Source of the DNA: Gordonia hongkongensis
GTDB lineage: Bacteria > Actinomycetota > Actinomycetes > Mycobacteriales > Mycobacteriaceae
Assembly: GCF_023078355.1 (NCBI RefSeq)
Contig: NZ_CP095553.1
Span: 49,583-113,582 of the forward strand
Reading direction: 5' to 3'
DNA: 64,000 bases
Numbering within the stretch: position 1 is the first letter of the stretch; the number at the start of each line of letters is the position of its first letter. The position numbers and the translations under genes were made by a program. The notes beneath the pieces are model-generated. The model did no database searches and was not told the origin of the DNA. It saw nothing but the letters and a program-made list of their open reading frames with translations. This document shows positions 1-64,000 of the stretch, piece by piece.

Positions 1-792
1 GCTGAGCTGGTTGGAGTAGTCGAGGTTGACTGTCAGGCCGGTGGAGGGTGCCGGTACAGCGGCGGGCATCGCCATCGCGCGCACCCCTTTGTCTGACACC
101 ACCACTGGCACCTGGAAGTAGCGGCGGGTTGCGGTGTCAGCGCCGGCGGGGGTGACTTCGGCGGACACGGTCACCGCGTAGGTGTCGGCGCCGTCGACCC
201 CAGACACTTCACGCACTCCGGCGATGTGGGTGTCGGCGGACTCGTAGAGCGCTTGCGCCGGCAGCGCGCCGGTCCCGGCATCCACGTCGACGAAGCGTTG
301 CAGCGATCCCTCGTCACCGCGGTGGGTGGTCAGCCAGGCCGAGACGAACTGCTGGGCGAGGTCACTGGCTGCGAACTGGGCGGTGTTATCGACCGCTGAC
401 ACAGCAGGCGGCGCCACTACTTCTGGGGCCGCTGATGATCCGCCGCTGAGGTACAACGCGATAGGTCCTGACACCAGCGCCGCGATCACCGCCGCCCGCG
501 CGGCGTGGGTCATCAGCCGTTGTGTGCTGGTGCCGTTAGCGCGAGCAATGAACTCCTCGTCCTCAGGACTGTGATCCGCCGAACTGGCGGCCTGGGCATC
601 GGAGCCTTCGTGACGGCGCAGTATCCGGGGGACACTGAGCTGGCCGCGTAGCCGCGCTAACCGCTCCCCCCGCGACAGTGCGGTGTCGTCGTCGTGGAGG
701 TCGCTATCGACCGGGTCCTGATCGAGCGCAGGGGCGGGGAATTCAAAGACTCCACGCAGGTCACCCTCGGGGCGTTGCTCCGTCGATGTCAC
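1..792 (-). CDS. TcpC-like conjugal transfer protein (partial, runs off left edge)
   Basis: Reads leftward off the window, so its C-terminus is missing; 264 codons are visible. The GTG at 790-792 follows an AAAGGG ribosome site, and an in-frame stop lies just upstream. The protein has a charged, disordered N-terminus to about residue 90, one hydrophobic helix at about 98-116 (RAAVIAALVSGPIALYL), and a soluble part from about 136. A cytoplasmic tail, single membrane helix and outer NTF2-like module is the layout of the TcpC/VirB8-like subunit of Gram-positive conjugation machines. The divergent FtsK-type ATPase next door supports this. Family assignment is by layout and context, not by a search. 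Confidence 0.65.
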   Translation of the reverse strand, partial: MTSTEQRPEGDLRGVFEFPAPALDQDPVDSDLHDDDTALSRGERLARLRGQLSVPRILRRHEGSDAQAASSADHSPEDEEFIARANGTSTQRLMTHAARAAVIAALVSGPIALYLSGGSSAAPEVVAPPAVSAVDNTAQFAASDLAQQFVSAWLTTHRGDEGSLQRFVDVDAGTGALPAQALYESADTHIAGVREVSGVDGADTYAVTVSAEVTPAGADTATRRYFQVPVVVSDKGVRAMAMPAAVPAPSTGLTVNLDYSNQLS

Positions 793-1444
793 CAGCTTGA
801 CCCTTTCGTCTCACACGATCCGTCCAATCGCGTCGCGTCGTGCACTTATTTGTGGAGTCTACTCACGTTGGTTACTCGTCGCGAAGGGTTTGGGTGGCGT
901 GTTGCGTGCAGGTGAGCGCCCGTCACGTCTGGCACCGGCAGGATCGAAGGCGCATCACACGGCATTCCACAGGACCTTCTGCTGCGGGGATGTCGCAGCG
1001 GCGGCGCCCAGTATGCAGAGACACGGCGACAAGCGAGCGCACCCTGGGGGCAGGCCCTACCCAGCAACACCTGGCATGCGATGCCGACACTAGGACAGAT
1101 CGCTACGCCCGTGAGTAGGCTTGCCTCAACAATTTTCGAGGTCTGACGCGGCTTGCGGGGCACTCCCCCTTCGGGGGCAGAGCGGCGGCTACGGGTCGCT
1201 CGCGACCCTACGCCGCCGCTCTGACGTCTGGGAAACATCTCGCAGCGCGTCGGCGTGTCGGAGACGGTCAGCCCGGGCCATGTCGCACACCCGACCCGCA
1301 AGCGAAGGCGGGAACCAGGGCGTCCATCTCCAGCCGCCAAGGGAGACGCAAACACGCCGAATGTGCAGTTATTTGTGTGTTGTGTTTGCCTGATGTGGTT
1401 AGCTTGATTGCAATGTCGGAGTATTCGAATGATGGGTTGTAGCG
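793..1444. other. Intergenic region between divergent conjugation genes, with two hairpins
   Basis: No convincing gene in these 652 bases; the overlapping short frames in all directions look like noise. It should hold the promoters of the two divergent transfer genes. A perfect hairpin CCCCC-TTC-GGGGG lies at 1165-1177. A larger imperfect inverted repeat lies at 1181-1220, with arms AGCGGCGGC and GCCGCCGCT plus an inner GGGTCGC/GCGACCC pair. Confidence 0.5.
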
Positions 1445-3745
1445 ATGGGAAGTTCGGGGTCCTCTGATCCGGCTGCTCGGTTCGTGCAGCAGGTGGTCGA
1501 TGACATCGGTGGCGCATTGACGCACCGCGCCCAGCGGCCTCGTCAGAGCGGCACTGATGGTGTCGGAGTTCGTCTGCCTTCGTTTGTGCCGGTCAGTCCG
1601 GCGATAGCTGCCGTCACCGTGTTGGCCGTCGAAGCTGATCCGCTCGGTGACTGGCTCCTGAACACCGCGGGTGATCTACCTGTGACGGCACAGGTGGTGT
1701 CGGTGCTCGACCAGCTGTCGGGATGGCAGGCAGCCGCGGTCACTGCCACCGTGGGGGCGGTCGCAGTAGATGGGCTGCGCTGGTATGCGTTTCGGCATCG
1801 TCGTGCGATCACCAACATGGTTGCTTCGACCACCCATCTGACTCCTAAACGGGTACGGGTTCGACATCCAGCGGGTATCACCGCGCCGCGACGAGTGATC
1901 GTGTCGTTCACCGACGGGTCGGTCATCAGCGATCGGCGGTACAGCGAACTTGTCGATGCGCTGACCAAGTACGCCAACCGGTACCGCGGTGACTCGCTGG
2001 CCCGCCGGTTGCTGCGGGCGCGGGTGTGGCAGATGCAGGTCGAGTGGCAGGCCGGTAGCGCCCGATTGGTGATCACCCGTGACGACCCGCAATCGCAGAC
2101 CGCAGGGATGAGCCCGATCGTGCAGCGGCTGACTGAAATTCTCGACGAGAAGTTCCCGCTTCCCGAGGCCCGGATCACCCATATCGACCGCGACGAGAGC
2201 GGGACCGAGATCGGGTTCACGATCTCCTACAAGACCACCCTGTCAGCGGCCTTCCCGGGATTGCAGCAGAAGCTGCGAGAGTCGCTGGTCGCCAGTCTGC
2301 CCCGGCACGTCACCGAGGACGGGGCGTGGAACTGGTTCGTGGCGGTCATCCCCGAGGAGAACCAGCTCACCATCCGGCTGGCCAAGCCTCTGCCCAGCGG
2401 CGTGCGGCACCTGCCGCTGAGTATCAGTGACTACCGGGAGATGAACGACAAGCAGCTCTACGACATCCCGTATGCCACCGCGGCTGACGGGGTGCTGGCG
2501 ACCTGGAACATCCACAAGTCCTCGTCTCGCGGTCACGTGCTCGCGGCAGGCCGAACCGGTGGCGGTAAGACCTCGCTGATCCGGACCCTGATCACCGAAG
2601 CGATCGCGCGTGGAGTGCCGGTGGCCGGCGCGGTGGATGTGAAGATGCTCGAACTCGATGGCTTCGATCAGTACCCGGGTGTGGCGTCGGTGATCTATCA
2701 CGTCCGCCAGATCGTCGAGTTCATCAACGCCGTGCACGCGGAGATGGTGGCACGCCGGGAGTTTCTGCACCGTCTGCGTATCCCTGACGAGAACCTGCCG
2801 CCGTTCATCGTCGTGCTCGATGAGTTCTTCGTGATGAGTGCGTTCCTGCGGCGCGCGGCGGCCTACAAGGGCGACAAGGACGACCCTGACGACGAGCAGG
2901 CCGTGTTGGCGCGGTTCGTCAAGAACTCCAATCCGCTGGGCAAGATCGGTGAGATTCTCGCGCTCATCCGAAGCTTGCAGGGCCGCATCATCCTGGGAGT
3001 GCAACGCCCTGACGCCACCAATTTCGGTGAAGACGCTACCTCGGTGCGCGACAACTTCGGCACCCGCATCTCGCTGTCGAGCCTGTCGCAGCAGGGCGCG
3101 GAGATGATGTGGGGTGATGCCCACGTGGGACGCGACGTCGACGCCAGTGTGCCCGGGCGCGCCACCGTCGCCGACGCCGAAGGCCGACCGATGCACGCAC
3201 AGGTGCACTGGACGCCCAACCCCGACATGCACCCCAACCGGTGGAACCGCCTGGACTCCGAGGACCAGGAGATCGTGACCGCGCTGCGCGAGGCCGCCAT
3301 CGCAGGGGCCCAGTTGCAGAACTTCGTGCCCGAAGTGCGTGAGCACCTACAGAAGGTCGGCGGGTTGATCCGCACTCCCGGCGATGGGCCGATCATGGCG
3401 TGCTTCTCCTCAGAGATGCGCACCTTCCTCACCGAGCAGCGCGAGGCAACCCCCGAACCGCCGGCACCGATCGCCGGCCTCGACCCGACCACCGCCGGAG
3501 ACGACGGCGTCTACGCCGCCGACCTGACCGAGGGCATGCGGGTGCACGTCGACGACGACGGAACCGTAGCCACAGTCGTCGCGGTTACCCGGGTCGGCAA
3601 GAAGCTCGTGCGCGCGAAGCTGCGCGACGACGCCAATCCGCGCGTCACCCTCAACGCCGAGTTCGCACCCGACGAAGTCGTCCTCACCGCCGAGCCGGGC
3701 GAGGCCGACGCCATCGATCTCGACAAAACCAGTTCTGTCGCTTAA
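1445..3745 (+). CDS. FtsK/SpoIIIE-family coupling or translocation ATPase
   Basis: A 766-residue P-loop ATPase expected to drive DNA through a conjugation pore at the membrane. The N-terminal third has hydrophobic stretches before about residue 115 (LPSFVPVSPAIAAVTVLAV and WQAAAVTATVGAVAVDGL). The motor domain carries Walker A GRTGGGKTS near 369-377, Walker B FIVVLDEFF near 454-462, and the QRPDA sensor stretch typical of FtsK-like motors. The C-terminal 90 residues are acidic and look like an adaptor. The divergent TcpC-like gene and the downstream membrane proteins place it in a conjugation module (TcpA or TraB type). Whether it is a relaxosome coupling protein or a double-strand translocase cannot be told, since no relaxase is visible. 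Confidence 0.88.
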   Translation: MGSSGSSDPAARFVQQVVDDIGGALTHRAQRPRQSGTDGVGVRLPSFVPVSPAIAAVTVLAVEADPLGDWLLNTAGDLPVTAQVVSVLDQLSGWQAAAVTATVGAVAVDGLRWYAFRHRRAITNMVASTTHLTPKRVRVRHPAGITAPRRVIVSFTDGSVISDRRYSELVDALTKYANRYRGDSLARRLLRARVWQMQVEWQAGSARLVITRDDPQSQTAGMSPIVQRLTEILDEKFPLPEARITHIDRDESGTEIGFTISYKTTLSAAFPGLQQKLRESLVASLPRHVTEDGAWNWFVAVIPEENQLTIRLAKPLPSGVRHLPLSISDYREMNDKQLYDIPYATAADGVLATWNIHKSSSRGHVLAAGRTGGGKTSLIRTLITEAIARGVPVAGAVDVKMLELDGFDQYPGVASVIYHVRQIVEFINAVHAEMVARREFLHRLRIPDENLPPFIVVLDEFFVMSAFLRRAAAYKGDKDDPDDEQAVLARFVKNSNPLGKIGEILALIRSLQGRIILGVQRPDATNFGEDATSVRDNFGTRISLSSLSQQGAEMMWGDAHVGRDVDASVPGRATVADAEGRPMHAQVHWTPNPDMHPNRWNRLDSEDQEIVTALREAAIAGAQLQNFVPEVREHLQKVGGLIRTPGDGPIMACFSSEMRTFLTEQREATPEPPAPIAGLDPTTAGDDGVYAADLTEGMRVHVDDDGTVATVVAVTRVGKKLVRAKLRDDANPRVTLNAEFAPDEVVLTAEPGEADAIDLDKTSSVA

Positions 3746-3774
3746 CCCACCACCGAAGAGAGGACACCTCTGTC

Positions 3775-4172
3775 ATGGGCATCCTGCGTTCCATCCTCAC
3801 CCCCGCTCCCGACGAAGTGGCTGCCGTGCGCACCGCGCTCGACGCCAAAGCCACCAGCGAGCCCGTCGTGCGGGAACAGCGCGCCACACTGTCCAAGCCG
3901 GTCCCGACCTGGGCCGCGCGTATTGACGAAAAACGGAGATCTCACACGCCAGCCTCAACGAACTCGAGGCCGCGATCACCGAACGGTTGCAGCTGCTGGA
4001 GACCTACCCTGCCGGACCGCGGCGAGACAAGGCCATCGAGCGGCATCGCCAAGCCGCCGCCCAGATCGACGCATGGCGCCAAGAGCTACCCGCCGACGTC
4101 GGCACCGAGACCCCAAGGGACACCAGCGAGCACGGCGTCAATCACCACGAGCACGCCCTGTCGGCCATCTGA
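3775..4172 (+). CDS. Small uncharacterised protein of the transfer operon, with apparent -1 frameshift
   Basis: Starts at ATG 3775 behind GAAGAGAGGA and reads MGILRSILTPAPDEVAAVRT in one frame to about residue 53. The protein then continues in the -1 frame (SLNELEAAITERLQLLETYP, then RRDKAIERHRQAAAQ) to a stop at 4172. The switch falls on the A5 run at 3929-3933. One extra A would join the halves as ARIDEK-TEISHAS. The C-terminal part is charged and probably helical or coiled-coil. It sits 29 bases after the ATPase gene and 47 before the next gene, so it is probably cotranscribed. The frameshift may be a sequencing error, a real mutation or slippage. No family recognised. Confidence 0.6.
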
Positions 4173-4219
4173 TCGGCCCCGCCCGACTGACCCCTCGACC
4201 TTGATCTGAGGTTTCTCCG

Positions 4220-5392
4220 ATGAGTGCATCCACTGTCGACAACGCAGTGGTGGTCACAATCACCTCGGCCACCACCGCCACCACCACTGACGGCATCCAG
4301 TTCAGCGCTATCAGCGGCGCCGAGCTCCAGGAACAGATCCTCGACTACGCCCACCACCTCGCGGCGAGCGACGATCAGCCGGTCCTGCTCGAGCTACGCA
4401 ATCCTGCAACCGGGCGCGGCGATGTCATCGAGATGACGCCCGACGGCACATGGCACCCCGCCCACGCCGCCGCCCCAGAACCCGAGCATCCCGAGGCCGC
4501 TCAGGTGGAGCCCAGCGCTCCCCCGCCGGTCGAGATGCACGAGCACCCAATCGCTGACGATGGCGGGCACACCGGCGGCCAGATCGTCGCACCTGCCGCT
4601 GCGCCGGACGTGCCCCCTGTTGTCGATGAGCAGCTGGCCCAGCCTGCCGCTGATGAGGCCGCGAGCCAGCCCGGCCCCGTTGAGGCAGCAGTCGAGCAGG
4701 ACAGCCCCTGGCGCGGGGTCACCCCCGGTCACGTCAGCCCGAACGCGCGACCCCGCTCGACACCGACCGCCGAACGTCGCAGTCGAGGCCCCCACGTGCC
4801 ACCACCAGCTGGTGGTCGTCTGCGTACCGTCTGGCGGCGCCACCGCACGCCGCTGCTGGTGATTGGTCTGATCACCCTGGTCGCCCTGGTCGGTATCGGG
4901 GTCGGCGCCGGGCGGCTCATCGGCGCCGCCGGCGGCGACACCACACCTCTCGACCCGGCCACCGCACTAGCTCCACCCGTCGCCACCGCCGACCCGACCT
5001 CTGATGAAGTCGAATGTCCCTCCCGCACAACCGGCGCGCTCACCACCGGCCGTGACCCGGGGAACCAGACGAGTGGGCCGAACGCGATCAAAGCGTTCAA
5101 CTACGGCTACTACAAGTGGCGCAGCGGAAACGCTGCTCGCGCGGTGGTGTCGTCGAACGCCAAGGTCGGCACCGCCATCACGTTGCAGAGCTACATCGAC
5201 GTGCTCGACCCCAATATGCGCTACTGCCTTGCCATCACCGAAAAGCGCACTGGCCCCCGCAACACCACCGTGTACGAGGTCGTACACACCATCATCCCGG
5301 CGGCCGGCGGTGAGCGTCAGACGTTCCGCCAGGACGTCACCACCACTGTGATCGGCGGCAAGCACTGGGTCTCCGAGATCGACGACAAGTAG
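4220..5392 (+). CDS. Single-pass membrane protein with conserved C-terminal outer domain (transfer cluster)
   Basis: 390 residues. The first 200 are acidic, proline- and alanine-rich and probably disordered in the cytoplasm. A basic patch (RTVWRRHRTP) precedes one membrane helix at about 210-235 (LLVIGLITLVALVGIGVGAG). The outer C-terminal domain (about 260-390) contains ECPSRTTGALTTGRDPGNQT and AIKAFNYGYYKWR, which read as a compact conserved domain with paired cysteines. I cannot name the family with certainty. Its position after the coupling ATPase suggests an envelope component or accessory factor of DNA transfer. Confidence 0.7.
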   Translation: MSASTVDNAVVVTITSATTATTTDGIQFSAISGAELQEQILDYAHHLAASDDQPVLLELRNPATGRGDVIEMTPDGTWHPAHAAAPEPEHPEAAQVEPSAPPPVEMHEHPIADDGGHTGGQIVAPAAAPDVPPVVDEQLAQPAADEAASQPGPVEAAVEQDSPWRGVTPGHVSPNARPRSTPTAERRSRGPHVPPPAGGRLRTVWRRHRTPLLVIGLITLVALVGIGVGAGRLIGAAGGDTTPLDPATALAPPVATADPTSDEVECPSRTTGALTTGRDPGNQTSGPNAIKAFNYGYYKWRSGNAARAVVSSNAKVGTAITLQSYIDVLDPNMRYCLAITEKRTGPRNTTVYEVVHTIIPAAGGERQTFRQDVTTTVIGGKHWVSEIDDK

Positions 5393-5471
5393 AAGTTCCC
5401 CGACTTCGGCCCTCAACCGATTCTCCTCACTCCCACAACACCATTCATCACCACCGAAAGGCGCTTCTGAC

Positions 5472-6857
5472 ATGTACATCACCTCGCCGGTTCCCACCGG
5501 ACGTCCGGGCGGCGACGCATTGACACCTCCTCGGGCCGTGCGACGAGGGCGGGCTGCTGTCTCCGCGCCGTCGCCGGCACTCATGCGTAAGGTCATCGCG
5601 GCGGTCCTTGTCGGCGGCACGATGACCGGAGCGGTACTCACCACGTCCCCTGCGTGGGCCATCAAGCAGGGCGGAGCCGACCCCGACAGCTCGACCAGCC
5701 AAGGTCCGAGCCAAGGTGGCGCTGATCCAGGCCAGCCCGATCCAGGCAGCGACAGCACCCCTCCGCCACAGGCGCCGCCGACCTACAACCCGGGGCCGGG
5801 TGTGATCCCTGCACCGCCGCAGGAAGCGCCGTATCAGCCCTACGTCGAGCCGCAGGTCTACAACGAGCCGACCTATGACCAGGCCTACAACCCCGCTCCG
5901 CCGCGGGCCTACACCCTGCCGCGCCCGGTCGCCCCGGTCCGCCCGATCGCCCCACCGCCGAAGACGCTGCGTGTCGGCAACTTCGTCATCGAGGAAGACC
6001 AGCTCAAGCGTGACGCGCCGTGGCTGACCGACGGTCAGCGCAACTCGATCAACGCCTGGTCGGCCTACGGCGAAGCCAAGATCGCCCAGGGCCTCATCAG
6101 CGTGGGTGTGCCCGAAGACGAAGCCTCCCGCCAGGCCGCGTCCACCATCATCGGTGTCGCGCTCGGCGGCACCGCCGGTGCGGCGGCCGCGGGTATCCCG
6201 GCCGCGGTCGTCGGCGGCATCGGTGGTGCGCTCATCGGTGCCGGTGTGGGTGCCGCAGTCGGCTCGTTCCCCGCGCCCGGGCCCCAGACCCCGGGCGCGA
6301 TCGCCGCGGGCGCCGGCATCGGTGCCGCAGCAGGTGCTGCGCTGCTCGGTGTTCCCGCAGCGATCGCCGGTGGTGTGGCCGGTGGTGTCGCCGGTGGCGC
6401 GATCGCTCACGCCCTCGGTGCCGGTGACCCCGGCGCCCGTCCGGACCGCCCCCGGCTCCCGGGCGAGCCCGAACCGGTGCGTCCGCAGCCGCCCAAGCCG
6501 CAGCAGCAGGTCGTGATCGACAACCCCGGCGCCAACCAGTACGAGGTGCACCTGCCCGCCGACCAGGCCGCCAAAGCCGGTCTGCCGGCCGTGCACTACC
6601 AGGTCAACATGCGCGGAGATGTCAACGCGCAGGTCAACGTCGGCGGCCGCAACCTCGAAGCCAACTGGAGCGGTGAGCAGGCCCGCGCACCGTACGCCGC
6701 GCTCGGTGCGGCGAAGGACCAGGCCGAAAAGACGGTCAACCAGTGGACCCGCCAGGCCAGCGACCAGCTCAAGCAAGTCGTGCCCGGCATCGACGTCGAC
6801 TGGCCCCAGGAGAAGAAGCAGCCGGCCAACCCCGGCCCCAGACACGCCCGCCGGTAA
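5472..6857 (+). CDS. Secreted, proline-rich glycine-zipper protein (transfer cluster)
   Basis: 461 residues from ATG 5472 behind GAAAGG. A basic extension is followed at residue 38 by a classical signal peptide (MRKVIAAVLVGGTMTGAVL, cleavage after AWA), so a shorter start at 5583 is possible. The mature protein is proline- and tyrosine-rich to about residue 150. It then has a long glycine-zipper segment at about 227-316 (repeats such as AAVVGGIGGALIGAGVGAAV), able to insert in or line a membrane, and a soluble C-terminus. Glycine-zipper proteins often form oligomeric membrane structures. With the ATPase and TcpC-like genes this could be a pore or envelope element, but that role is inferred. 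Confidence 0.7.
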   Translation: MYITSPVPTGRPGGDALTPPRAVRRGRAAVSAPSPALMRKVIAAVLVGGTMTGAVLTTSPAWAIKQGGADPDSSTSQGPSQGGADPGQPDPGSDSTPPPQAPPTYNPGPGVIPAPPQEAPYQPYVEPQVYNEPTYDQAYNPAPPRAYTLPRPVAPVRPIAPPPKTLRVGNFVIEEDQLKRDAPWLTDGQRNSINAWSAYGEAKIAQGLISVGVPEDEASRQAASTIIGVALGGTAGAAAAGIPAAVVGGIGGALIGAGVGAAVGSFPAPGPQTPGAIAAGAGIGAAAGAALLGVPAAIAGGVAGGVAGGAIAHALGAGDPGARPDRPRLPGEPEPVRPQPPKPQQQVVIDNPGANQYEVHLPADQAAKAGLPAVHYQVNMRGDVNAQVNVGGRNLEANWSGEQARAPYAALGAAKDQAEKTVNQWTRQASDQLKQVVPGIDVDWPQEKKQPANPGPRHARR

Positions 6858-6963
6858 CGAGGGGTGCGGGCGCAGCATGCCGGGACGGGCCACTCATGGT
6901 GGCCTGTCCCGGCATCTATCCCCGTTCACCGTCCTCTCCGCGTGCACCCACAGGAGGCCTGAC

Positions 6964-7143
6964 GTGTTCACCCACAACCTCACGACCTACCAGGACCGGC
7001 GCCTGGGCATGCAGTACCGGGCAACGGTCTACCTCGACGGTCAGTGGTGGATGGAGTGGACCGGCGGCCTCGACTACGTCACCGACCATCTCGCCGCCGC
7101 GGTCCGCGATCCTGCGCCAGCTCGCGAGAACCGCGATTTCTGA
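6964..7143 (+). CDS. Small hypothetical protein, 59 aa
   Basis: GTG 6964 lies just downstream of a strong AGGAGG. The product contains TTYQDRRLGMQYRATVYLDG and a WWMEW aromatic cluster. It has no signal peptide or membrane helix. It lies between two secreted-protein genes on the same strand and is probably in their operon. No family recognised; the strong ribosome site is the main support. Confidence 0.55.
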   Translation: MFTHNLTTYQDRRLGMQYRATVYLDGQWWMEWTGGLDYVTDHLAAAVRDPAPARENRDF

Positions 7144-7177
7144 TCACTTTGACTCGATTGAAAGGACCGCTCCGACA

Positions 7178-7669
7178 ATGATCACCGGCCACACTTCAAC
7201 ATTCCGTACCCAAACATTGCTGACGGCCGTGCTGTTACTGAGCGTGCTGGCCACTGCACTGGCCATCGGGGCGGGTGCCGCGACCGCCCGCCCGACCGAA
7301 GCGCCGCGGCTGTCGGCCTACGGTGATGAGATCTGGACCTTCGGCAACCACGCGAACTGCCGCGGCACGATCCACGTCAGCGCCAAGACCGATCCCCGCC
7401 AGCCCGGGAAGCTGTTCGTCACCTACCGCCCCGGACGATTCACCGGCGACGGCCCAGGCTGGGCCCGCAACCCGGTCTGCACCACCCGTGTCTTCGCCAA
7501 CTGGACCATTCCCGCCCGCTACCACTGGAGCGCACCGGTCAGCGCCGGCCCCCGCGGCGGCAAACCCGTCACGCAGGTCCTGCGCACCGGAGCAGGGCTG
7601 CACGGCATCGGTTTCGCCACCCCCGCGGTCCCGCAGAAGCCCGTCCAGTACACGCTGTTCGTCTCGTAG
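7178..7669 (+). CDS. Small secreted protein, 163 aa
   Basis: The ATG at 7178 has GAAAGG upstream. The N-terminus is a signal peptide (TLLTAVLLLSVLATALAIGA, cleavage near ATA-RPTEA), leaving a mature protein of about 130 residues with two cysteines (HANCRG and NPVCTT) that may form a disulphide. The rest is beta-rich (KLFVTYRPGRFTGDG, HWSAPVSAG, TLFVS end). No family recognised. It is the last gene of the rightward transfer cluster. Confidence 0.65.
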   Translation: MITGHTSTFRTQTLLTAVLLLSVLATALAIGAGAATARPTEAPRLSAYGDEIWTFGNHANCRGTIHVSAKTDPRQPGKLFVTYRPGRFTGDGPGWARNPVCTTRVFANWTIPARYHWSAPVSAGPRGGKPVTQVLRTGAGLHGIGFATPAVPQKPVQYTLFVS

Positions 7670-7742
7670 TACACATCAACGGACACAACAGGTTCGGCCG
7701 GAGAAAGCACCGTACCCATGATCAGATTTCTCAGAACCTCGT

Positions 7743-7979
7743 TCAGCGTGGGCGAAGATCAGTGCGGGCGCCGCGGCCGAGCCTGTTGTGGATCCAGTAG
7801 TCGACCGTCTCAGCCTTCCAGCCCCGGTTTCGTCCGACCAGCGCGTCAGGGTCGGGCAGGAGTCCTTTGCGCAAGTAACTCTTCATGGTCGCCACGGACA
7901 GCCCTGCGCGATCGGCAAATTCCGACAGCGACAGGTAGCGGTACACGTCTAGAAACAATACCTCCTTTAGGCTACACAT
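7743..7979 (-). CDS. Excisionase/MerR-like small HTH DNA-binding protein
   Basis: 78 residues on the leftward strand. YLSLSEFADRAGLSVATMKS is a winged-helix/MerR-type N-terminal HTH, followed by LRKGLLPDPDALVG and W..ETVDYW, the usual pattern of excisionase-like small regulators that read a substrate from the wing. The ATG at 7979 lies in the loop of a perfect 18-bp inverted repeat and has no ribosome site, so it may be leaderless. A GTG at 7946, downstream of AAAGGAGGT, is an alternative start. Probably regulates itself and the divergent gene at 8032. Confidence 0.7.
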   Translation of the reverse strand: MCSLKEVLFLDVYRYLSLSEFADRAGLSVATMKSYLRKGLLPDPDALVGRNRGWKAETVDYWIHNRLGRGARTDLRPR

Positions 7980-8002
7980 TGACCCCTAAAGGAGGTATTG
8001 TT
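7954..8002. promoter_or_regulatory. Perfect 18-bp inverted repeat over divergent gene starts
   Basis: AACAATACCTCCTTTAGG (7954-7971) is repeated exactly in inverse at 7985-8002 across a 13-base loop. The loop holds the start codon of the leftward HTH gene. Each arm contains AAAGGAGGT, a full Shine-Dalgarno, facing ACCTCCTTT, the sequence of the 16S 3' tail. It could be a protein operator, an RNA hairpin hiding the ribosome site on either strand, or both. Confidence 0.7.
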
Positions 8003-8031
8003 CGGCTGCGGGTCAACAGAGGGGAATGACG

Positions 8032-8406
8032 ATGAAGGCCTTAGTTCTCACTGATCGCGGTGACGCCGAGTACGTCGAGTTGCCATCTTCTGATCCCGAG
8101 CAGGCGTTGCGGGAAGTCGTTGGCGGGCCGCTCAATCCGCTGCCCCTCACCCACCTCGCGGATCACCTGGACCTGTGGACACTGTTCGAACCCCTATCCA
8201 GGGTGACTGTCGGTGGAATCGGTTACAACGATGTGGCCTCCCAGATCGCCACGGCCGGAGTCGGCACACCGCGGGCGGTGATCGGTACCGCGGTTCTCAC
8301 CGCGCACACCGACTCGGGCATCCTCGCCGCGCTCTCTCCACACGACTGCGCCGCCCTGGACCGCATCATCGCCGAGATCTACACCGGCTACCGCACCGCC
8401 GGATAA
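8032..8406 (+). CDS. DUF3846-like small protein
   Basis: 124 residues from ATG 8032 behind AGAGGGG; an in-frame ATG at 8026 is too close to that site. It opens MKALVLTDRG and has LREVVGGPLNPLPL, then NDVASQIATAG and AVIGTAVLTA. This order (an xALV strand, a xxVGGxxxPxP turn, a conserved Asn, a final IGxAVLTA strand) resembles DUF3846 proteins, common on actinobacterial plasmids and phages and of unknown function. Assignment is from pattern only. First gene of a rightward run to 10651. Confidence 0.55.
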   Translation: MKALVLTDRGDAEYVELPSSDPEQALREVVGGPLNPLPLTHLADHLDLWTLFEPLSRVTVGGIGYNDVASQIATAGVGTPRAVIGTAVLTAHTDSGILAALSPHDCAALDRIIAEIYTGYRTAG

Positions 8407-8428
8407 CCCCCACCTCGAGGACGAGCTG

Positions 8429-9055
8429 ATGAGCATTCACCCCGCACACCCCGCCGGCGACCCGGCCACCTGGACGGTGGCCCAGCTCGCCGAGCACCCA
8501 GCTGTGCGCACCACCTTCACCGTCATCGGGCATTTGAACCCGCGGGTGTTCGAGTCGATCGAGTTCTCCCTGGCCTGCGACGAGATCGCCGCTGTCAATC
8601 AGATCCCCGCGCCCTGCGGGCTTTTCGCCGCGGCGATCCGCCACCTGGCGGCCACCGCCGCGCGAGAGGTCGATTCCAGCGAGCTCGATGTCGACGCGCA
8701 CCCCAGCGAAGACGATTTCGAGTACGTGCCGACCGCACGGGCCGAGCTGCGCATGCTCATCGCCCAACACCAGCGGCGCGTCCTGGCATCCAATCGCGAC
8801 GTCGACGCCGAACAGCGCACCGTGCACGCCGCGGTCGCCCGCCACCTCAACTACTGCGATCCCCGCAACTACGGCGGCGTCGACGGGCTACCCGACGTCG
8901 AGGTCCGCGACCTCATCGCCGCCTCGATCAACCAGCAGATCCGCGCCACCGCCCACCCCGCGATCCGTGGGCACCTGTACGGCGCGCGCCTGCTGCTGAC
9001 CGGCGCCGTCGCGCCCACACTCGTCGTCCTCGACCCGCAGGAGGCCGTGCAGTGA
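8429..9055 (+). CDS. Hypothetical protein, 208 aa
   Basis: ATG 8429 follows GAGGACGAGCTG, 22 bases after the preceding gene. A soluble, mostly helical acidic protein with no signal peptide or recognisable motif; features include TWTVAQLAEHPAV near the N-terminus and HLNYCDPRNYGGVDGLPD in the middle. High-GC third positions throughout and close packing with neighbours support it as real. Function unknown. Confidence 0.6.
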   Translation: MSIHPAHPAGDPATWTVAQLAEHPAVRTTFTVIGHLNPRVFESIEFSLACDEIAAVNQIPAPCGLFAAAIRHLAATAAREVDSSELDVDAHPSEDDFEYVPTARAELRMLIAQHQRRVLASNRDVDAEQRTVHAAVARHLNYCDPRNYGGVDGLPDVEVRDLIAASINQQIRATAHPAIRGHLYGARLLLTGAVAPTLVVLDPQEAVQ

Positions 9056-9088
9056 CCACTCCGACCGGTGACTCCTAGGGAGGACACC

Positions 9089-9268
9089 ATGAGCATGACC
9101 CTGACCGCCACTGCGCCTACCCAACTGGGCGTCGATTGTGACTGTGACTGCCACCGCGAGGACCGACACTGTGAACGCTGTTGCCTCGACCCCGACGCCG
9201 GGTTCTGCGAGGACTGCGCCTACTACCTTGAGCTGAGCCGCCACAGCCGCACGGTGCGGGGGCGGTGA
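9089..9268 (+). CDS. Small cysteine-rich protein, 59 aa
   Basis: ATG 9089 lies 6 bases after AGGGAGGA. The protein has eight cysteines in a short stretch (CDCDCHREDRHCERCCLDPD, then FCEDCAYYL), consistent with one or two zinc sites. Small zinc proteins of this kind are common on actinobacterial plasmids and may bind nucleic acid or partner proteins. No family can be named. Confidence 0.6.
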   Translation: MSMTLTATAPTQLGVDCDCDCHREDRHCERCCLDPDAGFCEDCAYYLELSRHSRTVRGR

Positions 9269-9274
9269 TCGACG

Positions 9275-9673
9275 GTGACCCAGTTGAGCCTGAACCTGCG
9301 CGCCCACGACTTACCGCCACGCTGGGACGGTGACCCGGTCGACTGGTCACCCTGGCAACCGATGCCCGCGGTGACCCTCTGTCCGCCACCACGCACACAG
9401 GGATGCGGCAATTGTGGTTCGGCGACCAGGCCGTTCACCTGCTACGGCACCCGCACCATCGCCTACGGCCCCAACGTCATCCCCATCGGCCGGGGCCGTC
9501 TGCGCGACCGCCACATTCACGCCCGGCTGGTCGTGCACCGCTGCCCGGACTGCCTCCACGACACCGTCTTCGACCCCCGCACCGGCCAATGGTGGGACCT
9601 CGACGACAGCGACTACCAAGACGCCGGCTCCTGGGAACCGACCACAGGCCCCGGCACCCACCACGAGGAGTGA
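9275..9673 (+). CDS. Small zinc-ribbon-like protein, 132 aa
   Basis: Starts at GTG 9275, 6 bases after the preceding stop. Two CxxC knuckles (GCGNCGS and HRCPDCLHD) about 50 residues apart suggest one zinc ribbon holding a beta-rich core (HARLVVHRC, TVFDPRTGQWW). The acidic C-terminus is disordered. Probably translated together with its neighbours. Function unknown. Confidence 0.6.
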   Translation: MTQLSLNLRAHDLPPRWDGDPVDWSPWQPMPAVTLCPPPRTQGCGNCGSATRPFTCYGTRTIAYGPNVIPIGRGRLRDRHIHARLVVHRCPDCLHDTVFDPRTGQWWDLDDSDYQDAGSWEPTTGPGTHHEE

Positions 9674-9680
9674 CTTGACC

Positions 9681-9911
9681 ATGCCCGGTGCCTACTGCCG
9701 CTACTGCGACCACCGATGCTTCGTCGACCGTGTCCTGCCCGACACCGGTCGACGTCTGCACATGGCCACCTGCCCGGCCGGGAAAGCCTATGACCGCAGC
9801 GTGTCTGGCTTCGACGCCGACACCGCGATCAATCCGGCGGCGATCAGTGACGACGATCCGCAGGCGGCGGCCACCGCCTCCCGACCGGCAGCCGTCAGGA
9901 GTGCTCGGTGA
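9681..9911 (+). CDS. Small zinc-finger-like protein, 76 aa
   Basis: ATG 9681 follows GAGGAGTGAC. The first 40 residues contain YCRYCDHRCFVDRVLPDTGR and HMATCPAG, a C..C..C..H..C set that could bind zinc. The stop overlaps the GTG of the next gene by four bases, a sign of coupled translation. No family recognised. Confidence 0.55.
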   Translation: MPGAYCRYCDHRCFVDRVLPDTGRRLHMATCPAGKAYDRSVSGFDADTAINPAAISDDDPQAAATASRPAAVRSAR

Positions 9912-10651
9912 CTGCCAGGCTGTCAGCCGATGAGCGAGACCTGCTGCGCGAGTGGGTCCACGTCATCGCCCCGGTCATCGCCAACCCGGGCGAGGAGTGC
10001 CGTCGTCTACGCGAGTCGCGCAGAAGCGGGGGAGGGTTCGGCCGCAACTACGAGGTGACCGGTCAACGGTTCACCGGCACCTGGGCGCACTACGAGGTGA
10101 CCGACCGATTCACCACCGGCCTCCACGCCGGACAACCCTCACGCCTTCGGTTCGAACCACCACACCGCGAAGTGTCGATCACCCTGACGCGCCTGCGCCG
10201 GTGGGCCGACGCACTGCCCGCCGAGCTGCGTGAGCGCGCACAACATGCCTGGGCCACCCGCAGCCGCAACCTGACCGCCCTCACCTCGATCGCGCTGGAA
10301 GCCATCGACCTGCACGCTCAGACCGAACTCGAGGACGCCCGCGGCGAATGGTTCACTACCCTGCCCTGCACCCAACCGCCGGCACTCTCACCGCACTGCG
10401 CTGACGCCGGTCACGTGGGCTGCTGGCATGGCCACGCTCGGCCGAGCTACGTCAGCGTGCGTCACGCCGCCGCGCGCCGCCAGCACGGCCCCCGCGGATA
10501 CGTCGCCACCTTCCGGCCAGGGTGGTCGCGCTACACCGAGACCACCTCGGCTCGCATCGTTGTTCCCGCTGACCACTACACGTGCGAATGCAGTTGCCAC
10601 ACCGACGGATACGCCGGACAACAGCTCGACCTTTTCGTTGAGATGCGTTGA
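9908..10651 (+). CDS. Hypothetical protein, 247 aa
   Basis: GTG 9908 overlaps the previous stop (GTGA). The protein is soluble with a mixed fold. A helical segment (LTRLRRWADALPAELRERAQ) is followed by a C-terminal part with cysteines and histidines (PHCADAGHVGCWHGH, YTCECSCHTDG), compatible with metal binding. It ends the rightward run that began at 8032. No domain recognised. Confidence 0.6.
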   Translation: MTARLSADERDLLREWVHVIAPVIANPGEECRRLRESRRSGGGFGRNYEVTGQRFTGTWAHYEVTDRFTTGLHAGQPSRLRFEPPHREVSITLTRLRRWADALPAELRERAQHAWATRSRNLTALTSIALEAIDLHAQTELEDARGEWFTTLPCTQPPALSPHCADAGHVGCWHGHARPSYVSVRHAAARRQHGPRGYVATFRPGWSRYTETTSARIVVPADHYTCECSCHTDGYAGQQLDLFVEMR

Positions 10652-10784
10652 CGTAAGCCAACCTCACACTCGCTGCCGCATCTGACGTCGGTGGCGCTGC
10701 TCACTCCTTCAACAAGCTCATTGCACAGTTTCGGAACGGACGGTGATGCACTGCGCATCGGGACGTGTCTTATATCGTTCGCAT

Positions 10785-11231
10785 ATGTCCACTGGCGGTT
10801 TGGAAGACTTTGAGCCGGCACGACTGAAGCTGCTCCGCGAACGGTCGGGATTGACCCGCGCTGATATCGCTGTGCGGTGCCAAGTGACGCTCGGCACCGC
10901 CCGTAGTTGGGAGGTCGGCCGCAGCGTGCCCTCCGAGGTCAATGCGCTGCGTCTAGCTGAGGCTCTCAGCATTCATCCCGCTGACCTGACGAACACCCCA
11001 CGTAACCAGCCCACGCTGCGCCAGCTGCGGCAATGGCGGGGCCTGCGGGGCGAGGATGCCGCCAACAACGCCGGAATCGGCACCACCCCGTTGTACAACG
11101 CTGAAACCTACATCTCCCCCATTCCCGAACACATCCGCTCAGCGCTCGCCGAAGCGTATGGCGTCACGGAGAACCAGATCACCGCGGCGTGGAAGCGCGG
11201 ACGCAAGCTACGGTTCGGCGACGTCGAGTGA
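10785..11231 (+). CDS. XRE-family HTH regulator with two HTH-like halves
   Basis: 148 residues from ATG 10785. The N-terminal Cro/C1-type HTH reads LKLLRERSGLTRADIAVRCQ and TARSWEVGRSVPSEVNALRL. The C-terminal half (LRQLRQWRGLRGEDAANNAG ... AEAYGVTENQITAAWKRG) looks like a second, degenerate HTH. A TATATC box lies about ten bases before the ATG, so the message may be nearly leaderless; an upstream in-frame start at 10743 is less likely. It precedes the hydrolase and methyltransferase genes and may control them. Confidence 0.75.
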   Translation: MSTGGLEDFEPARLKLLRERSGLTRADIAVRCQVTLGTARSWEVGRSVPSEVNALRLAEALSIHPADLTNTPRNQPTLRQLRQWRGLRGEDAANNAGIGTTPLYNAETYISPIPEHIRSALAEAYGVTENQITAAWKRGRKLRFGDVE

Positions 11232-11298
11232 GGCGCGCTGGTTCGGGGAACGGCGACGTCGTCGCCGTGGAACGATCCTGTTGTTGCACCATAGAGGC

Positions 11299-11994
11299 AT
11301 GACTTCTTCGTCGATCCCTGTCTCCGAGTACACAGCCGGGGGCCACGTCACTCCTGATCAGAACCCGTTAGTGCGTCAGATAGCTGGCGGCCGGATCATC
11401 AAAATGTCGGTGGGCGGCGCAGACAACAACGTGTACCTGCTGCAATGCGCAGCTACGGGAAAGGCGTTGCTGATTGATGCCGCCAATGACGCCGAGCGAA
11501 TCGTCGAGCTGGTACGCCAGGAGTGTCCCGCCGGACTGGAGCTTGTAGCAACCACTCATGAGCACATCGACCACTGGTGGGCGTTGCCGGACGTCGTCAA
11601 AGCGCTCTCCTGTGCGACGGCTGCGTCGAGAGCTGCGGCCTCCGAGCTGCCGGTCACTCCCGATCGCACAGTTGCCTCAGGTGACACCATACGAATTGGC
11701 GAGTTGCCCCCTGTAACAGTGATCGAGGCGCGCGGTCATACGCCCGGCTCCATCATCTTGGCTTTCACCGACGCGTCGGGGCAGAGTCACCTCTTCACCG
11801 GCGATTCGTTGTTCCCTGGGGGCCTCGGTAAGACCGCCGACGCTGCGGCTTTCGCGAGTCTCTTTGCCGACGTCACCACGCAGGTATTCGATCGATATCC
11901 CGACAACGCGATTGTCTACCCCGGCCATGGTGACGACACCACTCTTGGTGACGAGCGACCTCACCTCGAGGACTGGCGGTCCCGAGGATGGTGA
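11299..11994 (+). CDS. Metallo-beta-lactamase-fold hydrolase
   Basis: 231 residues. The metal-binding set of the glyoxalase II-like branch is complete: THEHIDHW (HxHxDH), ARGHTPGS, FTGDSLFPGG and YPGHGDDT. A di-zinc hydrolase acting on a thioester, lactone or similar small molecule is likely; the substrate is unknown. The ATG at 11299 follows a weak GAGG. Its last codons overlap the next gene's start by seven bases, so the two are translationally coupled. Confidence 0.85.
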   Translation: MTSSSIPVSEYTAGGHVTPDQNPLVRQIAGGRIIKMSVGGADNNVYLLQCAATGKALLIDAANDAERIVELVRQECPAGLELVATTHEHIDHWWALPDVVKALSCATAASRAAASELPVTPDRTVASGDTIRIGELPPVTVIEARGHTPGSIILAFTDASGQSHLFTGDSLFPGGLGKTADAAAFASLFADVTTQVFDRYPDNAIVYPGHGDDTTLGDERPHLEDWRSRGW

Positions 11995-12854
11995 ACGCTG
12001 CGGGGTCGGCCGCTGGTGACTGGACAGAGGGCATCAGCGCAACGGCAGTGCTGACCGCCAAGATGCGCGCCCTGGAGCTCGAGTCCGAGAATCCACTCGT
12101 AACTGATCTCGCCGCGGCGCACCTGGTGGCCGCGTCAGGTCTTGAGATGGGCGCAGTAAGCCTCTCTGAAATGACTGGTCAACGGCTCTTTGAGTCGAAC
12201 GTCGTGCGTACTTGGTGGCTCGATGAACAGATCGGGAGCGTGTTGTACAGCGCCGTCCAGCCTCGTCAGGTGGTCATCTTGGCTGCTGGTCTCGACAGTC
12301 GTGTGACTCGACTTTCATTCCCCGCGGGCACCACAGTCTTCGAGATCGATCTCCCACAGATTTCCATGTTCAAATCGACGGTCTTCGCCGAGGAACCATC
12401 GATCGAGCTTGCCGCGACCTGGCGGCAGGTCACCGCTTCAATCACTGAACCCGGCTGGTCTGACCAACTTGTCAAGGCCGGCTTCGATCGAGCGGAACCG
12501 ACGATCTGGGTAGCTGAGGGCATTCTGTTCTACCTCAGCGATGCCGAGACTTCCTCGGTCCTCTCTACCGTCAGCGGATTGAGCGCGTCGGGCAGCACAC
12601 TCTTGGTGGCCCACTTCGGGCCAGGATCGAGATCAGATGCACAGACCCGCGAGATGAACTCAACAGCAACACAATCGGGGTATGGCTTTCAATCCGTCGT
12701 CGAAGACCCAGCGAGCTGGCTTGGCGACTACGGATGGACAACCGACGCTACGACCATCGCGCGAGTAGCTGAGAGTTTGGGCCGCAGCATCGATTACGGA
12801 GAGCCGGAGCGCGCTGGCGCTGAGGTCACCTGGCTCATCCGAGCCGACCGGTGA
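11988..12854 (+). CDS. SAM-dependent methyltransferase, TIGR00027/leucine carboxyl methyltransferase-like
   Basis: 288 residues. Typical features are the N-terminal WTEGISATAVLTAKMRALE, the SAM-binding motif VVILAAGLDSRVTRL, VFEIDLPQ after it, and WVAEGILFYLSD further on. This matches the class I methyltransferase family expanded in mycobacteria (TIGR00027, PF04072-like). Substrates are generally unknown. Overlap with the metallo-hydrolase gene suggests a common pathway or modification role. Nothing in the sequence looks broken. Confidence 0.85.
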   Translation: MVNAAGSAAGDWTEGISATAVLTAKMRALELESENPLVTDLAAAHLVAASGLEMGAVSLSEMTGQRLFESNVVRTWWLDEQIGSVLYSAVQPRQVVILAAGLDSRVTRLSFPAGTTVFEIDLPQISMFKSTVFAEEPSIELAATWRQVTASITEPGWSDQLVKAGFDRAEPTIWVAEGILFYLSDAETSSVLSTVSGLSASGSTLLVAHFGPGSRSDAQTREMNSTATQSGYGFQSVVEDPASWLGDYGWTTDATTIARVAESLGRSIDYGEPERAGAEVTWLIRADR

Positions 12855-12861
12855 GGTCTAC

Positions 12862-13818
12862 TCACACCCGCGTGGCGTCAGCGATGTCGCTCAGTTCCAC
12901 CTGCAAGTTGTAAGCCGTCAGAGGGTCTTTGGCTGCTCTCCAGAGGTGAAGTCGGTTGCTACTCGGGATCGCGACTCCTGGAAGGGCGAATTGTGGATTT
13001 GAGTGTCGCGCGCGCTCCCACTGCGCAGCCGAGCGACGCAGTGTGCGATACCGGCGATACCGGCGTGGAAGTTGGTTCACCGGATAAACCAGCAAGGTCG
13101 CTCCAGCCGACACGACGATGAGAAGTACCAAGGCGAGTGATATCGATGGTGCGTGATCGAGGTACCAGTTGCGGGTGTTGCCATCGGAGGCGTTCTCGAC
13201 GATGAGATTGAGCATCTTGTTGCCGATGTAGAGGGCTGCCGAAGCTGCGGTGGCGGCCCAACCGAGCAGTGTGAGGCCGAACGGGCCTGTCAGCGGAACG
13301 ATGGTCAAGGCATTGAGGGCCAGAACCAGGTTGACGACCGCTGCTGTGGCGATGACACCGAGGAAGATGCTCCAGTACGCCCAGGTCGACATGGACCACG
13401 GTTGGGGAATGCCGTCGGTGATGTAGGAAGTCGGCCCGCTTCGTGGAATCGGTGACCACAAGAACGTGGCCACCATCGCGACGATAATTGCCAACTCCGC
13501 CAGCAACCCGCGTCGCCAGGACGGCTGGTAGCCGGTGAGGCTGAGCATGAACACCACGGCCGGCACAGACACCAAGGCTCCCAACGTCATACCCACCAGG
13601 GTCATGAGATTGTGCTGCCCAGTGAGGGCATAGAGCACCGTTTCGCCGAAGCTGTCGGCGATTTCGGGTGTGCGAGCAAGCTTCGCAAGGGCGATGAGCG
13701 CAGCCACCTGGGTGAATGCCCACCAGCTTGGCGAAGCGTTCGGCGGGACATTGCACATGCGGTAGAGGACCAGCAGCAGCAGAGAACCGCACAACGCGAT
13801 CGTGACGACGAGTGCCAT
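12862..13818 (-). CDS. Multispanning membrane protein (MAB_1171c-type putative transporter)
   Basis: 318 residues with about seven hydrophobic helices (for example ALVVTIALCGSLLLLVLY, LVGMTLGALVSVPAVVFMLS, LLAELAIIVAMVATFLWS, FLGVIATAAVVNLVLAL, LALVLLIVVSAGATLLVY) and a basic cytoplasmic C-terminal tail of about 80 residues. It resembles the MAB_1171c-type membrane family of actinobacteria, often found beside ImmA/IrrE peptidases and XRE regulators. The start at 13818 is 3 bases from the stop of the peptidase gene. Last gene of a four-gene leftward operon. The transported substrate, if any, is unknown. Confidence 0.75.
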   Translation of the reverse strand: MALVVTIALCGSLLLLVLYRMCNVPPNASPSWWAFTQVAALIALAKLARTPEIADSFGETVLYALTGQHNLMTLVGMTLGALVSVPAVVFMLSLTGYQPSWRRGLLAELAIIVAMVATFLWSPIPRSGPTSYITDGIPQPWSMSTWAYWSIFLGVIATAAVVNLVLALNALTIVPLTGPFGLTLLGWAATAASAALYIGNKMLNLIVENASDGNTRNWYLDHAPSISLALVLLIVVSAGATLLVYPVNQLPRRYRRYRTLRRSAAQWERARHSNPQFALPGVAIPSSNRLHLWRAAKDPLTAYNLQVELSDIADATRV

Positions 13819-13821
13819 CGT

Positions 13822-14379
13822 CTACTGCCAGCCGAAGACCCGGGAGGCCTGAACAAGCATCCTGCGTTGGGTGGGCGTGGCGTGGTCAGGGACAAGCACG
13901 TCCCGGTATTGATCCGCTTTGGAGATGAGCAGCCGGGCAAACCATTCAGCCTGTTGCTCGAACGGGTGCTCGTAGTTGCATCTGGCCAGCGGTGAGCACT
14001 GCATTGATGCGACGTGCAATTTGAGGACTTCCCTGGGGACGCGCGGAAAGATCTCTTTGAGATAGTCGGCACGCTCGTCGTCGGTCAGGGTATGAGCCAG
14101 CAGGATGTGCCCCAGCTCGTGCGAAATTGAGATCTCGCGCTGGACGTCGGTCAGCTGGTCGCGGATATAGACATAGTCGGCGTGAGGCTTCGGGAACCAG
14201 GCGGCCGAACAGTGCTTGGCCAGATCATCAGGCAGGCGGCGCAGAGCGATCGGCCTCCCTCGGCTCAGAGAGACCTTCGCTACCAGCGACTCGATGGTCC
14301 AGGGACGGAAGAATGGCAGCGATTCGACAACGTCGTACGCGGCGCGGTAATTGGGATCGTCACGAAGCGAGGTCACCAA
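13822..14379 (-). CDS. ImmA/IrrE-family metallopeptidase
   Basis: 185 residues with the zinc-peptidase signature ISHELGHILLAH and a downstream E in EQQAEWFARLLI, the usual third ligand helix of ImmA/IrrE enzymes. Such peptidases usually cleave a partner XRE repressor to switch on an element or stress response. The gene overlaps the preceding HTH gene by 20 bases and is followed after 3 bases by the membrane protein, so all are in one operon. The likely target is one of the two upstream HTH proteins. Confidence 0.85.
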   Translation of the reverse strand: MVTSLRDDPNYRAAYDVVESLPFFRPWTIESLVAKVSLSRGRPIALRRLPDDLAKHCSAAWFPKPHADYVYIRDQLTDVQREISISHELGHILLAHTLTDDERADYLKEIFPRVPREVLKLHVASMQCSPLARCNYEHPFEQQAEWFARLLISKADQYRDVLVPDHATPTQRRMLVQASRVFGWQ

Positions 14380-14761
14380 GACTGTCCATCGCCTCCGGAG
14401 ATAGTGGCTTGCTAGAAGCTCTCAGCGCGACGAGTCCTGTCTCATTCGCCGCAAGACTCCACACGGTCCTTGCCTGGAGTGCAATTGGTCCGTACTTCTC
14501 GACGTCGTCAGAGATCATGATGTCCACCGAGTCGGGTTCGCCCCACCCCAGGACTTCGGCGAGAGCTTGTCGATGCACCTCGCTCGGGGTTTGTCGTCCG
14601 TCGAGCCACGACTGGACGGTTCTGGGGGCCATAGCCTCGCCAAGGTGCTCGCCTAGCCGATTGGCCAAGACCTTGGCGGAATCATCTGCCAAGGTCTTGT
14701 TCGCCACCGCTAGCTGGATCAAGAGGTGCAGCCGGTCGGCAAAGCTCATCGGTGCGTTCAC
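14360..14761 (-). CDS. HTH protein, likely partner of ImmA/IrrE peptidase
   Basis: 133 residues. The first 75 form a helical DNA-binding domain (LANRLGEHLGEAMAPRTVQS, then WLDGRQTPSEVHRQALAEVL), like an XRE/bacteriophage-type HTH. The C-terminal half is a separate segment ending SPEAMDSLGDLAS. Its end overlaps the start of the ImmA/IrrE gene. By family precedent it is a candidate substrate or repressor for that peptidase; this is not shown by the sequence. Confidence 0.65.
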   Translation of the reverse strand: MNAPMSFADRLHLLIQLAVANKTLADDSAKVLANRLGEHLGEAMAPRTVQSWLDGRQTPSEVHRQALAEVLGWGEPDSVDIMISDDVEKYGPIALQARTVWSLAANETGLVALRASSKPLSPEAMDSLGDLAS

Positions 14762-14787
14762 AGGGGATCACTCCTCGAGGAATGTCG

Positions 14788-15468
14788 TTAGTTCGTCGTG
14801 CGGAGCATTATATCTTTGCGTTTTGCAGCCAATCGGGCCTCGAAACTCGGCACGAGGTGGTGCGCATCGCTTGGCAAAACGAGCCCTGCCAGCCAGCGTC
14901 GATACAGCTGCTCGATTCGCGTGCCGTGGTCTTCGGCTAGCGGGGCGGTCAGGTGAGGCCGGAAGGTCACTCCGATCGCTGGCGGTATCTCTGAGCCTGG
15001 GCCGCCCACGCGTTCGAGCACCTCGGTGACGTAGACCGCGGTCAGTCGCTGAACAGCGTGGCGGAGGCCGGAGCTGAATTCGGATTCGGGCTGTTCAGAG
15101 AGCAGACGATCAGCTGCGCGTACCACGTCGTGAATAAGGTCGACTGGCATCGCTACGGTCGCGAACGACAGGCTGTTCTCCAGGCTCGGCCGGGACACCT
15201 CTTCGCGCCGCGCCGCCGAGGTACCAGCATGGAGGGTGCTCGCCGCTGTTCCTTCCGGCCACCGCAGACCTTTGTCGATCTTCTGAAGGGTCGTGGGGCG
15301 GGGCGGCGCGGTATCAGGCGTAGGGGCCTCGATACGCGCCAAGGTGGTATCGGCCGGCCCGCCGTTTTCGTGCACCTGTAGACGCGTCAAGCCCAACGTG
15401 CGTCGGCGTTCACTCACCGCACTCGCCAGTCTCTGCAATTCCTGTGGCACCTGTGGCCCATCCGCCAT
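14788..15468 (-). CDS. XRE-like regulator, 226 aa
   Basis: Begins at ATG 15468 (ADGPQVPQELQRLASAVSER); an in-frame extension to 15603 is possible. The N-terminal part (SERRRTLGLTRLQVHENG ... TTLQKIDKGLRWPEGTAA) has the spacing of an XRE HTH in which the recognition helix is followed by a conserved W-P-x-GTA, as in many actinobacterial XRE regulators. The C-terminal 140 residues are an unrecognised helical domain. No clear ribosome site, so perhaps leaderless. First gene of the leftward operon ending at 12862. Confidence 0.65.
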   Translation of the reverse strand: MADGPQVPQELQRLASAVSERRRTLGLTRLQVHENGGPADTTLARIEAPTPDTAPPRPTTLQKIDKGLRWPEGTAASTLHAGTSAARREEVSRPSLENSLSFATVAMPVDLIHDVVRAADRLLSEQPESEFSSGLRHAVQRLTAVYVTEVLERVGGPGSEIPPAIGVTFRPHLTAPLAEDHGTRIEQLYRRWLAGLVLPSDAHHLVPSFEARLAAKRKDIMLRTTN

Positions 15469-15840
15469 AAGTGGAACCGTATCGGATTGACCTAACCACT
15501 GTGTGGCCCCCACAGGCGGAAGCGTGTCATGAAAACGAGGATGAAGCCTCATAAGCCACGTAAGATCCACACTTTCCATAGTTTTGTAGTGTATATGACC
15601 CACGCTGCGCCGTGCGTGTAACGGTTGTGCACTGAGAAAAAGTGCCTTAGTGTGATGCCCGCATGGACCAGAGTTGCTGACTACTGGACACTAGGGCGAC
15701 ACAAGTGGGTGATAAGGGCACGAAACTCCAGGCACGTCCGCCCAGTCAGGCAATTTAGACGCCACGCAGAAAACTTTTTCACGTCGCACTCGAAGCGACA
15801 CCACCAGATCGATCCATCACACGCCTTGGGGGCCACTCAC
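15469..15840. other. Intergenic region between divergent operons
   Basis: 372 bases without a convincing gene. It must contain the promoters for the leftward XRE/ImmA operon and the rightward gene at 15841. It is less GC-rich than its surroundings near 15580-15620 and 15750-15780. A small inverted repeat GTCGC/AGCGAC lies near 15784-15800. No ribosome site or motif otherwise stands out. Confidence 0.4.
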
Positions 15841-16335
15841 ATGACCCAACACAGATTCGACAGCGCTACTGCATCGTTAGCCGTGCTCTCGGTTGCAGCG
15901 CCAGCACCACAGCCAGGGACGCTTGACTGGCCTACTCCACTCACCGTGGCAGAGTTCCCGCACATGGTTCTGGCGGTAGCTGGGACTGTGCACACTCCTC
16001 GGGGCCAGGAGCTGTCCGCTGACAGCGCGTTCGCCACGGGAGTGGCATTGCTCGCTGCGGCTTGGTGGGCAGGGTTCCGCAGCGCCAGTCAACTCACCGA
16101 GGCCGAGCAGGCTGATGTGGTGGTTCTGCCGGCACCGGCAACACCCGCTTGGGGAGACCCCGGATATCTCTACTTCTTCTTTCCCGGCAGCTACGTTGCC
16201 GTCCGACCCGAGACGGGCACCGTAATTGTCGGAGACGGCACCACGTTGACCGCACCCCTGGCGTGGGCCGAAGGCGCGGCGACAGTGGCGGCTGCACGCT
16301 TCGTCGCCAACTCTGATGAGGCGGTAGTGGCGTGA
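15841..16335 (+). CDS. Hypothetical protein, 164 aa
   Basis: ATG 15841 begins a soluble protein with a hydrophobic, alanine-rich middle (AFATGVALLAAAWWAGFRSA) and a beta-rich part (YLYFFFPGSYVAVRPETGTV, then IVGDGTTL). No signal peptide. Its stop overlaps the GTG of the first WhiB-like gene by four bases, so the two are translated together. No family recognised. Confidence 0.6.
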   Translation: MTQHRFDSATASLAVLSVAAPAPQPGTLDWPTPLTVAEFPHMVLAVAGTVHTPRGQELSADSAFATGVALLAAAWWAGFRSASQLTEAEQADVVVLPAPATPAWGDPGYLYFFFPGSYVAVRPETGTVIVGDGTTLTAPLAWAEGAATVAAARFVANSDEAVVA

Positions 16336-16631
16336 ACGCCGATCACCGCCGCGTCGGCGGCTGGGCAGACCTCGCAGCGGAGATTCTCGATACCGATCCC
16401 TCGCCGCGTGACTGGATTGGCGATGCTATCTGCGCGCAGACCGATCCCGATATCTTCTTCCCCAACAAAGGACAGTCGACTGCCGCTGCCACCCTGGTGT
16501 GCCAGGCATGTCCAGTCAAGACCGCCTGCGCGCAGTGGGCCGCGGATGCTGGTGAGCGATACGGCGTATGGGGCGGTATCAACACCCGCGCCCGTGATTC
16601 CGTCATCGTGGCCGGGGCGAAGGCGAGCTGA
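16332..16631 (+). CDS. WhiB-family iron-sulphur transcription factor
   Basis: 99 residues. The four WhiB cysteines are in order: AICAQTDPDIFFPNKG, then LVCQACPVKTACAQWA (CxxCx5C), followed by the GVWGG turn and a short basic tail. These bind a [4Fe-4S] cluster and typically contact the principal sigma factor. The gene overlaps the one before (GTGA) and the one after (TGATG), making a three-gene unit. It may set plasmid transfer or replication gene expression in response to redox state; that is inferred. Confidence 0.9.
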   Translation: MNADHRRVGGWADLAAEILDTDPSPRDWIGDAICAQTDPDIFFPNKGQSTAAATLVCQACPVKTACAQWAADAGERYGVWGGINTRARDSVIVAGAKAS

Positions 16632-16939
16632 TGATCAGCAAACAGCCGACACCATGCGCCCGACAACCCGAGCAGTGGGACCTCGACGTTCTCATCCACT
16701 CCCCCGCATCAGCCCATCAGTCCCTGGTGGCATGCCTGCGTTGCCCGGCCCTACAGCCATGCCGTCAAGACCTCGCAGACAGCGGTGTCGCGCCCCGCGG
16801 ACTGATCTGGGCAGCTGACGCCTACGGCGACGACGGCGAACGTATCCCTGTCCACGCACTCCTGGCGTATCTGCGGCGACGCCCGCCCAGACGCGAGAGC
16901 GCACCATCTGGCAAGCCAACCCCAGGAGCCGCCGCATGA
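16631..16939 (+). CDS. Divergent WhiB-like protein, second of a tandem pair
   Basis: 102 residues starting one base inside the preceding whiB stop. It keeps the cysteine pattern: an N-terminal PCARQPEQWD, then ACLRCPALQPC (CxxCx5C), and a GLIWAADAY segment where WhiB proteins have G[IV]WGG. The C-terminus is basic (YLRRRPPRRE). The altered turn and longer spacing make it a divergent member, perhaps with a different sigma or DNA contact. The pair overlaps, so both should be made together. Confidence 0.7.
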   Translation: MISKQPTPCARQPEQWDLDVLIHSPASAHQSLVACLRCPALQPCRQDLADSGVAPRGLIWAADAYGDDGERIPVHALLAYLRRRPPRRESAPSGKPTPGAAA

Positions 16940-17465
16940 CTCGCCCATCGCCCGTGCCGAGGTTGGCAACCCGTGGCGCGCCTCCATCGTCGAAGGTCAC
17001 GAACGTGAAACGATCACGCTTGGACCCATGTCTACACCTAGCGAGGAGGCCTCTGTCATGTAGCCGACAGCACGCGAATGTCTTGCTTAGCAGTCGTTTT
17101 GCCCGTAGCGGGGCGGAATGGGAGCCGCCGTAGGACATCAGCGAACGAAATAACTACACAGCGATGGAGACACCGGTCCCCCCGAAGGGGAGTACACGGA
17201 TTTTCGAGTGGGGAGCGAAGTTAGCCGCTTCGCTTCACCCCGAGAACTGGTTCGGAATCTAGTTAGCGCTAGACCCCGGGAGCCTCCCTAAAAGGAAGGA
17301 ATTGCCGCCTCAGGCACTTCTGATGGTAAAGCACACCCTCGGCACGGGCAACCACCGTTGCCGTGTCGCCTCTTTCACATCTCCCGCGCAGACATCACCG
17401 CTGGTCACAACGCTCGTTGGAGCGTTGGGTGAGGTCTGTGTGGGAACGCTCCGACCACCGTTGCG
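16940..17465. other. Intergenic region with hairpins upstream of rep; candidate replication origin
   Basis: 526 bases without a convincing gene. Hairpins cluster between 17180 and 17272: CCCC-GAA-GGGG at 17180-17190, GGGG..AGCGAAG paired with CTTCGCT..CCCC at 17210-17241, and the palindrome TAGCGCTA at 17264-17271. The position just before the small wHTH gene and the Rep gene, the hairpins and a local drop in GC are what an origin or rep control region would show. No iteron array is obvious here. Confidence 0.4.
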
Positions 17466-17819
17466 GTGACCGTCGGGGCGAACGCCCCTACCAGCGTTGT
17501 CTTCGATACCCCGCACATAGCCGTATCAGCGTTCGCGGCGACGTTCGGGAGTAACCGTTCAGCTCGACTGGACGGGGGCGCACACACCACACCTGCGGCG
17601 CTCACGCGTGCGCGTCAGGCGGCTGTGTCGATGCTGGTGCGTTGCCACACGCTGAGCCTGGCCCAGCTGATCGCGGCGGTCGACGCACCGCCGGTGACTG
17701 TGATCGACGCCGTGCTCGAGCTGGTGGAGACCGGTGTCGCCGATCTGTATCGCCATCGGGTGGATGGCCACCTCGTGGTGGGAACACTCGCGGCCGCAGA
17801 CACAGGTGCCCGGCGATGA
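17466..17819 (+). CDS. Small winged-helix-like protein upstream of rep
   Basis: 117 residues from GTG 17466; later in-frame starts cannot be excluded. The C-terminal half has winged-helix character (LVRCHTLSLAQLIAAVDAPP, VTVIDAVLELVETGVADLY, DGHLVVGT). Its stop overlaps the ATG of the Rep gene by four bases (ATGA), so it is coupled to Rep synthesis and could act in copy control or initiation. No close family recognised. Confidence 0.5.
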   Translation: MTVGANAPTSVVFDTPHIAVSAFAATFGSNRSARLDGGAHTTPAALTRARQAAVSMLVRCHTLSLAQLIAAVDAPPVTVIDAVLELVETGVADLYRHRVDGHLVVGTLAAADTGARR

Positions 17820-20428
17820 CCGCCACTCTGCCCGTGCCGGCTGTCGCCAGCACTGATGGATCGGCACCGTCACGCAGTCCGGAACATGCTGAGCCACAAC
17901 GGTTGATGCCGTCTGCGTGGGCGGCGCAGAGCCGACTGCTGACCGTCGACGGTGCTGTGGTGCGGGTGCTCGACCGCTCGGCGGTCGACAACGAACCGGT
18001 GCCGGTCGCTGCCGGGTCGCTGGAGGACATGTACGCCGTCCTCGATGACCGCGCCGAGACCGCGGCGCTGGTCGCTCCGTTGCGACCGGATCTGGTGGTG
18101 GTCGACCTCGACGGCTGCGCCGAACAGATCCTGCCGCCGTTGCGCGAGGCCGCCGATATCGCCGGCGGGGTCTTGGTCTATCGAGCCGCGTCTGGGTCCG
18201 CCGACTCCTGCCATGCGGCGTGGGCGTTTCCCACCAGCCACGGATGGACGGCATTCACTGAGGCGATCGTCGCGGTGCGGTCGTGGGCTGGGCTGGATAC
18301 ACGGGCAGTCGATGTGATCGCTGGCGGTCGCGGTGTACGCCTCCCTGGCTCAGCGTCATTGAAAGCCGCTGGCGGGCGGTGCGTCCCACTCTCCCTCGAC
18401 GACGACGCACTCCACGCCCACGCAGGCGTGGAATCCGGCCACACCCCGGTTCTGTCCCCTGCCGAGGCGCTCACACAGACGGCCGCGGCCTTGGCTAGCG
18501 TGACGGTGACCTACACGCCCCCGCTCTCGCCTACCCAACCCAGCGTCAACGCGGTGGCCGCCGCACCCGGGCAGTGGCGGCCGCACAAAGAGTTCACGCC
18601 CACCCAGCGGGCTGCGCTGGAGGCGCGACCGGAGGTTGGTGAACGCTCGGAGGCGGCAGTGGCCGCGTTCGGCGCACTGTGGGATGCCAACATCCGCGAC
18701 TGGCAATCCGCCCAAGAGTTCTTCGACCTGCCCGTGTTCGCCAAGTACCGCAGCCGCGCCGACCGCGGACACACGTTCTTCCAGGCCCAGCTCGACCGGT
18801 GGTCCAACTTCCGCGGCCCTGTCGACCCGGCCGACCAGGATCTGTGCGACCAGTGGCTCACCCGCGCCCGCCGCTGGATCAATCACCCCCACCTGGAAGC
18901 CGCTCTCTGCGCAATCGTCCACCACCGCTTCACCGACGGCCGCGGACTGCACTCCCGACCCATCTCATGCCGCGACCTCTCCCAGTGGCTCCACGGCGGC
19001 ATCACAGCCCCCACAGCAGCGCGCTACCTCCGCGAACTCACCACCAAAGGAGTTCTCGATCGTGTTCAGAGATCCGGGTATGACAACGACGCCACCGACG
19101 CTCACCACTACACCCTGCGCCACCCCGGAACAGAGACCACAGACCTTTACCCAGGGGGTGTGCCACATGACAGGACACCCCTAACCAGCACACTCCCCCT
19201 CCACCCCGTCTGGTCCATCCTCGGGCAACGCTGCCGCCAGCTCTACCAAGCGCTCAACTCCCCCACCCCCACTGTGACCGCCACCCTGGCCGCCCACAGC
19301 GGCCTGGCTCCCGGCGACCGAACCTTCGGAGCCCTCGCGGTGCTCCACCGCCTAACGGAGGCGGGCCTGATTACCCGGGTGGGCCGCGGCCGGGGCACCG
19401 CCTGGACCCGCACCTCCCTGACCCTCGATGACGCCGCCACCGCCCTCGGCGTCACCGAGCGCGCAGCTGCCGCAGCCGCGGTCACAGCCGCCGAGCGTCG
19501 CGCCTGGCACGCCCCTGACCAGGAACAACGACGTCGGGCGCTGTCAGCGCTGCATGAGCTGCGTCGCGTCTGCGACGACATCACCACCACCTACCCCGAT
19601 CTCGCACCCCCTACGACGCCCCCCGACGCACCAACGGCGGCCGAGCGGCCAGCCACAGGGGCCCGGCAACTCGTGCGTGCAGCACGCACCGCGCTCACCA
19701 GCCGAATCGCCGACGCGCTCACCCCACAACGCAGAACACCACCACCGTCGCGAAAGGACACCCCGCGCATGCCACCGACCACCCCACACCGAGACCATCA
19801 GCCACCGCAGCAACGCCGTCGACGTACCGGCGTTTCCCGCACCGCGGCACCGGCGCCATGGGTATGTGCCACTGACGCAACAATATTCGCCCGATTCCTA
19901 CAGGCCGGGCGGCGCCGGATCGAAATACGCCGCACCGTGCTCGACCCACCCCAAGAGGGGCTGATCAACCTTGGCGACATCCCCGAGGGCATCCAGGTCC
20001 GTATCACCGGCTGCGCAGCCGTCCTGGTCATCAGCGGCGCCGTCCACGCCACCGACACCGCCCACGTCGAAGCCCACGGCACCACCACCGTCCACACCTA
20101 CGGCCGGGCCACCGCAACAGGATTCGACGCCGCCACCCTCACCGGACACCACCACAGCCAACTGCAACTCTGCGACCGCGCTCGAGCAGCCGGCACCGAT
20201 CAGACCAGCATCATCGCCTGGGACCCCGAACCGGTCATCAGCGCCAATGACCACACCCGCGTCCTCATCGCAGCACCCGAACTCGCACCCACCGCAGACC
20301 TCCACCTCCGCGGCGACGCACACCTCTACACCCCGATCCGCTGCTCCCCCACCGGCCCCGCCCGCACCCACGTCACCCACACCACAGACCCCTTCGCCGC
20401 CGCCGGCGTCCAACCCGCCCACCCCTAG
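17816..20428 (+). CDS. Plasmid replication protein with archaeo-eukaryotic primase-like domain
   Basis: 870 residues. Near residues 95-185 it shows the three AEP primase-polymerase motifs: VVVDLDG (D97, D99), ADSCHAAW (S-x-H, H133) and AVDVIAGG (D166), then RGVRLPGSASLKAAGG as in replicative prim-pols. The middle has winged-helix segments (SCRDLSQWLHGGITAPTAAR and THSGLAPG-like repeats). The C-terminal 200 residues (LINLGDIPEGIQVRITGCAA, VLVISGAVHATDTAHVEAHG) repeat a short strand-turn pattern like a beta-solenoid. An internal ATG at 19769 with a GAAAGGA site could also yield the solenoid part alone. Best candidate for the replication initiator. Confidence 0.6.
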   Translation: MTATLPVPAVASTDGSAPSRSPEHAEPQRLMPSAWAAQSRLLTVDGAVVRVLDRSAVDNEPVPVAAGSLEDMYAVLDDRAETAALVAPLRPDLVVVDLDGCAEQILPPLREAADIAGGVLVYRAASGSADSCHAAWAFPTSHGWTAFTEAIVAVRSWAGLDTRAVDVIAGGRGVRLPGSASLKAAGGRCVPLSLDDDALHAHAGVESGHTPVLSPAEALTQTAAALASVTVTYTPPLSPTQPSVNAVAAAPGQWRPHKEFTPTQRAALEARPEVGERSEAAVAAFGALWDANIRDWQSAQEFFDLPVFAKYRSRADRGHTFFQAQLDRWSNFRGPVDPADQDLCDQWLTRARRWINHPHLEAALCAIVHHRFTDGRGLHSRPISCRDLSQWLHGGITAPTAARYLRELTTKGVLDRVQRSGYDNDATDAHHYTLRHPGTETTDLYPGGVPHDRTPLTSTLPLHPVWSILGQRCRQLYQALNSPTPTVTATLAAHSGLAPGDRTFGALAVLHRLTEAGLITRVGRGRGTAWTRTSLTLDDAATALGVTERAAAAAAVTAAERRAWHAPDQEQRRRALSALHELRRVCDDITTTYPDLAPPTTPPDAPTAAERPATGARQLVRAARTALTSRIADALTPQRRTPPPSRKDTPRMPPTTPHRDHQPPQQRRRRTGVSRTAAPAPWVCATDATIFARFLQAGRRRIEIRRTVLDPPQEGLINLGDIPEGIQVRITGCAAVLVISGAVHATDTAHVEAHGTTTVHTYGRATATGFDAATLTGHHHSQLQLCDRARAAGTDQTSIIAWDPEPVISANDHTRVLIAAPELAPTADLHLRGDAHLYTPIRCSPTGPARTHVTHTTDPFAAAGVQPAHP

Positions 20429-20444
20429 AAGAGAGAGCGCACCG

Positions 20445-20696
20445 ATGACCATCACCGTCTACACCAAACCCGCATGCGTCCAGTGCAACGCCACCTACAA
20501 AGCCCTCGACAAACAAGGCCTGGACTACGAAATCGTCGACATCACCCAAGACCCCGCAGCCCGCGACCACATCATGGCCCTCGGCTACCTCCAAGCCCCC
20601 GTCGTCATCGCCGGCGACAAGCACTGGTCCGGCTTCCGGCCCGACCACATCAAGGCACTGGCGAAAGAGGCATCGTTGTCGTCAGTTGCCTCATGA
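20445..20696 (+). CDS. nrdH: Glutaredoxin-like NrdH redoxin
   Basis: 83 residues from ATG 20445 behind AGAAGAGAGAG, 16 bases after rep. The redox centre is TKPACVQCNATYKAL (CxxC), followed by LDYEIVDITQDPAARD, YLQAPVV (cis-proline) and HWSGFRPDHIKAL, the WSGFRPD signature of NrdH-type redoxins. These feed electrons to ribonucleotide reductase. Next to rep it may support deoxynucleotide supply during plasmid replication. The gene symbol is by similarity; the plasmid copy would be a paralogue of the host gene. Confidence 0.85.
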   Translation: MTITVYTKPACVQCNATYKALDKQGLDYEIVDITQDPAARDHIMALGYLQAPVVIAGDKHWSGFRPDHIKALAKEASLSSVAS

Positions 20697-21297
20697 GCAC
20701 GGTTAGACCATGACAGTTCCCGCAGATCAGGCGACCGGGCTAGGGCCGCTGGCTCACGCCGCCCGGCGTCTGTCCGGGCAATCGTCGATCGTGGCCACTG
20801 GGGGCTCCTGCATCAGAACATGGACAGTCGGTCAGCTTCGGCTGGCGGTGCGTTTGGCAGCAACGCTGCTAACGCAGTCAATGAGGGTAATAACGGTATT
20901 AGCAGCCCTAGCGACGCAGGACATAGGGGATTGACTGTCGGCAACCAATGGGGTCACCAGGAGACGGCCTCGCGTTCCCCCCTCTTGACGCGGCGACTAA
21001 CGACATCAATAGCAGTATTACTGCCTAACCCGCCTTGCGGTGGCAGCGCTGGCTGTCGAGGAAGATGCAGGCGGTCGGCGCATAATGGCGGGCAGGCGGG
21101 TGTCACCTATGACTGTAATGATGGCATTAAGGGTATTGACAGCGTAGGTGTGGTTGGTGATAATAGTGCTCATACCGCTAATAGCGGGAACGGCTCCTAT
21201 GACAGCTTTAGCGGTTTCGGCAGTTAAACAGTCAATGCTGCTATTAACGTCTATGACCACATGATCCGAACGACAGGCACGGAGAGGCACGCACACC
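20697..21297. repeat. Iteron- or centromere-like region upstream of parA
   Basis: 601 bases, clearly less GC-rich than the rest, with many related short motifs built on TAAT/ATTA next to AGC. Examples are GGTAATAACGGTATTAGCAG (20886-20905), the palindrome GCAGTATTACTGC (21012-21024), GATAATAGTGCT (21159-21170), the palindrome CCGCTAATAGCGG (21175-21187) and TGCTGCTATTAACG (21236-21249). CAGTCAAT or its complement recurs at about 20876, 20931 and 21230. Placed between rep and parA, it fits a partition site (parS) or origin iterons. The open frames crossing it are not convincing genes. Confidence 0.55.
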
Positions 21298-22214
21298 ATG
21301 GCAGCGTCTGAGGCAATTCATCGAGACAGAGTGGTAGCCGTGATCAACGGCAAAGGGGGAGTCCTCAAGACCACCCTCACAGCTAACATCGGCGGCCTCT
21401 TGGCTCACAGCGGGTATCACGTGCTCCTGGGGACCTCGACCCACAGGGAAACCTGGCCGAAGACCTTGGCTACACGGAAACATCTACCGATGACGAGGGG
21501 GCGGCCCTAGCGCGAGGCCTCATCGTCGGAGGCGACATAGAGGTCGTCAAAGACGTTCGCCCTAACCTCGACGTCCTTCCCGGAGGCACGAAGTTGGAGG
21601 AAGCGACCGCCGCGCTGGTCGCCAGGGCGAGCCGTGATGCGGTGGGGGCGAAGCTCGCGCTAGCCTCCATTCTCAGCCCACTGACCAGTGAATACGACCT
21701 TGTGCTCATCGACTGCCCGCCCGGCGATGAAACCCTTCAAACAGCGGCTGTCGCCGCCGCTAGCTGGGCGTTGGTGCCCACAAAGACCGACGCCTCAAGC
21801 CTGAAAGGCCTGTACGCAGTCGCGAAACGACTCGAGTCGGTCCTCGACATCAATCCCGATCTCGACCTACTGGGCGTCGTGCTGGCCGGCGTCAGCACGT
21901 CGGCCACCACAGTCAAGAAGCGCGCCCGGACAGCGATTTCTGAGGCCTTCGACGACGACGCTGTCGTCTTCGAAGCGGCGGTGCGGCACTCCGAAGCCAC
22001 CGCAGAGGCAACCCGGGCCCGTGGACTGCTGGTTCACGAGCTGGACAACGTGGTACGCACAGGGCCGAAGTGGTATGAGATTCGCCGCGGCGAAGCCAAA
22101 CCCCAGTCTCTGGCCCCCCAGTCATCGTCATCTGTTGCCGACGACCTAATGGCTGTCGCCCAGGAACTGGTGCAACGTGTGACTGCCGCAGAAAGCGAGG
22201 CCGAAACAGCATGA
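21298..22214 (+). CDS. parA: ParA-family partition ATPase with apparent -1 frameshift
   Basis: ATG 21298 follows GGAGAGG. The first frame gives the deviant Walker A (INGKGGVLKTTLTANIGG). At the G4 run 21429-21432 the frame slips by -1; read across it, the protein continues LLGDLDPQGNLAEDLGY, then LVLIDCPPGDETLQTAA (Walker B), ATTVKKRARTAISEA and a C-terminal helix. One missing base would restore a normal ParA of about 305 residues. ParA moves plasmid copies apart using its centromere-binding partner, which overlaps by four bases. As the plasmid is presumably maintained, sequencing error is the likeliest cause. Confidence 0.8.
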
Positions 22215-22645
22215 CCGAGGAGACTCCGGATCGCATCATCTCAGGCCTACCCAGCCGTCCTACCAAGGCGGCCGAACCTGCTGGAGGGGACCTTCGCCGC
22301 CTACGGAAGAAGAACCGCGAGCAACAACCCCGGGTGACGGCAACTGGTCCGCAGAACCGAGCGCCGGCAACCACTCAGGCTGCACCTACTGCCCCTGCGG
22401 AGCGGTCCGAACCGCAGGAAGAACTCACAACGCGGTCGACGATCTACTTCCGTAAACCCAACCTCACACGAGCCCGCCGCGCATTCCGCGCCACACAGCA
22501 CCTGGAAGGGGACCGATCGTGGTCAGACTTCGTTGACAAAGCTGTGGCCGCCGAAACACGGCGACGAGAAGCCGCGCACAACCACGGCGACGCCTTCGGA
22601 GGCCCTGACGGGCCGCTAGCCGCAGGTCGACCCCTGGAGACCTAA
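22211..22645 (+). CDS. parB: Ribbon-helix-helix centromere-binding protein (ParB-like)
   Basis: 144 residues from an ATG overlapping the parA stop (ATGA). The N-terminal 80 residues are charged and disordered. The C-terminal part (RSTIYFRKPNLTRARRAFRA, then RSWSDFVDKAVAAETRRRE) is a ribbon-helix-helix: a beta strand, a helix rich in arginine, and a second helix ending the fold. Small RHH partners of ParA are typical of type Ib plasmid partition. It most likely binds the repeat region at 20840-21250 and stimulates ParA. Confidence 0.75.
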   Translation: MTEETPDRIISGLPSRPTKAAEPAGGDLRRLRKKNREQQPRVTATGPQNRAPATTQAAPTAPAERSEPQEELTTRSTIYFRKPNLTRARRAFRATQHLEGDRSWSDFVDKAVAAETRRREAAHNHGDAFGGPDGPLAAGRPLET

Positions 22646-22709
22646 GTAGCCAGTTCTGAAACGTCAATGACAGCAATAACGCCAAGCAGTGAAAGGTGGG
22701 TCGAGCGCC

Positions 22710-24404
22710 GTGACCGGACGAGCCACCAGCGCTGACAATCACGCGATGATCGTCACCTCCACGAAGGTGCTGTCCCCGTCGGGGATCGTGTTGGTGGACA
22801 AGCCGGTGGATTCGGTCGACAAGCTCCTGCAGGTGTTGGAGTGGCGTCAGCGCCGGCAGCCGTTGTCCCCGGCGGGGTTGCCGGCGCAGGTGTGGGTGAT
22901 CGACGCCGCGTGCGCACAGCTCGGCTGGGGCCCGGACGATGTCGATCCGGGTGACGAGGCGGATTACTCCGATGAGGAGCTGCGCGAAGGCCGGATGAAG
23001 ACCGACGTGATCGCGCGCCTGGATGACGCCACCCGAGAGCTACTCGGCCCCTTCCTGACGCCGCAGGGTGAGGACGGATGGCATCTGTACCAGCCGGGGG
23101 AGGAGATCGGTTATCGCCTGCACCTGTCTCACACGGCCGGGAACCGCAAGCTGATGGTCGATGTGATCCTCGAGGGCTGGGCGTGGACTGCACGCATTAA
23201 CCATGACCGGATGGGCATCCTTGGCTCGGAAACCGCAGGCACGCTCATCGATTTCGAGGATGAGATGGACACCGCCCGTGAGTTGGCCCGACGGTTGTGC
23301 TGGCATGTCGACAATCTCGGTGTCCTGCCTGGGATCACCCCGGCACGTACCGGGGCGGTGATCCTCGACCGGGTCTTCCGGGACCGCCGCAAGACCGGTC
23401 GTGGCATCATCGTCGATGCGCCAGTTCCGTTGCCGCCCATCGATATAACCGACGCCGACGAGCTTGAACCGGTGATCGTGTGGTCGCGTGACTGGATCGA
23501 CACCGAGGAACTCGACGCCGCCGATGAGCTGGTGACGATCGACCAACGCGCCTCGTATCTGGCCAGTGCCGGCATGATCAACCTGGGATACGGCGAACTC
23601 GTCCACCACAGCACCGGCGCCGAGGAACTCGCCCACACCAGTAGCCCTCTGCCGTTCGGTGTCTGGCAGATCACGCTGCCGGCCGCCGACACCCTCGCTC
23701 TGCCGGACAAGCTGCCCCTGCCGCATCCGCGGATGCGCACCGACCGGCCCGTGACGACGTGGGTGACTACCGAGACGATCATCAGCCTGACTGCGCCCAT
23801 GCCGGATGGGGGAGCGGGCCTCGACATCGCGGATCTGGCGATCTCCGAGGCCTGGACCACCACCGACCAGGGGCAGGTGCTCAAGCGGTGGAAGGAACTG
23901 CTTGCTGCCGCCCGCAAAGCCGCTGTGGAGGCCGATGACCCAATCCTCAAGTCGATGGTCACCGACATCTACAAGGGCTACCTCGGTCGCATCGCCGGTG
24001 ACCGCAACTGGGATTCCCACATGCGCCACCACTACCAGCCGATCTGGGCTGCGGCCATCAAGGCTCACGCCCGCCACCGCTCCCGCGCCAAAGCTATGAA
24101 ACTCGCACGCGAACACAACATTTGGCCCATCAAAGGCCTCACTGACGCTTGGACCTACCTCGCACCCGCGGGTGCCGATCTCGCCGACGAACTGACCTAC
24201 CTTGGCAAGTTCGTGATCGAGAAGCGGCGCCCGCTCGACGACGACGTCATCCTCGCTCTGCTCTCAGCAACTACACCCACGGAGGTTCGCAAGGCGATCA
24301 ACACCGCCTACACTGCCTCCGGCCAACCAGACGACGACGACTCCGCCACAACCGATCTCACACCCGAGAATGACACGGCCACCACCGCGGAGGTGGTGAG
24401 CTGA
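22710..24404 (+). CDS. Large plasmid protein; candidate telomere-associated (Tap-like) protein
   Basis: 564 residues from GTG 22710 behind AAAGGTGG (alternatives 22689 and 22746). No textbook domain is complete. TIDQRASYLASAGMINLGYG (near residues 284-303) resembles polymerase motif A (DxxSLYPS-like), as in protein-primed replication proteins, but no matching motif C was seen. The C-terminal third is helical and basic (AAIKAHARHRSRAKAMKLAR). It overlaps by one base an HTH protein, recalling the tap-tpg pair of actinobacterial linear replicons, in which Tap recruits the terminal protein to telomeres. This identity is an inference; a plain plasmid regulator is the alternative. Confidence 0.4.
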   Translation: MTGRATSADNHAMIVTSTKVLSPSGIVLVDKPVDSVDKLLQVLEWRQRRQPLSPAGLPAQVWVIDAACAQLGWGPDDVDPGDEADYSDEELREGRMKTDVIARLDDATRELLGPFLTPQGEDGWHLYQPGEEIGYRLHLSHTAGNRKLMVDVILEGWAWTARINHDRMGILGSETAGTLIDFEDEMDTARELARRLCWHVDNLGVLPGITPARTGAVILDRVFRDRRKTGRGIIVDAPVPLPPIDITDADELEPVIVWSRDWIDTEELDAADELVTIDQRASYLASAGMINLGYGELVHHSTGAEELAHTSSPLPFGVWQITLPAADTLALPDKLPLPHPRMRTDRPVTTWVTTETIISLTAPMPDGGAGLDIADLAISEAWTTTDQGQVLKRWKELLAAARKAAVEADDPILKSMVTDIYKGYLGRIAGDRNWDSHMRHHYQPIWAAAIKAHARHRSRAKAMKLAREHNIWPIKGLTDAWTYLAPAGADLADELTYLGKFVIEKRRPLDDDVILALLSATTPTEVRKAINTAYTASGQPDDDDSATTDLTPENDTATTAEVVS

Positions 24405-25180
24405 TGGCCCAGTTCCGGCCGCGCCGTCGCGAACGCCGCGACGAACCCACCGCCACCACCACCGCGGCCGCCGGCCGGCAGGTCTCCGTCGCAGCCGGCA
24501 CCGCGGCTGATCTCGCGAGCGCCGATGCGGGTCTGGTGGGGGAGCGCACCCCTACCGACCACCTCGGCACTATCGGCTACGACGCCGCCTGTAAAGCCGC
24601 CCAGGACGCCGGCCGCCGCCCACCCTCGCGGCGCACCTTCCGCCGCTGGAAACAACAGGGGCGCATCCCCGATGACCGCACCGCCGACCTCGTCGCTCGC
24701 CGCGCCGAGATCACCCGCATGGGCGGTGTTGACGGAGCCGCACGACAACTCGGCCGCTCACCGAGTGCCGTCTACGACTGGCGGGCCGGGCGCACCAAGA
24801 GCTTGCGCCCCGACGCTCAGGGTCGCCTCGTCGACGCACAGGTGGCGCAGCGCCTCGTCGACAGCGGCGTCGACGTCTCCCGAATGCGACCGACCATCCA
24901 CTTCACCGCCGACGTCCACGCCCGCACCGACGGCGGCAACTACGACTACCGGATGGCCAAATCCTTCGACTTTGGCGGCCCCCGGGGCCTCGACCACACC
25001 CAGATGAGCCGCCAGCAGATCGCTGCCCTCGGCGACGCGTTGGCTCGTGACGACCACGCCCGCGTCGCGGCCATCCTCGAGGAACATGCCTCGGTCAACT
25101 TCGCCGCCTTCGACGACTTCGACGACGACACCGGATTTCACTTCGACGGCGTCCGCGACTTCCGCATCGACTGGAACTGA
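24404..25180 (+). CDS. HTH protein; candidate telomere terminal protein (Tpg-like)
   Basis: 258 residues, starting one base inside the upstream stop. A central HTH reads RMGGVDGAARQLGRSPSAVY then DWRAGRTKSLRP, the GGxxxAARxLGxSxxxVxxWxxG pattern found in actinobacterial terminal proteins (Tpg) and related regulators. An upstream segment (PSRRTFRRWKQQGRIPDD) could be a second HTH. The C-terminal 80 residues are acidic (FAAFDDFDDDTGFHFDG), unlike known Tpg. If it is a Tpg, a serine or tyrosine would link to the 5' DNA end, which cannot be picked out here. Confidence 0.45.
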   Translation: MAQFRPRRRERRDEPTATTTAAAGRQVSVAAGTAADLASADAGLVGERTPTDHLGTIGYDAACKAAQDAGRRPPSRRTFRRWKQQGRIPDDRTADLVARRAEITRMGGVDGAARQLGRSPSAVYDWRAGRTKSLRPDAQGRLVDAQVAQRLVDSGVDVSRMRPTIHFTADVHARTDGGNYDYRMAKSFDFGGPRGLDHTQMSRQQIAALGDALARDDHARVAAILEEHASVNFAAFDDFDDDTGFHFDGVRDFRIDWN

Positions 25181-25181
25181 C

Positions 25182-25526
25182 ATGACGGACGCAACCAGAC
25201 CGACGAGCCCAGATCTGCTACTGACCCTCGACTGTCTCGTAGAACTGGTCGACAGGGTCGAACACGCACGTGGCCAGGCCCTGGCGATAGGGGAGTCCTC
25301 GGCGGTCAAAGCCGCCTTCCATGCCGCCGGTTCGGTCGGCCCGCCTACCGCCAGCTACACCCGTGGCGTCGAGGTTGACCGGTTCTACGCACTCCTGGCC
25401 ACCACCAACCCCGACCTCGCCGAACAGTTCCGCACCCACCGCGGCCGGCACGCAGTCGCCCGCTCCCGCGCCCTGAGCGGTCCTCAGGCCGCCCAGCAGC
25501 GCGCGATCGCGCAACAGTGCCTGTGA
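25182..25526 (+). CDS. Hypothetical protein, 114 aa
   Basis: ATG 25182 starts one base after the preceding stop. The product is helical (LLLTLDCLVELVDRVEHARG, then DRFYALLATTNPDLAEQFRT) with a C-terminal basic, glutamine-rich tail. No domain recognised. Contiguity with the Tap/Tpg-like pair suggests the same operon. Confidence 0.55.
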   Translation: MTDATRPTSPDLLLTLDCLVELVDRVEHARGQALAIGESSAVKAAFHAAGSVGPPTASYTRGVEVDRFYALLATTNPDLAEQFRTHRGRHAVARSRALSGPQAAQQRAIAQQCL

Positions 25527-25607
25527 TTCAGCCGCGGCCGCCTGAGGCCCGATACGCTGTTATGAACCCGAGATCCATGATCGCCACCACCGAAGGGACA
25601 CCAGTCG

Positions 25608-26174
25608 ATGGCACACGACGTAGGCCAGGGCTCGTTTGACGAGCTGGCCCCCGAGCTGTTCACCGTGGCCACTGTCGACACCCCGAACTCGGGTTACCGG
25701 GTGCCGGCGGTGCTGGAGATCGTCGGCGTCACCTACCGCCAGCTCGACTACTGGGCCCGCACCGGGCTGGTCACACCGAGCGTGCAGGCCGCCGCCGGGT
25801 CCGGGTCGCAGCGTCTCTACAGCTTCCGCGACATCCTCGCGCTCAAGATTGTCAAACGACTCCTCGACGCCGGGATCTCGTTGCGCAACATCCGCACCGC
25901 GGTCGAGTTCCTCGCCGACCGCGGTACCACCGACCTCGCGCAAACGACCCTGATTAGCGACGGCACCACCGTCTACGAGGCCACCTCCGATGCTGAGATC
26001 ATCGACCTGCTCCACGGCGGGCAAGGTGTCTTCGCCATCGCCGTTGGCCACGCCCTGACCGATCTGGCCGGCACCGTGCACCAATTCCCCGCCGAAGACG
26101 CCACCCCCACCGCAGCGGCGGCCGTCGACGACCTCGCGCAGCGATGCAATGCAGCCGTGTCCGAAGCAGTCTGA
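25608..26174 (+). CDS. MerR-family regulator closely resembling mycobacterial Rv1828
   Basis: 188 residues from ATG 25608 behind GAAGGGA. The winged-helix core reads GVTYRQLDYWARTGLVTPSV, then GSGSQRLYSFRDILALKIVK and LLDAGISLRNIRTAVEFL. The C-terminal part keeps LISDGTTVYEATSDAEIIDL and GGQGVFAIAVG. This order and wording match the conserved chromosomal regulator Rv1828 of mycobacteria and related genera, so this is a plasmid-borne paralogue. It may rewire the host regulon or control plasmid genes. No metal- or drug-binding cysteines are seen. Confidence 0.88.
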   Translation: MAHDVGQGSFDELAPELFTVATVDTPNSGYRVPAVLEIVGVTYRQLDYWARTGLVTPSVQAAAGSGSQRLYSFRDILALKIVKRLLDAGISLRNIRTAVEFLADRGTTDLAQTTLISDGTTVYEATSDAEIIDLLHGGQGVFAIAVGHALTDLAGTVHQFPAEDATPTAAAAVDDLAQRCNAAVSEAV

Positions 26175-26201
26175 TCAACGAAGCAACTGGAGGTCTGTGT
26201 A

Positions 26202-26672
26202 GTGGTTGACGTGCTGTCGAAGCCAGTGGGCGTCTACATGATGACGCTGTGGTGGCATTCCCGCGGCGACGAGGTCGCCAATGCCGAACTCGCCGACATC
26301 CTCACCGCACGAGGATTTCTCGACGCCACAGCGGACATGAGTGTGTCGCGAGAGCGCAGTGCTGCGGTGCATGCGGCGTCCGAAGACGAGACTTCCCGCG
26401 AGCTGCTGGCGCAGTGGTGTGTCACAACCCGTGCGCGCCGTGGGGGAGCGGGTGTGCAACACCCGTCCCACTGGCTGCCGCAGGCAACCGCGGCCATGGC
26501 CGCAGAGACCGACCCCGACGCCGTGAACCGCCAACACCATCTGGTGATCGACATGGTGACCAAGCTCCCGCCCTCCGACGCTGCCGACCCCGCCGTCTCC
26601 CAGCAGATCGCCGAGCACTTCCACACCTACAACACCCACGCCATCCACCAAGGCCGCAGTCCGGGCCGATAG
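26202..26672 (+). CDS. Hypothetical protein, 156 aa
   Basis: GTG 26202 follows an AACTGGAGGT ribosome site. A soluble helical protein with KPVGVYMMTLWWHSRGDEVA at the N-terminus and HHLVIDMVTKLPPSDAADPA later. No motif, signal peptide or membrane segment. It lies between the Rv1828-like regulator and the ribonuclease and is probably cotranscribed with them. Function unknown. Confidence 0.6.
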   Translation: MVDVLSKPVGVYMMTLWWHSRGDEVANAELADILTARGFLDATADMSVSRERSAAVHAASEDETSRELLAQWCVTTRARRGGAGVQHPSHWLPQATAAMAAETDPDAVNRQHHLVIDMVTKLPPSDAADPAVSQQIAEHFHTYNTHAIHQGRSPGR

Positions 26673-26688
26673 CCACACGAGTGACCAG

Positions 26689-28656
26689 ATGACCACCACT
26701 GCCACGCAGTGCGCGTTGATGATCGACGCGTCGACCACCCGGGATCGTGATGACGCGTTCACTGTCACCCCCACCGCCACGGGATGGGATGTGACGGTGT
26801 TGGTGGCCAACGTGGCCGATCTGGTACCGGCCGGGTCGCCGGTAGACCGCACCGCCGCGACCCGGGTGGAAACTCGCTACCGCGCCACGGGCACGGTGCC
26901 GATGCTCGGAGCGCAGCTCGAGCACGCCGCAACGCTGTCGGCCACCCAGGATCGGGACGCTCTGGCCATCCGCCTGCGGGTGTCCGCCGACGGCGACGTG
27001 ACTCTGGCCGACCTCGGCCGTGAAGTCCTGTTGGCCGGGTCGTGTGTGGCGATCACTCACGATCAGGTCACCACGATCCTCGACAACCCCGAGCACGCCC
27101 ACCACGGGCAGTTGTCGGCGTCCGCGCAGCTGGCGCAGGTGTTGACCGGTCGGCGGCGCGCAGCGGGGGCGTTCGTGGTCTACGACCTGACCCGCGGGCT
27201 GGTCTCAGGTGAAGACGGCCGGCTGCTGGCCTTACCGGAGGGCCACAACGCCGCGGCGTATGTGATCGTTGCGGAGTTGATGATCGCCGTGAATACGGTT
27301 GTGGCGCAGTACGCCATCGATGCCGAGCTGCCGATCCTGTTCCGCAATCACCTCCGCAATCCCGTCGCACCCGCTGATGTCGACCGGCTCGCGGATCTGG
27401 CCGCCGCGCTGTCCACGGTCACCACCACCGCCGAACTGGCGGCGTTGCAAGGCCAGCTCAACACCGCGATCTCCAAAGCCACCTACGGCGCGACCGTCCG
27501 CGGGCACATCGGATTGCAGGTCCCGGCATACACGCACGCGACCTCGCCGTTGCGCCGCTACGCCGACCTGGTCACCCAACGCCAACTCCTGGCCCACCTC
27601 GACGACACCCAGTTGCCCTACACCGCAGAACAGTTGGCCACCATCGCCGACGCCCTGGCCGCGCTCACCGCCGAACGTGACGCCGACTCCGAGGCAGCGC
27701 AGAAAGCCCGCACCCGCCGAGCGAACGAAGCAGCGATCGCCGCCGGCGACCTGTCGCACATGAACGACCGCGAGTTCTTGCGCGTGCTACGCCTGGGCAC
27801 CCAAGCCGCACCACCGGCATCGGTGGCCACCGAACTCACCGAACGCGCCACAGCCGGCCGGTTACACGCGGGGCACGTCGCGGTGCTCTACACCACCGAT
27901 CACCCTGACTGGAAGACTCTGCGCGCCAACCTCACCGCACAGTTACGTGCCGAGCACGCGTACCTGGCGCCGTCGGCGATCTCGGCACTCCAGCAGATCG
28001 ACGGCGGACAGATCGTCACCCCCACCCTCGACACCGACATCACCGGCCCACCCCACCAACGCACCTTCGCCACCCGCGCCCACCTCGAGGACATGACCAC
28101 CCGTTGGCACACCGGCCCGGTCAAGAAGGCCACCGAACACGCCGCCCTGTGGGACCTGCTCGACATCATCGGCCACCACACCCCGAGCGCCGACCCCACC
28201 ACGCCACCACCCACACCGGAGCCGGAACCCGAGGGCGAGTCCGTGCCGGCGCCGACGGCGGTCGCCACCCATGCCGAGCCGGCTGTCCCGACAGTCTCCG
28301 TGCCGGGCGAGGGAACCTGGGATGCGTTCGCACTGCATGCCGCGCTCGGCGGCGACGACGACTCCCGGCGTAAGCGCCGCCGCGCTAACGCCCTGAGAAA
28401 CCCGGTCGGCTGGCTGACCACCCTCGCCGCCTCGATCGGCGCCGGCGAGCTGCATGTCGGCACCCACCCCGAGGGCCCACCCCATCAGCGGATGTTCACC
28501 GTCACCCTCACTGCCGGACCCGTCCGCGCTACCGCGGCCGCATCGACGATCAAGGCGGCCAAGACTGCTGCCGCCCACGCCGCAGTCACCGGCCTGTTCG
28601 ACAACCCACCAGCGGTGGCCGCCACCACTGCGCACCACCACGCTGGCGGGGCATGA
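26689..28656 (+). CDS. RNB-domain (RNase II-type) exoribonuclease with C-terminal dsRNA-binding domain
   Basis: 655 residues. The RNB catalytic acid cluster is present at the N-terminus (LMIDASTTRDRDDAFTV; D13, D19, D21, D22), and the later YTHATSPLRRYADL carries the conserved HxTSPLRRY. The N-terminal cold-shock/OB domains of RNase II/R are absent, so the catalytic domain starts at once. After an acidic proline-rich linker the last 90 residues read RNPVGWLTTLAASIG and HQRMFTVTLTAG, then ASTIKAAKTAAAHAAVTGLF, the alpha-beta-beta-beta-alpha outline of a dsRNA-binding domain. RNB plus dsRBD is an unusual pairing. Likely degrades structured RNA in the 3' to 5' direction. Confidence 0.8.
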   Translation: MTTTATQCALMIDASTTRDRDDAFTVTPTATGWDVTVLVANVADLVPAGSPVDRTAATRVETRYRATGTVPMLGAQLEHAATLSATQDRDALAIRLRVSADGDVTLADLGREVLLAGSCVAITHDQVTTILDNPEHAHHGQLSASAQLAQVLTGRRRAAGAFVVYDLTRGLVSGEDGRLLALPEGHNAAAYVIVAELMIAVNTVVAQYAIDAELPILFRNHLRNPVAPADVDRLADLAAALSTVTTTAELAALQGQLNTAISKATYGATVRGHIGLQVPAYTHATSPLRRYADLVTQRQLLAHLDDTQLPYTAEQLATIADALAALTAERDADSEAAQKARTRRANEAAIAAGDLSHMNDREFLRVLRLGTQAAPPASVATELTERATAGRLHAGHVAVLYTTDHPDWKTLRANLTAQLRAEHAYLAPSAISALQQIDGGQIVTPTLDTDITGPPHQRTFATRAHLEDMTTRWHTGPVKKATEHAALWDLLDIIGHHTPSADPTTPPPTPEPEPEGESVPAPTAVATHAEPAVPTVSVPGEGTWDAFALHAALGGDDDSRRKRRRANALRNPVGWLTTLAASIGAGELHVGTHPEGPPHQRMFTVTLTAGPVRATAAASTIKAAKTAAAHAAVTGLFDNPPAVAATTAHHHAGGA

Positions 28657-28679
28657 GCACACCGGCATGAGCACACCGG
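28652..28679. repeat. 14-bp tandem duplication over the whiB start
   Basis: CATGAGCACACCGG occurs twice in direct tandem (28652-28665 and 28666-28679). The first copy overlaps the ribonuclease stop (ATGA) but now encodes only a five-codon frame ending in TGA. The second copy supplies the working start of the WhiB gene at 28667. Confidence 0.85.
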
Positions 28680-29068
28680 TCATCCCCGGCGATATCCACA
28701 CCGCGCCGCTGTATCCCAGCCGTCATCGGCGCGCGGCCACCCAAGGACCGACCTGGGCGCTGGTGGAGTCCCCAGCCCGCCACCTACCCGCCGACGCCAT
28801 CCCGGCCTGCACCCGCAACCCCGACGCCTGGTTCCCCGATCGGCTGTCCACCGCCCGGCAGGGTGCCGGGCACGCCGAGATGGCCGCCTGCCGCCACTGC
28901 CCGATCCGACAAGGATGCGCCCGCGTCGCCCTCGACGACACCGCCCACCTCACCGGCATCTGGGCCGGGATCTACATCTCCCCACCCGCCTCAGCCAGCC
29001 AGAAAGCCGTCCGTGAAACCGCGATCGAGCAGCTACGCACCATCGCCCACCCGGCCAGCGACCGGTAA
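28667..29068 (+). CDS. WhiB-family protein, third in the window
   Basis: 133 residues. The WhiB cysteines appear as PACTRNPDAWFPDR, then ACRHCPIRQGCARVAL (CxxCx5C), followed by TGIWAGIYI in place of G[IV]WGG. An N-terminal extension of about 45 residues precedes the cluster domain. The start sits in the second copy of a 14-bp duplication just after the ribonuclease stop, so translation may be coupled. Role probably regulatory through a [4Fe-4S] cluster and sigma factor contact. Confidence 0.8.
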   Translation: MSTPVIPGDIHTAPLYPSRHRRAATQGPTWALVESPARHLPADAIPACTRNPDAWFPDRLSTARQGAGHAEMAACRHCPIRQGCARVALDDTAHLTGIWAGIYISPPASASQKAVRETAIEQLRTIAHPASDR

Positions 29069-29134
29069 AAGCAATGACGGCTCTGGCGCGACTCGTGGCC
29101 GGTTTACGCGCCAGAAACCGAGGCAGGTACAGAG

Positions 29135-29344
29135 ATGACCGACTATGAAGTGCCAGCCCGGTATTGCCACACCTGCGCGACCATCGTTGCCTCCGACGAG
29201 CACCAACTCTGCGAACGGTGCGGAGCAGACCTTGTCACCATCACCGCGGTGGCGACACCGTTGCTACCAGACTCCGACAATCCGATGATCTGGGTGACCC
29301 TGACCCCTCATCTCGACGAACACGGCCGACCCTTCCCCCGCTGA
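29135..29344 (+). CDS. Small zinc-ribbon protein, 69 aa
   Basis: ATG 29135 follows GGTACAGAG. Two CxxC pairs (RYCHTCATI and QLCERCGADL) form a probable zinc ribbon. The remainder is beta-rich (MIWVTLTPHLDEHG). Separated by 66 bases from whiB. Function unknown; small zinc ribbons often act as protein or RNA adaptors. Confidence 0.5.
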   Translation: MTDYEVPARYCHTCATIVASDEHQLCERCGADLVTITAVATPLLPDSDNPMIWVTLTPHLDEHGRPFPR

Positions 29345-29373
29345 ACGTCGCGGCGCGAATCGGTTGTGCGACA

Positions 29374-30326
29374 TCACAAGGCGTCGAGCTCTGGCCACAC
29401 CACCTCGCCGGGGGTCTTGTCGGCGCGGAAGCCCTTCCACGACGGATGGCGCACACGGCGATGGAACTCGCGGTACTCGATGGTGCCCACCAGCATCGGC
29501 GTCACCCACCGCAGGTGAGCACTGCCGGTCCTGTCCGGGATGGTGCCGGCAGTGAACGGATGGTCGGCGGCCGTGATCTCGGTGAGCATCACCGCGGCCT
29601 CACGGCGCTGGCGCTGGGTGAAGCCGGTGCCGACATCACCGAGATAGACCAGCTCGCCCGACGGGCTCAGGGCGCCCAGGAGCAGCGAGCGCACCGTGGT
29701 CGGGCTGCCCGTCCAGCCGCACACGATGACCTCCGCACTGGCCCGTAGCGGGACCTTGACCCACGACGGAGAGCGAAGGCCCCGCCGATAGACCGAGGAG
29801 CTGCGCTTGGCGACCACACCTTCCAGACCGAACTCGGCGGCCATCGCGACCATCGCCGCCGGGTCCGCGCCCGGCCAGTAAGGGTTACCTGCACCGCACC
29901 AGCGCTGTTGACGACCTCACCCAGCAACTGCCGCCGCTCGAGGTAGGTCAGCGGGGCGGTGTCCTGGCCGTCGACCTCAAGCAGATCGGACACATACAAC
30001 GCCGCCGACACCTCGGCCAACAACGGACGTCGGGGCCGCGGGGTGTGCATGCGCCGTTGCAGCCGCGCAAACGACGGCCTCCCGCCATCGAGGGCCACGA
30101 TCTCGCCGTCGACAACGACATCACGCCCACCGGTCGCGGTGCGCAGGGCCGCGACGATCTCGGGGTAGGTCGAAGTGATCGGACTCAGGCTGCGGCTCAG
30201 CAGCAACACCTCGGCGTCAGCAATGCGCGCGACACCGCGTTGCCCGTCCCATATGGCCCCCCAAGACCATCCCGAACCCGTCGGGGCCGGACCTGGCGAG
30301 GCCAGCATCGGCGCCATCCCAGCCAC
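29374..30326 (-). pseudogene. LigD-type ATP-dependent DNA ligase, frameshifted and lacking the catalytic lysine
   Basis: GTG 30326 follows GGAGG. The N-terminal half reads MAPMLASPGPAPTGSGWSWG, then AIWDGQRG and DVVVDGEIVALDGG, RPSFARLQRRMH. This is the adenylation domain of LigD-like ligases, but motif I (KWDGxR) has Ile where the nucleotidyl lysine should be. Near GGG 29882-29884 the frame slips; across it the protein continues WPGADPAAMVAMAAEFGLEG, VVAKR (motif V region) and ends in an OB-fold tail (WVTPMLVGTIEYREF, RHPSWKGFRADKTP). One extra base in the run restores the frame, but the lysine loss stays. Either a dead paralogue or a decaying gene. Confidence 0.8.
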
Positions 30327-30556
30327 CTGTTCATCACCTCCCCAGGGGTGTGCCCGTTCGACGACTGAGGCCGCCCACCCCGTGCTCGGGATGAACGGCC
30401 TCAGCGTGTTGATGATGGACGGTGCCGGTCAGTGCGCCTCTCGGCGAACGGCCGCTCGCAGCGGCGAAAAGGGGTGAGGCCCGGGGCAATGAGCCCGCCA
30501 CCGTCACCCAGCTCAACGGTGCCCGCACCCCGGGTATTCCGGGGCGCGGGCCGGTG

Positions 30557-30997
30557 TCAGCAGAGTTGCTTGTTGCCGGTGTCGGTGATGCCGATGCCGT
30601 TGCCGTTCTGCATCTTCACCCGGAAGGTCACGCACGTCGATCCGGGCGCGTAGACCATCGGCGTCCAGTACTGGCTGGGGCTCTTGGAGTACGACGGCGA
30701 CCACTGCCACCCGGAGTAGGACGAGTAGATCCCGGCCACGCTCTGCCGGTTGGTGGCCCCGCTGACCCTCACCCAGTTGGTGCCGCAGCCGGGGCTGTAG
30801 CGGACCTCGACGGTGCCGGCACCGAGGTAGGTGTTCTTCCAGATTGTCGAGGCCCCGTTGGCGCACCCTGTCGCCGACGGGTCACCGCTGGGGTAGGCCT
30901 GCGCCGGTGCGGCGACACCGGTGGCCACCGCTACTCCTGCGGCCGCGGTGATTGCCGCCAACCCTGCGCGCGTCATGAGTTTCACGGTATTCTTCAT
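30557..30997 (-). CDS. Secreted DUF2690-type protein
   Basis: 146 residues from ATG 30997 behind GAAGAG; an in-frame extension to 31069 is unlikely. Signal peptide: LAAITAAAGVAVATGVAAPA, cleaved after AQA. The mature part begins YPSGDPSATGCANGASTIWK and has VEVRYSPGCGTNWVRV, the hallmark of DUF2690 domains, with paired cysteines likely in disulphides. Exported small proteins of this family are common in actinobacteria and of unknown role. It is divergent from the XRE-NBR1 gene across 144 bases. Confidence 0.8.
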   Translation of the reverse strand: MKNTVKLMTRAGLAAITAAAGVAVATGVAAPAQAYPSGDPSATGCANGASTIWKNTYLGAGTVEVRYSPGCGTNWVRVSGATNRQSVAGIYSSYSGWQWSPSYSKSPSQYWTPMVYAPGSTCVTFRVKMQNGNGIGITDTGNKQLC

Positions 30998-31141
30998 CTC
31001 TTCGAGAACTCCACGCGGTGAACCAGTTTCACCGATCAGGTTGCTCGTGAGACCACGATGACCGACCACCTATTTTCAGCGCGACAACCAAAATAATCGG
31101 GGGCCAGAACCGTTGGCCCGGGGTACGGGGGAGACGCCACG

Positions 31142-31879
31142 ATGAACGCTGCACAACGACCGGCGGGCGGGCGCCGTGGCCGTCCGGAAACACCGTTACC
31201 GGCCCCCGAGACGCCGTTGGCACGTCTGGGCGCCCACCTGCGCTATCTGCGGCGCGTCAACCGTCTGTCGCAGACCGAACTCGCTCAGCAGGCGGAGTGC
31301 TCGAGCACCACGATCAGCCAGACCGAGCTGGGCAAGTTCCGGCCCAGCCCGGAACTCGTCGCCACCTTCGACACCGTCCTGCACGGCGACGGCATCCTGG
31401 CGGGGTTCCTCGCCGATGTCGTCGCCGAAGATCGCTCCAATCGGCCACCGCGCTCACCCGCCCAGGCCCCCGAGACGCCGCCACCGACGGAACCGCGCCC
31501 GATCCCCGGCGACGTGTCGGAATGGGTCGACGACGTCACCGTGCCCGACGGCACGCTCATGGCACCGGGCGAACGGTTCGTCAAGGTCTGGCGGCTGCGC
31601 AACGCCGGCACCGTGGCCTGGGAAGACCGCTACCTCAAACGGCTGGGCTCCCTGGGATCAGCCGGCCAGGTCAGCACCCCCGCGCTGTCGCCGATCCCGC
31701 ACACCGAGCCGGGCGAGACCGTCGATATCGCCGTGCACTGCAAGGCCCACCTGCTGCCCGGAACCTCGATCGCGCACTTCAAGATGACCGACGCCCACGG
31801 CCACCTCTACTACCCCGACCTCAACCCCGACGGCATCCGACTGGCCATCACCGTTGTCGAGGGCCGCACACCTCGGTAG
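31142..31879 (+). CDS. XRE HTH protein fused to an NBR1-Ig-like domain
   Basis: 245 residues. After a basic start, HLRYLRRVNRLSQTELAQQA and ECSSTTISQTELGKFRPSPE make a classic XRE HTH (about 25-85). A proline-rich linker (to about 120) leads to a C-terminal Ig-like beta-sandwich: WVDDVTVPDGTLMAPGERF, VKVWRLRNAGTVAWED, PGETVDIAVHCKAHLLPGTS, AHFKMTDAHGHLYYP. That is the NBR1 central domain pattern (the 'FxKxWxxxNxGxxxW' core). In bacteria this domain is found on DNA-binding and surface proteins with unknown ligands. Possibly senses a peptide or protein and changes transcription of nearby genes such as the DUF2690 gene. Confidence 0.8.
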   Translation: MNAAQRPAGGRRGRPETPLPAPETPLARLGAHLRYLRRVNRLSQTELAQQAECSSTTISQTELGKFRPSPELVATFDTVLHGDGILAGFLADVVAEDRSNRPPRSPAQAPETPPPTEPRPIPGDVSEWVDDVTVPDGTLMAPGERFVKVWRLRNAGTVAWEDRYLKRLGSLGSAGQVSTPALSPIPHTEPGETVDIAVHCKAHLLPGTSIAHFKMTDAHGHLYYPDLNPDGIRLAITVVEGRTPR

Positions 31880-32012
31880 CTCACCCGGCGACGCGAAAGG
31901 GCGCGAACCCCGGCCAGGTCGGCGGCTTCCCTCCGTTCCTCACCCGACGTCCGCGCCCGTGCCTTCGATCCTACATCTAGACTCGAATAGGTGTTCGATT
32001 AGTGGTCTGATC

Positions 32013-32027
32013 GGCGGACGCTGCGGG
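32013..32027. repeat. Left copy of 15-bp target-site duplication of the IS481-type transposon
   Basis: GGCGGACGCTGCGGG, identical to 37502-37516. It directly abuts the TGT that starts the left transposon end. Confidence 0.85.
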
Positions 32028-32087
32028 TGTGATGTATCGGGACATCGGTGACAGTTCTGCGTCAGGACATCGGTGACACTTGGTGCA

Positions 32088-33365
32088 TCAGGACTTCGGT
32101 GACGGTCTGGTCTTCGTGGGACGCGGGCCGCGAGGTCGGCGGTTGCCGACGTAGCTGACTCCGGGAGCCGGTCGGGGATGTTCGACAAGGACTTCGCCGT
32201 CGGTGCTGGCGATGACGATCGTGCTGTCGTCGGCGGCGACGAGGACCTGGTCGAAGGCGTAGTCCACGTCGACCATGTAGGTCACTGTGTCCACGCTGAT
32301 AGTGCCCGAGGTGCTGACGGTCCTGACCAGGACACCCTCGGGCAGATCGGTGGGTGGCCGGGGCGCGGGCCGCGGTCGCGGGGTCGGCCGATCGAACAGC
32401 AGTGCACCGGCGATCGGGTGCGGCGCGTCGACTTTCGCTGTTGCTTGCCAGGCGGTCAGCGGTGTGACCCGCCCCGGCAGGCCTTGATGAGGTCGCTGGG
32501 TGTTGTAGATGTGATCGAACGAATCGACCTGGGCTTGCAGCTCGGCCAGGGTGTCGGCCAACGGTTGCTTATCCAGGTAGCGGAACAGCGTCTGGTGGAA
32601 ACGTTCGTTCTTGCCCTGCGTGGTGGGCTTGTAGGGCTTGCCGGTGATCGTTTCTACCCCGAGCGCGCGGACGTGTGCGACGAGTTGGCCGAGGCGGCCG
32701 CGGCGCGAGGGGTTGAGCGCGGGCCCGTTGTCGGTGAGCAGCCGTTGGGGTACTCCGTGGGCAGCTACGGCTTTGTCGAACACGGCGATCGCGGCGTCAG
32801 CGGTTTCGCCTGCGGCCACGTGCGAGCCCACGGCGTAGCGCGAGTGATCGTCGATGAGCTGCAGGATGACGCATCTGCGGCCACCGGTGAGAACGTAATC
32901 GGTGCCATCGAGTTGCCAGCACGCATTCGGCGCCGGGTAGACGAACCGCCGCCACGCCGAACGCGGTTTCTTCCTCGGCTCGTGCCGCGCGACACCGGCC
33001 TCGCGGAAGATCCGCGCCAGCGAGGCCGTCGAGGGCACCTGCACCAGCCCCATCGACTGCATCTTGTCGTGCACGCTGATCGGTCCGTGATCCAGACCCG
33101 ACGCCTCCAGGGCGGCACGCACGGCCACCGCCTGTAACTTGACGTCATCGCTCAACGCTGACGGGCTCGACTTCGGGCGGCGAGTACGAGGTTCGAGGAC
33201 CGCCGAGGGCCCCTCTTCTTTCGCTCGTTTACGCAACTTGTAGAACGACTTTCGGGATATCCCGTGTTCGGCGCAGAACGTCGAGACCGCCCCGCGCGGT
33301 GCATCATCAGGCCACTGCGAGATCGCCAGGCGCACGACAGGGTCAATGGGTTCATTAACAGGCAC
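32088..33365 (-). CDS. IS481-family DDE transposase
   Basis: 425 residues from GTG 33365 (the open frame extends further to 33533). An N-terminal HTH region (FCAEHGISRKSFYKLRKRAK) is followed by the integrase core: CWQLDGTDYVL (first D), RLLTDNGPALN (second D) and TTQGKNERFHQTLFRYL (E), then the YNTQRPHQGLPG signature of IS481. The C-terminal extension (TDLPEGVLVRTVSTSGTISV onward) is typical of longer IS481 members. It lies just inside the left end of the transposon and is the only candidate to mobilise it. Confidence 0.92.
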   Translation of the reverse strand: MPVNEPIDPVVRLAISQWPDDAPRGAVSTFCAEHGISRKSFYKLRKRAKEEGPSAVLEPRTRRPKSSPSALSDDVKLQAVAVRAALEASGLDHGPISVHDKMQSMGLVQVPSTASLARIFREAGVARHEPRKKPRSAWRRFVYPAPNACWQLDGTDYVLTGGRRCVILQLIDDHSRYAVGSHVAAGETADAAIAVFDKAVAAHGVPQRLLTDNGPALNPSRRGRLGQLVAHVRALGVETITGKPYKPTTQGKNERFHQTLFRYLDKQPLADTLAELQAQVDSFDHIYNTQRPHQGLPGRVTPLTAWQATAKVDAPHPIAGALLFDRPTPRPRPAPRPPTDLPEGVLVRTVSTSGTISVDTVTYMVDVDYAFDQVLVAADDSTIVIASTDGEVLVEHPRPAPGVSYVGNRRPRGPRPTKTRPSPKS

Positions 33366-33564
33366 TGCCTGAGCGTTGAGTGTCGTCGTGTGAATCGAAG
33401 ACGGGGGTGCCGGTCTGATTGCTACCCCTGCAACAGGGGGTCGCGGGATATCCCTAGGAGCGCAAGAACCGAGCGCGCGGCAGGGGATGCGGTCCCGGCT
33501 GTCACCACAAATGACTGCTGTGTGCGCGAACAACGCCGGGCGTTCGCCGCAGGTTCCTAGTCAG

Positions 33565-33894
33565 TCAGTGTGCTGCGCCAAGTTCGATGAGCAGTACGCC
33601 GCCGACGATGAGGACGAGACCGACACTCATGATCCAGGTCAGTGGCTCTTTGAAGAAGACACGGCTCAGTACCGCGGTGATCGCGACCCCAGCGGCGGCC
33701 CAGATACCGTATGCGACACCGAGTGCGACTCCTTCGGCCAGAACAATCGAGAGCATGGCGAACGCGAAGATGTAACCGCTGGCGACCGCGACCCACCACT
33801 TTCTGCTGCCGGTGGTAGCCATACGCAGGGAGATGGTGGCCCCCACTTCACCGAGGATTGCGCAGACGAGTGCTACGAGAGCAAGTGCGTTCAC
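33565..33894 (-). CDS. Small multidrug resistance (SMR) family efflux protein, second subunit
   Basis: 109 residues with four membrane helices: LALVALVCAILGEVGATISL (holding the essential Glu in helix 1), WWVAVASGYIFAFAMLSIVL, LGVAYGIWAAAGVAITAVLS (the GVAYxxWA motif) and WIMSVGLVLIVGGVLLIELG. The GTG start at 33894 overlaps the stop of the first SMR gene by four bases. Paired SMR genes usually form a hetero-oligomeric proton-drug antiporter for cationic compounds such as quaternary amines. Cargo of the IS481-type transposon. Confidence 0.9.
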   Translation of the reverse strand: MNALALVALVCAILGEVGATISLRMATTGSRKWWVAVASGYIFAFAMLSIVLAEGVALGVAYGIWAAAGVAITAVLSRVFFKEPLTWIMSVGLVLIVGGVLLIELGAAH

Positions 33895-34235
33895 TGGGTG
33901 ACCTCCGCGTTCTTTTGAGCGATCTGCGAGCCGACTTCGACGAGCAGTACACCGGCCATCACCACGACGATGCCCAGGCCCATGACGATGGTGATCGGCT
34001 CGTCGAACACGACGAGAGACATCACTGCGGTCAACGCGACTCCACTTGCGCCCCAGATTCCGTAGCCGACACCCAGTTTCATGCCGTTGCGCAGTGACCC
34101 GAACAGGGCAAGGAAAGAACCGATGTAGCCCGCTGCTACCAGGGCGTACAACCCTGGTGTGTCCAGGGCGCCCTTCAACGACAGCGACCCGGTGACTTCC
34201 AAGGCAATAGCGACAGCGAGAAATGACCACTTCAT
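33891..34235 (-). CDS. Small multidrug resistance (SMR) family efflux protein, first subunit
   Basis: 114 residues, four membrane helices: WSFLAVAIALEVTGSLSLKG (Glu in helix 1 as in EmrE), LYALVAAGYIGSFLALFGSL, LGVGYGIWGASGVALTAVMS and ITIVMGLGIVVVMAGVLLVE. The ATG at 34235 overlaps the tetR stop (ATGA), and its own stop overlaps the next SMR start (GTGA). The tight overlaps imply stoichiometric production of both subunits under TetR control. Confidence 0.92.
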   Translation of the reverse strand: MKWSFLAVAIALEVTGSLSLKGALDTPGLYALVAAGYIGSFLALFGSLRNGMKLGVGYGIWGASGVALTAVMSLVVFDEPITIVMGLGIVVVMAGVLLVEVGSQIAQKNAEVTQ

Positions 34236-34759
34236 GTGTGCGACCCCTCCTGGTCGATCAGCGTGAATACCACTTCGACGACGGACAGGCGCTGCGCTCT
34301 CGACAGCTCGAGCATGCCCAGACATCTGTCTATCCATGCCCCGTCGGCGACGAGTCTGGCCGCGACGATCTGGGGATCGTCGGTTTCTCCGAACCACGGA
34401 TTCATGCGCTGCGCCCACCGCGCGGACAGTTTGTCGCGCAGGCGAGGCTCTGCCAGCAGTGCGAGATCAGCGGGATCCATATCGCCCAGGAGGGTGTATT
34501 CGACGTACGCGCGCAGCCTGTCCGCGGCGCTCGCTTGCTCTCCCGCTCGATGTGTCAGCTCGCGAATCCACCTGTCCAGCAGGTGATCGAGGACCGCGAC
34601 CGTCAACACCTCCTTGGTGGCAAAGTGGTGCACCACCCCCGGCTTGGTCAGACCAGCCGGCCGCGCCACCGCATCAATGGTCAACGCGTCACCGCGCCGC
34701 AACACCGCCAGCGCCGCATCCAGTATCTCCGGTTTCGTGGCCACCCCGGACCCTACCAT
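34232..34759 (-). CDS. TetR-family repressor of the SMR operon
   Basis: 175 residues. N-terminal HTH: EILDAALAVLRRGDALTIDA, VARPAGLTKPGVVHHFATKE, the TetR pattern ending in the V/LYxxFxxKE-like helix. The C-terminal ligand-binding part is helical (LDHLLDRWIRELTHRAGEQA). The ATG at 34759 lies inside a perfect 22-bp palindrome, so the protein probably represses its own operon; a TTG at 34780 is an alternative start. Overlap with the first SMR gene places it as the operon's regulator, presumably released by an SMR substrate. Confidence 0.9.
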   Translation of the reverse strand: MVGSGVATKPEILDAALAVLRRGDALTIDAVARPAGLTKPGVVHHFATKEVLTVAVLDHLLDRWIRELTHRAGEQASAADRLRAYVEYTLLGDMDPADLALLAEPRLRDKLSARWAQRMNPWFGETDDPQIVAARLVADGAWIDRCLGMLELSRAQRLSVVEVVFTLIDQEGSHT

Positions 34760-34772
34760 ACGTATGGTAGGG
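34751..34772. promoter_or_regulatory. Perfect 22-bp palindrome, probable TetR operator
   Basis: CCCTACCATAC-GTATGGTAGGG is fully self-complementary. It covers the tetR start codon and lies 56 bases before the divergent MerB-like gene, so one operator could control both directions. Length and symmetry suit a TetR dimer. Confidence 0.8.
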
Positions 34773-34828
34773 TTTTGCAAGAGCGGCCGACCAGATCCCC
34801 GCCGCGCTCACAGTAAAGGCGATCACTT

Positions 34829-35479
34829 ATGACGATGACCCCGGCACAGAAGGCGAAGTACCACGATGTTGATCAGGCGCTACTGCGGAAGTGGCGCACA
34901 CCTGCCGGTCAGGAACTCATTCGCGAGGGCGCCAAGATCGCAAACTACCTGATGGAACACGGCCCTCTGCCGACGGCGGTGGCCGACGATATGCTGCCCG
35001 AGGCCGACCGGGACACGGGCATGATCCGCTACTTCGAGGACCGTGACTACCACCTCGAAACCAACGCTGCCGGCGACATCGTGGGTGCGGGGATCTCCCT
35101 GATCTGCGATGAGCGTTCGGCGGTGCACATCTCCGAGATCTACGGTCGCCGGTTCTACAACTGGTGCGTCTGCGACATCGTGATGTTTCCGATCATCCTG
35201 GGCACCTTCGCGCCATCGTCGACTGTCTGTCCGGCATCGGGAGACACCATCACCTTCACCGTCATCCCGACCGGGTTCGATGACCTCTCCCATCCCGAGG
35301 CGTGGTTCACCCTCGCTCCCGCCCACGGCGGAGATATCCGCGTCATCTACTGCAACCGCGTTAACATCTACGCCGACCGAGAGAAAGCAGAGGCCGCAGC
35401 CGCAGCCGATCCTGACGTAGCATGCGCACCGATCGCCGAACTCTGGACCGGAACAAAAGCACTCGCAGACATGTTCTGA
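34829..35479 (+). CDS. MerB-like (organomercurial lyase family) protein
   Basis: 216 residues from ATG 34829 behind AAAGG, close to the 212 of MerB. The C-terminal domain reads FYNWCVCDIVMFPIILG, VCPASGDTITFTVIP and DIRVIYCNRVNIYADREKA. These align with the MerB core. C113 and D116 (CxxD) and C175 match MerB C96, D99 and C159 in identity and spacing, so the catalytic set for protonolysis of carbon-mercury bonds looks complete. No merA, merR or merT is present here; it is divergent from tetR-SMR. It may act on organomercury or on another organometal. Confidence 0.78.
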   Translation: MTMTPAQKAKYHDVDQALLRKWRTPAGQELIREGAKIANYLMEHGPLPTAVADDMLPEADRDTGMIRYFEDRDYHLETNAAGDIVGAGISLICDERSAVHISEIYGRRFYNWCVCDIVMFPIILGTFAPSSTVCPASGDTITFTVIPTGFDDLSHPEAWFTLAPAHGGDIRVIYCNRVNIYADREKAEAAAAADPDVACAPIAELWTGTKALADMF

Positions 35480-35675
35480 CGCGAAGACTGTCGTCGCCCG
35501 AAATATTAGCCAGGGCAATACGTCTGGACTTCTCAGCGCCAACGTCGAAATGGGTTGCTGAGTAACAACCAATCTGGGAGTCCGACCTCGGTACTTCCAG
35601 ATTGGCCAGGCAACAAGCCTCATATCAATGTCATCGGTCTCAACTGGGCGCTAGTGCGTGAGCGTGAGTGTGATG

Positions 35676-35685
35676 TATCCGACCG
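35676..35685. repeat. Left copy of target-site duplication of the IS256-family element
   Basis: TATCCGACCG, identical to 37119-37128; IS256-family elements make duplications of 8-9 bp, so one base may belong to the end. Confidence 0.75.
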
Positions 35686-37118
35686 GGTCAAGCCCCGAGT
35701 AGTGGTGTAACTCGTTTCTGATCCTTCGGGGGGTCAGGCGGGTAGTTGCATCAGTGGATCGGTGGTCGCCTCCGTCGGTGTTGGGGTGTCGGTGGTCAGG
35801 GTAAGTCGGCAGCGGCTGAGGACTTCGAGTCCGAGATAGCGGCGGCCTTCGGCCCATTCGTCGGTCTGTTCGGCCAGGACGGCGCCGATGAGGCGGATGA
35901 TTGCGTCGCGGTTGGGGAAGATGCCCACAACGTCGGTGCGGCGGCGGATCTCGCGGTTGAGCCGTTCGGTGGGGTTGTTAGACCAGATCTGGCGCCACAC
36001 GTCGTCGGGGAACCCGGTGAAGGCGAGCAGGTCCTCGCGGGCGTCGCCGAGGTGGTCGGCGACCTCGGGCAATCGGCCGTCGGTGTATTCGAGGAGCCGG
36101 TCGAACTGCTCGTGCACCGCGGTGGCGGTGGGCTGGTCATACACGCTGTGCAGCATCGCTTTTACCGCCGGCCACATGGACTTGGGGCACACTGCCATGA
36201 GGTTGGCGGCGTAGTGGGTGCGGCAGCGCTGCCATACCGCGCCGGGCAGGTTCGCTGCGATCGCCTCGATGAGCCCGGCATGAGCATCGGAGGTCACCAA
36301 GCGCACCCCGCCCAGGCCGCGGGCCACCAGGTCGGCGAAGAAGGTGTTCCACGATGCCTTGGTCTCACTGGTGGCCACCTGCATGCCCAACACCTCGCGG
36401 TGGCCGTCGCCATTGACGCCGGTCGCCAGCAGCACGACGGCCTTGACGACCTGCTTGTTCTCACGAACTTTGATCGTCAACGCGTCGGCGGTGACGAAGG
36501 TGAACGGTCCGGCTTCGTCGAGGCGGCGGTGCCGGAATGCGGCGACCTGCTCGTCGAGGTCTTCGGCCATGCGTGAGACCTGCGACTTCGACAGTGAGTC
36601 GATGCCGAGTGTCTTGACCAGTTTGTCCATCCGGCGGGTCGATACACCGGCCAGGTAGCAGTCGGCCACGACGGTGATCAGCGCTGACTCGGCCCGCTTG
36701 CGACGTTCGAGGAGCCACTCGGGAAAGTAGCTGCCCGAGCGTAGCTTCGGAATGGCGACGTCGACGGTGCCGACCCGGGTGTCGAGGGGGCGGTGACGGT
36801 AGCCGTTGCGGCGGTTGGTGCGTTCGGCAGATCGTGCGTTCCATTCGGCACCGCACACGGCGTCGGCATCCGCCGAGAGCAGGGCGTTGATCATAGTCTG
36901 TAGCAGTTCGCGCATCAGATCCGGTGACGCGTCTGCGAGGGCTTGGCCGAGTAGGCCGGCAGGGTCGACAATATGGGGTGCGGTCATCGCGATGACTCCT
37001 CGAGGATTCTGTGGAAGCTTGACTCGAAGGATCACGCGGTGGCCGCTTTGCATCGGTCAACAACACAGCGTCAGACACGATCTCGGCCACCGAGTTACAC
37101 CACTCTATGGGGCACTAC
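35686..37118. mobile_element. IS256-family insertion sequence, about 1.43 kb, nested in the transposon
   Basis: Imperfect terminal inverted repeats share GCCCC, then AGTGGTGTAACTCG (left inward from about 35692, right inward from about 37112). The copy is flanked by TATCCGACC(G) at 35676-35685 and 37119-37128. A complete transposase gene fills it. It inserted within the cargo region between the MerB-like gene and the right transposon end without breaking a recognised gene. Confidence 0.85.
35734..36987 (-). CDS. IS256-family transposase
   Basis: 417 residues from ATG 36987 behind GAGGAG. Mutator-type features are NRRNGYRHRPLDTRVGTVDV, AIPKLRSGSYFPEWLLERRK, the DDE-bearing FVTADALTIKV and LVTSDAHAGLIEAI segments, CRTHYAANLMA (CxxH), and IWSNNPTERLNREIRRRTDV near the C-terminus. 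No frameshift or truncation. Supplies transposition for the surrounding element only. Confidence 0.95.
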   Translation of the reverse strand: MTAPHIVDPAGLLGQALADASPDLMRELLQTMINALLSADADAVCGAEWNARSAERTNRRNGYRHRPLDTRVGTVDVAIPKLRSGSYFPEWLLERRKRAESALITVVADCYLAGVSTRRMDKLVKTLGIDSLSKSQVSRMAEDLDEQVAAFRHRRLDEAGPFTFVTADALTIKVRENKQVVKAVVLLATGVNGDGHREVLGMQVATSETKASWNTFFADLVARGLGGVRLVTSDAHAGLIEAIAANLPGAVWQRCRTHYAANLMAVCPKSMWPAVKAMLHSVYDQPTATAVHEQFDRLLEYTDGRLPEVADHLGDAREDLLAFTGFPDDVWRQIWSNNPTERLNREIRRRTDVVGIFPNRDAIIRLIGAVLAEQTDEWAEGRRYLGLEVLSRCRLTLTTDTPTPTEATTDPLMQLPA

Positions 37119-37128
37119 TATCCGACCG
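37119..37128. repeat. Right copy of target-site duplication of the IS256-family element
   Basis: TATCCGACCG, identical to 35676-35685. Confidence 0.75.
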
Positions 37129-37450
37129 CCGGTCGGTCAGACTCTCAGGAGATCCCGAAAGCTGCCGAGACTCATCCCCCGAGGCCAGGCGGAAGTGATG
37201 AACGCGAGCCACACTCGACGGCCGAATCGTCATAGGTACTGGTACTCGCCAGCGTGCGCTCCAGAGTCAGCAGGCCTGACGCAATCGTAGAACCGCACCT
37301 CCGATGCCAAGCCACGCGAGTGCGTTCGGCCAACTCGGAGGAAACGCGGCACGACACCCCGACTGTCACCCATCCGTGCAAACGTCCCACGGTTAGCCCT
37401 CTGACTAGCGCCGCCACAAGGCGAAGTGTCACCACCTACACCCCCAACAC
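37129..37450. other. Gene-free right arm of the IS481-type transposon
   Basis: No convincing open frame, RNA or repeat in these 322 bases between the IS256 element and the right terminal repeat. It may be remnant cargo, as no part matches a gene I recognise. Confidence 0.4.
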
Positions 37451-37501
37451 TGTCACCGATGTCTTGATGTAGAACTGTCACCGATGTCCTGCGAGATGAC
37501 A

Positions 37502-37516
37502 GGCGGACGCTGCGGG
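37502..37516. repeat. Right copy of 15-bp target-site duplication of the IS481-type transposon
   Basis: GGCGGACGCTGCGGG, identical to 32013-32027. Confidence 0.85.
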
Positions 37517-37803
37517 TGTTCGACCCGCCGCGCCCGGTATGGGTCGACATGACCGCGACGGGCATGGCCGGCGGGTTCACCCCTGTCAACATTGTGCCGC
37601 TGCGGGTCCGGACCGGCGGCGCGCGCCTCGAGCAACGCATGCAGGGCTGGCAGCACGCCTGGCTTCAGACCAGCCAGGGCAGATGGTGGGCAGTGGTATC
37701 GGTGCGCGTGTCCAGCGCCAACGAGCAATCGCACGCCTCGATCCCCGCTGACGGTCGCCGCCGGCGCGATCCGCCCCGCAGAACAGTCGACGACGAGGGA
37801 TGA
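37516..37803 (+). CDS. Hypothetical protein, 95 aa, 5' region hit by the transposon
   Basis: The frame opens at a GTG that uses the last base of the target duplication and reads VFDPPRPVWVDMTATGMAGG, FTPVNIVPLRVRTGGARLEQ, then a basic tail. Across the transposon the same frame continues only about ten codons to a stop, so the original start may be this GTG or a nearby codon; the promoter and ribosome site were separated by the insertion. Followed after 3 bases by the next small gene. No family recognised. Confidence 0.45.
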   Translation: MFDPPRPVWVDMTATGMAGGFTPVNIVPLRVRTGGARLEQRMQGWQHAWLQTSQGRWWAVVSVRVSSANEQSHASIPADGRRRRDPPRRTVDDEG

Positions 37804-37806
37804 GCC

Positions 37807-38019
37807 ATGACCGAGAACATCGAATCTGCCGGCGGGATCAGCGACCGCCGAGCGCCGAAGCGTAGTCGTGTGGACATCACCGACCTCACTCTCATCGTTC
37901 GCCCGCCCGGCCGGCCAGCGCAGATTCGCGCATTCACCGACGCTGAGCGCGTAGAAGCTACGGCATACGCAAGCGAAACCGACGCCCACGTCGAGGTCCT
38001 CAGGGGGGCTACGACTTAG
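37807..38019 (+). CDS. Hypothetical protein, 70 aa
   Basis: ATG 37807 is 3 bases after the preceding stop (GATGAGCC spacing). Contains KRSRVDITDLTLIVRPPGRP and DAERVEATAYASETDAHVEV, a mixed small domain with no signal or membrane segment. No family recognised. Confidence 0.5.
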   Translation: MTENIESAGGISDRRAPKRSRVDITDLTLIVRPPGRPAQIRAFTDAERVEATAYASETDAHVEVLRGATT

Positions 38020-38133
38020 CCGTGTCAGTGGATCGCGACGTGGCAGTTTCGGGGACTTAGCTGTGGGGTCGCCTCCGTGCGGCCGTCATCGGGGTCGATC
38101 CGGTGCCCTGTCACAGATTTCCGCGCATCTGTG

Positions 38134-38457
38134 TCACCACTCGTCGGGGTCGTCGGGGCATCGTGAGCCGAAGAGTCGGAACATCGCGAGTGGGAGCTGG
38201 GTGTCGGGGTGTTCGTTGGTGGTGATGTGTCGGGTGGTCAGGAGTGCGACTACGCGTGGTGGGAGGTCGAGTTTGTGGGCGATCTGTGTGGTGGTGAGGC
38301 CGCGCCGGGCGAGTTGGTGGACCTCGTGGATGCGGTGGATGTAGGGCGTGGCGGGGTCGATGCGGGCGCGCAGTGCGCGTGCTCCGGCGGTGCCTAGGGA
38401 GGATTGTTCGAGGAGTTGGGCGAACTCGTTGGCGGTGTGGTCGTCGTTGGTGGTCAT
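38134..38457 (-). CDS. HTH-containing small protein coupled to the sigma-like gene
   Basis: 107 residues. The central segment VHQLARRGLTTTQIAHKLDL plus PPRVVALLTTRHI is a helix-turn-helix of the sigma region 4/resolvase type. Its ATG overlaps the stop of the upstream sigma-like gene by four bases (ATGA), so both are made together. Could be a DNA-binding partner or anti-sigma-like factor; nothing in the sequence decides. Confidence 0.6.
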   Translation of the reverse strand: MTTNDDHTANEFAQLLEQSSLGTAGARALRARIDPATPYIHRIHEVHQLARRGLTTTQIAHKLDLPPRVVALLTTRHITTNEHPDTQLPLAMFRLFGSRCPDDPDEW

Positions 38458-39368
38458 GTCGTGGTGCCTCCTTGTTGCCAGGTGCGCCGGCGGTCGCGAT
38501 GTTGCTTGCGTAGGCGGTAGAGCCTGCCTTCAACGGCGCGTCGCGAGGAGAGGTTGCAGATCTCGGCGATTTCGTCCTGGTCGTATCCGTTGTCGGCGAG
38601 CCAGACGATGGTCCGGTCGGTCTCGCTGAGGGTGTTCATCTCGCGTGCGAGGGTGTCGGTGTCGACGATGCTGGCGGGGTTGCCGATCGATGTGGCCAGG
38701 CGGTGGTGTGAGGTGTTGGGGTCCAGATTGTCGGGCGGGTACCCGCGGTCGATGGTCCAGCGTTTCCACTCGGTCTGGAACCGTCGGTACTCGCTGGCGA
38801 AAGCCAGGACGCAGGCACCCATGAAGTAGGTGGTGATCGCCGCGCCGCCATCGGGTTTCCATCCGCGGCCTTTGAGTGCCTGCGCGCGGAAGAGGAGAAC
38901 GGCTCGCATGACCACCATCTGCGCGACTTCCTCGGCGGTGTCGGAGTTGCGGTCGCGGAGCTGTTCGCGTTCGGTGTCGGTGGGGGACACCCCTCGGCCC
39001 TTGTTCGCGGAGAGGGCGAAGATGTGCCCTGAGCGCAGCCATGCGGTGGTCACGGCCAGCCCGTAGCGGGACAGCTCGTTGCTCAGCAGGTCCCAGTTGC
39101 GGCCGACGAACCCTGAGGCGTGGACCGCGGAGAACATGTGTGCGTCCTTGGCGTGGCGTAGGAGCAGTTCGCGAGACTCGTCGACGTCGGCGTGGTCGCG
39201 CGCGTGCACTCCCTCGGTGATGTCGTCTTCGGTGAGCTGGGGTAGCGCCTGGTCTGCTTGCTCGTCGATCGCCGAGGCCGTGAGGTCTGTGTCCTCGGGT
39301 GGGTGGGCAGCGTCGTTGCAGGCACGTGCGGGTTGTAGGTCGAACTCGTGGTCGGTGTCAGAGTCCAC
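38454..39368 (-). CDS. Sigma-70-like transcription factor, 304 aa
   Basis: GTG 39368 follows GGAGGTG. The first 90 residues are acidic. The middle (VGRNWDLLSNELSRYGLAVT, then AAITTYFMGACVLAFASEYR) has the helical organisation of sigma region 2. The C-terminus, LSETDRTIVWLADNGYDQDE then IAEICNLSSRRAVEGRLYRL, is a good region 4 HTH. It is coupled to the HTH gene at 38134. Likely directs expression of a subset of element genes. Assignment from the region 4 match and domain order; region 2 is divergent. Confidence 0.65.
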   Translation of the reverse strand: MDSDTDHEFDLQPARACNDAAHPPEDTDLTASAIDEQADQALPQLTEDDITEGVHARDHADVDESRELLLRHAKDAHMFSAVHASGFVGRNWDLLSNELSRYGLAVTTAWLRSGHIFALSANKGRGVSPTDTEREQLRDRNSDTAEEVAQMVVMRAVLLFRAQALKGRGWKPDGGAAITTYFMGACVLAFASEYRRFQTEWKRWTIDRGYPPDNLDPNTSHHRLATSIGNPASIVDTDTLAREMNTLSETDRTIVWLADNGYDQDEIAEICNLSSRRAVEGRLYRLRKQHRDRRRTWQQGGTTT

Positions 39369-39662
39369 CCCGCACTCACCTCCATCCGGTTTCGTCGTCG
39401 TCGTTGTTCCGAGCCCTCTGTTCCAGAAGGTCCCGGTTGCGCTTTTCGATCTCAACCCCCTCCGCAAGCTCCGGGGGCGTCGATCAAAAAACGCAATCGC
39501 CACCTTCTATGTCGGGGCGTGGATGCCAACCCACGGATTTTCTCAAATTTCTTTTCGGCCCGCTTTACCTGCGCAAATGCGTGGGTTGATGGGGCCGCGA
39601 TGACCTAGCAGCCCGTACAGGGGGCTGCGGCCCCGATACGACGTTGAGGAGGATCACCACCG

Positions 39663-39863
39663 ATGACACAGTCTGAACACCCGTCGACCGAGCCGACGCT
39701 GCTGACCGTGCGTGCCACCGTGATCATCTTGGTCGCGGTACTCATCGGCGCCGCGGCGGGCGGCTTGACCTACCTGAGTTCCCGCGACCCGGCTGCGGCT
39801 GTCCTGGCCGGCGGCGCCGCGTTCGGCGCGTCACTGATCGCACTGAACAAGGTCATCCGGTGA
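39663..39863 (+). CDS. Small membrane protein, 66 aa
   Basis: ATG 39663 follows a strong GAGGAGGA. Two hydrophobic helices (VRATVIILVAVLIGAAAGGL and AAAVLAGGAAFGASLIALN) joined by a short loop, with a polar N-terminus. Such two-helix proteins occur widely on actinobacterial elements and have no assigned role. A perfect 35-base palindrome follows it. Confidence 0.65.
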   Translation: MTQSEHPSTEPTLLTVRATVIILVAVLIGAAAGGLTYLSSRDPAAAVLAGGAAFGASLIALNKVIR

Positions 39864-39892
39864 CGGGGCCGTCGCCTATGCGTGCTCCCTGT

Positions 39893-39927
39893 CCGGCCCG
39901 CACACTGCCGGGCAGTGTGCGGGCCGG
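39893..39927. terminator. Perfect 35-base palindrome, probable intrinsic terminator
   Basis: CCGGCCCGCACACTGCC pairs exactly with GGCAGTGTGCGGGCCGG around a single central G. It lies 30 bases after the small membrane gene and is followed by a G/T-rich tract, not a pure T run. Terminator or cruciform both fit. Confidence 0.65.
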
Positions 39928-39950
39928 GGTGTGTTTGTGGGGGTGAGGCT

Positions 39951-40700
39951 GTGAGCGATCATGGGTCGATGCGTGTGGGTGTCTACATCGATGGGTTCAA
40001 CCTGTACTACGGCAGCAAGTTCCAATGCGTCGGGACGCCGACGGGGTGGCGGTGGCTGGACCTGCGTGCGTTGTCAGCGGCGGTGATTGCTGCGCGGTCG
40101 GGGTGGGATGACCCGATGGTGGAGCGGGTGGTCTACTGCACGGCCCGCATCAGTGGCCGTGACAATGCGGTTGGAGCCCAGGAGCAGGAGATCTATCTGC
40201 GGGCGCTGGTGGCGTCGGGAGCGGTGGATGTGATCGAGCACGGCAACTACGTCTCGCGTACCGCGGTGGCGCCGTTGGCGACCAAGGACCGGAAGGGCCG
40301 GCCGGTGGTGGCCCGCCCGGGGTGGCCGGTGATGATCAAGAACGGTCAGGGCGGTGATGAGCCGGATGCCCAGTTCTTCGTCTCGGTGGCCCGCCGGGAG
40401 GAGAAAGGCTCTGATGTCAACGTGGCATCGCATTTGCTCATTGATGTGATGAGCGGTGCGGTTGATGCGGTGGTGGTGATCAGCAACGACAGCGACCTGA
40501 AGTTCCCGATCGCCCATGTCCGCGGTCTGGTACCGGTTGGTCTGGTCAACCCGACGAAGAACTACACCGCCGGCGGTCTGAGCGGCGCCCCGGCCGACGG
40601 CGTGGGTAATCACTGGTGGTACCAACTCCAGCCGGCCGATCTATTCGCCGCCCAGCTGCCCGACCCGGTCGGGACAATTCGCAAACCCGCTCCGTGGTGA
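39951..40700 (+). CDS. NYN-domain (PIN-like) nuclease
   Basis: 249 residues from GTG 39951 behind GGGTGAGG; ATG 39969 is possible. Begins [15 protein letters not shown], with the first catalytic Asp in YIDGFN, then [30 protein letters not shown] (second acid) and [20 protein letters not shown] (third, NDSD). This is the NYN/LabA-like branch of PIN nucleases, which cut RNA. It stands alone, followed by a terminator. Plausible roles are RNA processing or abortive defence. Confidence 0.85.
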
Positions 40701-40783
40701 GACCGGACGAAGGAATTGCCGCCCCTCGAGGCTGCGTAAACTTGCGCAACCTGACGAGTCTGGGGCACAATATCGCCATACCG

Positions 40784-40813
40784 CCCGTCCCCTCTGGGGG
40801 CGGGTTTACTTTT
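40784..40813 (+). terminator. Rho-independent terminator
   Basis: CCCG-T-CCCC pairs with GGGG-CGGG around a TCTG loop, followed directly by TTTACTTTT. It lies 84 bases after the NYN gene. Confidence 0.8.
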
Positions 40814-40981
40814 GCCCAGAGGGCGATCCGGTGTACGGACATTGTGCGAGTCCTGGGGTGCAGCGCCGCCGGGAAGAGCGCGCGGCCGCGGGGTCAGGCT
40901 CCCGCGATAGTCGTTGATGGGCCTGCGGCCTGGCGTCCAACACGAGCACGGCACCATCGGCTCGGTGCGGTGAGCAGCTGG

Positions 40982-42096
40982 TCAGTCCTCGTCAGGGTGT
41001 GCCGCGGCGATCGCGGCTTTGAGCGAGTCGAACATGTCGATCCGCTCGACTGGTAGTTCGGTGGCATCGCCCTCGAATACGGTTCCGTAGCCCTCGGCGG
41101 TCACGGTGTAGGTCACGGTGACCGACTCGCGGTCTGGGTCGTCCACGATTACGACGACATCGTCGTATTCCTGGCGCGCTGGGGGGTGGGGCCGAAGCCT
41201 GGGAAGGTTGATTGTGACTTCCAGATCACCGGACTCGTTGTGTCGCCAGTCGACTGGATCACCTCGACGTCGGTCAGAAACAACTCTTCGCAGTTGGTGA
41301 CGGTGAAGTGGACCGCTGGCCAGGCGATGCGGGCGAGATAGTCCTGGCAGGAGGGCCAACGGGCCGCCAGTCGTTCACGGAAGCGTGTCACCTTCGCGGC
41401 GAGCTGGTCGGTGCTGAGCACCGTGCGGTCCGGCTCCGAGTAACCCATCGCTGCGAAGGCACTGCGTGGCATGAAGGAACGGGGCTCGCTCGCGTGTTGT
41501 TTGTTCTTCTCGTTGCTTTCATGCACCTGTTTCTCGTGGATCTCGACGAGCGCGTCCCGCACCTCGTCGGCGCGATCGAAGGCGCGCGCGGTGCCCTGAA
41601 TCTCAACCGACACGAGGATCGGCCGGGGGCCTACTTTGATGTCCAGAAACTGTTCCCGGACCTGGGCCATGTGGGGGCGGTCGAGGATGGTTGTTAGCCG
41701 CTCCAGGTGGATCAGGTCGATGTCGATGCCGTCGCCGAGGAGGCCGAGATCTCTGCGTTCGGCCTGTCGCAGTTCTTGGTTCGTGACGAACACCAGGCCG
41801 GTCAGGTGTTCCTCCTTCTTCTTGGCCGAGGTGATGTCCGCGGAGAGCTTGGATGTGATGTCGGCGATCGTCTGCTGTCCCCGGGGGAAGTAGACCGCCA
41901 TGATCCATTTCTGGCCGTTCTTCTTGACGAGCGCATCGGCTCCACCGTCCGGACCGCCCAAGGGGTGCGAGGGATCGATGCTCTCGTAGCCCTCGGTATC
42001 CAAGACCAGCGCTGCCAGACGCTCGGACGGAGGCTGCCCAGTCGTCCACTCCCGCAGTCGGTGCCAAGTCTCGTCGGTGCGTGTCATGTGGATCAT
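40982..42096 (-). CDS. PD-(D/E)XK-like nuclease-domain protein with apparent frameshift
   Basis: From ATG 42096 (or 42087) the first frame reads LVLDTEGYESIDPSHPLGGP then DGGADALVKKNGQKWIMAVY, the DGGxD core of Mrr-like restriction endonuclease folds, although the usual final E/QxK is replaced. LTGLVFVTNQELRQAERRDL and IDLIHLERLTTILDRP follow, as in N-terminal effector modules of some antiviral proteins. Near 41251 the frame must shift: downstream sequence in another frame (DWRHNESGDLEVTINLPRL, DDVVVIVDDPDRESVTVTY, ending AAIAAAHPDED) looks coding. With one base added the protein is about 370 residues. Possible phage-defence effector. Confidence 0.6.
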
Positions 42097-42305
42097 GATG
42101 CTCTACCCCGGAGGCTGGGAAGTTCGCAGGTAATCATCTCCGTGCGAACGAATCTCCGCTGCGCTGCCGCTTAGGCGGGGCACGCATTCCCGCCGGTGTC
42201 GATCTTGACTGGCTCCCGGACTGGCGAGGCGACGACTTCCGCTGGACTCAGGGGCGTGCCCGCTGGATGGCCTCTCGGCGACAACGGCAACGTCCAGGTG
42301 ACGAG

Positions 42306-42722
42306 TCAGCGCTTCCGGAAACTGGGCATTGAGGTCTGCTCGGCGCGGTCAGGCCAATGCGGGCCTATTGGACGGTGCTGCGCGGCGTGTAGTTGGCGGT
42401 GTGCGGCGGCGAGTTGGTGGCGTAGCCGGGCGTTCTCGGCGGCGAGATTGGGGTTCGGACGGTGTCGGCTACCTGTGGGTGGGGTGGCCGCGTCGAGTGC
42501 GGTGGGCTTCTGTGCCGCAGATTCGATTGGGGCTGCCCTGATGCGGGCGAGGATGTCGGGTTGGGTGTAGATCCATGAGCGTGCGACGCCGGCGGCGCGG
42601 GCGAGTCCTGCGACAGTCGTGGGCGCAGGTTGGGTGTCGAGGGCTGCGAGGGCACGGCGGCGGGTGGCGGCGTGACGGCGGCGCGCGGCCGCGCGCAGGT
42701 GGGCGCTGTTATCGGCGTGCAT
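42306..42722 (-). CDS. DUF6262-type transposase accessory protein (TnpC-like), orphan
   Basis: 138 residues from ATG 42722 behind GGAGG. LRAAARRRHAATRRRALAAL, then TTVAGLARAAGVARSWIYTQ and PDILARI form the HTH of the small third protein of Tn554-like tnpABC triads. A coiled coil follows (LAAENARLRHQLAAAHRQLH). No integrase-type tnpA or tnpB is nearby, so this is probably a remnant or an independently used regulator. Confidence 0.65.
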   Translation of the reverse strand: MHADNSAHLRAAARRRHAATRRRALAALDTQPAPTTVAGLARAAGVARSWIYTQPDILARIRAAPIESAAQKPTALDAATPPTGSRHRPNPNLAAENARLRHQLAAAHRQLHAAQHRPIGPHWPDRAEQTSMPSFRKR

Positions 42723-42906
42723 CAACGGTGACCTCCACGGTGGTCCCTGCGGCGGGGGCCGCCCAGTGGTGACCCGCCCGGTTGTCGAAGCCAGCGACCA
42801 GTGGACGCATGCCACCTCCCTGACGTATCGAACATATGTACGAACCGTAGGAGGTGGGGGTGACAAAACCGGGCGGGTCGAGCCAGGGCCGGGTGCGGCC
42901 TGCGAT

Positions 42907-43578
42907 TTATCGGGCGGGTGATCGTGCCGCGTGTTCGATTCCGGTGGCGGCGCGTAGCTGTTCGGGGTCGTAGCCGTTGGCGGCGTTCATGTCGCAGCGG
43001 ACCGTGCCGTAGCCCTCGGGCAGGCCGTTGCCGTAGCCCTGGCCGTCGGTGTATTGGTGGGCGATCATCTGTGCGGCCAGATCGCGGGTGGTGGCGGTAA
43101 ACCTCGGCCGTGAGCCGTAGGAGGGGACGACGAACCCGATCGGGGGGCGGGTGGGCCAGATATGGGCGTCGTGCGGGTTGAGGTAGCCGATCACGCGCCG
43201 CGGACGACCGTGGATATGGGGGCCGCGCCAGTCGCTGATGCCCCAGACAAGCCGGTTGATCGGATCGCTGTTGTCGCCGGCGATCTGTCCACCCCACGAT
43301 TCCACGTCGACCATCGACACGACGTCGGGACGGTTCTCGCCCTGCATCTGGCGATGGGTGGCCAGCACGTCTCGCCAGTTGCGCCGGTACACGCAGTAGA
43401 CGATGAGCCCACGCAACCGGCCCGAGTCGAGCCACGACCGCGCAGTATCCCAATTGTGAGCGAAATTCCGGTCACGATATGTGCCGTCATTCGATCGGAT
43501 CGATAACCATTTATAGGGATAGCTGTCATCGATAGGTGGCTGCCATTCGGAAATATCAGCAAACAATGTGTCGGCCAT
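42907..43578 (-). CDS. GH25-like muramidase domain, mycobacteriophage lysin type
   Basis: 223 residues. LFADISEWQPPIDDSYPYKW and LSIRSNDGTYRDRNFAHNW match the N-terminal barrel of GH25-like lysins in mycobacteriophages; VVSMVDVESWGGQIAGDNS holds the catalytic DxE, and RVIGYLNPHD, QMIAHQYTDG and CDMNAANG follow in order. It should cut peptidoglycan glycan strands. No signal peptide, so export would need a holin or another route. Likely phage-derived; its neighbour encodes an LGFP wall-binding protein. Confidence 0.85.
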   Translation of the reverse strand: MADTLFADISEWQPPIDDSYPYKWLSIRSNDGTYRDRNFAHNWDTARSWLDSGRLRGLIVYCVYRRNWRDVLATHRQMQGENRPDVVSMVDVESWGGQIAGDNSDPINRLVWGISDWRGPHIHGRPRRVIGYLNPHDAHIWPTRPPIGFVVPSYGSRPRFTATTRDLAAQMIAHQYTDGQGYGNGLPEGYGTVRCDMNAANGYDPEQLRAATGIEHAARSPAR

Positions 43579-43973
43579 TATCTTCTACTCCATTTCTGAT
43601 GATTTCGGGGTTGATCGTCGGGTGGTAGAGGACGCGTCGGTCGGTCGGTGGCGCTTCGTCACCCTGACTTGACCGCTCTCGTCCGCAAACAAATTGGGGT
43701 AAAGCTGATCTCAGGTGTAGCGCAACCTGCCGACAGGTGCACTGTTGGCGGGATGAAAAGTCCTGTGTGATCTGCGATGTTGTGTGGAGGACGGGTGTCC
43801 ACAACGCATTCTGTGGCACCGGTTGGCGTATTTGTGTGTCAATTCATGGTGTGGCCTGGAGTGATGCGTAATTGTCGGTGGCGGGTGTCAACCTGTCGTT
43901 AGCTCGTCACCTCGTCGAGCATCCGCCGCCACCAAACGGCGACGGGTTTAACCATTCGCAAGGAGTATTCGTA
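43579..43973. other. Intergenic region between divergent lysin and LGFP genes
   Basis: 395 bases; no convincing gene (short frames on both strands overlap and lack ribosome sites). It must hold promoters for both divergent genes. A relatively AT-rich patch lies near 43805-43875. Confidence 0.4.
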
Positions 43974-45449
43974 ATGCAGGACAACACCACGTCTGAGGCC
44001 ACGGCCGCGGCCACCACCCTCGAGGACGCCGCGCCGGCCGTGCAGGCCTTCGCAACCACTGCCGCGGTCGCGGCGGGCTGCCAGATCTACCCGCCCACGA
44101 CGTTCCAGGTGTGCGGGGCGATCCGCGACAAGTACAACCAGATGGGAGGACCGACGAGCTTCCTGCTGTTTCCCAAGAGCAACGAGCTGACCAACCCGGG
44201 CAACACCGGCAAACGATCGGAATTCATCGGCGGCAACATCTACTGGTCGGCAGCCACCGGCGCGCATCCGGTGGCGCACGAGTTCCTGTTCAAGTGGGGT
44301 GACCACGGCTACGAAACCGGTTTCCTGAAGTACCCGAAGACCGACGAGATCGTGCTGTCCGACGGCATCAGCCGCCGCCAGGAGTTCCAGGGCGGCCACA
44401 TCTACTGGTCGCCGGCCACCGGAGCGCACTCGATCCAGGGCCTGATCTATGACAAGTGGAAGGCCCTCGGCGCCCAGACGGGTGTCCTGAAGTTCCCGAC
44501 CTCGGATGAGATCGTCGCCCCCGACGGCAAGGGCCGCTTCACCACCTTCCAGGGCGGGGCGATCTACTGGCACCCCAACACAGGTGCGCACGCGGTCAGC
44601 GGTGCTGTCTACGCTTTCTGGGCGTTCTACGGGTATGAAGCGGGTCAGTACGGCTACCCGATCGCAGCAGCCGTCACCGATCAGAACGGTACGAGGCAGG
44701 AGTTCCAGAACGGGACCATCAGCCTGTTTGGGGATGGGTTCCTCCAGGGCATACGCAAGAACGTCGCTGACGATGAACAGATCTACGGCTGGGAAACGCA
44801 GTTGAAGAACGCCTACCCGCCCGTCGACCTGAGCGAGTACGACATCATCGCCGACCCCACGGGCGAACTGAAGCAATCAAACAGGCTCTTGGCCTTGGCG
44901 ATCGGGCAGTGGTTCTCCAGTCACGGGTACACCACGGCGAAAGCGCTCTGGGACCACTACTACGAGAACACAGGTGCCGATTTTCATATCACTGACGACG
45001 CACTGCTCGATGCATGGATGAACGATGACAGTCGACCGGAAGGGGTCAAGTACCCGTCGCCGGTCCAGATCCGTGCCAACAACCGAGACCGAACGGTAGC
45101 GGCTGCGATCGCGCGCGCGGACCAGACTGGTCAACCAGCAAAGGTGTCCGGGTTCACCGACTGGACAGTCACCGTAGGTTCGGGGGACCTCAACTACTCC
45201 TTGGGACACTTTTCTCTGAGCTGCACCACCGTGGTTGTGGCCTACCCAGGACAACCGGGTAAGCACCGCATCAAGCTGCTGCAGCAGGCCCACGTCGTAG
45301 ATGTGTACGACTTCGATTGGATCGAAGACCCCGATGACCTGGCTGACGGAGGCAACAATGTCGGCTACACCGGCATGACCCGCGGTGTTGCCAAGCCCTT
45401 CCTCAGCTGGGGCTCGGCATCCAAGATTCCGTGGGAGGGGCAGCGCTGA
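43974..45449 (+). CDS. LGFP-repeat cell-wall protein with distinct C-terminal tip, effector-like
   Basis: 491 residues from ATG 43974 behind AAGGAG. Four LGFP-type repeats occupy about residues 45-260 (cores SFLLFPKSNE, GFLKYPKTDE, GVLKFPTSDE, GQYGYPIAAA, each with a GGxIYW strand). LGFP repeats bind the wall of mycolate-bearing bacteria. A middle region (DEQIYGWETQLKNAYPPVDL onward) joins a C-terminal domain of about 100 residues ending DVYDFDW, RGVAKPFLSWGSASKI and PWEGQR. No signal peptide is evident. The modular layout, the small membrane gene after it and an orphan copy of the C-terminal tail suggest a polymorphic effector; this is inferred. Confidence 0.75.
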   Translation: MQDNTTSEATAAATTLEDAAPAVQAFATTAAVAAGCQIYPPTTFQVCGAIRDKYNQMGGPTSFLLFPKSNELTNPGNTGKRSEFIGGNIYWSAATGAHPVAHEFLFKWGDHGYETGFLKYPKTDEIVLSDGISRRQEFQGGHIYWSPATGAHSIQGLIYDKWKALGAQTGVLKFPTSDEIVAPDGKGRFTTFQGGAIYWHPNTGAHAVSGAVYAFWAFYGYEAGQYGYPIAAAVTDQNGTRQEFQNGTISLFGDGFLQGIRKNVADDEQIYGWETQLKNAYPPVDLSEYDIIADPTGELKQSNRLLALAIGQWFSSHGYTTAKALWDHYYENTGADFHITDDALLDAWMNDDSRPEGVKYPSPVQIRANNRDRTVAAAIARADQTGQPAKVSGFTDWTVTVGSGDLNYSLGHFSLSCTTVVVAYPGQPGKHRIKLLQQAHVVDVYDFDWIEDPDDLADGGNNVGYTGMTRGVAKPFLSWGSASKIPWEGQR

Positions 45450-45474
45450 CGGCGACAGACAGTACCGTTGAAGG

Positions 45475-45774
45475 ATGAGTGGTACACAGCAGCTGGTCGC
45501 AGGGGCGGGCCTCGCCGACTGCGCGACCGCCAACACCTGCACGATGGACGGACTCGTCACAGACACAGTCCTCTACGCGGTTGGCGCTGGTGTGGTGTGC
45601 ATCTGGCTGGTGATGTGGCCCATCGCCTTATGGTCCGTCGCCGCTGAACCAACAGGAAGGCTGCGGGGAGCGATCTGGGCTGTGATTGTCACAGCGCTAC
45701 CGTTCCTCGGCGCGATTGCCTTCTGGACACGCAAGCGATGGATACCACGTGAGGCTGGCATCCCCGTTCCGTAA
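45475..45774 (+). CDS. Small membrane protein, PLDc_N-like; candidate immunity protein
   Basis: 99 residues from ATG 45475 behind GAAGGA, 25 bases after the LGFP gene. Helices: TVLYAVGAGVVCIWLVMWPI and AIWAVIVTALPFLGAIAFW; the PFLGAIAFWTRKR end resembles PLDc_N membrane domains. Position right after an effector-like gene suggests an immunity or export role. Not shown by sequence alone. Confidence 0.6.
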   Translation: MSGTQQLVAGAGLADCATANTCTMDGLVTDTVLYAVGAGVVCIWLVMWPIALWSVAAEPTGRLRGAIWAVIVTALPFLGAIAFWTRKRWIPREAGIPVP

Positions 45775-45795
45775 GAGGTCAACTGATCGCGAGGT

Positions 45796-45842
45796 GAACG
45801 AGATTGATCCCGGCGCATGATGCACCGGGATCAATCTCGTTC
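45796..45842. terminator. Perfect 18-bp inverted repeat, probable bidirectional terminator
   Basis: GAACGAGATTGATCCCGG (45796-45813) and its exact complement (45825-45842) flank an 11-base loop. It closes the LGFP/immunity-like unit. No T run follows, so a cruciform or protein site is possible. Confidence 0.65.
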
Positions 45843-45935
45843 ATGGCCCAGGAGGTCGCACCACCGGTCTCCCTTTTTCCGGCCCGTGCTGACAGCGCTC
45901 ATCGAGGCCGAGTCGATGAGCGGCAGGAGGGTCAG

Positions 45936-46004
45936 AGCTTGGAATCAACAAGTTTCCAGGTCTTCGGACGCGGCAGCCAGATCGCGTGGGAAGGCCTGCG
46001 CTAG
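45936..46004 (+). pseudogene. Orphan copy of the LGFP protein's C-terminal tail
   Basis: The last 22 codons before TAG 46004 read LESTSFQVFGRGSQIAWEGLR, aligning with the end of the LGFP protein (PFLSWGSASKIPWEGQR) in the F..WG..S.I.WEG.R pattern. No start or upstream domain is in frame. It looks like the end of a displaced paralogous C-terminal module, as seen at polymorphic toxin loci, or the scar of a duplication. Confidence 0.5.
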
Positions 46005-46047
46005 CAAGTCAGTAGCCGAGTCGCCGGACTGTGCGCCTGTGGCTCGG

Positions 46048-46563
46048 CTACGTCCCCGCGTACAGAACGAACAACTGGGTGTGCGACGGGGAGAGGTTCA
46101 GAACGACGGCATGGGTACCAAGATCCAGAGATTGGCCCCCGTGCAGTCGCTGGGTCCGAGTGATCCTCGCGCCACCGCTGGCGGGACAGACCAATCCCAG
46201 CTCGACGAGCTCTTCGCTGGCTCCAGGTGAGGGGATGGATGCGCACGGCAGATCCTCGAACTCGATCAAGTCGCGACCGACGTCGGCGGCCCGCAACGTC
46301 CGGAACTGATCGGCAGGCCCGTCGTACCGGATGGCGAATGCCGAGGTGCCAACCGAATTTATCGGCCACACGAAGCCCTTGGAAAACGTGAAGCCGTCGG
46401 GCACGTGCACCCCTTTGCCTGCGACGCGATCAGCAGCGTCGTCGGCGTCGATGCTCTTGCGGTACGGCGGTTCCTGAAACCCGCAAGCCGGGGCCAGCAT
46501 CCCGACACACAGCACCACCGCCAGGGCCACCACACGTGAACGAACTCGACCGAAACGGGTCAT
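46048..46563 (-). CDS. Lipoprotein, 171 aa (paralogue of 53076-53450)
   Basis: Signal peptide VVALAVVLCVGMLAPAC ends in a lipobox (LAPAC), so it is a lipid-anchored envelope protein. The body has ADDAADRVAGKGVHVPDGFT, SAFAIRYDGPADQFRTLRAA and LPCASIPSPGASEELVELGL, parallel to the lipoprotein at 53076 in motif order (vP-x-G-ftF, ..RyD-P.., ..L-xLvC). No ligand or enzyme motif recognised. Lies leftward between effector-like genes. Confidence 0.75.
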   Translation of the reverse strand: MTRFGRVRSRVVALAVVLCVGMLAPACGFQEPPYRKSIDADDAADRVAGKGVHVPDGFTFSKGFVWPINSVGTSAFAIRYDGPADQFRTLRAADVGRDLIEFEDLPCASIPSPGASEELVELGLVCPASGGARITRTQRLHGGQSLDLGTHAVVLNLSPSHTQLFVLYAGT

Positions 46564-46790
46564 CCCTCTTCTCTGATAGAAGTGCGCGCGACGAGTACCG
46601 AAGCCGCTGTTGGAACAACCACCCGACTCTATGCGCCGAGCAGGGGGACAGCAGCGAGACCGTCGAGCGTGTCAGCATCAGCGCGTGGCGTACACCTACC
46701 GCGACTTTTGAATGGCTCGCGATCACGCGGTTGCGCAGATCGACGCCGGATTCGGAGCAGCGACGGCGGACGTAGGGTAGGAGTAGGACG

Positions 46791-47914
46791 ATGGAGCCCC
46801 TGCACACCGAACAGTTCCGTCTGGCCATGGATTACGGCCAATTCTTGTTGCGTGGCAACGCGCGGTTCGATGTCGATGAGATGGCACTTCTGGAGCGGGC
46901 TCAACGCGAGCTACCGAGTGCGAATGTGGGCACAGACGGGTTGATCGTGGTCCTGTCGCCGCATCAGAACAACTTCGACATGGTCATCGACGTGCAGAGG
47001 TGGGAACGCAGGCCTCGGGGCGACCGCGACGACTGGCAACAGGTCAGCGAGGACCACCTCACCATCGACGAGGACGGCACCCTGACGCTGGAATCGCCCA
47101 CCACCGAGCCCCTCACCTACGATCTCGACCCCGGTGACTACATCGCCGAGGTCAGCGGCAAAGACTTCGTGGCACAGGGGTGGCCGGGGTCCACCACGCC
47201 AGGCGACTCCTGGCGCATCCGACTGTGGCCCGACACCGGTGAGAACCTTCAACCTCCCAAGCTCTGGCCCGGTCCCGAGGGACAACCCCCGAAACCGACG
47301 CCACTGAGGAGCCTCGGGACACGGGCATCGTCGTCGAGGACCTCTCGGACATCGAGTTTGCCCAACCGATCGTGGACCTGCCGGTCTTCACTCCCATGCA
47401 GATGCAAGACCCCACCGCGCAAGCGATCAACTGGTACACAGGCGCGTTCTATGTCTACACAGCCAACCCGCAGCTGGCCGAGAAAGTAGTCAACCTCCCC
47501 GCCGCCCGCCAGCGCGAACTAGCCGTGTGGACAGCGCAACAAGCCTGCGTCGCAGCAGGTATCGGCGACCAGCCGTGGGTGACAACAGCCATTCCCCTGG
47601 TCACCCAGGGCATCAGACCGCCCGACGCCGACGAGCATTACCGATCAGTGAAAGCTGCTGCCGATCCCACCCACCCCCGATCCGCAGTTCCACTACGCCG
47701 AAGCTCCCCACAACGTCGACAGAGGCCTCACCGAGAACCGGCACTATGCCAACACCCACCACCTCCACCGAGCCGCCTATGCGGTCCTGTCCATCGACAT
47801 CGCCGGCAGCGACGACCCTCTCGAGGCAGCTACCGGCGCAATCCACTTCGCCAACCTCGTCTACGGCACCAACATGGCTGACTTGCATACCCAACTACTC
47901 CAGCGCGCCGAGTG
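46791..47914 (+). CDS. Uncharacterised two-part protein with two apparent frameshifts
   Basis: ATG 46791 follows GTAGGAG. Part one (MEPLHTEQFRLAMDYGQFLL to GDSWRIRLWPDTGEN) is a beta-rich domain like small immunity proteins. At C5 47286-47290 the frame must shift (-1); then TPETDATEEPRDTGIVVEDL, AINWYTGAFYVYTANPQLAE and QQACVAAGIGDQPWVTTAIP follow. At C5 47674-47678 a +1 change gives HPDPQFHYAEAPHNVDRGL and ends LHTQLLQRAE. Read through, the protein has about 373 residues. Two separate genes in the same stretch are also possible. No family recognised. Confidence 0.5.
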
Positions 47915-48124
47915 AGCGACAGTGCACGGGAGGCCACTGCAATCGGGGTGGGTCTTGCGATCGCCGTGCCACTGGGCATTACATTCGGTGTGCTGGTCGG
48001 CAATCTGGCGTTAGGGATCGCGGTCGGCCCAGCGGTAGGTATCGCGTTCGGACTTGTCTACGCGGCACGAAAGACATCGCGACCCGACGGCCAGTCATCG
48101 AACCCCGACAGCCGCGACACCTGA
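47912..48124 (+). CDS. Small membrane protein, 70 aa
   Basis: GTG 47912 overlaps the preceding stop (GTGA). Glycine-rich hydrophobic segments (IGVGLAIAVPLGITFGVLVG and NLALGIAVGPAVGIAFGLVY) form two helices, followed by a polar tail. Function unknown; coupled to the frameshifted gene before it. Confidence 0.6.
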   Translation: MSDSAREATAIGVGLAIAVPLGITFGVLVGNLALGIAVGPAVGIAFGLVYAARKTSRPDGQSSNPDSRDT

Positions 48125-48166
48125 ACCCAGCAGCATAGATACGTTCGCAGGTCGCATCTCAGGACG

Positions 48167-49255
48167 CTATTCGCAGGCGACGCCGTCGCCGTCGCGGTCG
48201 AGTTTGCGGCTGTATCCGGGTTGGCCGGCGTAGATCGGGGCTGCGCCCGCGGCGCGGACTGCCGAGCAGTTGGCGTAGTAGACCGACGACGGTGCCTCAG
48301 CCGCGGGTGGCGGGGTGTAGGTGGTCGTCGGCGGGGTGTAGGTCGGTTCCGGGATCGGTGTCGCCGTCGAGGTGCGGGTGTTGGGGACCTGGCGGGTCGT
48401 CGGTGCCGGCACCGCGGCGCCGCAGTTACCGAGGACGCGGGTGATGGCGTCCTTCTCGGCCTGGGTCACCCACAGCTGGTAGGCGGCTTTGACCTCGACC
48501 TGACGGGCGACGTAGGTGCAGCGGTAGGAGCGGTTGGGCGGTAGCCAGGTCGCGGCGTCGCCGTCGCCTTTCTGCTGGTTGGTGGGGCCGTCGGTGGCTT
48601 GCAGGTTGCGCGGATCGTTGGCGAAGTCTGTTCGCTGGGCGGCGGAGAGCTGCTGGGCGCCTTTCTGCCATGCATCCGACAGGGCGACGACGTGGTCGAT
48701 CTGTACCGCCGAGGAAGTTTGTTGGCCACGCACGAACGGGATGGTGGTGCTGGTGTAGGGGTCGGCGAGGGTTCCGGACTGCACGGTGCAGCCGTTCGAG
48801 CCGGGCTTGAGCGCGATGTTGGTGAGGTCGCGGCGCAGGATGTCGTTGCGGGTGTCGCAGCCGTTGTGGCCGCTGTCGACGTTCACGTCATCGGTCCAGG
48901 CTTGCCCGAACAGAGCTCGGTCATACCCGGTCTTGGGTGCGCGCCCCTTCACCTTGAGGGTGTCCAGCGTGGCCAGTGCTTTGTTCGCGGCCGGTGCCGC
49001 CGACACCGTGACGACCGGCGTCGCGGTGGGCAGCGACACCACCTCCGACGCCGTCGCGGCCGACGTCGTCACAGGCAGGGCCGAGGTGTCGGCGACCGGC
49101 TCGGTGGTCGTGTGGGTCGTCCCGCACGCCCCGAGCGCCAAGGCCAGCACAGCCGCGTAGCTCCCGATCAGAACCCGCGAGCGAGTCCTGCGAGGTGAAG
49201 GGACAGATGGCGAGTCCGACGAGGAGACGGCAGGGGGGAGCGGGGGCATAGCCAT
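48167..49255 (-). CDS. Exported HNH endonuclease (DUF1524/GmrSD C-terminal type) with excalibur domain
   Basis: 362 residues from ATG 49255 behind GAAAGG. SYAAVLALALGACG is a lipobox-bearing signal (Cys44). The nuclease core is VQIDHVVALSDAWQKGAQQL, DPRNLQATDGPTNQQKGDGD, WLPPNRSYRCTYVARQ: H, N and N residues in HNH order, as in the secreted DUF1524 nucleases of mycolate-bearing bacteria. A proline/threonine linker leads to a C-terminal excalibur domain with KLDRDGDGVACE (calcium-binding DxDxDG). It would degrade nucleic acid at the cell surface. Confidence 0.88.
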   Translation of the reverse strand: MAMPPLPPAVSSSDSPSVPSPRRTRSRVLIGSYAAVLALALGACGTTHTTTEPVADTSALPVTTSAATASEVVSLPTATPVVTVSAAPAANKALATLDTLKVKGRAPKTGYDRALFGQAWTDDVNVDSGHNGCDTRNDILRRDLTNIALKPGSNGCTVQSGTLADPYTSTTIPFVRGQQTSSAVQIDHVVALSDAWQKGAQQLSAAQRTDFANDPRNLQATDGPTNQQKGDGDAATWLPPNRSYRCTYVARQVEVKAAYQLWVTQAEKDAITRVLGNCGAAVPAPTTRQVPNTRTSTATPIPEPTYTPPTTTYTPPPAAEAPSSVYYANCSAVRAAGAAPIYAGQPGYSRKLDRDGDGVACE

Positions 49256-49563
49256 TGAGCGGGAGAGCCTTTCACACAAACGGCGACCGGCGCGTGATGG
49301 CCGATCGAATGTCAACTACCTATAGCAACCCACTCGGACATCGTTACCGAACCGGACAAACCCGTCCCGCGATTGCCTCGATGCCCCCTGGTTGTACTCG
49401 CGGTAACGGAGCCGGATTCGGGAATGACACCCCCGAAGTCATTGCCCGGAACGGCGTTGATAACCCGGCCCGAACCGAGATGGGCGGGCGGCCACGGTGT
49501 CGGCGCTGGTTCGATCACCACTACCCCGGCTGCGACACCTCGACGGTCCGCGGGGCCCGTCCA
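49256..49563. other. Intergenic stretch without recognised features
   Basis: 308 bases. The short frames here look non-coding. It should carry the promoter of the leftward HNH gene. No palindrome or repeat stands out. Confidence 0.4.
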
Positions 49564-50073
49564 TCATTCATGAGACTCAGCATCTGCTGTCGGTGCGCCT
49601 GCGCGCATCCACACTTCTCGTACCGCCACCCCGGCGAGGACGAGAGCCATAGAGAGGATGCTGCGCAGCTCGACCCCATTGATGATTCCGGGGGTGGCCA
49701 GCACGAACAACCCCAACGCCACAAACGGCACCACGACGGTGACGATCCCGGCGACGAGGCGTCTGGCGGCGATCGCGTCAACGAGCGCAGCACCGACGAC
49801 AACGACAAACGCTACGAGCGCGTAGAAACCGGGGTTCTGCCACCACGTGTGAATGCCGGGGCTGCCACCGATGAGGTCGACGTAGACCGCGCCAGTCGTG
49901 GGAGTGTAGGCAGTCCACCCGGCTTGTCCTTCGGCGAATGCCGCGCCGATCGTCGAATACGTGCCCCACCAGGTGATTCCACCGGCGAAGAGGGCGGAGA
50001 CTACGAAGACCCACCACATGACGTGGCCGGTGATCCGAGCACTGACCAAAACCAATTGCCGTTGCCGTGACAT
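49564..50073 (-). CDS. Membrane protein, 169 aa
   Basis: About four helices (MWWVFVVSALFAGGITWWGT, GFYALVAFVVVVGAALVDAI, GIVTVVVPFVALGLFVLATP, ILSMALVLAGVAVREVWMRA) with an outer loop between the first and second containing GGSPGIHTWWQNPG. No transporter motif. Start at 50073 (MSRQRQLVLVSARITG). Function unknown. Confidence 0.65.
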   Translation of the reverse strand: MSRQRQLVLVSARITGHVMWWVFVVSALFAGGITWWGTYSTIGAAFAEGQAGWTAYTPTTGAVYVDLIGGSPGIHTWWQNPGFYALVAFVVVVGAALVDAIAARRLVAGIVTVVVPFVALGLFVLATPGIINGVELRSILSMALVLAGVAVREVWMRAGAPTADAESHE

Positions 50074-50174
50074 GCCTGCAACTATGACCGATAACAGTCC
50101 GGACGCGTTGGTAAAGTGCGCATTGCAAACAATGTAGTGAATGTGTTGACGGCGCAGCTAATCGGGGAGCAGCA

Positions 50175-50432
50175 ATGGCAACAAATAACGCACCGAACGA
50201 CGAAACGCCCACAAATTCGCAGGGCGGCGTCGCCCGGTCTGGTTGGAGTGTGGGGACGCGAGCGACGATGGTGCTGGCCGCCCTCACCGTCGCGTTAGCG
50301 GCGGCGTATCTGTGGTGGTCGATTCCGGTATGGCCGGTGTGGCTGGCCGGCGGGCTGACGCTCGCTGCGTTCATCGTTGCCCTTACCCGGCGAGCACACC
50401 GCTCTGCTGAGCTGGAGGACGATCTGTACTGA
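50175..50432 (+). CDS. Small membrane protein, 85 aa
   Basis: ATG 50175 follows GGGGAGCAGCA. Two helices (TMVLAALTVALAAAYLWWSI and VWLAGGLTLAAFIVALTRRA) after a polar N-terminus of about 25 residues. Diverges from the leftward membrane protein. No family recognised. Confidence 0.6.
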   Translation: MATNNAPNDETPTNSQGGVARSGWSVGTRATMVLAALTVALAAAYLWWSIPVWPVWLAGGLTLAAFIVALTRRAHRSAELEDDLY

Positions 50433-50571
50433 CGGTGTCGCGCCGCAGCCGAAACGCGAATGGTCGCCGACTATTGACTTGCGCTGTCGCGGAAGGTGTT
50501 TGCGTTAGGGTGATCGTTCGCGCCCCAGCGCACGAGGTGATGGGGTAGTAGCTGGCGGTAGGAGGAAAGCG

Positions 50572-50967
50572 GTGCCGTACCTCGGGCTGATGTACCTGGT
50601 GATCCTGGTGATCGTGCTGATCGACATCATCACCACCGACGACGCCGCCGTACGTGGGCTGCCCAAGTTCGCCTGGGTAATCCTGGTGGTGATGCTGCCG
50701 TTGGTCGGTGCGCTGGTGTGGCTGGCGGTCGGGCGCCCTATAGGTGATGAACGACCGCGACGGCAACATCCGGGTGCGGCCAGCGAGTTCCCGGAGTACG
50801 ACCACCCCAGCCGCTACATCCCGCAGGACCCCGAGGCAGACCGAGAGTTCCTGCAGCAGTTGCGCGATCGCGCCGAGCAACAACGACAGACCGCCCGCGA
50901 GCAGCAACGAGCCGCGGACCGGTCTGACCGCCCTGACGACACAGGCCCGCCGCCGGCCTCGACATGA
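50572..50967 (+). CDS. PLDc_N-like membrane protein, 131 aa
   Basis: GTG 50572 follows AGGAGGAAAG. Helices MPYLGLMYLVILVIVLIDII and WVILVVMLPLVGALVWLAVG carry the PLDc_N pattern (a P-x-x-G-A turn in helix two). The C-terminal half is charged and coiled (REFLQQLRDRAEQQRQTARE). Its stop overlaps the next gene by four bases (ATGA). A membrane scaffold in the same operon as the beta-propeller protein is plausible. Confidence 0.7.
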   Translation: MPYLGLMYLVILVIVLIDIITTDDAAVRGLPKFAWVILVVMLPLVGALVWLAVGRPIGDERPRRQHPGAASEFPEYDHPSRYIPQDPEADREFLQQLRDRAEQQRQTAREQQRAADRSDRPDDTGPPPAST

Positions 50968-52451
50968 AGGCCAGGAAGGTGATGCGCATGGCAGATCGCG
51001 GTCGTCGCGAAGCGCTGGTGTTGTTCGCTCTGTTGACGACCGCGGTGCTGGTGTTCGGGATCGTGACCGTGGTGACTGGTGGCGACGAGGAGGCGGAACG
51101 CACCCCCTCCGCCGCCCCGATCCTTGAGCCGATGCCCATAGCGCCGGAAGCGCGGTGGACAGTGGATGCGGGATCGTTGTACGGCAACGAGTTCCGCGAC
51201 GCGGGTGTCGTGGTGCCGGCCGCGGACGACGACGTGGTGATCGTCCAGGCCACCCAGACCACGATCGGCAAACCCAGCGCGCTCCAGGCCCTGGACCCCG
51301 ACACCGGGCGACCGCTGTGGGGCACACCTCGGATCGGCTGGGACGACTGGTGTGCAGTGAGCGGCGACGGTCAGCTGGCCTGCACCCGACGCGTCCGCGT
51401 AGACGGCGCCGTCGCTACCCGGGTGTCGTTCATTGATCCACGAACCGGCGCGGAAGAAGCCGCCGCGCTCATCCGAACCGCCGGTTCCGTGACGACCCTC
51501 ACGGGTGTCGTGGACGGCTTCCTCATCGAGACGAACGACGTAGACAACGTCGTGATCCCCGAAGAGCTATCCCACGGCGACCCACCGAAAGTCGAGTATC
51601 GCCTCGAGGTCGTAGACGATCCGCCCGATCGGCAGATGACGATCACCAAGTTCGACTCGCAGGGGCACCAGGACTGGTCGATCCAACCGCCGGTCAATCA
51701 GGACCGCGCGGTCGTCTCCGATGCCGGCAACCTGTTCGCCGTGACCGACTCGACGCGCGGCGGTTTCACCATCTACCGACTGGACACCGGCACGCGGGTC
51801 TTCTCTCGCACCGACAGTGAGAGCGGCACACCACCCGACGCGGCGGTCCTGCACCCCTCCGGGTTCGTGACGAGCCGCTCAGAGCCGGGGGACTACCGGC
51901 TCGAGTTCTTCGACGCCGACGGTGTGAGAACTGGTGGACTCGCAGGCTGGCGGGTGGTCCCCGTGGGCTTCGAGCGAGTCACGGCGGTTGACGGCGACGA
52001 GATCGCGGTGTCATCGGGGTCCGCCGTTGGGGTCGCGTCAATCCGAGATCGCGTGATGCGCTGGGACACCGGCATGTCGAAGCACTCGCTGGAACTGCTC
52101 GATGACCGGTACGTGGCGATCGAGTCCGACGACTACGCCCAAGGATTCACAGGGACGTGGACGGTGTTCGACGCACAAACCGGCGAACAGCGAGGCCAGC
52201 CGACTATCGGCTATGGGCAGCGCTATCTCGGATTCGACGGCACACGACTGCTATTCGACGGCGAACCGACGGCCAACCACCGGCCGAACATCCCGATCCT
52301 TAGCGCATACGACGCCGAAACAGGGAACCAAACGTGGCGGATACCAGCACCCACCGACACCGCCCAATGGCAAGTCACCGGACCGTATCTGCTTCTCATA
52401 GACTACACCGCAGACTTCATATCCCGCTCAATTACCCGGTACGCCCCATGA
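50964..52451 (+). CDS. Membrane-anchored PQQ-like beta-propeller protein
   Basis: 495 residues. An N-terminal anchor (REALVLFALLTTAVLVFGIV) is followed by a beta-propeller with repeats such as ALDPDTGRPLWG, SFIDPRTGAEEA, TIYRLDTGTRVFS, TVFDAQTGEQRGQ and SAYDAETGNQTWR, the PQQ-binding-type repeat wording, though no cofactor residues can be assigned. The propeller faces outward and may bind a protein or polymer. It overlaps its neighbours on both sides by four bases, so the trio 50572-53027 is one operon. Confidence 0.8.
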   Translation: MKARKVMRMADRGRREALVLFALLTTAVLVFGIVTVVTGGDEEAERTPSAAPILEPMPIAPEARWTVDAGSLYGNEFRDAGVVVPAADDDVVIVQATQTTIGKPSALQALDPDTGRPLWGTPRIGWDDWCAVSGDGQLACTRRVRVDGAVATRVSFIDPRTGAEEAAALIRTAGSVTTLTGVVDGFLIETNDVDNVVIPEELSHGDPPKVEYRLEVVDDPPDRQMTITKFDSQGHQDWSIQPPVNQDRAVVSDAGNLFAVTDSTRGGFTIYRLDTGTRVFSRTDSESGTPPDAAVLHPSGFVTSRSEPGDYRLEFFDADGVRTGGLAGWRVVPVGFERVTAVDGDEIAVSSGSAVGVASIRDRVMRWDTGMSKHSLELLDDRYVAIESDDYAQGFTGTWTVFDAQTGEQRGQPTIGYGQRYLGFDGTRLLFDGEPTANHRPNIPILSAYDAETGNQTWRIPAPTDTAQWQVTGPYLLLIDYTADFISRSITRYAP

Positions 52452-53027
52452 AGCGCCGACAAACGGACCAACGGACCGTATTCACACGCGGAAACACACT
52501 CGTCAAGCCAGCTGTTCGGCAGTCTCGTCACGGCCAGGCCGCCCGTCGTTTCCGCTGGTGGAAAGGCGTGGCCGCAGAACTGATTGTTGTCGTCGGCGCC
52601 ATGGCGGGCCTCGCTGGTCTGAGATGGGTGCTGTTCGAGTGGATCGACCGGGGGATGACCCCGCATACCTACGAGTCAGCTAAGGACGCAACAAGTTTGG
52701 CCGAGGAAATCGGACTGGTCCTCCTCGACGGTGGACGATGTCGTCTACGGCGAGGTGTTCAGCTCGTTCCCCGACTCGAGTGCATATCTGGTCATCGTTA
52801 CACCGTCTGCTGACAGGCTGGTCCAGTTACTCGACCGGTCAGGATTTCCCCCACCCACTCCGATCACCCGGGACTACTTCGATATCAAAACCCAGGACCG
52901 CCACGGGCCGGCGCCGAGCTCGACACTGGTCAGGTCCACGCGATGGCAGTCCACTAACTACCTCACTGCCACCTGGGATCCAGTACGAGACCCCCGAACG
53001 ATCTACCTCAACGCCACCCAAACCTGA
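52448..53027 (+). CDS. Membrane protein with apparent frameshift, end of propeller operon
   Basis: ATG 52448 overlaps the propeller stop. First part: a basic N-terminus, one helix (AAELIVVVGAMAGLAGLRWV), then YESAKDATSLAEEIGLVLL. Near GG 52730-52731 the frame must change by one base. The continuation VDDVVYGEVFSSFPDSSAYL, VIVTPSADRLVQLLDRSGF and TRDYFDIKTQDRHG ends at 53027. Total about 190 residues. The outer domain has no recognised family. Sequencing error or genuine mutation cannot be told apart. Confidence 0.55.
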
Positions 53028-53075
53028 TCCGCCGCAACCGAGGTCGCAGATGTACCACCGAGCTCGCGATCCTGT

Positions 53076-53450
53076 TCACTGACCGCTTCGAGCGCACTGT
53101 AGGCCGATCTTCTGTAGGGAGTCGCTGGTGAGCAACGGACTCCCGCACGCGATCCGGTGGATGCTTCCGAAGCCGTTGGCCGCATTCAGCTCGGCGACGG
53201 CCGCCGGTGTGGCGGTGGGTGCGTCGAAACGGAGGTACCACGAGCTACTACCCACAAAGCCCGGCGGAGACTCGACGCCCGCGACAAACGTTGACCCTTC
53301 CGGCACGGCGATTCGCGACTCCGACAACGCAGATCGCGCCCGGTCCTCGTCGATATCACGCGGGCCCAGGTCGTTGCTCACGAAGTCGCCGCAGCCAGAG
53401 AGCACGAACACCGCCGTTGCGGCGAGAACGAGGTGCCAGCGTGCTGCCAC
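53076..53450 (-). CDS. Lipoprotein, 124 aa (paralogue of 46048-46563)
   Basis: MAARWHLVLAATAVFVLSGC is a lipoprotein signal with the Cys at 20. The body (DEDRARSALSESRIAVPEGS, SSWYLRFDAPTATPAAVAEL, IACGSPLLTSDSLQKIGLQC) follows the motif order of the 46048 lipoprotein. It converges with the membrane-protein operon and has its own promoter side facing the HigBA region. Function unknown. Confidence 0.7.
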   Translation of the reverse strand: MAARWHLVLAATAVFVLSGCGDFVSNDLGPRDIDEDRARSALSESRIAVPEGSTFVAGVESPPGFVGSSSWYLRFDAPTATPAAVAELNAANGFGSIHRIACGSPLLTSDSLQKIGLQCARSGQ

Positions 53451-53538
53451 TCGTCCACGGTAGCGGCCACGATGTGGTCGCTACTGAAAGCACGTCGCTC
53501 GCGGCCCCAGGCGCGCGTGGTCACACTCCCCATAGAGT

Positions 53539-53573
53539 ATCGCTTGCGAGCGATATTGCTTTCGAGTAATATC
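53539..53573. promoter_or_regulatory. Two overlapping inverted repeats before the HigB-like gene, probable operator
   Basis: ATCGCT-TGCG-AGCGAT (53539-53554) is followed by GATATT...AATATC (53552-53573), ending seven bases before the toxin start. Autoregulation by a toxin-antitoxin complex at such sites is typical. Confidence 0.55.
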
Positions 53574-53579
53574 TGCGGT

Positions 53580-53981
53580 GTGTTGATCGATTGGTCGAGC
53601 GAGTTCGACGACTTCCTGTCCCGGCTTGAGGAGTCGGCTGCGGCGGGCAATGCCGTGGATCGGTTGCGGTTGGATCTGTTGCTGGCGGAGTTGCAGGTGC
53701 TCGCCGATCTTGAGGAGCCGCCGGTGGTGGAATCGGCGACGCTCAAGCGGGTGCGGCAGTCGAAGCGGTATGTGGTGTGGCGGGTGTCGCACCCGTACCG
53801 CGAGGGCGTGGCGGTGCGGCTGATCGTGTGGTTCCCCGACGACGAGCACGTGGTGGTGGCCTTGTTTTCGGGGGACAAGGCGCGCATGGGTGATGTGTTC
53901 TACGACAGCGTCGGACCGCGCGCGGATGCGGCGATCGAGGCGTGGAAACGGCAAACCGAGACTGAGAGAGGTGAGGGTTGA
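53580..53981 (+). CDS. RelE/HigB-type toxin
   Basis: 133 residues from GTG 53580 (TTG 53583 possible). IDWSSEFDDFLSRLEESAAA, DLLLAELQVLADLEEPPVVE, SATLKRVRQSKRYVVWRVSH and VAVRLIVWFPDDEHVVVALF give the helix-helix-beta sheet outline of RelE/HigB mRNA interferases, with basic residues in strands 2-3. The HTH gene follows with a one-base overlap, the toxin-first order of HigBA. Predicted to cleave ribosome-bound mRNA when free. Confidence 0.8.
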   Translation: MLIDWSSEFDDFLSRLEESAAAGNAVDRLRLDLLLAELQVLADLEEPPVVESATLKRVRQSKRYVVWRVSHPYREGVAVRLIVWFPDDEHVVVALFSGDKARMGDVFYDSVGPRADAAIEAWKRQTETERGEG

Positions 53982-54346
53982 TGAGCGAGGATAAGCGGGC
54001 CACGTTCCGGCGCGGCAATGAGCGGATCGCGGAGCTGTTGGCCGACCCCGATACCGCGGCGCGGGTGGAGACGATCCGCGGCGAGATGGCCCAGGCCGAC
54101 CGGGCGCATGCGATGGGGTTGGCGGCGATCCGCCGCGCTGCGCAGCTGACCCAGACCGAACTGGCCCAGCGCATGGGCATCAAACAGGCCGCCGTGTCGG
54201 GGCTGGAGGCGCGCGATGACCTGTTGCTGTCGACACTGGCCAACTACCTGGCCGCCGCCGGCGCCACCGACGTCACCATCACCGCCCGACTCGGTGACCG
54301 CACCGTCGAGGTCGCGCTGCCTGCGCAACTCGCGGATGGGGCATGA
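53981..54346 (+). CDS. HigA-type XRE antitoxin
   Basis: 121 residues from ATG 53981 behind GAGAGGTGAGG. The helical N-terminus (NERIAELLADPDTAARVETI) precedes an XRE HTH (IRRAAQLTQTELAQRMGIKQ, AAVSGLEARDDLLLSTLANY), ending with strands VTITARLGDRTVEVALP. This matches XRE antitoxins paired with HigB/RelE toxins. Probably neutralises the upstream toxin and represses the operon at 53539-53573. Confidence 0.85.
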   Translation: MSEDKRATFRRGNERIAELLADPDTAARVETIRGEMAQADRAHAMGLAAIRRAAQLTQTELAQRMGIKQAAVSGLEARDDLLLSTLANYLAAAGATDVTITARLGDRTVEVALPAQLADGA

Positions 54347-54701
54347 GGGCCGTGGCCGGTCGAGGAGTGGTGGGTCGGTAGCTGATGAGGTCGCTCGATT
54401 TCTGTGGAAGACGACGCCTCAGCGAAAGCGGGTGGTGGACCAGAAGCTCTTACGGAGCATCACGAGTGGCCCCGCTCCCGGACCACTCGGACGTCGAGGT
54501 GGCTGTTGCAGCACGTACGCCAGCCGCGGGCTCGGTTGGACCGCCAGCATCACGGTAATGCGGGTCCGTTAGGCACCACCTCAACGTGCTGCGCCCCAAC
54601 GGCCGGTCACCTCAACCTGCTGATACATCCGAGCCACCGATCCTTACTTGTGGCGTGCACACCGACCTCCAGCCCGACCGGCTGCGATATACGGTTCGAG
54701 T
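54347..54701. other. Intergenic region between HigBA and AbiTii-like genes
   Basis: 355 bases without a convincing gene. CACCTCAACGTGCTG and CACCTCAACCTGCTG occur near 54573 and 54610 as an imperfect direct repeat. It presumably carries the promoter of the AbiTii-like gene. Confidence 0.4.
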
Positions 54702-55640
54702 GTGGAAAATGAGGAGTTGCTGCGCGCGTTGCGGGACCGGGTTCTTGAAGAGGAGCAGACGGTGCCTGCGTTGCTGCGGTTGTGCTTGATGCTGGGGCAG
54801 CGAAGCGGTTCGCATGAGTTGCGGGCGTGGGCGCACCGAGAACTCCACGGATACGGTCCACAGGACCGGTTGCCTGCCTACCGGTCGATCAGCGATCCGC
54901 CGTTGTTCGCCGACTCGGTTGGTGGGTTTCAGATTGCTCGCAACCAGATGATCAGCAGATGGGTCATACCCGAGGATCTTCGGGAGATGTTGCCGTCGTC
55001 CCTGGACTTGCGCCAGCCGGTCGACGAATTGGAGGCGATGGCGACCGGTGCCTCGGGTTTGTCCTTCACCCATGAAGCCTTGACAGCACTTGCGGTGTTG
55101 TGGAGTTCCCGTCAAGGGCCGATGGTGGAACGGATCTACTTCGTAGTTGCCAACGCCCAGATCGCGGGGATCGTTGGGCGGGTACGCAACTTGCTCGTCG
55201 AGCTGGTAGCAGATCTTACATCTGATCTTGAGTTCGACAACGTACCTGAGAGACGAAAGGTCGACAGTTCGGTGAAGTTCCACATGTACGGCGGTGATCA
55301 CAATGAGATTCACGTGAATGGGTCCAACTCGGGAGTCATTGGTGCTGGTCATCAATCACAGCAGACACAGAATGTGACTGCCATGCCTGCTGAGCTGGCT
55401 AAGCAGTTCGGGCAACTGCGCGAGGTTCTCAGCGAGATTGATGACGTTGATGATCGTGCCACGATCGAGCAGGCCGTCGACGATTTCGAAGAGTCCCTTT
55501 CCGGCGAAGAGGTGAACCCGGACAATGCGCGCCGACGCGGCAGACTGTTGGCGCGTCTTGCTGAAAGTCTCGGTACCGCGGCAGTGACAACCAGCGTTGC
55601 CGAGCTAGTAAAGGCGGCGCTAGCAGCCGGGCTGACCTAG
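54702..55640 (+). CDS. AbiTii-domain protein, candidate abortive-infection factor
   Basis: 312 residues from GTG 54702. The N-terminal 110 residues read ENEELLRALRDRVLEEEQTV, PALLRLCLMLGQRSGSHELR, AWAHRELHGYGPQDRLPAYR, the AbiTii layout (leading helix, LLR.c..Lg, .Aw...EL.GY). The middle is helical with a possible loop (MVERIYFVVANAQIAGIVG). HMYGGDHNEIHVNGSNSGVI is a beta-solenoid-like stretch. The C-terminus (RLAESLGTAAVTTSVAELVK) is amphipathic. Such proteins occur in phage-defence islands; the trigger and target are unknown. Confidence 0.7.
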   Translation: MENEELLRALRDRVLEEEQTVPALLRLCLMLGQRSGSHELRAWAHRELHGYGPQDRLPAYRSISDPPLFADSVGGFQIARNQMISRWVIPEDLREMLPSSLDLRQPVDELEAMATGASGLSFTHEALTALAVLWSSRQGPMVERIYFVVANAQIAGIVGRVRNLLVELVADLTSDLEFDNVPERRKVDSSVKFHMYGGDHNEIHVNGSNSGVIGAGHQSQQTQNVTAMPAELAKQFGQLREVLSEIDDVDDRATIEQAVDDFEESLSGEEVNPDNARRRGRLLARLAESLGTAAVTTSVAELVKAALAAGLT

Positions 55641-55704
55641 CCACTCACATCGATTGATTCGCGGCCTGCGGCATCAGTCTCAGACGCGCGAGGTATTTCG
55701 CGTT

Positions 55705-55930
55705 TCAGTAGGTGATCGTGTCGTCGGTCATGTAGATCAGCCGCTGGTCGGCTGTGGTGTATTGGGATGTGTCAGTGTCATTTTGGTGGCCGAGGAAGAA
55801 GACGGTGACGCCGTGTCGGCGCTCTGTCCATAGCTGGCGGCTGGCGGGGTAGGCCCAATCAAGTTCTCGACGCAGGGCGGATCGGCGGCCGCGTGACCAG
55901 TTGGTGCGGTCGATGATCAGGTGGGCTAGA
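55705..55930 (-). pseudogene. 3' part of a gene split by the IS481 element
   Basis: Reads AHLIIDRTNWSRGRRSALRR, ELDWAYPASRQLWTERRHGV, TVFFLGHQNDTDTSQYTTAD, ending at 55705. It continues in frame from the 5' part at 57043-57807 when the IS and one copy of its 6-bp duplication are removed. No start of its own. Function unknown. Confidence 0.8.
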
Positions 55931-56918
55931 TGTACTGCCCAGGGACGTTGGTCAAGCGGCTGAAGGGAACGTTCCGGCCGATGGCGGAGTGTTGCCGGTG
56001 GTGATTGTAGGTGTGCAACCATCCTGGCAACGCTGCGCGTCGGGCTTGTTCGGACCGGTAGTGCCGGGCGAAAGCCCATTCGGCGGCCATGGTCCGGTGG
56101 AACCGTTCGATCTTGCCGTTGGTTTGCGGCCGGTAGGGGCGTGTGTACTTCGCCGTGACTCCGAGCTCGGTGCAGGTGCGCTTCCACAACGCTGAGCGGT
56201 AGCAGCCACCGTTGTCGGACAAGACTCGTTCGACAGTGACGCCGCGGGCCGCGAACCAGCCCACGGCTCGCTGAAGGACTCCGGCTGCGGTGACAGCGGT
56301 TTCGTCGTCATGGATCTCGGCATAGGCGACGCGAGAGTGATCGTCGATGACGGTGTGCACGAAGGCATGTCCGAGTAGTTCGTTGTGGTGCTTGCTCCGG
56401 CGGGTTCCCGGCGTGGCCTGCCGATTCTTGCGTCCTTTGGCGCGTCCGACGAACCGCCAGCCGCCACCGACGGGGATGTTGCCGAGTTTCTTGACGTCGA
56501 CGTGGATCATCGAGCCCGGATGAGGGTGCTCGTAGCGGCGGATCACTTCCCCAGTGCGGATGTCGATGTGGGAGAGCCGGTTGAGCCGGCATCGGACCAG
56601 CACCGCGTGCACGGTCGAGGCCGGCATCGACAGTCGGGAGCCGATCGCCTGGGGTGAGAGGCGCTGACGCCACCGCAGGGCCACGATCTTGCGTTTGATC
56701 GGCTCGGGGGTGCGGTTCGGACTGCGATGAGGACGACTCGAGCGGTCGTACATGCCCTCTGGGCCCATCTCGACATAGCGAGTGGCCCAGCGTTTGGCGG
56801 TCGGCCACGAAACGTTGAAGTGTTCGGCTGCCCTGACGATGGGCCAGCCGTCATCGACGATGCGACGGGCCAGCAGTAGTCGGCCCTTGGGGGTCAAAGG
56901 TGCGTTAGCGTGAACCAC
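55926..56918 (-). CDS. IS481-family transposase
   Basis: 330 residues from GTG 56918. NAPLTPKGRLLLARRIVDDG, WPIVRAAEHFNVSWPTAKRW is the double HTH. The DDE core has MIHVDVKKLG, RVLSDNGGCYRSALWK and PYRPQTNGKIERFHRTMAAE, then YNHHRQHSAIG. The frame has no internal end: its TAG lies in flanking host DNA (the target duplication). An imperfect hairpin over the start (CGAAGGTCTCCCG, 56918-56930, with its complement at 56968-56980) could limit translation from outside transcripts. Confidence 0.93.
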   Translation of the reverse strand: MVHANAPLTPKGRLLLARRIVDDGWPIVRAAEHFNVSWPTAKRWATRYVEMGPEGMYDRSSRPHRSPNRTPEPIKRKIVALRWRQRLSPQAIGSRLSMPASTVHAVLVRCRLNRLSHIDIRTGEVIRRYEHPHPGSMIHVDVKKLGNIPVGGGWRFVGRAKGRKNRQATPGTRRSKHHNELLGHAFVHTVIDDHSRVAYAEIHDDETAVTAAGVLQRAVGWFAARGVTVERVLSDNGGCYRSALWKRTCTELGVTAKYTRPYRPQTNGKIERFHRTMAAEWAFARHYRSEQARRAALPGWLHTYNHHRQHSAIGRNVPFSRLTNVPGQYI

Positions 56919-57042
56919 GAAGGTCTCCCGGTTGTGAAGTGTGTGTCGTAGCAGCTCCACTTCACGACGGGAGACCTTCGCTGTTCAACGACCCACTACC
57001 GCGTGTCGTCGCAATCCCTCAACCAACCTGCCTGGGCAGTAC
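55931..57042. mobile_element. IS481-family insertion sequence, 1.11 kb
   Basis: Ends match as inverted repeats: TGTACTGCCCAGGGACGTTG (from 55931) and, inward from 57042, TGTACTGCCCAGGCAGGTTG. Flanked by a 6-bp duplication GCTAGA at 55925-55930 and 57043-57048. Single transposase, no cargo. It splits an open frame whose two halves rejoin exactly. Confidence 0.92.
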
Positions 57043-57807
57043 AGCTAGACGGGGTGAGGTCTTGAGTTGGTGGATGGGTTGGGTGGGTTGCAGGGTGACG
57101 GTAAGCAGGTTGCCGCTTTCGAGGGGGGCCGCGGCGAAGCGGAGCTGGGCGTAGAAGACCCGCGGTGGGGACGAGGCGATGGGGCCGTTCCAGGCGTCGA
57201 GTCGTTTGAAGCCGTAGGAGTAGTTGTCGGTGTCAACGCCGGGCAGCTCGAGTGGGTGTCGGCGCCGTGTCTCTCGGTTTGCCAAGTGCATCCACGCATC
57301 AACGACGCGTCCGAGGGCGCGAGCGTGATCGCTTCGCCCGCCTGGGGCGAGCGTCCGCGTGGGTGACCCTGCACGGCTTCGTGACCGCGTGCTGGGCGCT
57401 GGCTGGTCTGGGTTTGCGTCGTCGGTGGAGCCGGCGCGGACGGAGTCTCGAGGTATGACTAGGGATACGGGAACTGCTATGTCGCGGCCCTGGACCTCAG
57501 ATCGCGCGTCGCGCGCGGAGCCATCGTCGTTGTGGGTGTCTGCGCCGCGGCGGCAATCCGGGGCATGGGGATCAGGTGAGGCCGTGAATGTCGGCGTGCG
57601 TCGGGTGGAGTGGATATTCCACGGACGAACTCGGACTTTGCAGCCCGCGCACACGAAAGTGCTGCTAGCCCGTAGGTCGGCTGGCCAGCGCTCCACAGTG
57701 AGGGCGGTGACCGGTGTCTCTGTGCCGTCCTCGTCCTCGACGAGGACGGCTTCACCTGCGGCTGTGATGGCATCCCGGCGAGAGCGACGATTAAGGGGAG
57801 TGGACAT
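57043..57807 (-). pseudogene. 5' part of a gene split by the IS481 element
   Basis: ATG 57807 opens MSTPLNRRSRRDAITAAGEA. A possible zinc finger follows (STFVCAGCKVRVRPWNIHST, then DPHAPDCRRG). Then RSDHARALGRVVDAWMHLAN and YSYGFKRLDAWNGPIASSPP, VFYAQLRFAAAP. It runs through TSPRL into the IS. Joined to the 3' part the intact protein would be about 330 residues. I do not recognise the family; the C..C..H..C set and an island position suggest a defence or regulatory protein. Confidence 0.75.
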
Positions 57808-57827
57808 GAGTTGAGTATCGGGCGGGG

Positions 57828-58289
57828 CTAGATAGTTGGCGGCTGGATGAATAGCGGTCGGTAGTACCGGTCGCCTTCAGGGTGACTAAACCGGTCCCAG
57901 CCAAGCGATGCCCAAAATCCGTGGGCCTCTTCGGAGTATGCGAACAACCGTCGATCGGTGTGCAGCTCATATAGCGCCTGCACCACTCGGGCTCCGATAC
58001 CGCGGTGGCGGGCGGGCGTGGCTACTTCGAAGAACTGGATCTCTAATCGCTCGGGTCCGAGTGGTGGCACGTTCTCGTACTGGAGGTTGATGCCACCGGG
58101 GTCGTCGAATTCCACGCGCGCAACTTCGGCGCCGTCCTCGAGTACTTGTACGAACCAGGGGTCGTCGTCTCGATATCGCGGCTCATCCCACCATCGGTCG
58201 TTCTCATAGGTAACTTGGAAGTCAAAGGGAGGCAACCAGATGTTGCGGTTGGCCGGGCCTCGACGTAGCTCAACGAGGTTGAGTGTCAT
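57828..58289 (-). CDS. GNAT-fold acetyltransferase-like protein
   Basis: 153 residues. The acetyl-CoA region is visible: LEIQFFEVATPARHRGIGAR then VVQALYELHTDRRLFAYSEE, AHGFWASLGW, with the R/QxxGxG/A loop as RHRGIGA. The N-terminal half (WLPPFDFQVTYENDRWWDEP) is less usual. It lies 4 bases after a 28-codon frame and downstream of a toxin-antitoxin pair on the same strand, so it may be a modifying partner, or a toxin in its own right as with GNAT toxins that acetylate aminoacyl-tRNA. Confidence 0.75.
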   Translation of the reverse strand: MTLNLVELRRGPANRNIWLPPFDFQVTYENDRWWDEPRYRDDDPWFVQVLEDGAEVARVEFDDPGGINLQYENVPPLGPERLEIQFFEVATPARHRGIGARVVQALYELHTDRRLFAYSEEAHGFWASLGWDRFSHPEGDRYYRPLFIQPPTI

Positions 58290-58293
58290 GGGG

Positions 58294-58380
58294 TCAGTCC
58301 TGGATCTCGAACGGCACTTGGGAGTAGTACCGGTCGAACTCTCGGTGACCGGCGATGTTCGCCGGTCGGTCCTCGCTCAT
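58294..58380 (-). CDS. Possible small protein, 28 aa
   Basis: ATG 58380 to TGA 58294 encodes MSEDRPANIAGHREFDRYYS followed by QVPFEIQD, lying 6 bases after the toxin stop and 4 before the GNAT gene. It fits the spacing of a cotranscribed frame, but there is no strong ribosome site and the length is short. It could be a degraded gene end. Confidence 0.35.
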   Translation of the reverse strand: MSEDRPANIAGHREFDRYYSQVPFEIQD

Positions 58381-58386
58381 CTGGGC

Positions 58387-58734
58387 TCATTTCGTTTCGT
58401 TGGGGTGGCTGGTGTGGACCTGCTCGAGGTACACGGTGCGGTCGTCGACGTAAAACCAGATCCGGGCTGTACCTTTGACCGTCGGTTTGTGCTGCCAGCG
58501 TTCATGGGTCGTGGTGTCGCGGGTGATGGTGGCGAGATCGCCGCGCAGCGGGTAGTTCGTGGGCGTTGTAGTCAGGGGTGTGTGGGTGAGGAAGTCCCAC
58601 GTGTCAGCGAGTGCGTTGCGGATGGTCGCGGAGAGATCCCGCCATCCTTTGCGCGCATGGGTGGTGGCGAAGCGGATCTCGTACTCGGTCTTCTTCGTCG
58701 GTCGGGGTACGAGTTCGCCCTTCTTGCCGGCCAT
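58387..58734 (-). CDS. RelE/ParE-type toxin
   Basis: 115 residues starting 3 bases after the antitoxin stop. KKTEYEIRFATTHARKGWRD, LSATIRNALADTWDFLTHTP, YPLRGDLATITR and TARIWFYVDDRTVYLEQVHT follow the RelE fold, ending with the VxLxxVHT strand common in YoeB/RelE toxins. Order antitoxin then toxin, leftward. Predicted ribosome-dependent mRNA interferase. Confidence 0.75.
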   Translation of the reverse strand: MAGKKGELVPRPTKKTEYEIRFATTHARKGWRDLSATIRNALADTWDFLTHTPLTTTPTNYPLRGDLATITRDTTTHERWQHKPTVKGTARIWFYVDDRTVYLEQVHTSHPNETK

Positions 58735-58737
58735 CGG

Positions 58738-59211
58738 TTAGGGACGCTCGACCAGGGTGGTGGTGTCGGCTGCGTCGAGCCAGTCGAGGTCGGTGTGGCC
58801 GAGGCCGGCGGCGATGGCGGTTGCGGTTTCGCGCCACGAGGTCAGCTCGGCCAGGGCTAGGTGGGGTTGGCCGGTGGAAAACGATGCCCGTGCGGCGTCG
58901 ACGAGGTTGTGGGCGCAGGTGTCGCGGTCGCGGGGGGACAGGGCGAGCATCCAGGGAAACACTCGGGTCATCCGCTGGGCGAGTGGACCGTCGTCGTCGA
59001 CGGCCACGCCGATGAGCTGGGCGGCGAACTCAAGCAGGCGGGTGCGGCCATCGGCTTCGCGCTGCGACATGAGCACGAGGTTCTCGCCGTCGCGGCGGGT
59101 CACCGTCACGGGGTGATCCTCGGCCTCGGCGAACACCTCAGCGGGGCGCTTACTCAGGTCAGAGGAGTGACGCTTGGAGGTGCGCACGGCGGTCTGTGTC
59201 ATGCCCGCCAT
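58738..59211 (-). CDS. Phd/YefM-type antitoxin
   Basis: 157 residues from ATG 59211 (or 59202). SKRHSSDLSKRPAEVFAEAE, DHPVTVTRRDGENLVLMSQR is the Phd/YefM DNA-binding fold (V.VTR.DGE.LVLMS). The C-terminal 90 residues (LLEFAAQLIGVAVDDDGPLA, FPWMLALSPRDRDTCAHNLV) are longer than usual and should bind the toxin. GTTCGAAC-like half-sites near 59225-59255 may be the operator. Followed by the RelE-type toxin. Confidence 0.8.
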   Translation of the reverse strand: MAGMTQTAVRTSKRHSSDLSKRPAEVFAEAEDHPVTVTRRDGENLVLMSQREADGRTRLLEFAAQLIGVAVDDDGPLAQRMTRVFPWMLALSPRDRDTCAHNLVDAARASFSTGQPHLALAELTSWRETATAIAAGLGHTDLDWLDAADTTTLVERP

Positions 59212-59336
59212 CGTATTCGGAACGTGTTCGGAAGTCTACTGCGATGTTCGAACTTAGGGGCGACGTGGGGTACGCAATCGTAGCGACAGCGAGAGCTCGG
59301 AGGTCTGTGCCGATCGCTCCTGCGATCATTGTTCTC

Positions 59337-59642
59337 GTGACCGAGAAGAGCATCCGCGACCAGTTGTGGCGTGCCGCGGACCTGGATGGGTCTCAGTGAG
59401 CCTTGCTTGAGGCGGCGGCCTTGGCAGGCCGTGCACCGACGTGGCTACAGCGGCTCGGTCGAAGCGTGGACGCGTTGTGGAGGCGACTGGCCGATCTCGG
59501 TGAAGAGCAGGCGGCGCTGATGGATTCACTCGAGGCCGCGGCGCCGCAGAAGACGTATCTGAGAGTCGTCACTGGCCCAGATAACCCCTCGGTGAGCAGA
59601 CCAGCCTTTCCACTGGGCAGCCAGTTCGGCGCGGTCCAATAG
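59337..59642 (+). pseudogene. Small helical frame with an in-frame TGA, upstream of the IetAS-like pair
   Basis: GTG 59337 reads MTEKSIRDQLWRAADLDGSQ to TGA 59397-59399. The same frame then continues ALLEAAALAGRAPTWLQRLG, RSVDALWRRLADLGEEQAAL for 80 codons to 59642. The two parts look like one helical protein interrupted by a stop, or the second could start at TTG 59403. No ribosome site is clear. May be a decayed accessory gene of the downstream pair, or nothing. Confidence 0.3.
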
Positions 59643-59707
59643 CTGAGAGATCACCACAGGTAAGGTGCCGAGCAACAGCATGGGTTGGCGATGATTGAGG
59701 GAGGCCG

Positions 59708-60667
59708 ATGATGGCGCGTGCGGACCTGCTTCTCGATCTCGTCGAGGCTGAGCGCCGTGGTGATCGCGACCGTTTCCGCGTGCTCGTCGAGGCGGTGATC
59801 GCTGAGGAGCGAGCCAACCAGCATCATCTCGTCGCCGACCGCCTTTCCGAGCTGATCACCACCACCGGGCAGGCCGTTCCGCGTGATGACCGCGCCGCAG
59901 CGATTCGTGACTTGGTGCAGGAGATCGTTCCTCATCGGCGCCTGGACGAGTTGGAACTTGCTCCGGTCCCGCACAGGGTCGTCACCGAGCTGATCGAGGA
60001 GCAGAAGCGCGCCGAGCTGCTGCGCAGCTACGGGATTGAGCCCCGCAATCGACTGCTGCTGTCCGGCCCGCCGGGCAACGGCAAGACCAGTGTCGCCGAG
60101 GCCATTGCCTCGGAGCTGATGCTGCCCTTCTACGTCATCCGTTACGAAGGGGTCGTATCAAGTTTCCTGGGCGAGACCGCCGCACGGCTCGACAACGCCT
60201 TCGAGTTCGCCCGCACCCGCCGCTGCGTGCTGTTCTTCGACGAACTCGACACCATCGCCAAGGAACGATCCGACGAGCACGAGACTGGGGAGATCAAACG
60301 GGTTGTCTCGACCCTGCTGCTCCAGATCGACCAGCTTCCCCCGCATGTGTTGTTGGTGGGAGCGACCAACCACAGCGAACTTCTCGACCGGGCGGCATGG
60401 CGACGCTTCCAGATTCGCGCTGAACTTGAACCGCCGAGTCGTGCACAGGCCACCCGCTTCCTGGAACGCCTCGCCGCTCGGTTGGGCGGCGACCTCGGAT
60501 TCGCCCCCCGGACCTTAGCGGACAAGCTCGCGGGAGCAAGCTTCTCCGAACTGGAGGAGTTCGCGTTGGACGTGCGCCGTAGAGCCGTGCTCGAACTTCC
60601 CGACAGCAACCTACGACGGATCGTTCAGGAACGTCTTGAGCACAGGCGAGATCAGGCGGCGGGGTGA
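59708..60667 (+). CDS. ietA: IetA-like AAA ATPase
   Basis: 319 residues from ATG 59708 behind GGGAGG. An N-terminal helical segment (to about 80) precedes an AAA module: Walker A GPPGNGKTS (120-128), Walker B VLFFDELD (174-181), sensor-1 LVGATNHSE, then arginine-finger WRRFQIRAEL. This is the AAA half of the IetAS pair (AAA ATPase plus subtilisin-like protease), first described as a plasmid-stability module of Agrobacterium Ti plasmids and later counted among phage-defence systems. It overlaps the protease gene by four bases. The ATPase likely restrains or delivers substrate to the protease. Confidence 0.88.
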   Translation: MMARADLLLDLVEAERRGDRDRFRVLVEAVIAEERANQHHLVADRLSELITTTGQAVPRDDRAAAIRDLVQEIVPHRRLDELELAPVPHRVVTELIEEQKRAELLRSYGIEPRNRLLLSGPPGNGKTSVAEAIASELMLPFYVIRYEGVVSSFLGETAARLDNAFEFARTRRCVLFFDELDTIAKERSDEHETGEIKRVVSTLLLQIDQLPPHVLLVGATNHSELLDRAAWRRFQIRAELEPPSRAQATRFLERLAARLGGDLGFAPRTLADKLAGASFSELEEFALDVRRRAVLELPDSNLRRIVQERLEHRRDQAAG

Positions 60668-63279
60668 CCGCGGAGCGCCGGCCGCTCCTGGCGTTCGGGT
60701 CGCCAACGGTGCTAGACCGGCCTAAACAAGGGACACCGAATATGCCGCGCGTGTCCAAACCCAACGCCGGTCGGCAGGGGGAGCGGCTGACGCCGCAGTT
60801 CGGTGCGCTGACTGCAGCGTTTAACGCTGAGCGGGCACGTCTTTCCGCTGACACACCCGACGAGGTCGACCCAGCGCTGGTGGTCGTCTTCGACCTCGCC
60901 GGCAGCATCAAGGACTTCCGCAACGCGATCGACAAGATCGAAGGACTGGAGTTCCTGTCCGAGCTGATCGGAGACCAGTCCGACCCAGACGACGACTTCC
61001 ACATGACCGAGTCCGAGAGCGGCCGCACGGACAAGCCCGTCCAGCACTCCCTGTACTTGATGATGTCGAACGCCAAAGCGATCGACGAACTCCTGCGCCT
61101 GTTCAACGCCTGGCAAGCAGACCCGTCAGCGAAGTTCGCCCACGGCTTGGGCAAGTTCAAGACCGCGTTCCAGCAGCTCACCGCGATCCGACGGTGGGGA
61201 CCAGAAGATCGCATCCGAGAGACCGGCCTGCGCGAGCAGTGGCAGGAGAAACTCGACGTCGTCGGCCAGTCCGTCAGCACCGTGATGGTCGAAGTCGAGC
61301 TGTGGTACCGCCGCGACGCCGCAAAGCGCACCACAGCACAAGCACACGTCGAGCAGGTCATCTCCGACAGTGGCGGCCGTGTGCTCGACCGCTCCCAGAT
61401 CGGCGAGATCAACTACCACGCCCTGCTCGCGGAGCTGCCGATCCAACAGGTTCACTCGCTGCTGGCCGACGGGGCCGCGTCGATCCGGCTACTGACCACC
61501 GACGAAGTCATGTTCGTCAACCCGTTCACTCCCATGAGCGTCGCACCACCGACCACAGAACCGGTCAGCGAGGTCCGCCTACAACCCGGAGAACGCACCG
61601 ACGGCCTGCCCAGGGTCGCCCTACTGGATGGGTTGCCGTTTCCCAACCACGACGCCCTCGCCGGCCGGCTGGTAGTCGACGACCCCGACGGGCTCGGCGA
61701 GAACTACCCGCTGGGCGCGCGCCACCACGGCACCGCGATGGCCTCGCTGATCATCCACGGTGACCTCTCGGCCGACGGCGAACCGCTCGACCGGCCACTG
61801 TATGTCCGGCCGATCATGCGACCCCACGAGTTCATGACAGGACACGAGCAGATCCTCCCGGACCGGTTGCTCACCGATCTGCTGCACCGCGCGGTCAAAC
61901 GAATCGTCGAAGGAGAGGCAGGTCGGAGTCCGGTCGCGCCGAGCGTGCGCATCATCAACCTCTCCATCGGTGCGCAAGCCCGAGCGCTCGTGCGCCGAAT
62001 GAGCCCCGTCGGACGGCTACTCGACTGGCTGGCCCACTCCTACAACCTGCTGTTCATCGTCAGCGCCGGCAACCACCTCGGCCCGCTCACTATCCCGGCC
62101 GATGCCATCAGCACCACCGATTCGGCACGATCCGCCGCGCTCCGCTCCGTCTACGACGCCGCACTACTGCGAGGCATCCTCCCTCCAGGCGACGCCCTCA
62201 ACGCACTGACCATCGGCGCCACCCACAGCGATGGACTCGGCGACATCGACGTGCCGGACACCGCCTGGGACATCACCCACCCGAACGGCCCAGCCCACTA
62301 CGGCGCGACCGGCCCCGGCGTCGACCGCTCCGTCAAGCCCGACCTCCATCACATCGGAGGCAGGGCGCTCTACGCCCGCCCTGTCACACCGCCGGGCGGG
62401 CAGGAAACCGTCGCGGTGGAACTGGCTCCGACCGCAACCATCGGGCCAGGCCTGCAAGTAGCCGCGCCCGGGCGAGCGGGCGCAACGAACAACACCGTCT
62501 TCACCATCGGCACGAGCAACGCAACCGCGTTGGTGGCCCGCGAAGCCAGCCGCCTGTACGACATCCTCGAAGCCGGCGCGGGCGATCCCGAAGACGCGCC
62601 GCTACCGGACCCGCAGTACCACCCCCTGCTCGTGAGAGCCCTCCTCGCCCACGCCAGCAGTTGGGGCGAATGGGAGGCGCGGCTACGCAGCGAACTCGGC
62701 CTCACCAACCAGCAAGCCCGCCGCCACCTGACCGCGCTCCTGGGCTACGGCCGGCTCGACACCGACCGGCTCGGAACCGCAGCCACGAACAGGGCAGTGC
62801 TGGTCGGCGGGGGACTGATCGCACGCGACCAACGCCACACCTACGAGCTGCCGCTGCCGCCTTCGCTCCGTGCACGCGCAGAGTGGCACCGCTTCACCAT
62901 CACCCTCGCCTACATGGTCCCCACCGTCGGCCAGTTCAACCGCTACCGAAGCGCCAAGGTCTACTTCGCCACGCCGGACACTCAACTTGCCGGCGGCGAG
63001 CGGATCGACGCCGAACATAACTCGGTCAGACGCGGAAGCCTCCAACATGAGATCGTGCAGGGCACTCGCACGATGGTGTTCGGCGACGATGGCACCTTCC
63101 CAATCCACGTCGAGTGCATGGACGACGCCCAACGGCTCCGCGCCGGCAAGACCGTGCGATACGCGCTCGTGGTGTCCGTAGAGACAGCGGAACAGACATC
63201 GACCACCATCCATGACGAGGTACGTACGAAGCTGAGGCAGCAGGTACGCGCTCACGCCCGCGGCCGGGTGCAGAGCTGA
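60664..63279 (+). CDS. ietS: IetS-like subtilisin-family (S8) serine protease
   Basis: 871 residues, GTG 60664 overlapping the AAA stop (GTGA). An N-terminal domain of about 300 residues has no signal peptide, so it is cytoplasmic. Then the S8 triad in order: RVALLDGLPF (D322), ARHHGTAMASLI (H355), oxyanion VSAGNH (N470), TIGTSNATALVAR (S618). The C-terminal 250 residues include LLAHASSWGEWEARLRSELG and beta-rich TFTITLAYMVPTVGQF-like strands. In IetAS pairs the protease is the toxic part. No truncation or missing catalytic residue, so it should be active. Confidence 0.88.
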   Translation: MTAERRPLLAFGSPTVLDRPKQGTPNMPRVSKPNAGRQGERLTPQFGALTAAFNAERARLSADTPDEVDPALVVVFDLAGSIKDFRNAIDKIEGLEFLSELIGDQSDPDDDFHMTESESGRTDKPVQHSLYLMMSNAKAIDELLRLFNAWQADPSAKFAHGLGKFKTAFQQLTAIRRWGPEDRIRETGLREQWQEKLDVVGQSVSTVMVEVELWYRRDAAKRTTAQAHVEQVISDSGGRVLDRSQIGEINYHALLAELPIQQVHSLLADGAASIRLLTTDEVMFVNPFTPMSVAPPTTEPVSEVRLQPGERTDGLPRVALLDGLPFPNHDALAGRLVVDDPDGLGENYPLGARHHGTAMASLIIHGDLSADGEPLDRPLYVRPIMRPHEFMTGHEQILPDRLLTDLLHRAVKRIVEGEAGRSPVAPSVRIINLSIGAQARALVRRMSPVGRLLDWLAHSYNLLFIVSAGNHLGPLTIPADAISTTDSARSAALRSVYDAALLRGILPPGDALNALTIGATHSDGLGDIDVPDTAWDITHPNGPAHYGATGPGVDRSVKPDLHHIGGRALYARPVTPPGGQETVAVELAPTATIGPGLQVAAPGRAGATNNTVFTIGTSNATALVAREASRLYDILEAGAGDPEDAPLPDPQYHPLLVRALLAHASSWGEWEARLRSELGLTNQQARRHLTALLGYGRLDTDRLGTAATNRAVLVGGGLIARDQRHTYELPLPPSLRARAEWHRFTITLAYMVPTVGQFNRYRSAKVYFATPDTQLAGGERIDAEHNSVRRGSLQHEIVQGTRTMVFGDDGTFPIHVECMDDAQRLRAGKTVRYALVVSVETAEQTSTTIHDEVRTKLRQQVRAHARGRVQS

Positions 63280-63745
63280 TCTAACTGGGTCGGGAATATC
63301 ATTCGACCGGTGTCTGAAGGCTGAAAACGGATCTGTTGCAGCTGATTCCAGAGTTCGCCTTCGCTGACGTCGACGTCGGTCAGTGATTGGGACCGGGTCT
63401 AGCGGCTCGCTGAGAGCCGCCGTGGCGGGGTAGGTGAGCGCCTAACTCGGCTACCCCGCCACGGTGCCCGGTTCAGACTCCCAGACACCGACAGGTTGAA
63501 GGGGGGGTGCATGGTGGGGGTCCCCTCCCTCCCCTGTGCGAGCGCTCTCTCGTTGGGTGTGGCAACAGAGCAACGCGACGGTAACGAATAGCAAACCTCC
63601 GATTCGCTGACATGACGGGCGCGCGCCGGCCCTTTTGGTTGCAATGAACGGTCGTGGTGGTCTCAGATTTCCGTAGGGAATCGGTTGTGTAGCAATGGTT
63701 TTTAATTCTGTTGTGCGGTAGTATGTTTCATATGGAGTCAGAGAG
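63280..63745. other. Gene-free region after the IetAS-like pair, with one strong hairpin
   Basis: 466 bases; no convincing gene. A hairpin at 63420-63464 is listed separately. The stretch 63480-63730 shows mixed low-complexity and AT-richer parts (for example near 63690-63732), in contrast to the palindromic sequence that follows. Confidence 0.45.
63420..63464. terminator. Perfect 14-bp inverted repeat, probable terminator
   Basis: CCGTGGCGGGGTAG (63420-63433) and its exact complement (63451-63464) flank a 17-base loop, about 140 bases after the protease gene. No T run, as is common for high-GC intrinsic terminators. Confidence 0.65.
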
Positions 63746-64000
63746 CGCCCGCAGGGCGGTCGGTGGGTGTGGGTGCAGGGTCGGCCGCAGGCCGGCACGG
63801 CGGCGTCCAGGCCCGTTGCACGGCGGGAGTCGTGATAGACTGTGCGACATGAAACACGGTGCACCACAACCACCTTCCAGCAAATCGGCCGTAGGCCGAT
63901 GGGGAGCGGGACACCGAAACGTTACGCCACTACGGCGCCGCTTGCGGCGCCCTTCGGGCGCGCTTGCGCGCCGAACCCCGACGGGGCGCTTGCGCCCCGG
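63746..64000. repeat. Cluster of GC-rich palindromes at the right edge, telomere-like
   Basis: Seven palindromes in 255 bases: CGCCC-GCA-GGGCG (63746-63758), CGGCC-GCA-GGCCG (63782-63794), ATCGGCC-GTA-GGCCGAT (63884-63900), GGCGCCGC-TT-GCGGCGCC (63934-63951), GGCGCGC-TT-GCGCGCC (63957-63972), CCCCG-A-CGGGG (63976-63986) and CGGGGCGC-TT-GCGCCCCG (63982-63999). The three large ones share CGCTTGCG at the centre. Closely packed palindromes with three-base loops are a hallmark of the telomeres of actinobacterial linear replicons. Whether the molecule ends here cannot be seen. Confidence 0.55.

Follow-up and report, generated by a model that had tools for sequence, protein, structure and literature searches.

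Hairpin-bearing inverted terminal repeats and a distant Tap/Tpg-like gene pair on a very likely linear plasmid of Gordonia hongkongensis

The window analyzed here is a stretch of 64,000 nucleotides from Gordonia hongkongensis (C2:49583-113582), taken from a contig, C2, of 113,582 bases in a genome of two contigs and 5.41 Mb. Partition genes and a pair of genes resembling tap and tpg lie at 21.6-25.2 kb, and a hairpin-rich inverted repeat occupies its right edge. The features considered are as follows.

21594..22214, plus strand, ParA-like partition ATPase, upstream of the Tap/Tpg pair
22211..22645, plus strand, ParB-like centromere-binding protein (PF18064, E 2.8e-12)
22689..24404, plus strand, Tap-like gene, 571 aa, putative catalytic residues D285 and D486
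24404..25180, plus strand, Tpg-like terminal protein gene, 258 aa, one-base overlap with the Tap stop codon
63361..64000, plus strand, terminal inverted repeat, copy at the right end (left-end copy at C2:2-661, minus strand)
63420..63464, no strand, long internal inverted repeat with 19-nt arms, 89% complementary
63692..63734, minus strand, conserved unpaired AT-rich block CATATGAAACATACTACCGCACAACAGAATTAAAAACCATTGC, near-identical in 7 ends
63746..63758, plus strand, hairpin P6, 5-bp stem, GCA loop
63782..63794, plus strand, hairpin P5, 5-bp stem, GCA loop, in 9/9 ends examined
63884..63900, plus strand, hairpin P4, 7-bp stem, GTA loop
63934..63951, plus strand, hairpin P3, 8-bp stem, TT loop
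63957..63972, plus strand, hairpin P2, 7-bp stem, TT loop
63982..63999, plus strand, hairpin P1, the outermost, 8-bp stem, TT loop on the 3'-ending strand

Because C2 is 113,582 bases long, it finishes with window base 64000, exactly where the initial annotation had suspected a plasmid end. The matching inverted copy to be looked for at the other end of the contig is present and 82% identical (547 of 669 columns in an end-to-end alignment, 38 of them gap columns). The outer 70 bases of the two copies are nearly identical, whereas further in the copies have diverged and numerous small gaps interrupt the alignment. The left end starts with TCCGGGGCGC and carries one extra T; the right end starts with CCGGGGCGC. 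As in invertrons, terminal inverted repeats are thus found at both ends of the replicon, together with clustered terminal palindromes that can be folded on the 3' strand.

By a fixed rule (perfect stem of at least 5, loop of at most 4), the region 63746-64000 holds six perfect hairpins. Seven palindromes had been counted there in the initial annotation; six pass the rule and a seventh fails it. The three said to have a common centre do share CGCTTGCG (63934-63951, 63957-63972 and 63982-63999), and the two GCA-loop palindromes were also recovered (63746-63758 and 63782-63794). Four stems of at least 7 fall within the last 255 bases. Dinucleotide shuffles average 0.23 such stems, only 1 of 2,000 shuffles has as many as four, and 63746-64000 ranks best among the 1,251 stretches of 255 bases examined within the window. 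Total folding energy is only mildly unusual in this region (z of -1.74 for the single plus strand, where 9 of 200 shuffles do as well, and z of -1.38 for the minus strand, where 20 of 200 do); what marks the end is its series of perfect hairpins and not the stability of the fold as a whole.

The stems also appear to be retained through sequence change. Among hand-picked aligned hairpins, a count from which P2, P5 and P6 were left out, compensatory changes affect 4 of 7 pairs of P1 and 2 of 8 pairs of P3 when compared with another Gordonia genome (G040), and 1 of 7 pairs of P4, where a G-C becomes A-T between this contig's own two ends; no pair is broken in any of these comparisons. The counterpart of P2 in G040 is imperfect by eye. 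The first hairpin of Rhodococcus shows compensation in 4 of 8 pairs across seven variants. The loops follow a strand rule: of 29 distinct hairpins, 26 carry TNC or AA on the 5' strand, equivalent to GNA or TT on the strand that ends 3' (10/10 in Gordonia and 16/19 in Rhodococcus-type ends, the other three having neither and none being reversed). This count covers the 21 of 46 non-Gordonia ends in which terminal hairpins of the Rhodococcus type are visible, plus 8 of the 10 Gordonia ends, omitting the pPAE01 left end and the G040 C75 end, and since the ends are related it represents non-independent events. Two further ends, from G099 and G118, have TNC or AA loops in 4 of 6 hairpins, with none reversed. 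GNA triloops form very stable DNA hairpins, and the location of GNA and TT loops on the 3'-ending strand fits the folding of a 3' overhang. The rule may help to recognize telomeres of this kind. Inverted ends rich in hairpins might also be expected of covalently closed protelomerase tips, such as those of Borrelia or phage N15; however, the outermost bases here form several separate palindromes and the window carries a Tap/Tpg-like pair, and we give almost no credence to closed tips.

Other elements of the terminal repeat are conserved as well. The first half of the AT-rich block CATATGAAACATACTACCGCACAACAGAATTAAAAACCATTGC is retained in both G040 ends, and the block is possibly a protein site. 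The inverted repeat at 63420-63464, near the inner edge of the terminal repeat, is retained at both ends of the contig. In addition, TGTTTCAT (63723-63730, in 9/9 aligned ends) lies about 120 bases from its inverse TGAAACA (63849-63856, in 7/9), and the two are perhaps a candidate protein-binding pair.

A distant-mode search located the repeat at the record ends of three plasmid records, all from Gordonia: NZ_CP128198 (70,053 bases, deposited as circular), pSMJS1.2 (104,860 bases, deposited as linear) and pPAE01 (127,051 bases, deposited as circular). They resemble the window at 77-90% in the telomere and 95-99.5% in the gene pair but differ in stopping inside the telomere, about 6 bases short in Swx-4, about 86 in SMJS1 and 77 at the right end of pPAE01; the left end of pPAE01 is devoid of the telomere except for its inner 50 bases. 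The deposition of two of these three plasmids as circular would suit a molecule that is circular in the cell, with the hairpinned repeats being an inverted-repeat junction, a recombination site or terminators at which the assembler cut. Such a circle is nevertheless very improbable, given that the ends of four separate records fall on a common point or no more than about 90 bases from it (the pPAE01 left end being the exception), that the left and right copies are only 82-92% alike in the three records with both ends, that pSMJS1.2 was deposited as linear, and that homologues of both proteins of the pair are carried by pBD2 and pNSL1, also deposited as linear. Returning to the linear reading, NZ_CP128198.1 and CP049837.1 (right end only), telomere-ended although deposited as circular, are probably linear too. 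A DUF3846 gene was observed at most about 1.8 kb from an end in NZ_CP128198, NZ_CP123383, CP049837 and pNSL1 (in the last at both ends).

Telomere DNA was matched in 3 of 59 Gordonia genomes, i.e., the source genome itself, G040 and G021. The G021 match is a subterminal fragment inside a contig (G021:C49 1652-2011) whose start resembles a transposase by eye; the outer hairpins are unmatched and a Tap search of the G021 genome gave nothing; the fragment is perhaps a relic. At the start of the G040 contig (G040:C75 1-65), foreign-looking sequence directly precedes the telomere and includes AGATGTGTATAAGAGACAG, presumably a Nextera adapter.

The initial annotation had also pointed to a Tap/Tpg-like pair at 22.7-25.2 kb, which stands at the level of remote homology. 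For the window Tap, neither NF047542 (at E 0.1) nor any Pfam domain (at E 1) gave a match. In its family alignment, 10 of 12 members do match NF047542 telomere_Tap (best E 6.4e-9), one with a bit score of 29.7, far under the model cut-off of 600; the window protein is classified as Tap-like. The window Tpg does not match NF047541; its sole hits are the carph-isopro domain model and, weakly, models of the helix-turn-helix. Within its alignment, 6 of 12 sequences match NF047541 weakly (best E 0.0019). Profile comparisons connect both proteins with Streptomyces. Between the Tap profile and a Tap-like protein of Streptomyces, the match has a probability of 97%; this protein matches telomere_Tap at E 2.2e-91 and the next protein matches telomere_Tpg at 8.3e-6, both under the curated cut-offs. 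The Tpg profile matches Streptomyces Tpg at 94% probability (E 1.6e-7), the 50 aligned columns being confined to the helix-turn-helix. In gene order, tap is followed directly by tpg with a one-base overlap of the reading frames, the two are adjacent in 9/9 relative loci as well, and, as in the Streptomyces system, a Tpg-sized reading frame directly follows tap in 16 of 19 loci read. Besides these likenesses, which extend to the predicted Tap fold, the window Tap differs from the Streptomyces system (NF047542, NF047541; PMC4513846 and PMC3572947) in having no helix-turn-helix model match and only 18-24% identity to Streptomyces and Streptomyces-like Taps, and the window Tpg is longer (258 aa versus about 185 aa). 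On these profile matches, the genes are a putative Tap/Tpg pair, distant from the known ones. Contig end, inverted repeats, hairpins and this remote pair all support the earlier proposal of a linear plasmid, and judging from its sequence the 113.6-kb Gordonia contig is very likely one.

Among the closest known systems are the Rhodococcus invertrons (pBD2, pNSL1 and pRHL1 type). Homologues of Tap occur in 94 Rhodococcus and 11 Prescottella plasmid records and those of Tpg in 93 and 11, respectively, at approximately 40-46% identity among the matches listed. In Rhodococcus WAY2, three linear replicons carry distant tap and tpg homologues, according to excerpts of PMC7276702; records with the lengths of these replicons are among our matches and may carry the published genes. 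The suggested comparison with Rhodococcus telomeres revealed a common architecture, with inverted repeats at many of the ends and terminal hairpins whose 3' strand carries GNA loops. The central motif reported there, GCTXCGC (excerpts of PMC7276702), is not in the terminal palindromes examined here, where the outer three centres are CGCTTGCG and the inner ones GGCCTACGGCC and GGCCTGCGGCC. The window telomere also starts with CCGGGGCGCAAGC, whereas those of Rhodococcus start with CCGCGGCGCT, and it has three outer TT-loop hairpins in a row, a loop found at 3 of 21 Rhodococcus-type ends (e.g., pBD2 left). The Gordonia telomere is new, and its kind already known. Among the titles and abstract openings listed for open-licence PMC articles, there is no statement of a Gordonia telomere or of a family-B identity of Tap.

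Tap was used in turn as a guide to contig ends. A search of the 59 Gordonia genomes with the Tap alignment gave four matches, in G000, G040, G002 and G012. In G040, Tap and Tpg are on the contig that starts with the telomere. The G002 contig (G002:C2, 213,428 bases) had been missed by the telomere DNA search, and its ends, fetched solely for its Tap, form an inverted repeat from base 1 (379 columns at 78.6%) that contains hairpins with TGC and AA loops; the contig begins at the AA of an apparently cut outer hairpin. The Tap of G012 comes from a fragment of 10.8 kb that lacks telomeric ends, and because this fragment cannot be judged, the prediction of a telomere from Tap amounts to one success in one testable case. 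In other genera of the family, 20 Tap-bearing contigs, including one with a Tap fragment only (G292:C5), were scored by reading: telomere-like hairpins were present at both ends in 6, at one end in 5 and at none in 9, and the left and right ends were alike in 6, with a seventh alike only at an offset. Some of the hairpinless contigs may be assemblies that stop short. The 6/5/9 split indicates that the association of Tap with telomeres holds only at assemblies that reach the tip, or less often than thought. Two Tap-bearing contigs of 7.8 and 8.7 Mb (G287:C2 and G292:C6) have inverted ends that are identical over the 1,500 bases compared, with no telomere-like hairpins in the first 300 bases; their assembly may stop inside a long repeat. 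A further point against the linear reading is that pVAPN1571, like two of the three related Gordonia plasmids, was deposited as circular.

Regarding its function, Streptomyces Tap adds nucleotides to the terminal protein, and Tap and Tpg alone make a 13-nt product (PMC4513846). The authors who demonstrated this polymerization reported no polymerase motif and claimed a new class (PMC4513846). The nucleotide acceptor of Tpg is Thr114, and Ser also works (excerpts of PMC3572947). Predicted models of both the window Tap and a Streptomyces Tap display the family-B fold, and the window model follows a phi29-type polymerase over residues 16-547. TM-scores are low (about 0.37-0.43 for the window model and 0.27-0.38 for the Streptomyces model, with an rmsd of 6 or more), and predicted folds at a TM of about 0.3-0.4 and an rmsd of 6 support the family, not the detail. 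Profiles were compared mainly with alignment A4, made of 31 of 46 Taps; L111 and L113 (long, altered in motif A) were excluded, as were 13 more that are for the most part near-duplicates. A4 aligned with the phage profile at an hhalign E of 0.0055 and 6.6% probability, a borderline score reached by 0 of 200 shuffles. No signal was obtained against the same profile with the Streptomyces-led alignment A6 (22.2, reached by 2 of 100 shuffles) or the narrow alignment A3 (20.1), and phi29 alone gave E 0.37 against A4, though motif A was aligned. A sequence search of the PDB with A4 returned nothing up to E 10, and no polymerase model was among the 18 families listed by Pfam at E 1 for the 31 members.

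Motif A and motif C aspartates bind metal in family-B polymerases. Their Tap counterparts (in motif A and the second Asp of motif C) align with phage D246 and D455 and are conserved in 31/31 members of A4, in 44/46 of the wider set and in 3/3 further Gordonia Taps. The LGxxxxE motif and an adjoining terminal-protein gene are further likenesses to phi29-type polymerases, from which the window Tap differs in an identity of about 10% and in several motifs. The full DTDS is reduced to TDS, TDA or SDC, its first Asp being absent; the full Kx3NSxYG signature is absent and motif B mostly lost, with G433 kept in 31/31 and K or R at position 434 in 29/31. The DxE of the 3'-5' exonuclease is absent in the first predicted strand (residues 19-22), which we infer to be the counterpart of the exonuclease strand. 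With the first DTDS Asp absent and motif B rewritten, Tap was classified as a diverged relative and not as a canonical member. L111 (G099:C16) and L113 (G298:C5) are Tap-like proteins of over 1,100 aa, from other genera of the same family as the window, with Glu for the motif A Asp and a changed motif C, possibly dead polymerases fused to something else.

The degraded motif B and DTDS, the missing DxE pair and the two long relatives without the motif A Asp could all be accommodated if the telomere were real and Tap only bound or recruited, its polymerase-like fold being an inactive old scaffold, with priming by a host polymerase. We consider this unlikely in view of the retention of both aspartates in nearly all members of the sets mentioned above and of the 13-nt product formed by Streptomyces Tap and Tpg alone. 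Instead, the models and motifs suggest that Tap is probably a protein-primed, diverged phi29-type family-B DNA polymerase with the catalytic pair D285/D486 (window numbering), and that actinobacterial linear chromosomes and plasmids would therefore use a captured, phage-like pair of polymerase and terminal protein to patch their telomeres. If this is true, actinobacterial telomeres join protein-primed phage replication, and the predicted fold together with two named aspartates makes the class of Tap directly testable. In a term search of the family-B review PMC7544198, Streptomyces, telomer, actinobacteria, linear plasmid and terminal protein were all absent.

Taken as a whole, it is highly probable that the last 640 bases are one of two inverted terminal repeats of a 113.6-kb, very likely linear, Gordonia plasmid, whose ends are likely completed by a plasmid-encoded Tpg-like primer and a Tap-like predicted polymerase. 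Replication from an inside origin would leave the 3'-ending strand single at each tip, and this strand could fold into hairpins P1-P6, each of which has a GNA or TT loop. Bound to these hairpins, Tap would position the terminal protein and join the initial nucleotides to its Thr or Ser, the first being predicted as dCMP from the 5'-CCGGGG... terminus, and host polymerases would fill the remaining gap. Downstream of the Tap/Tpg pair (25608-28656), we also observed a MerR-type regulator and a ribonuclease (RNB and double-stranded RNA binding domain), which are annotated together in the three related plasmids as well, and near tap-tpg in one of them.
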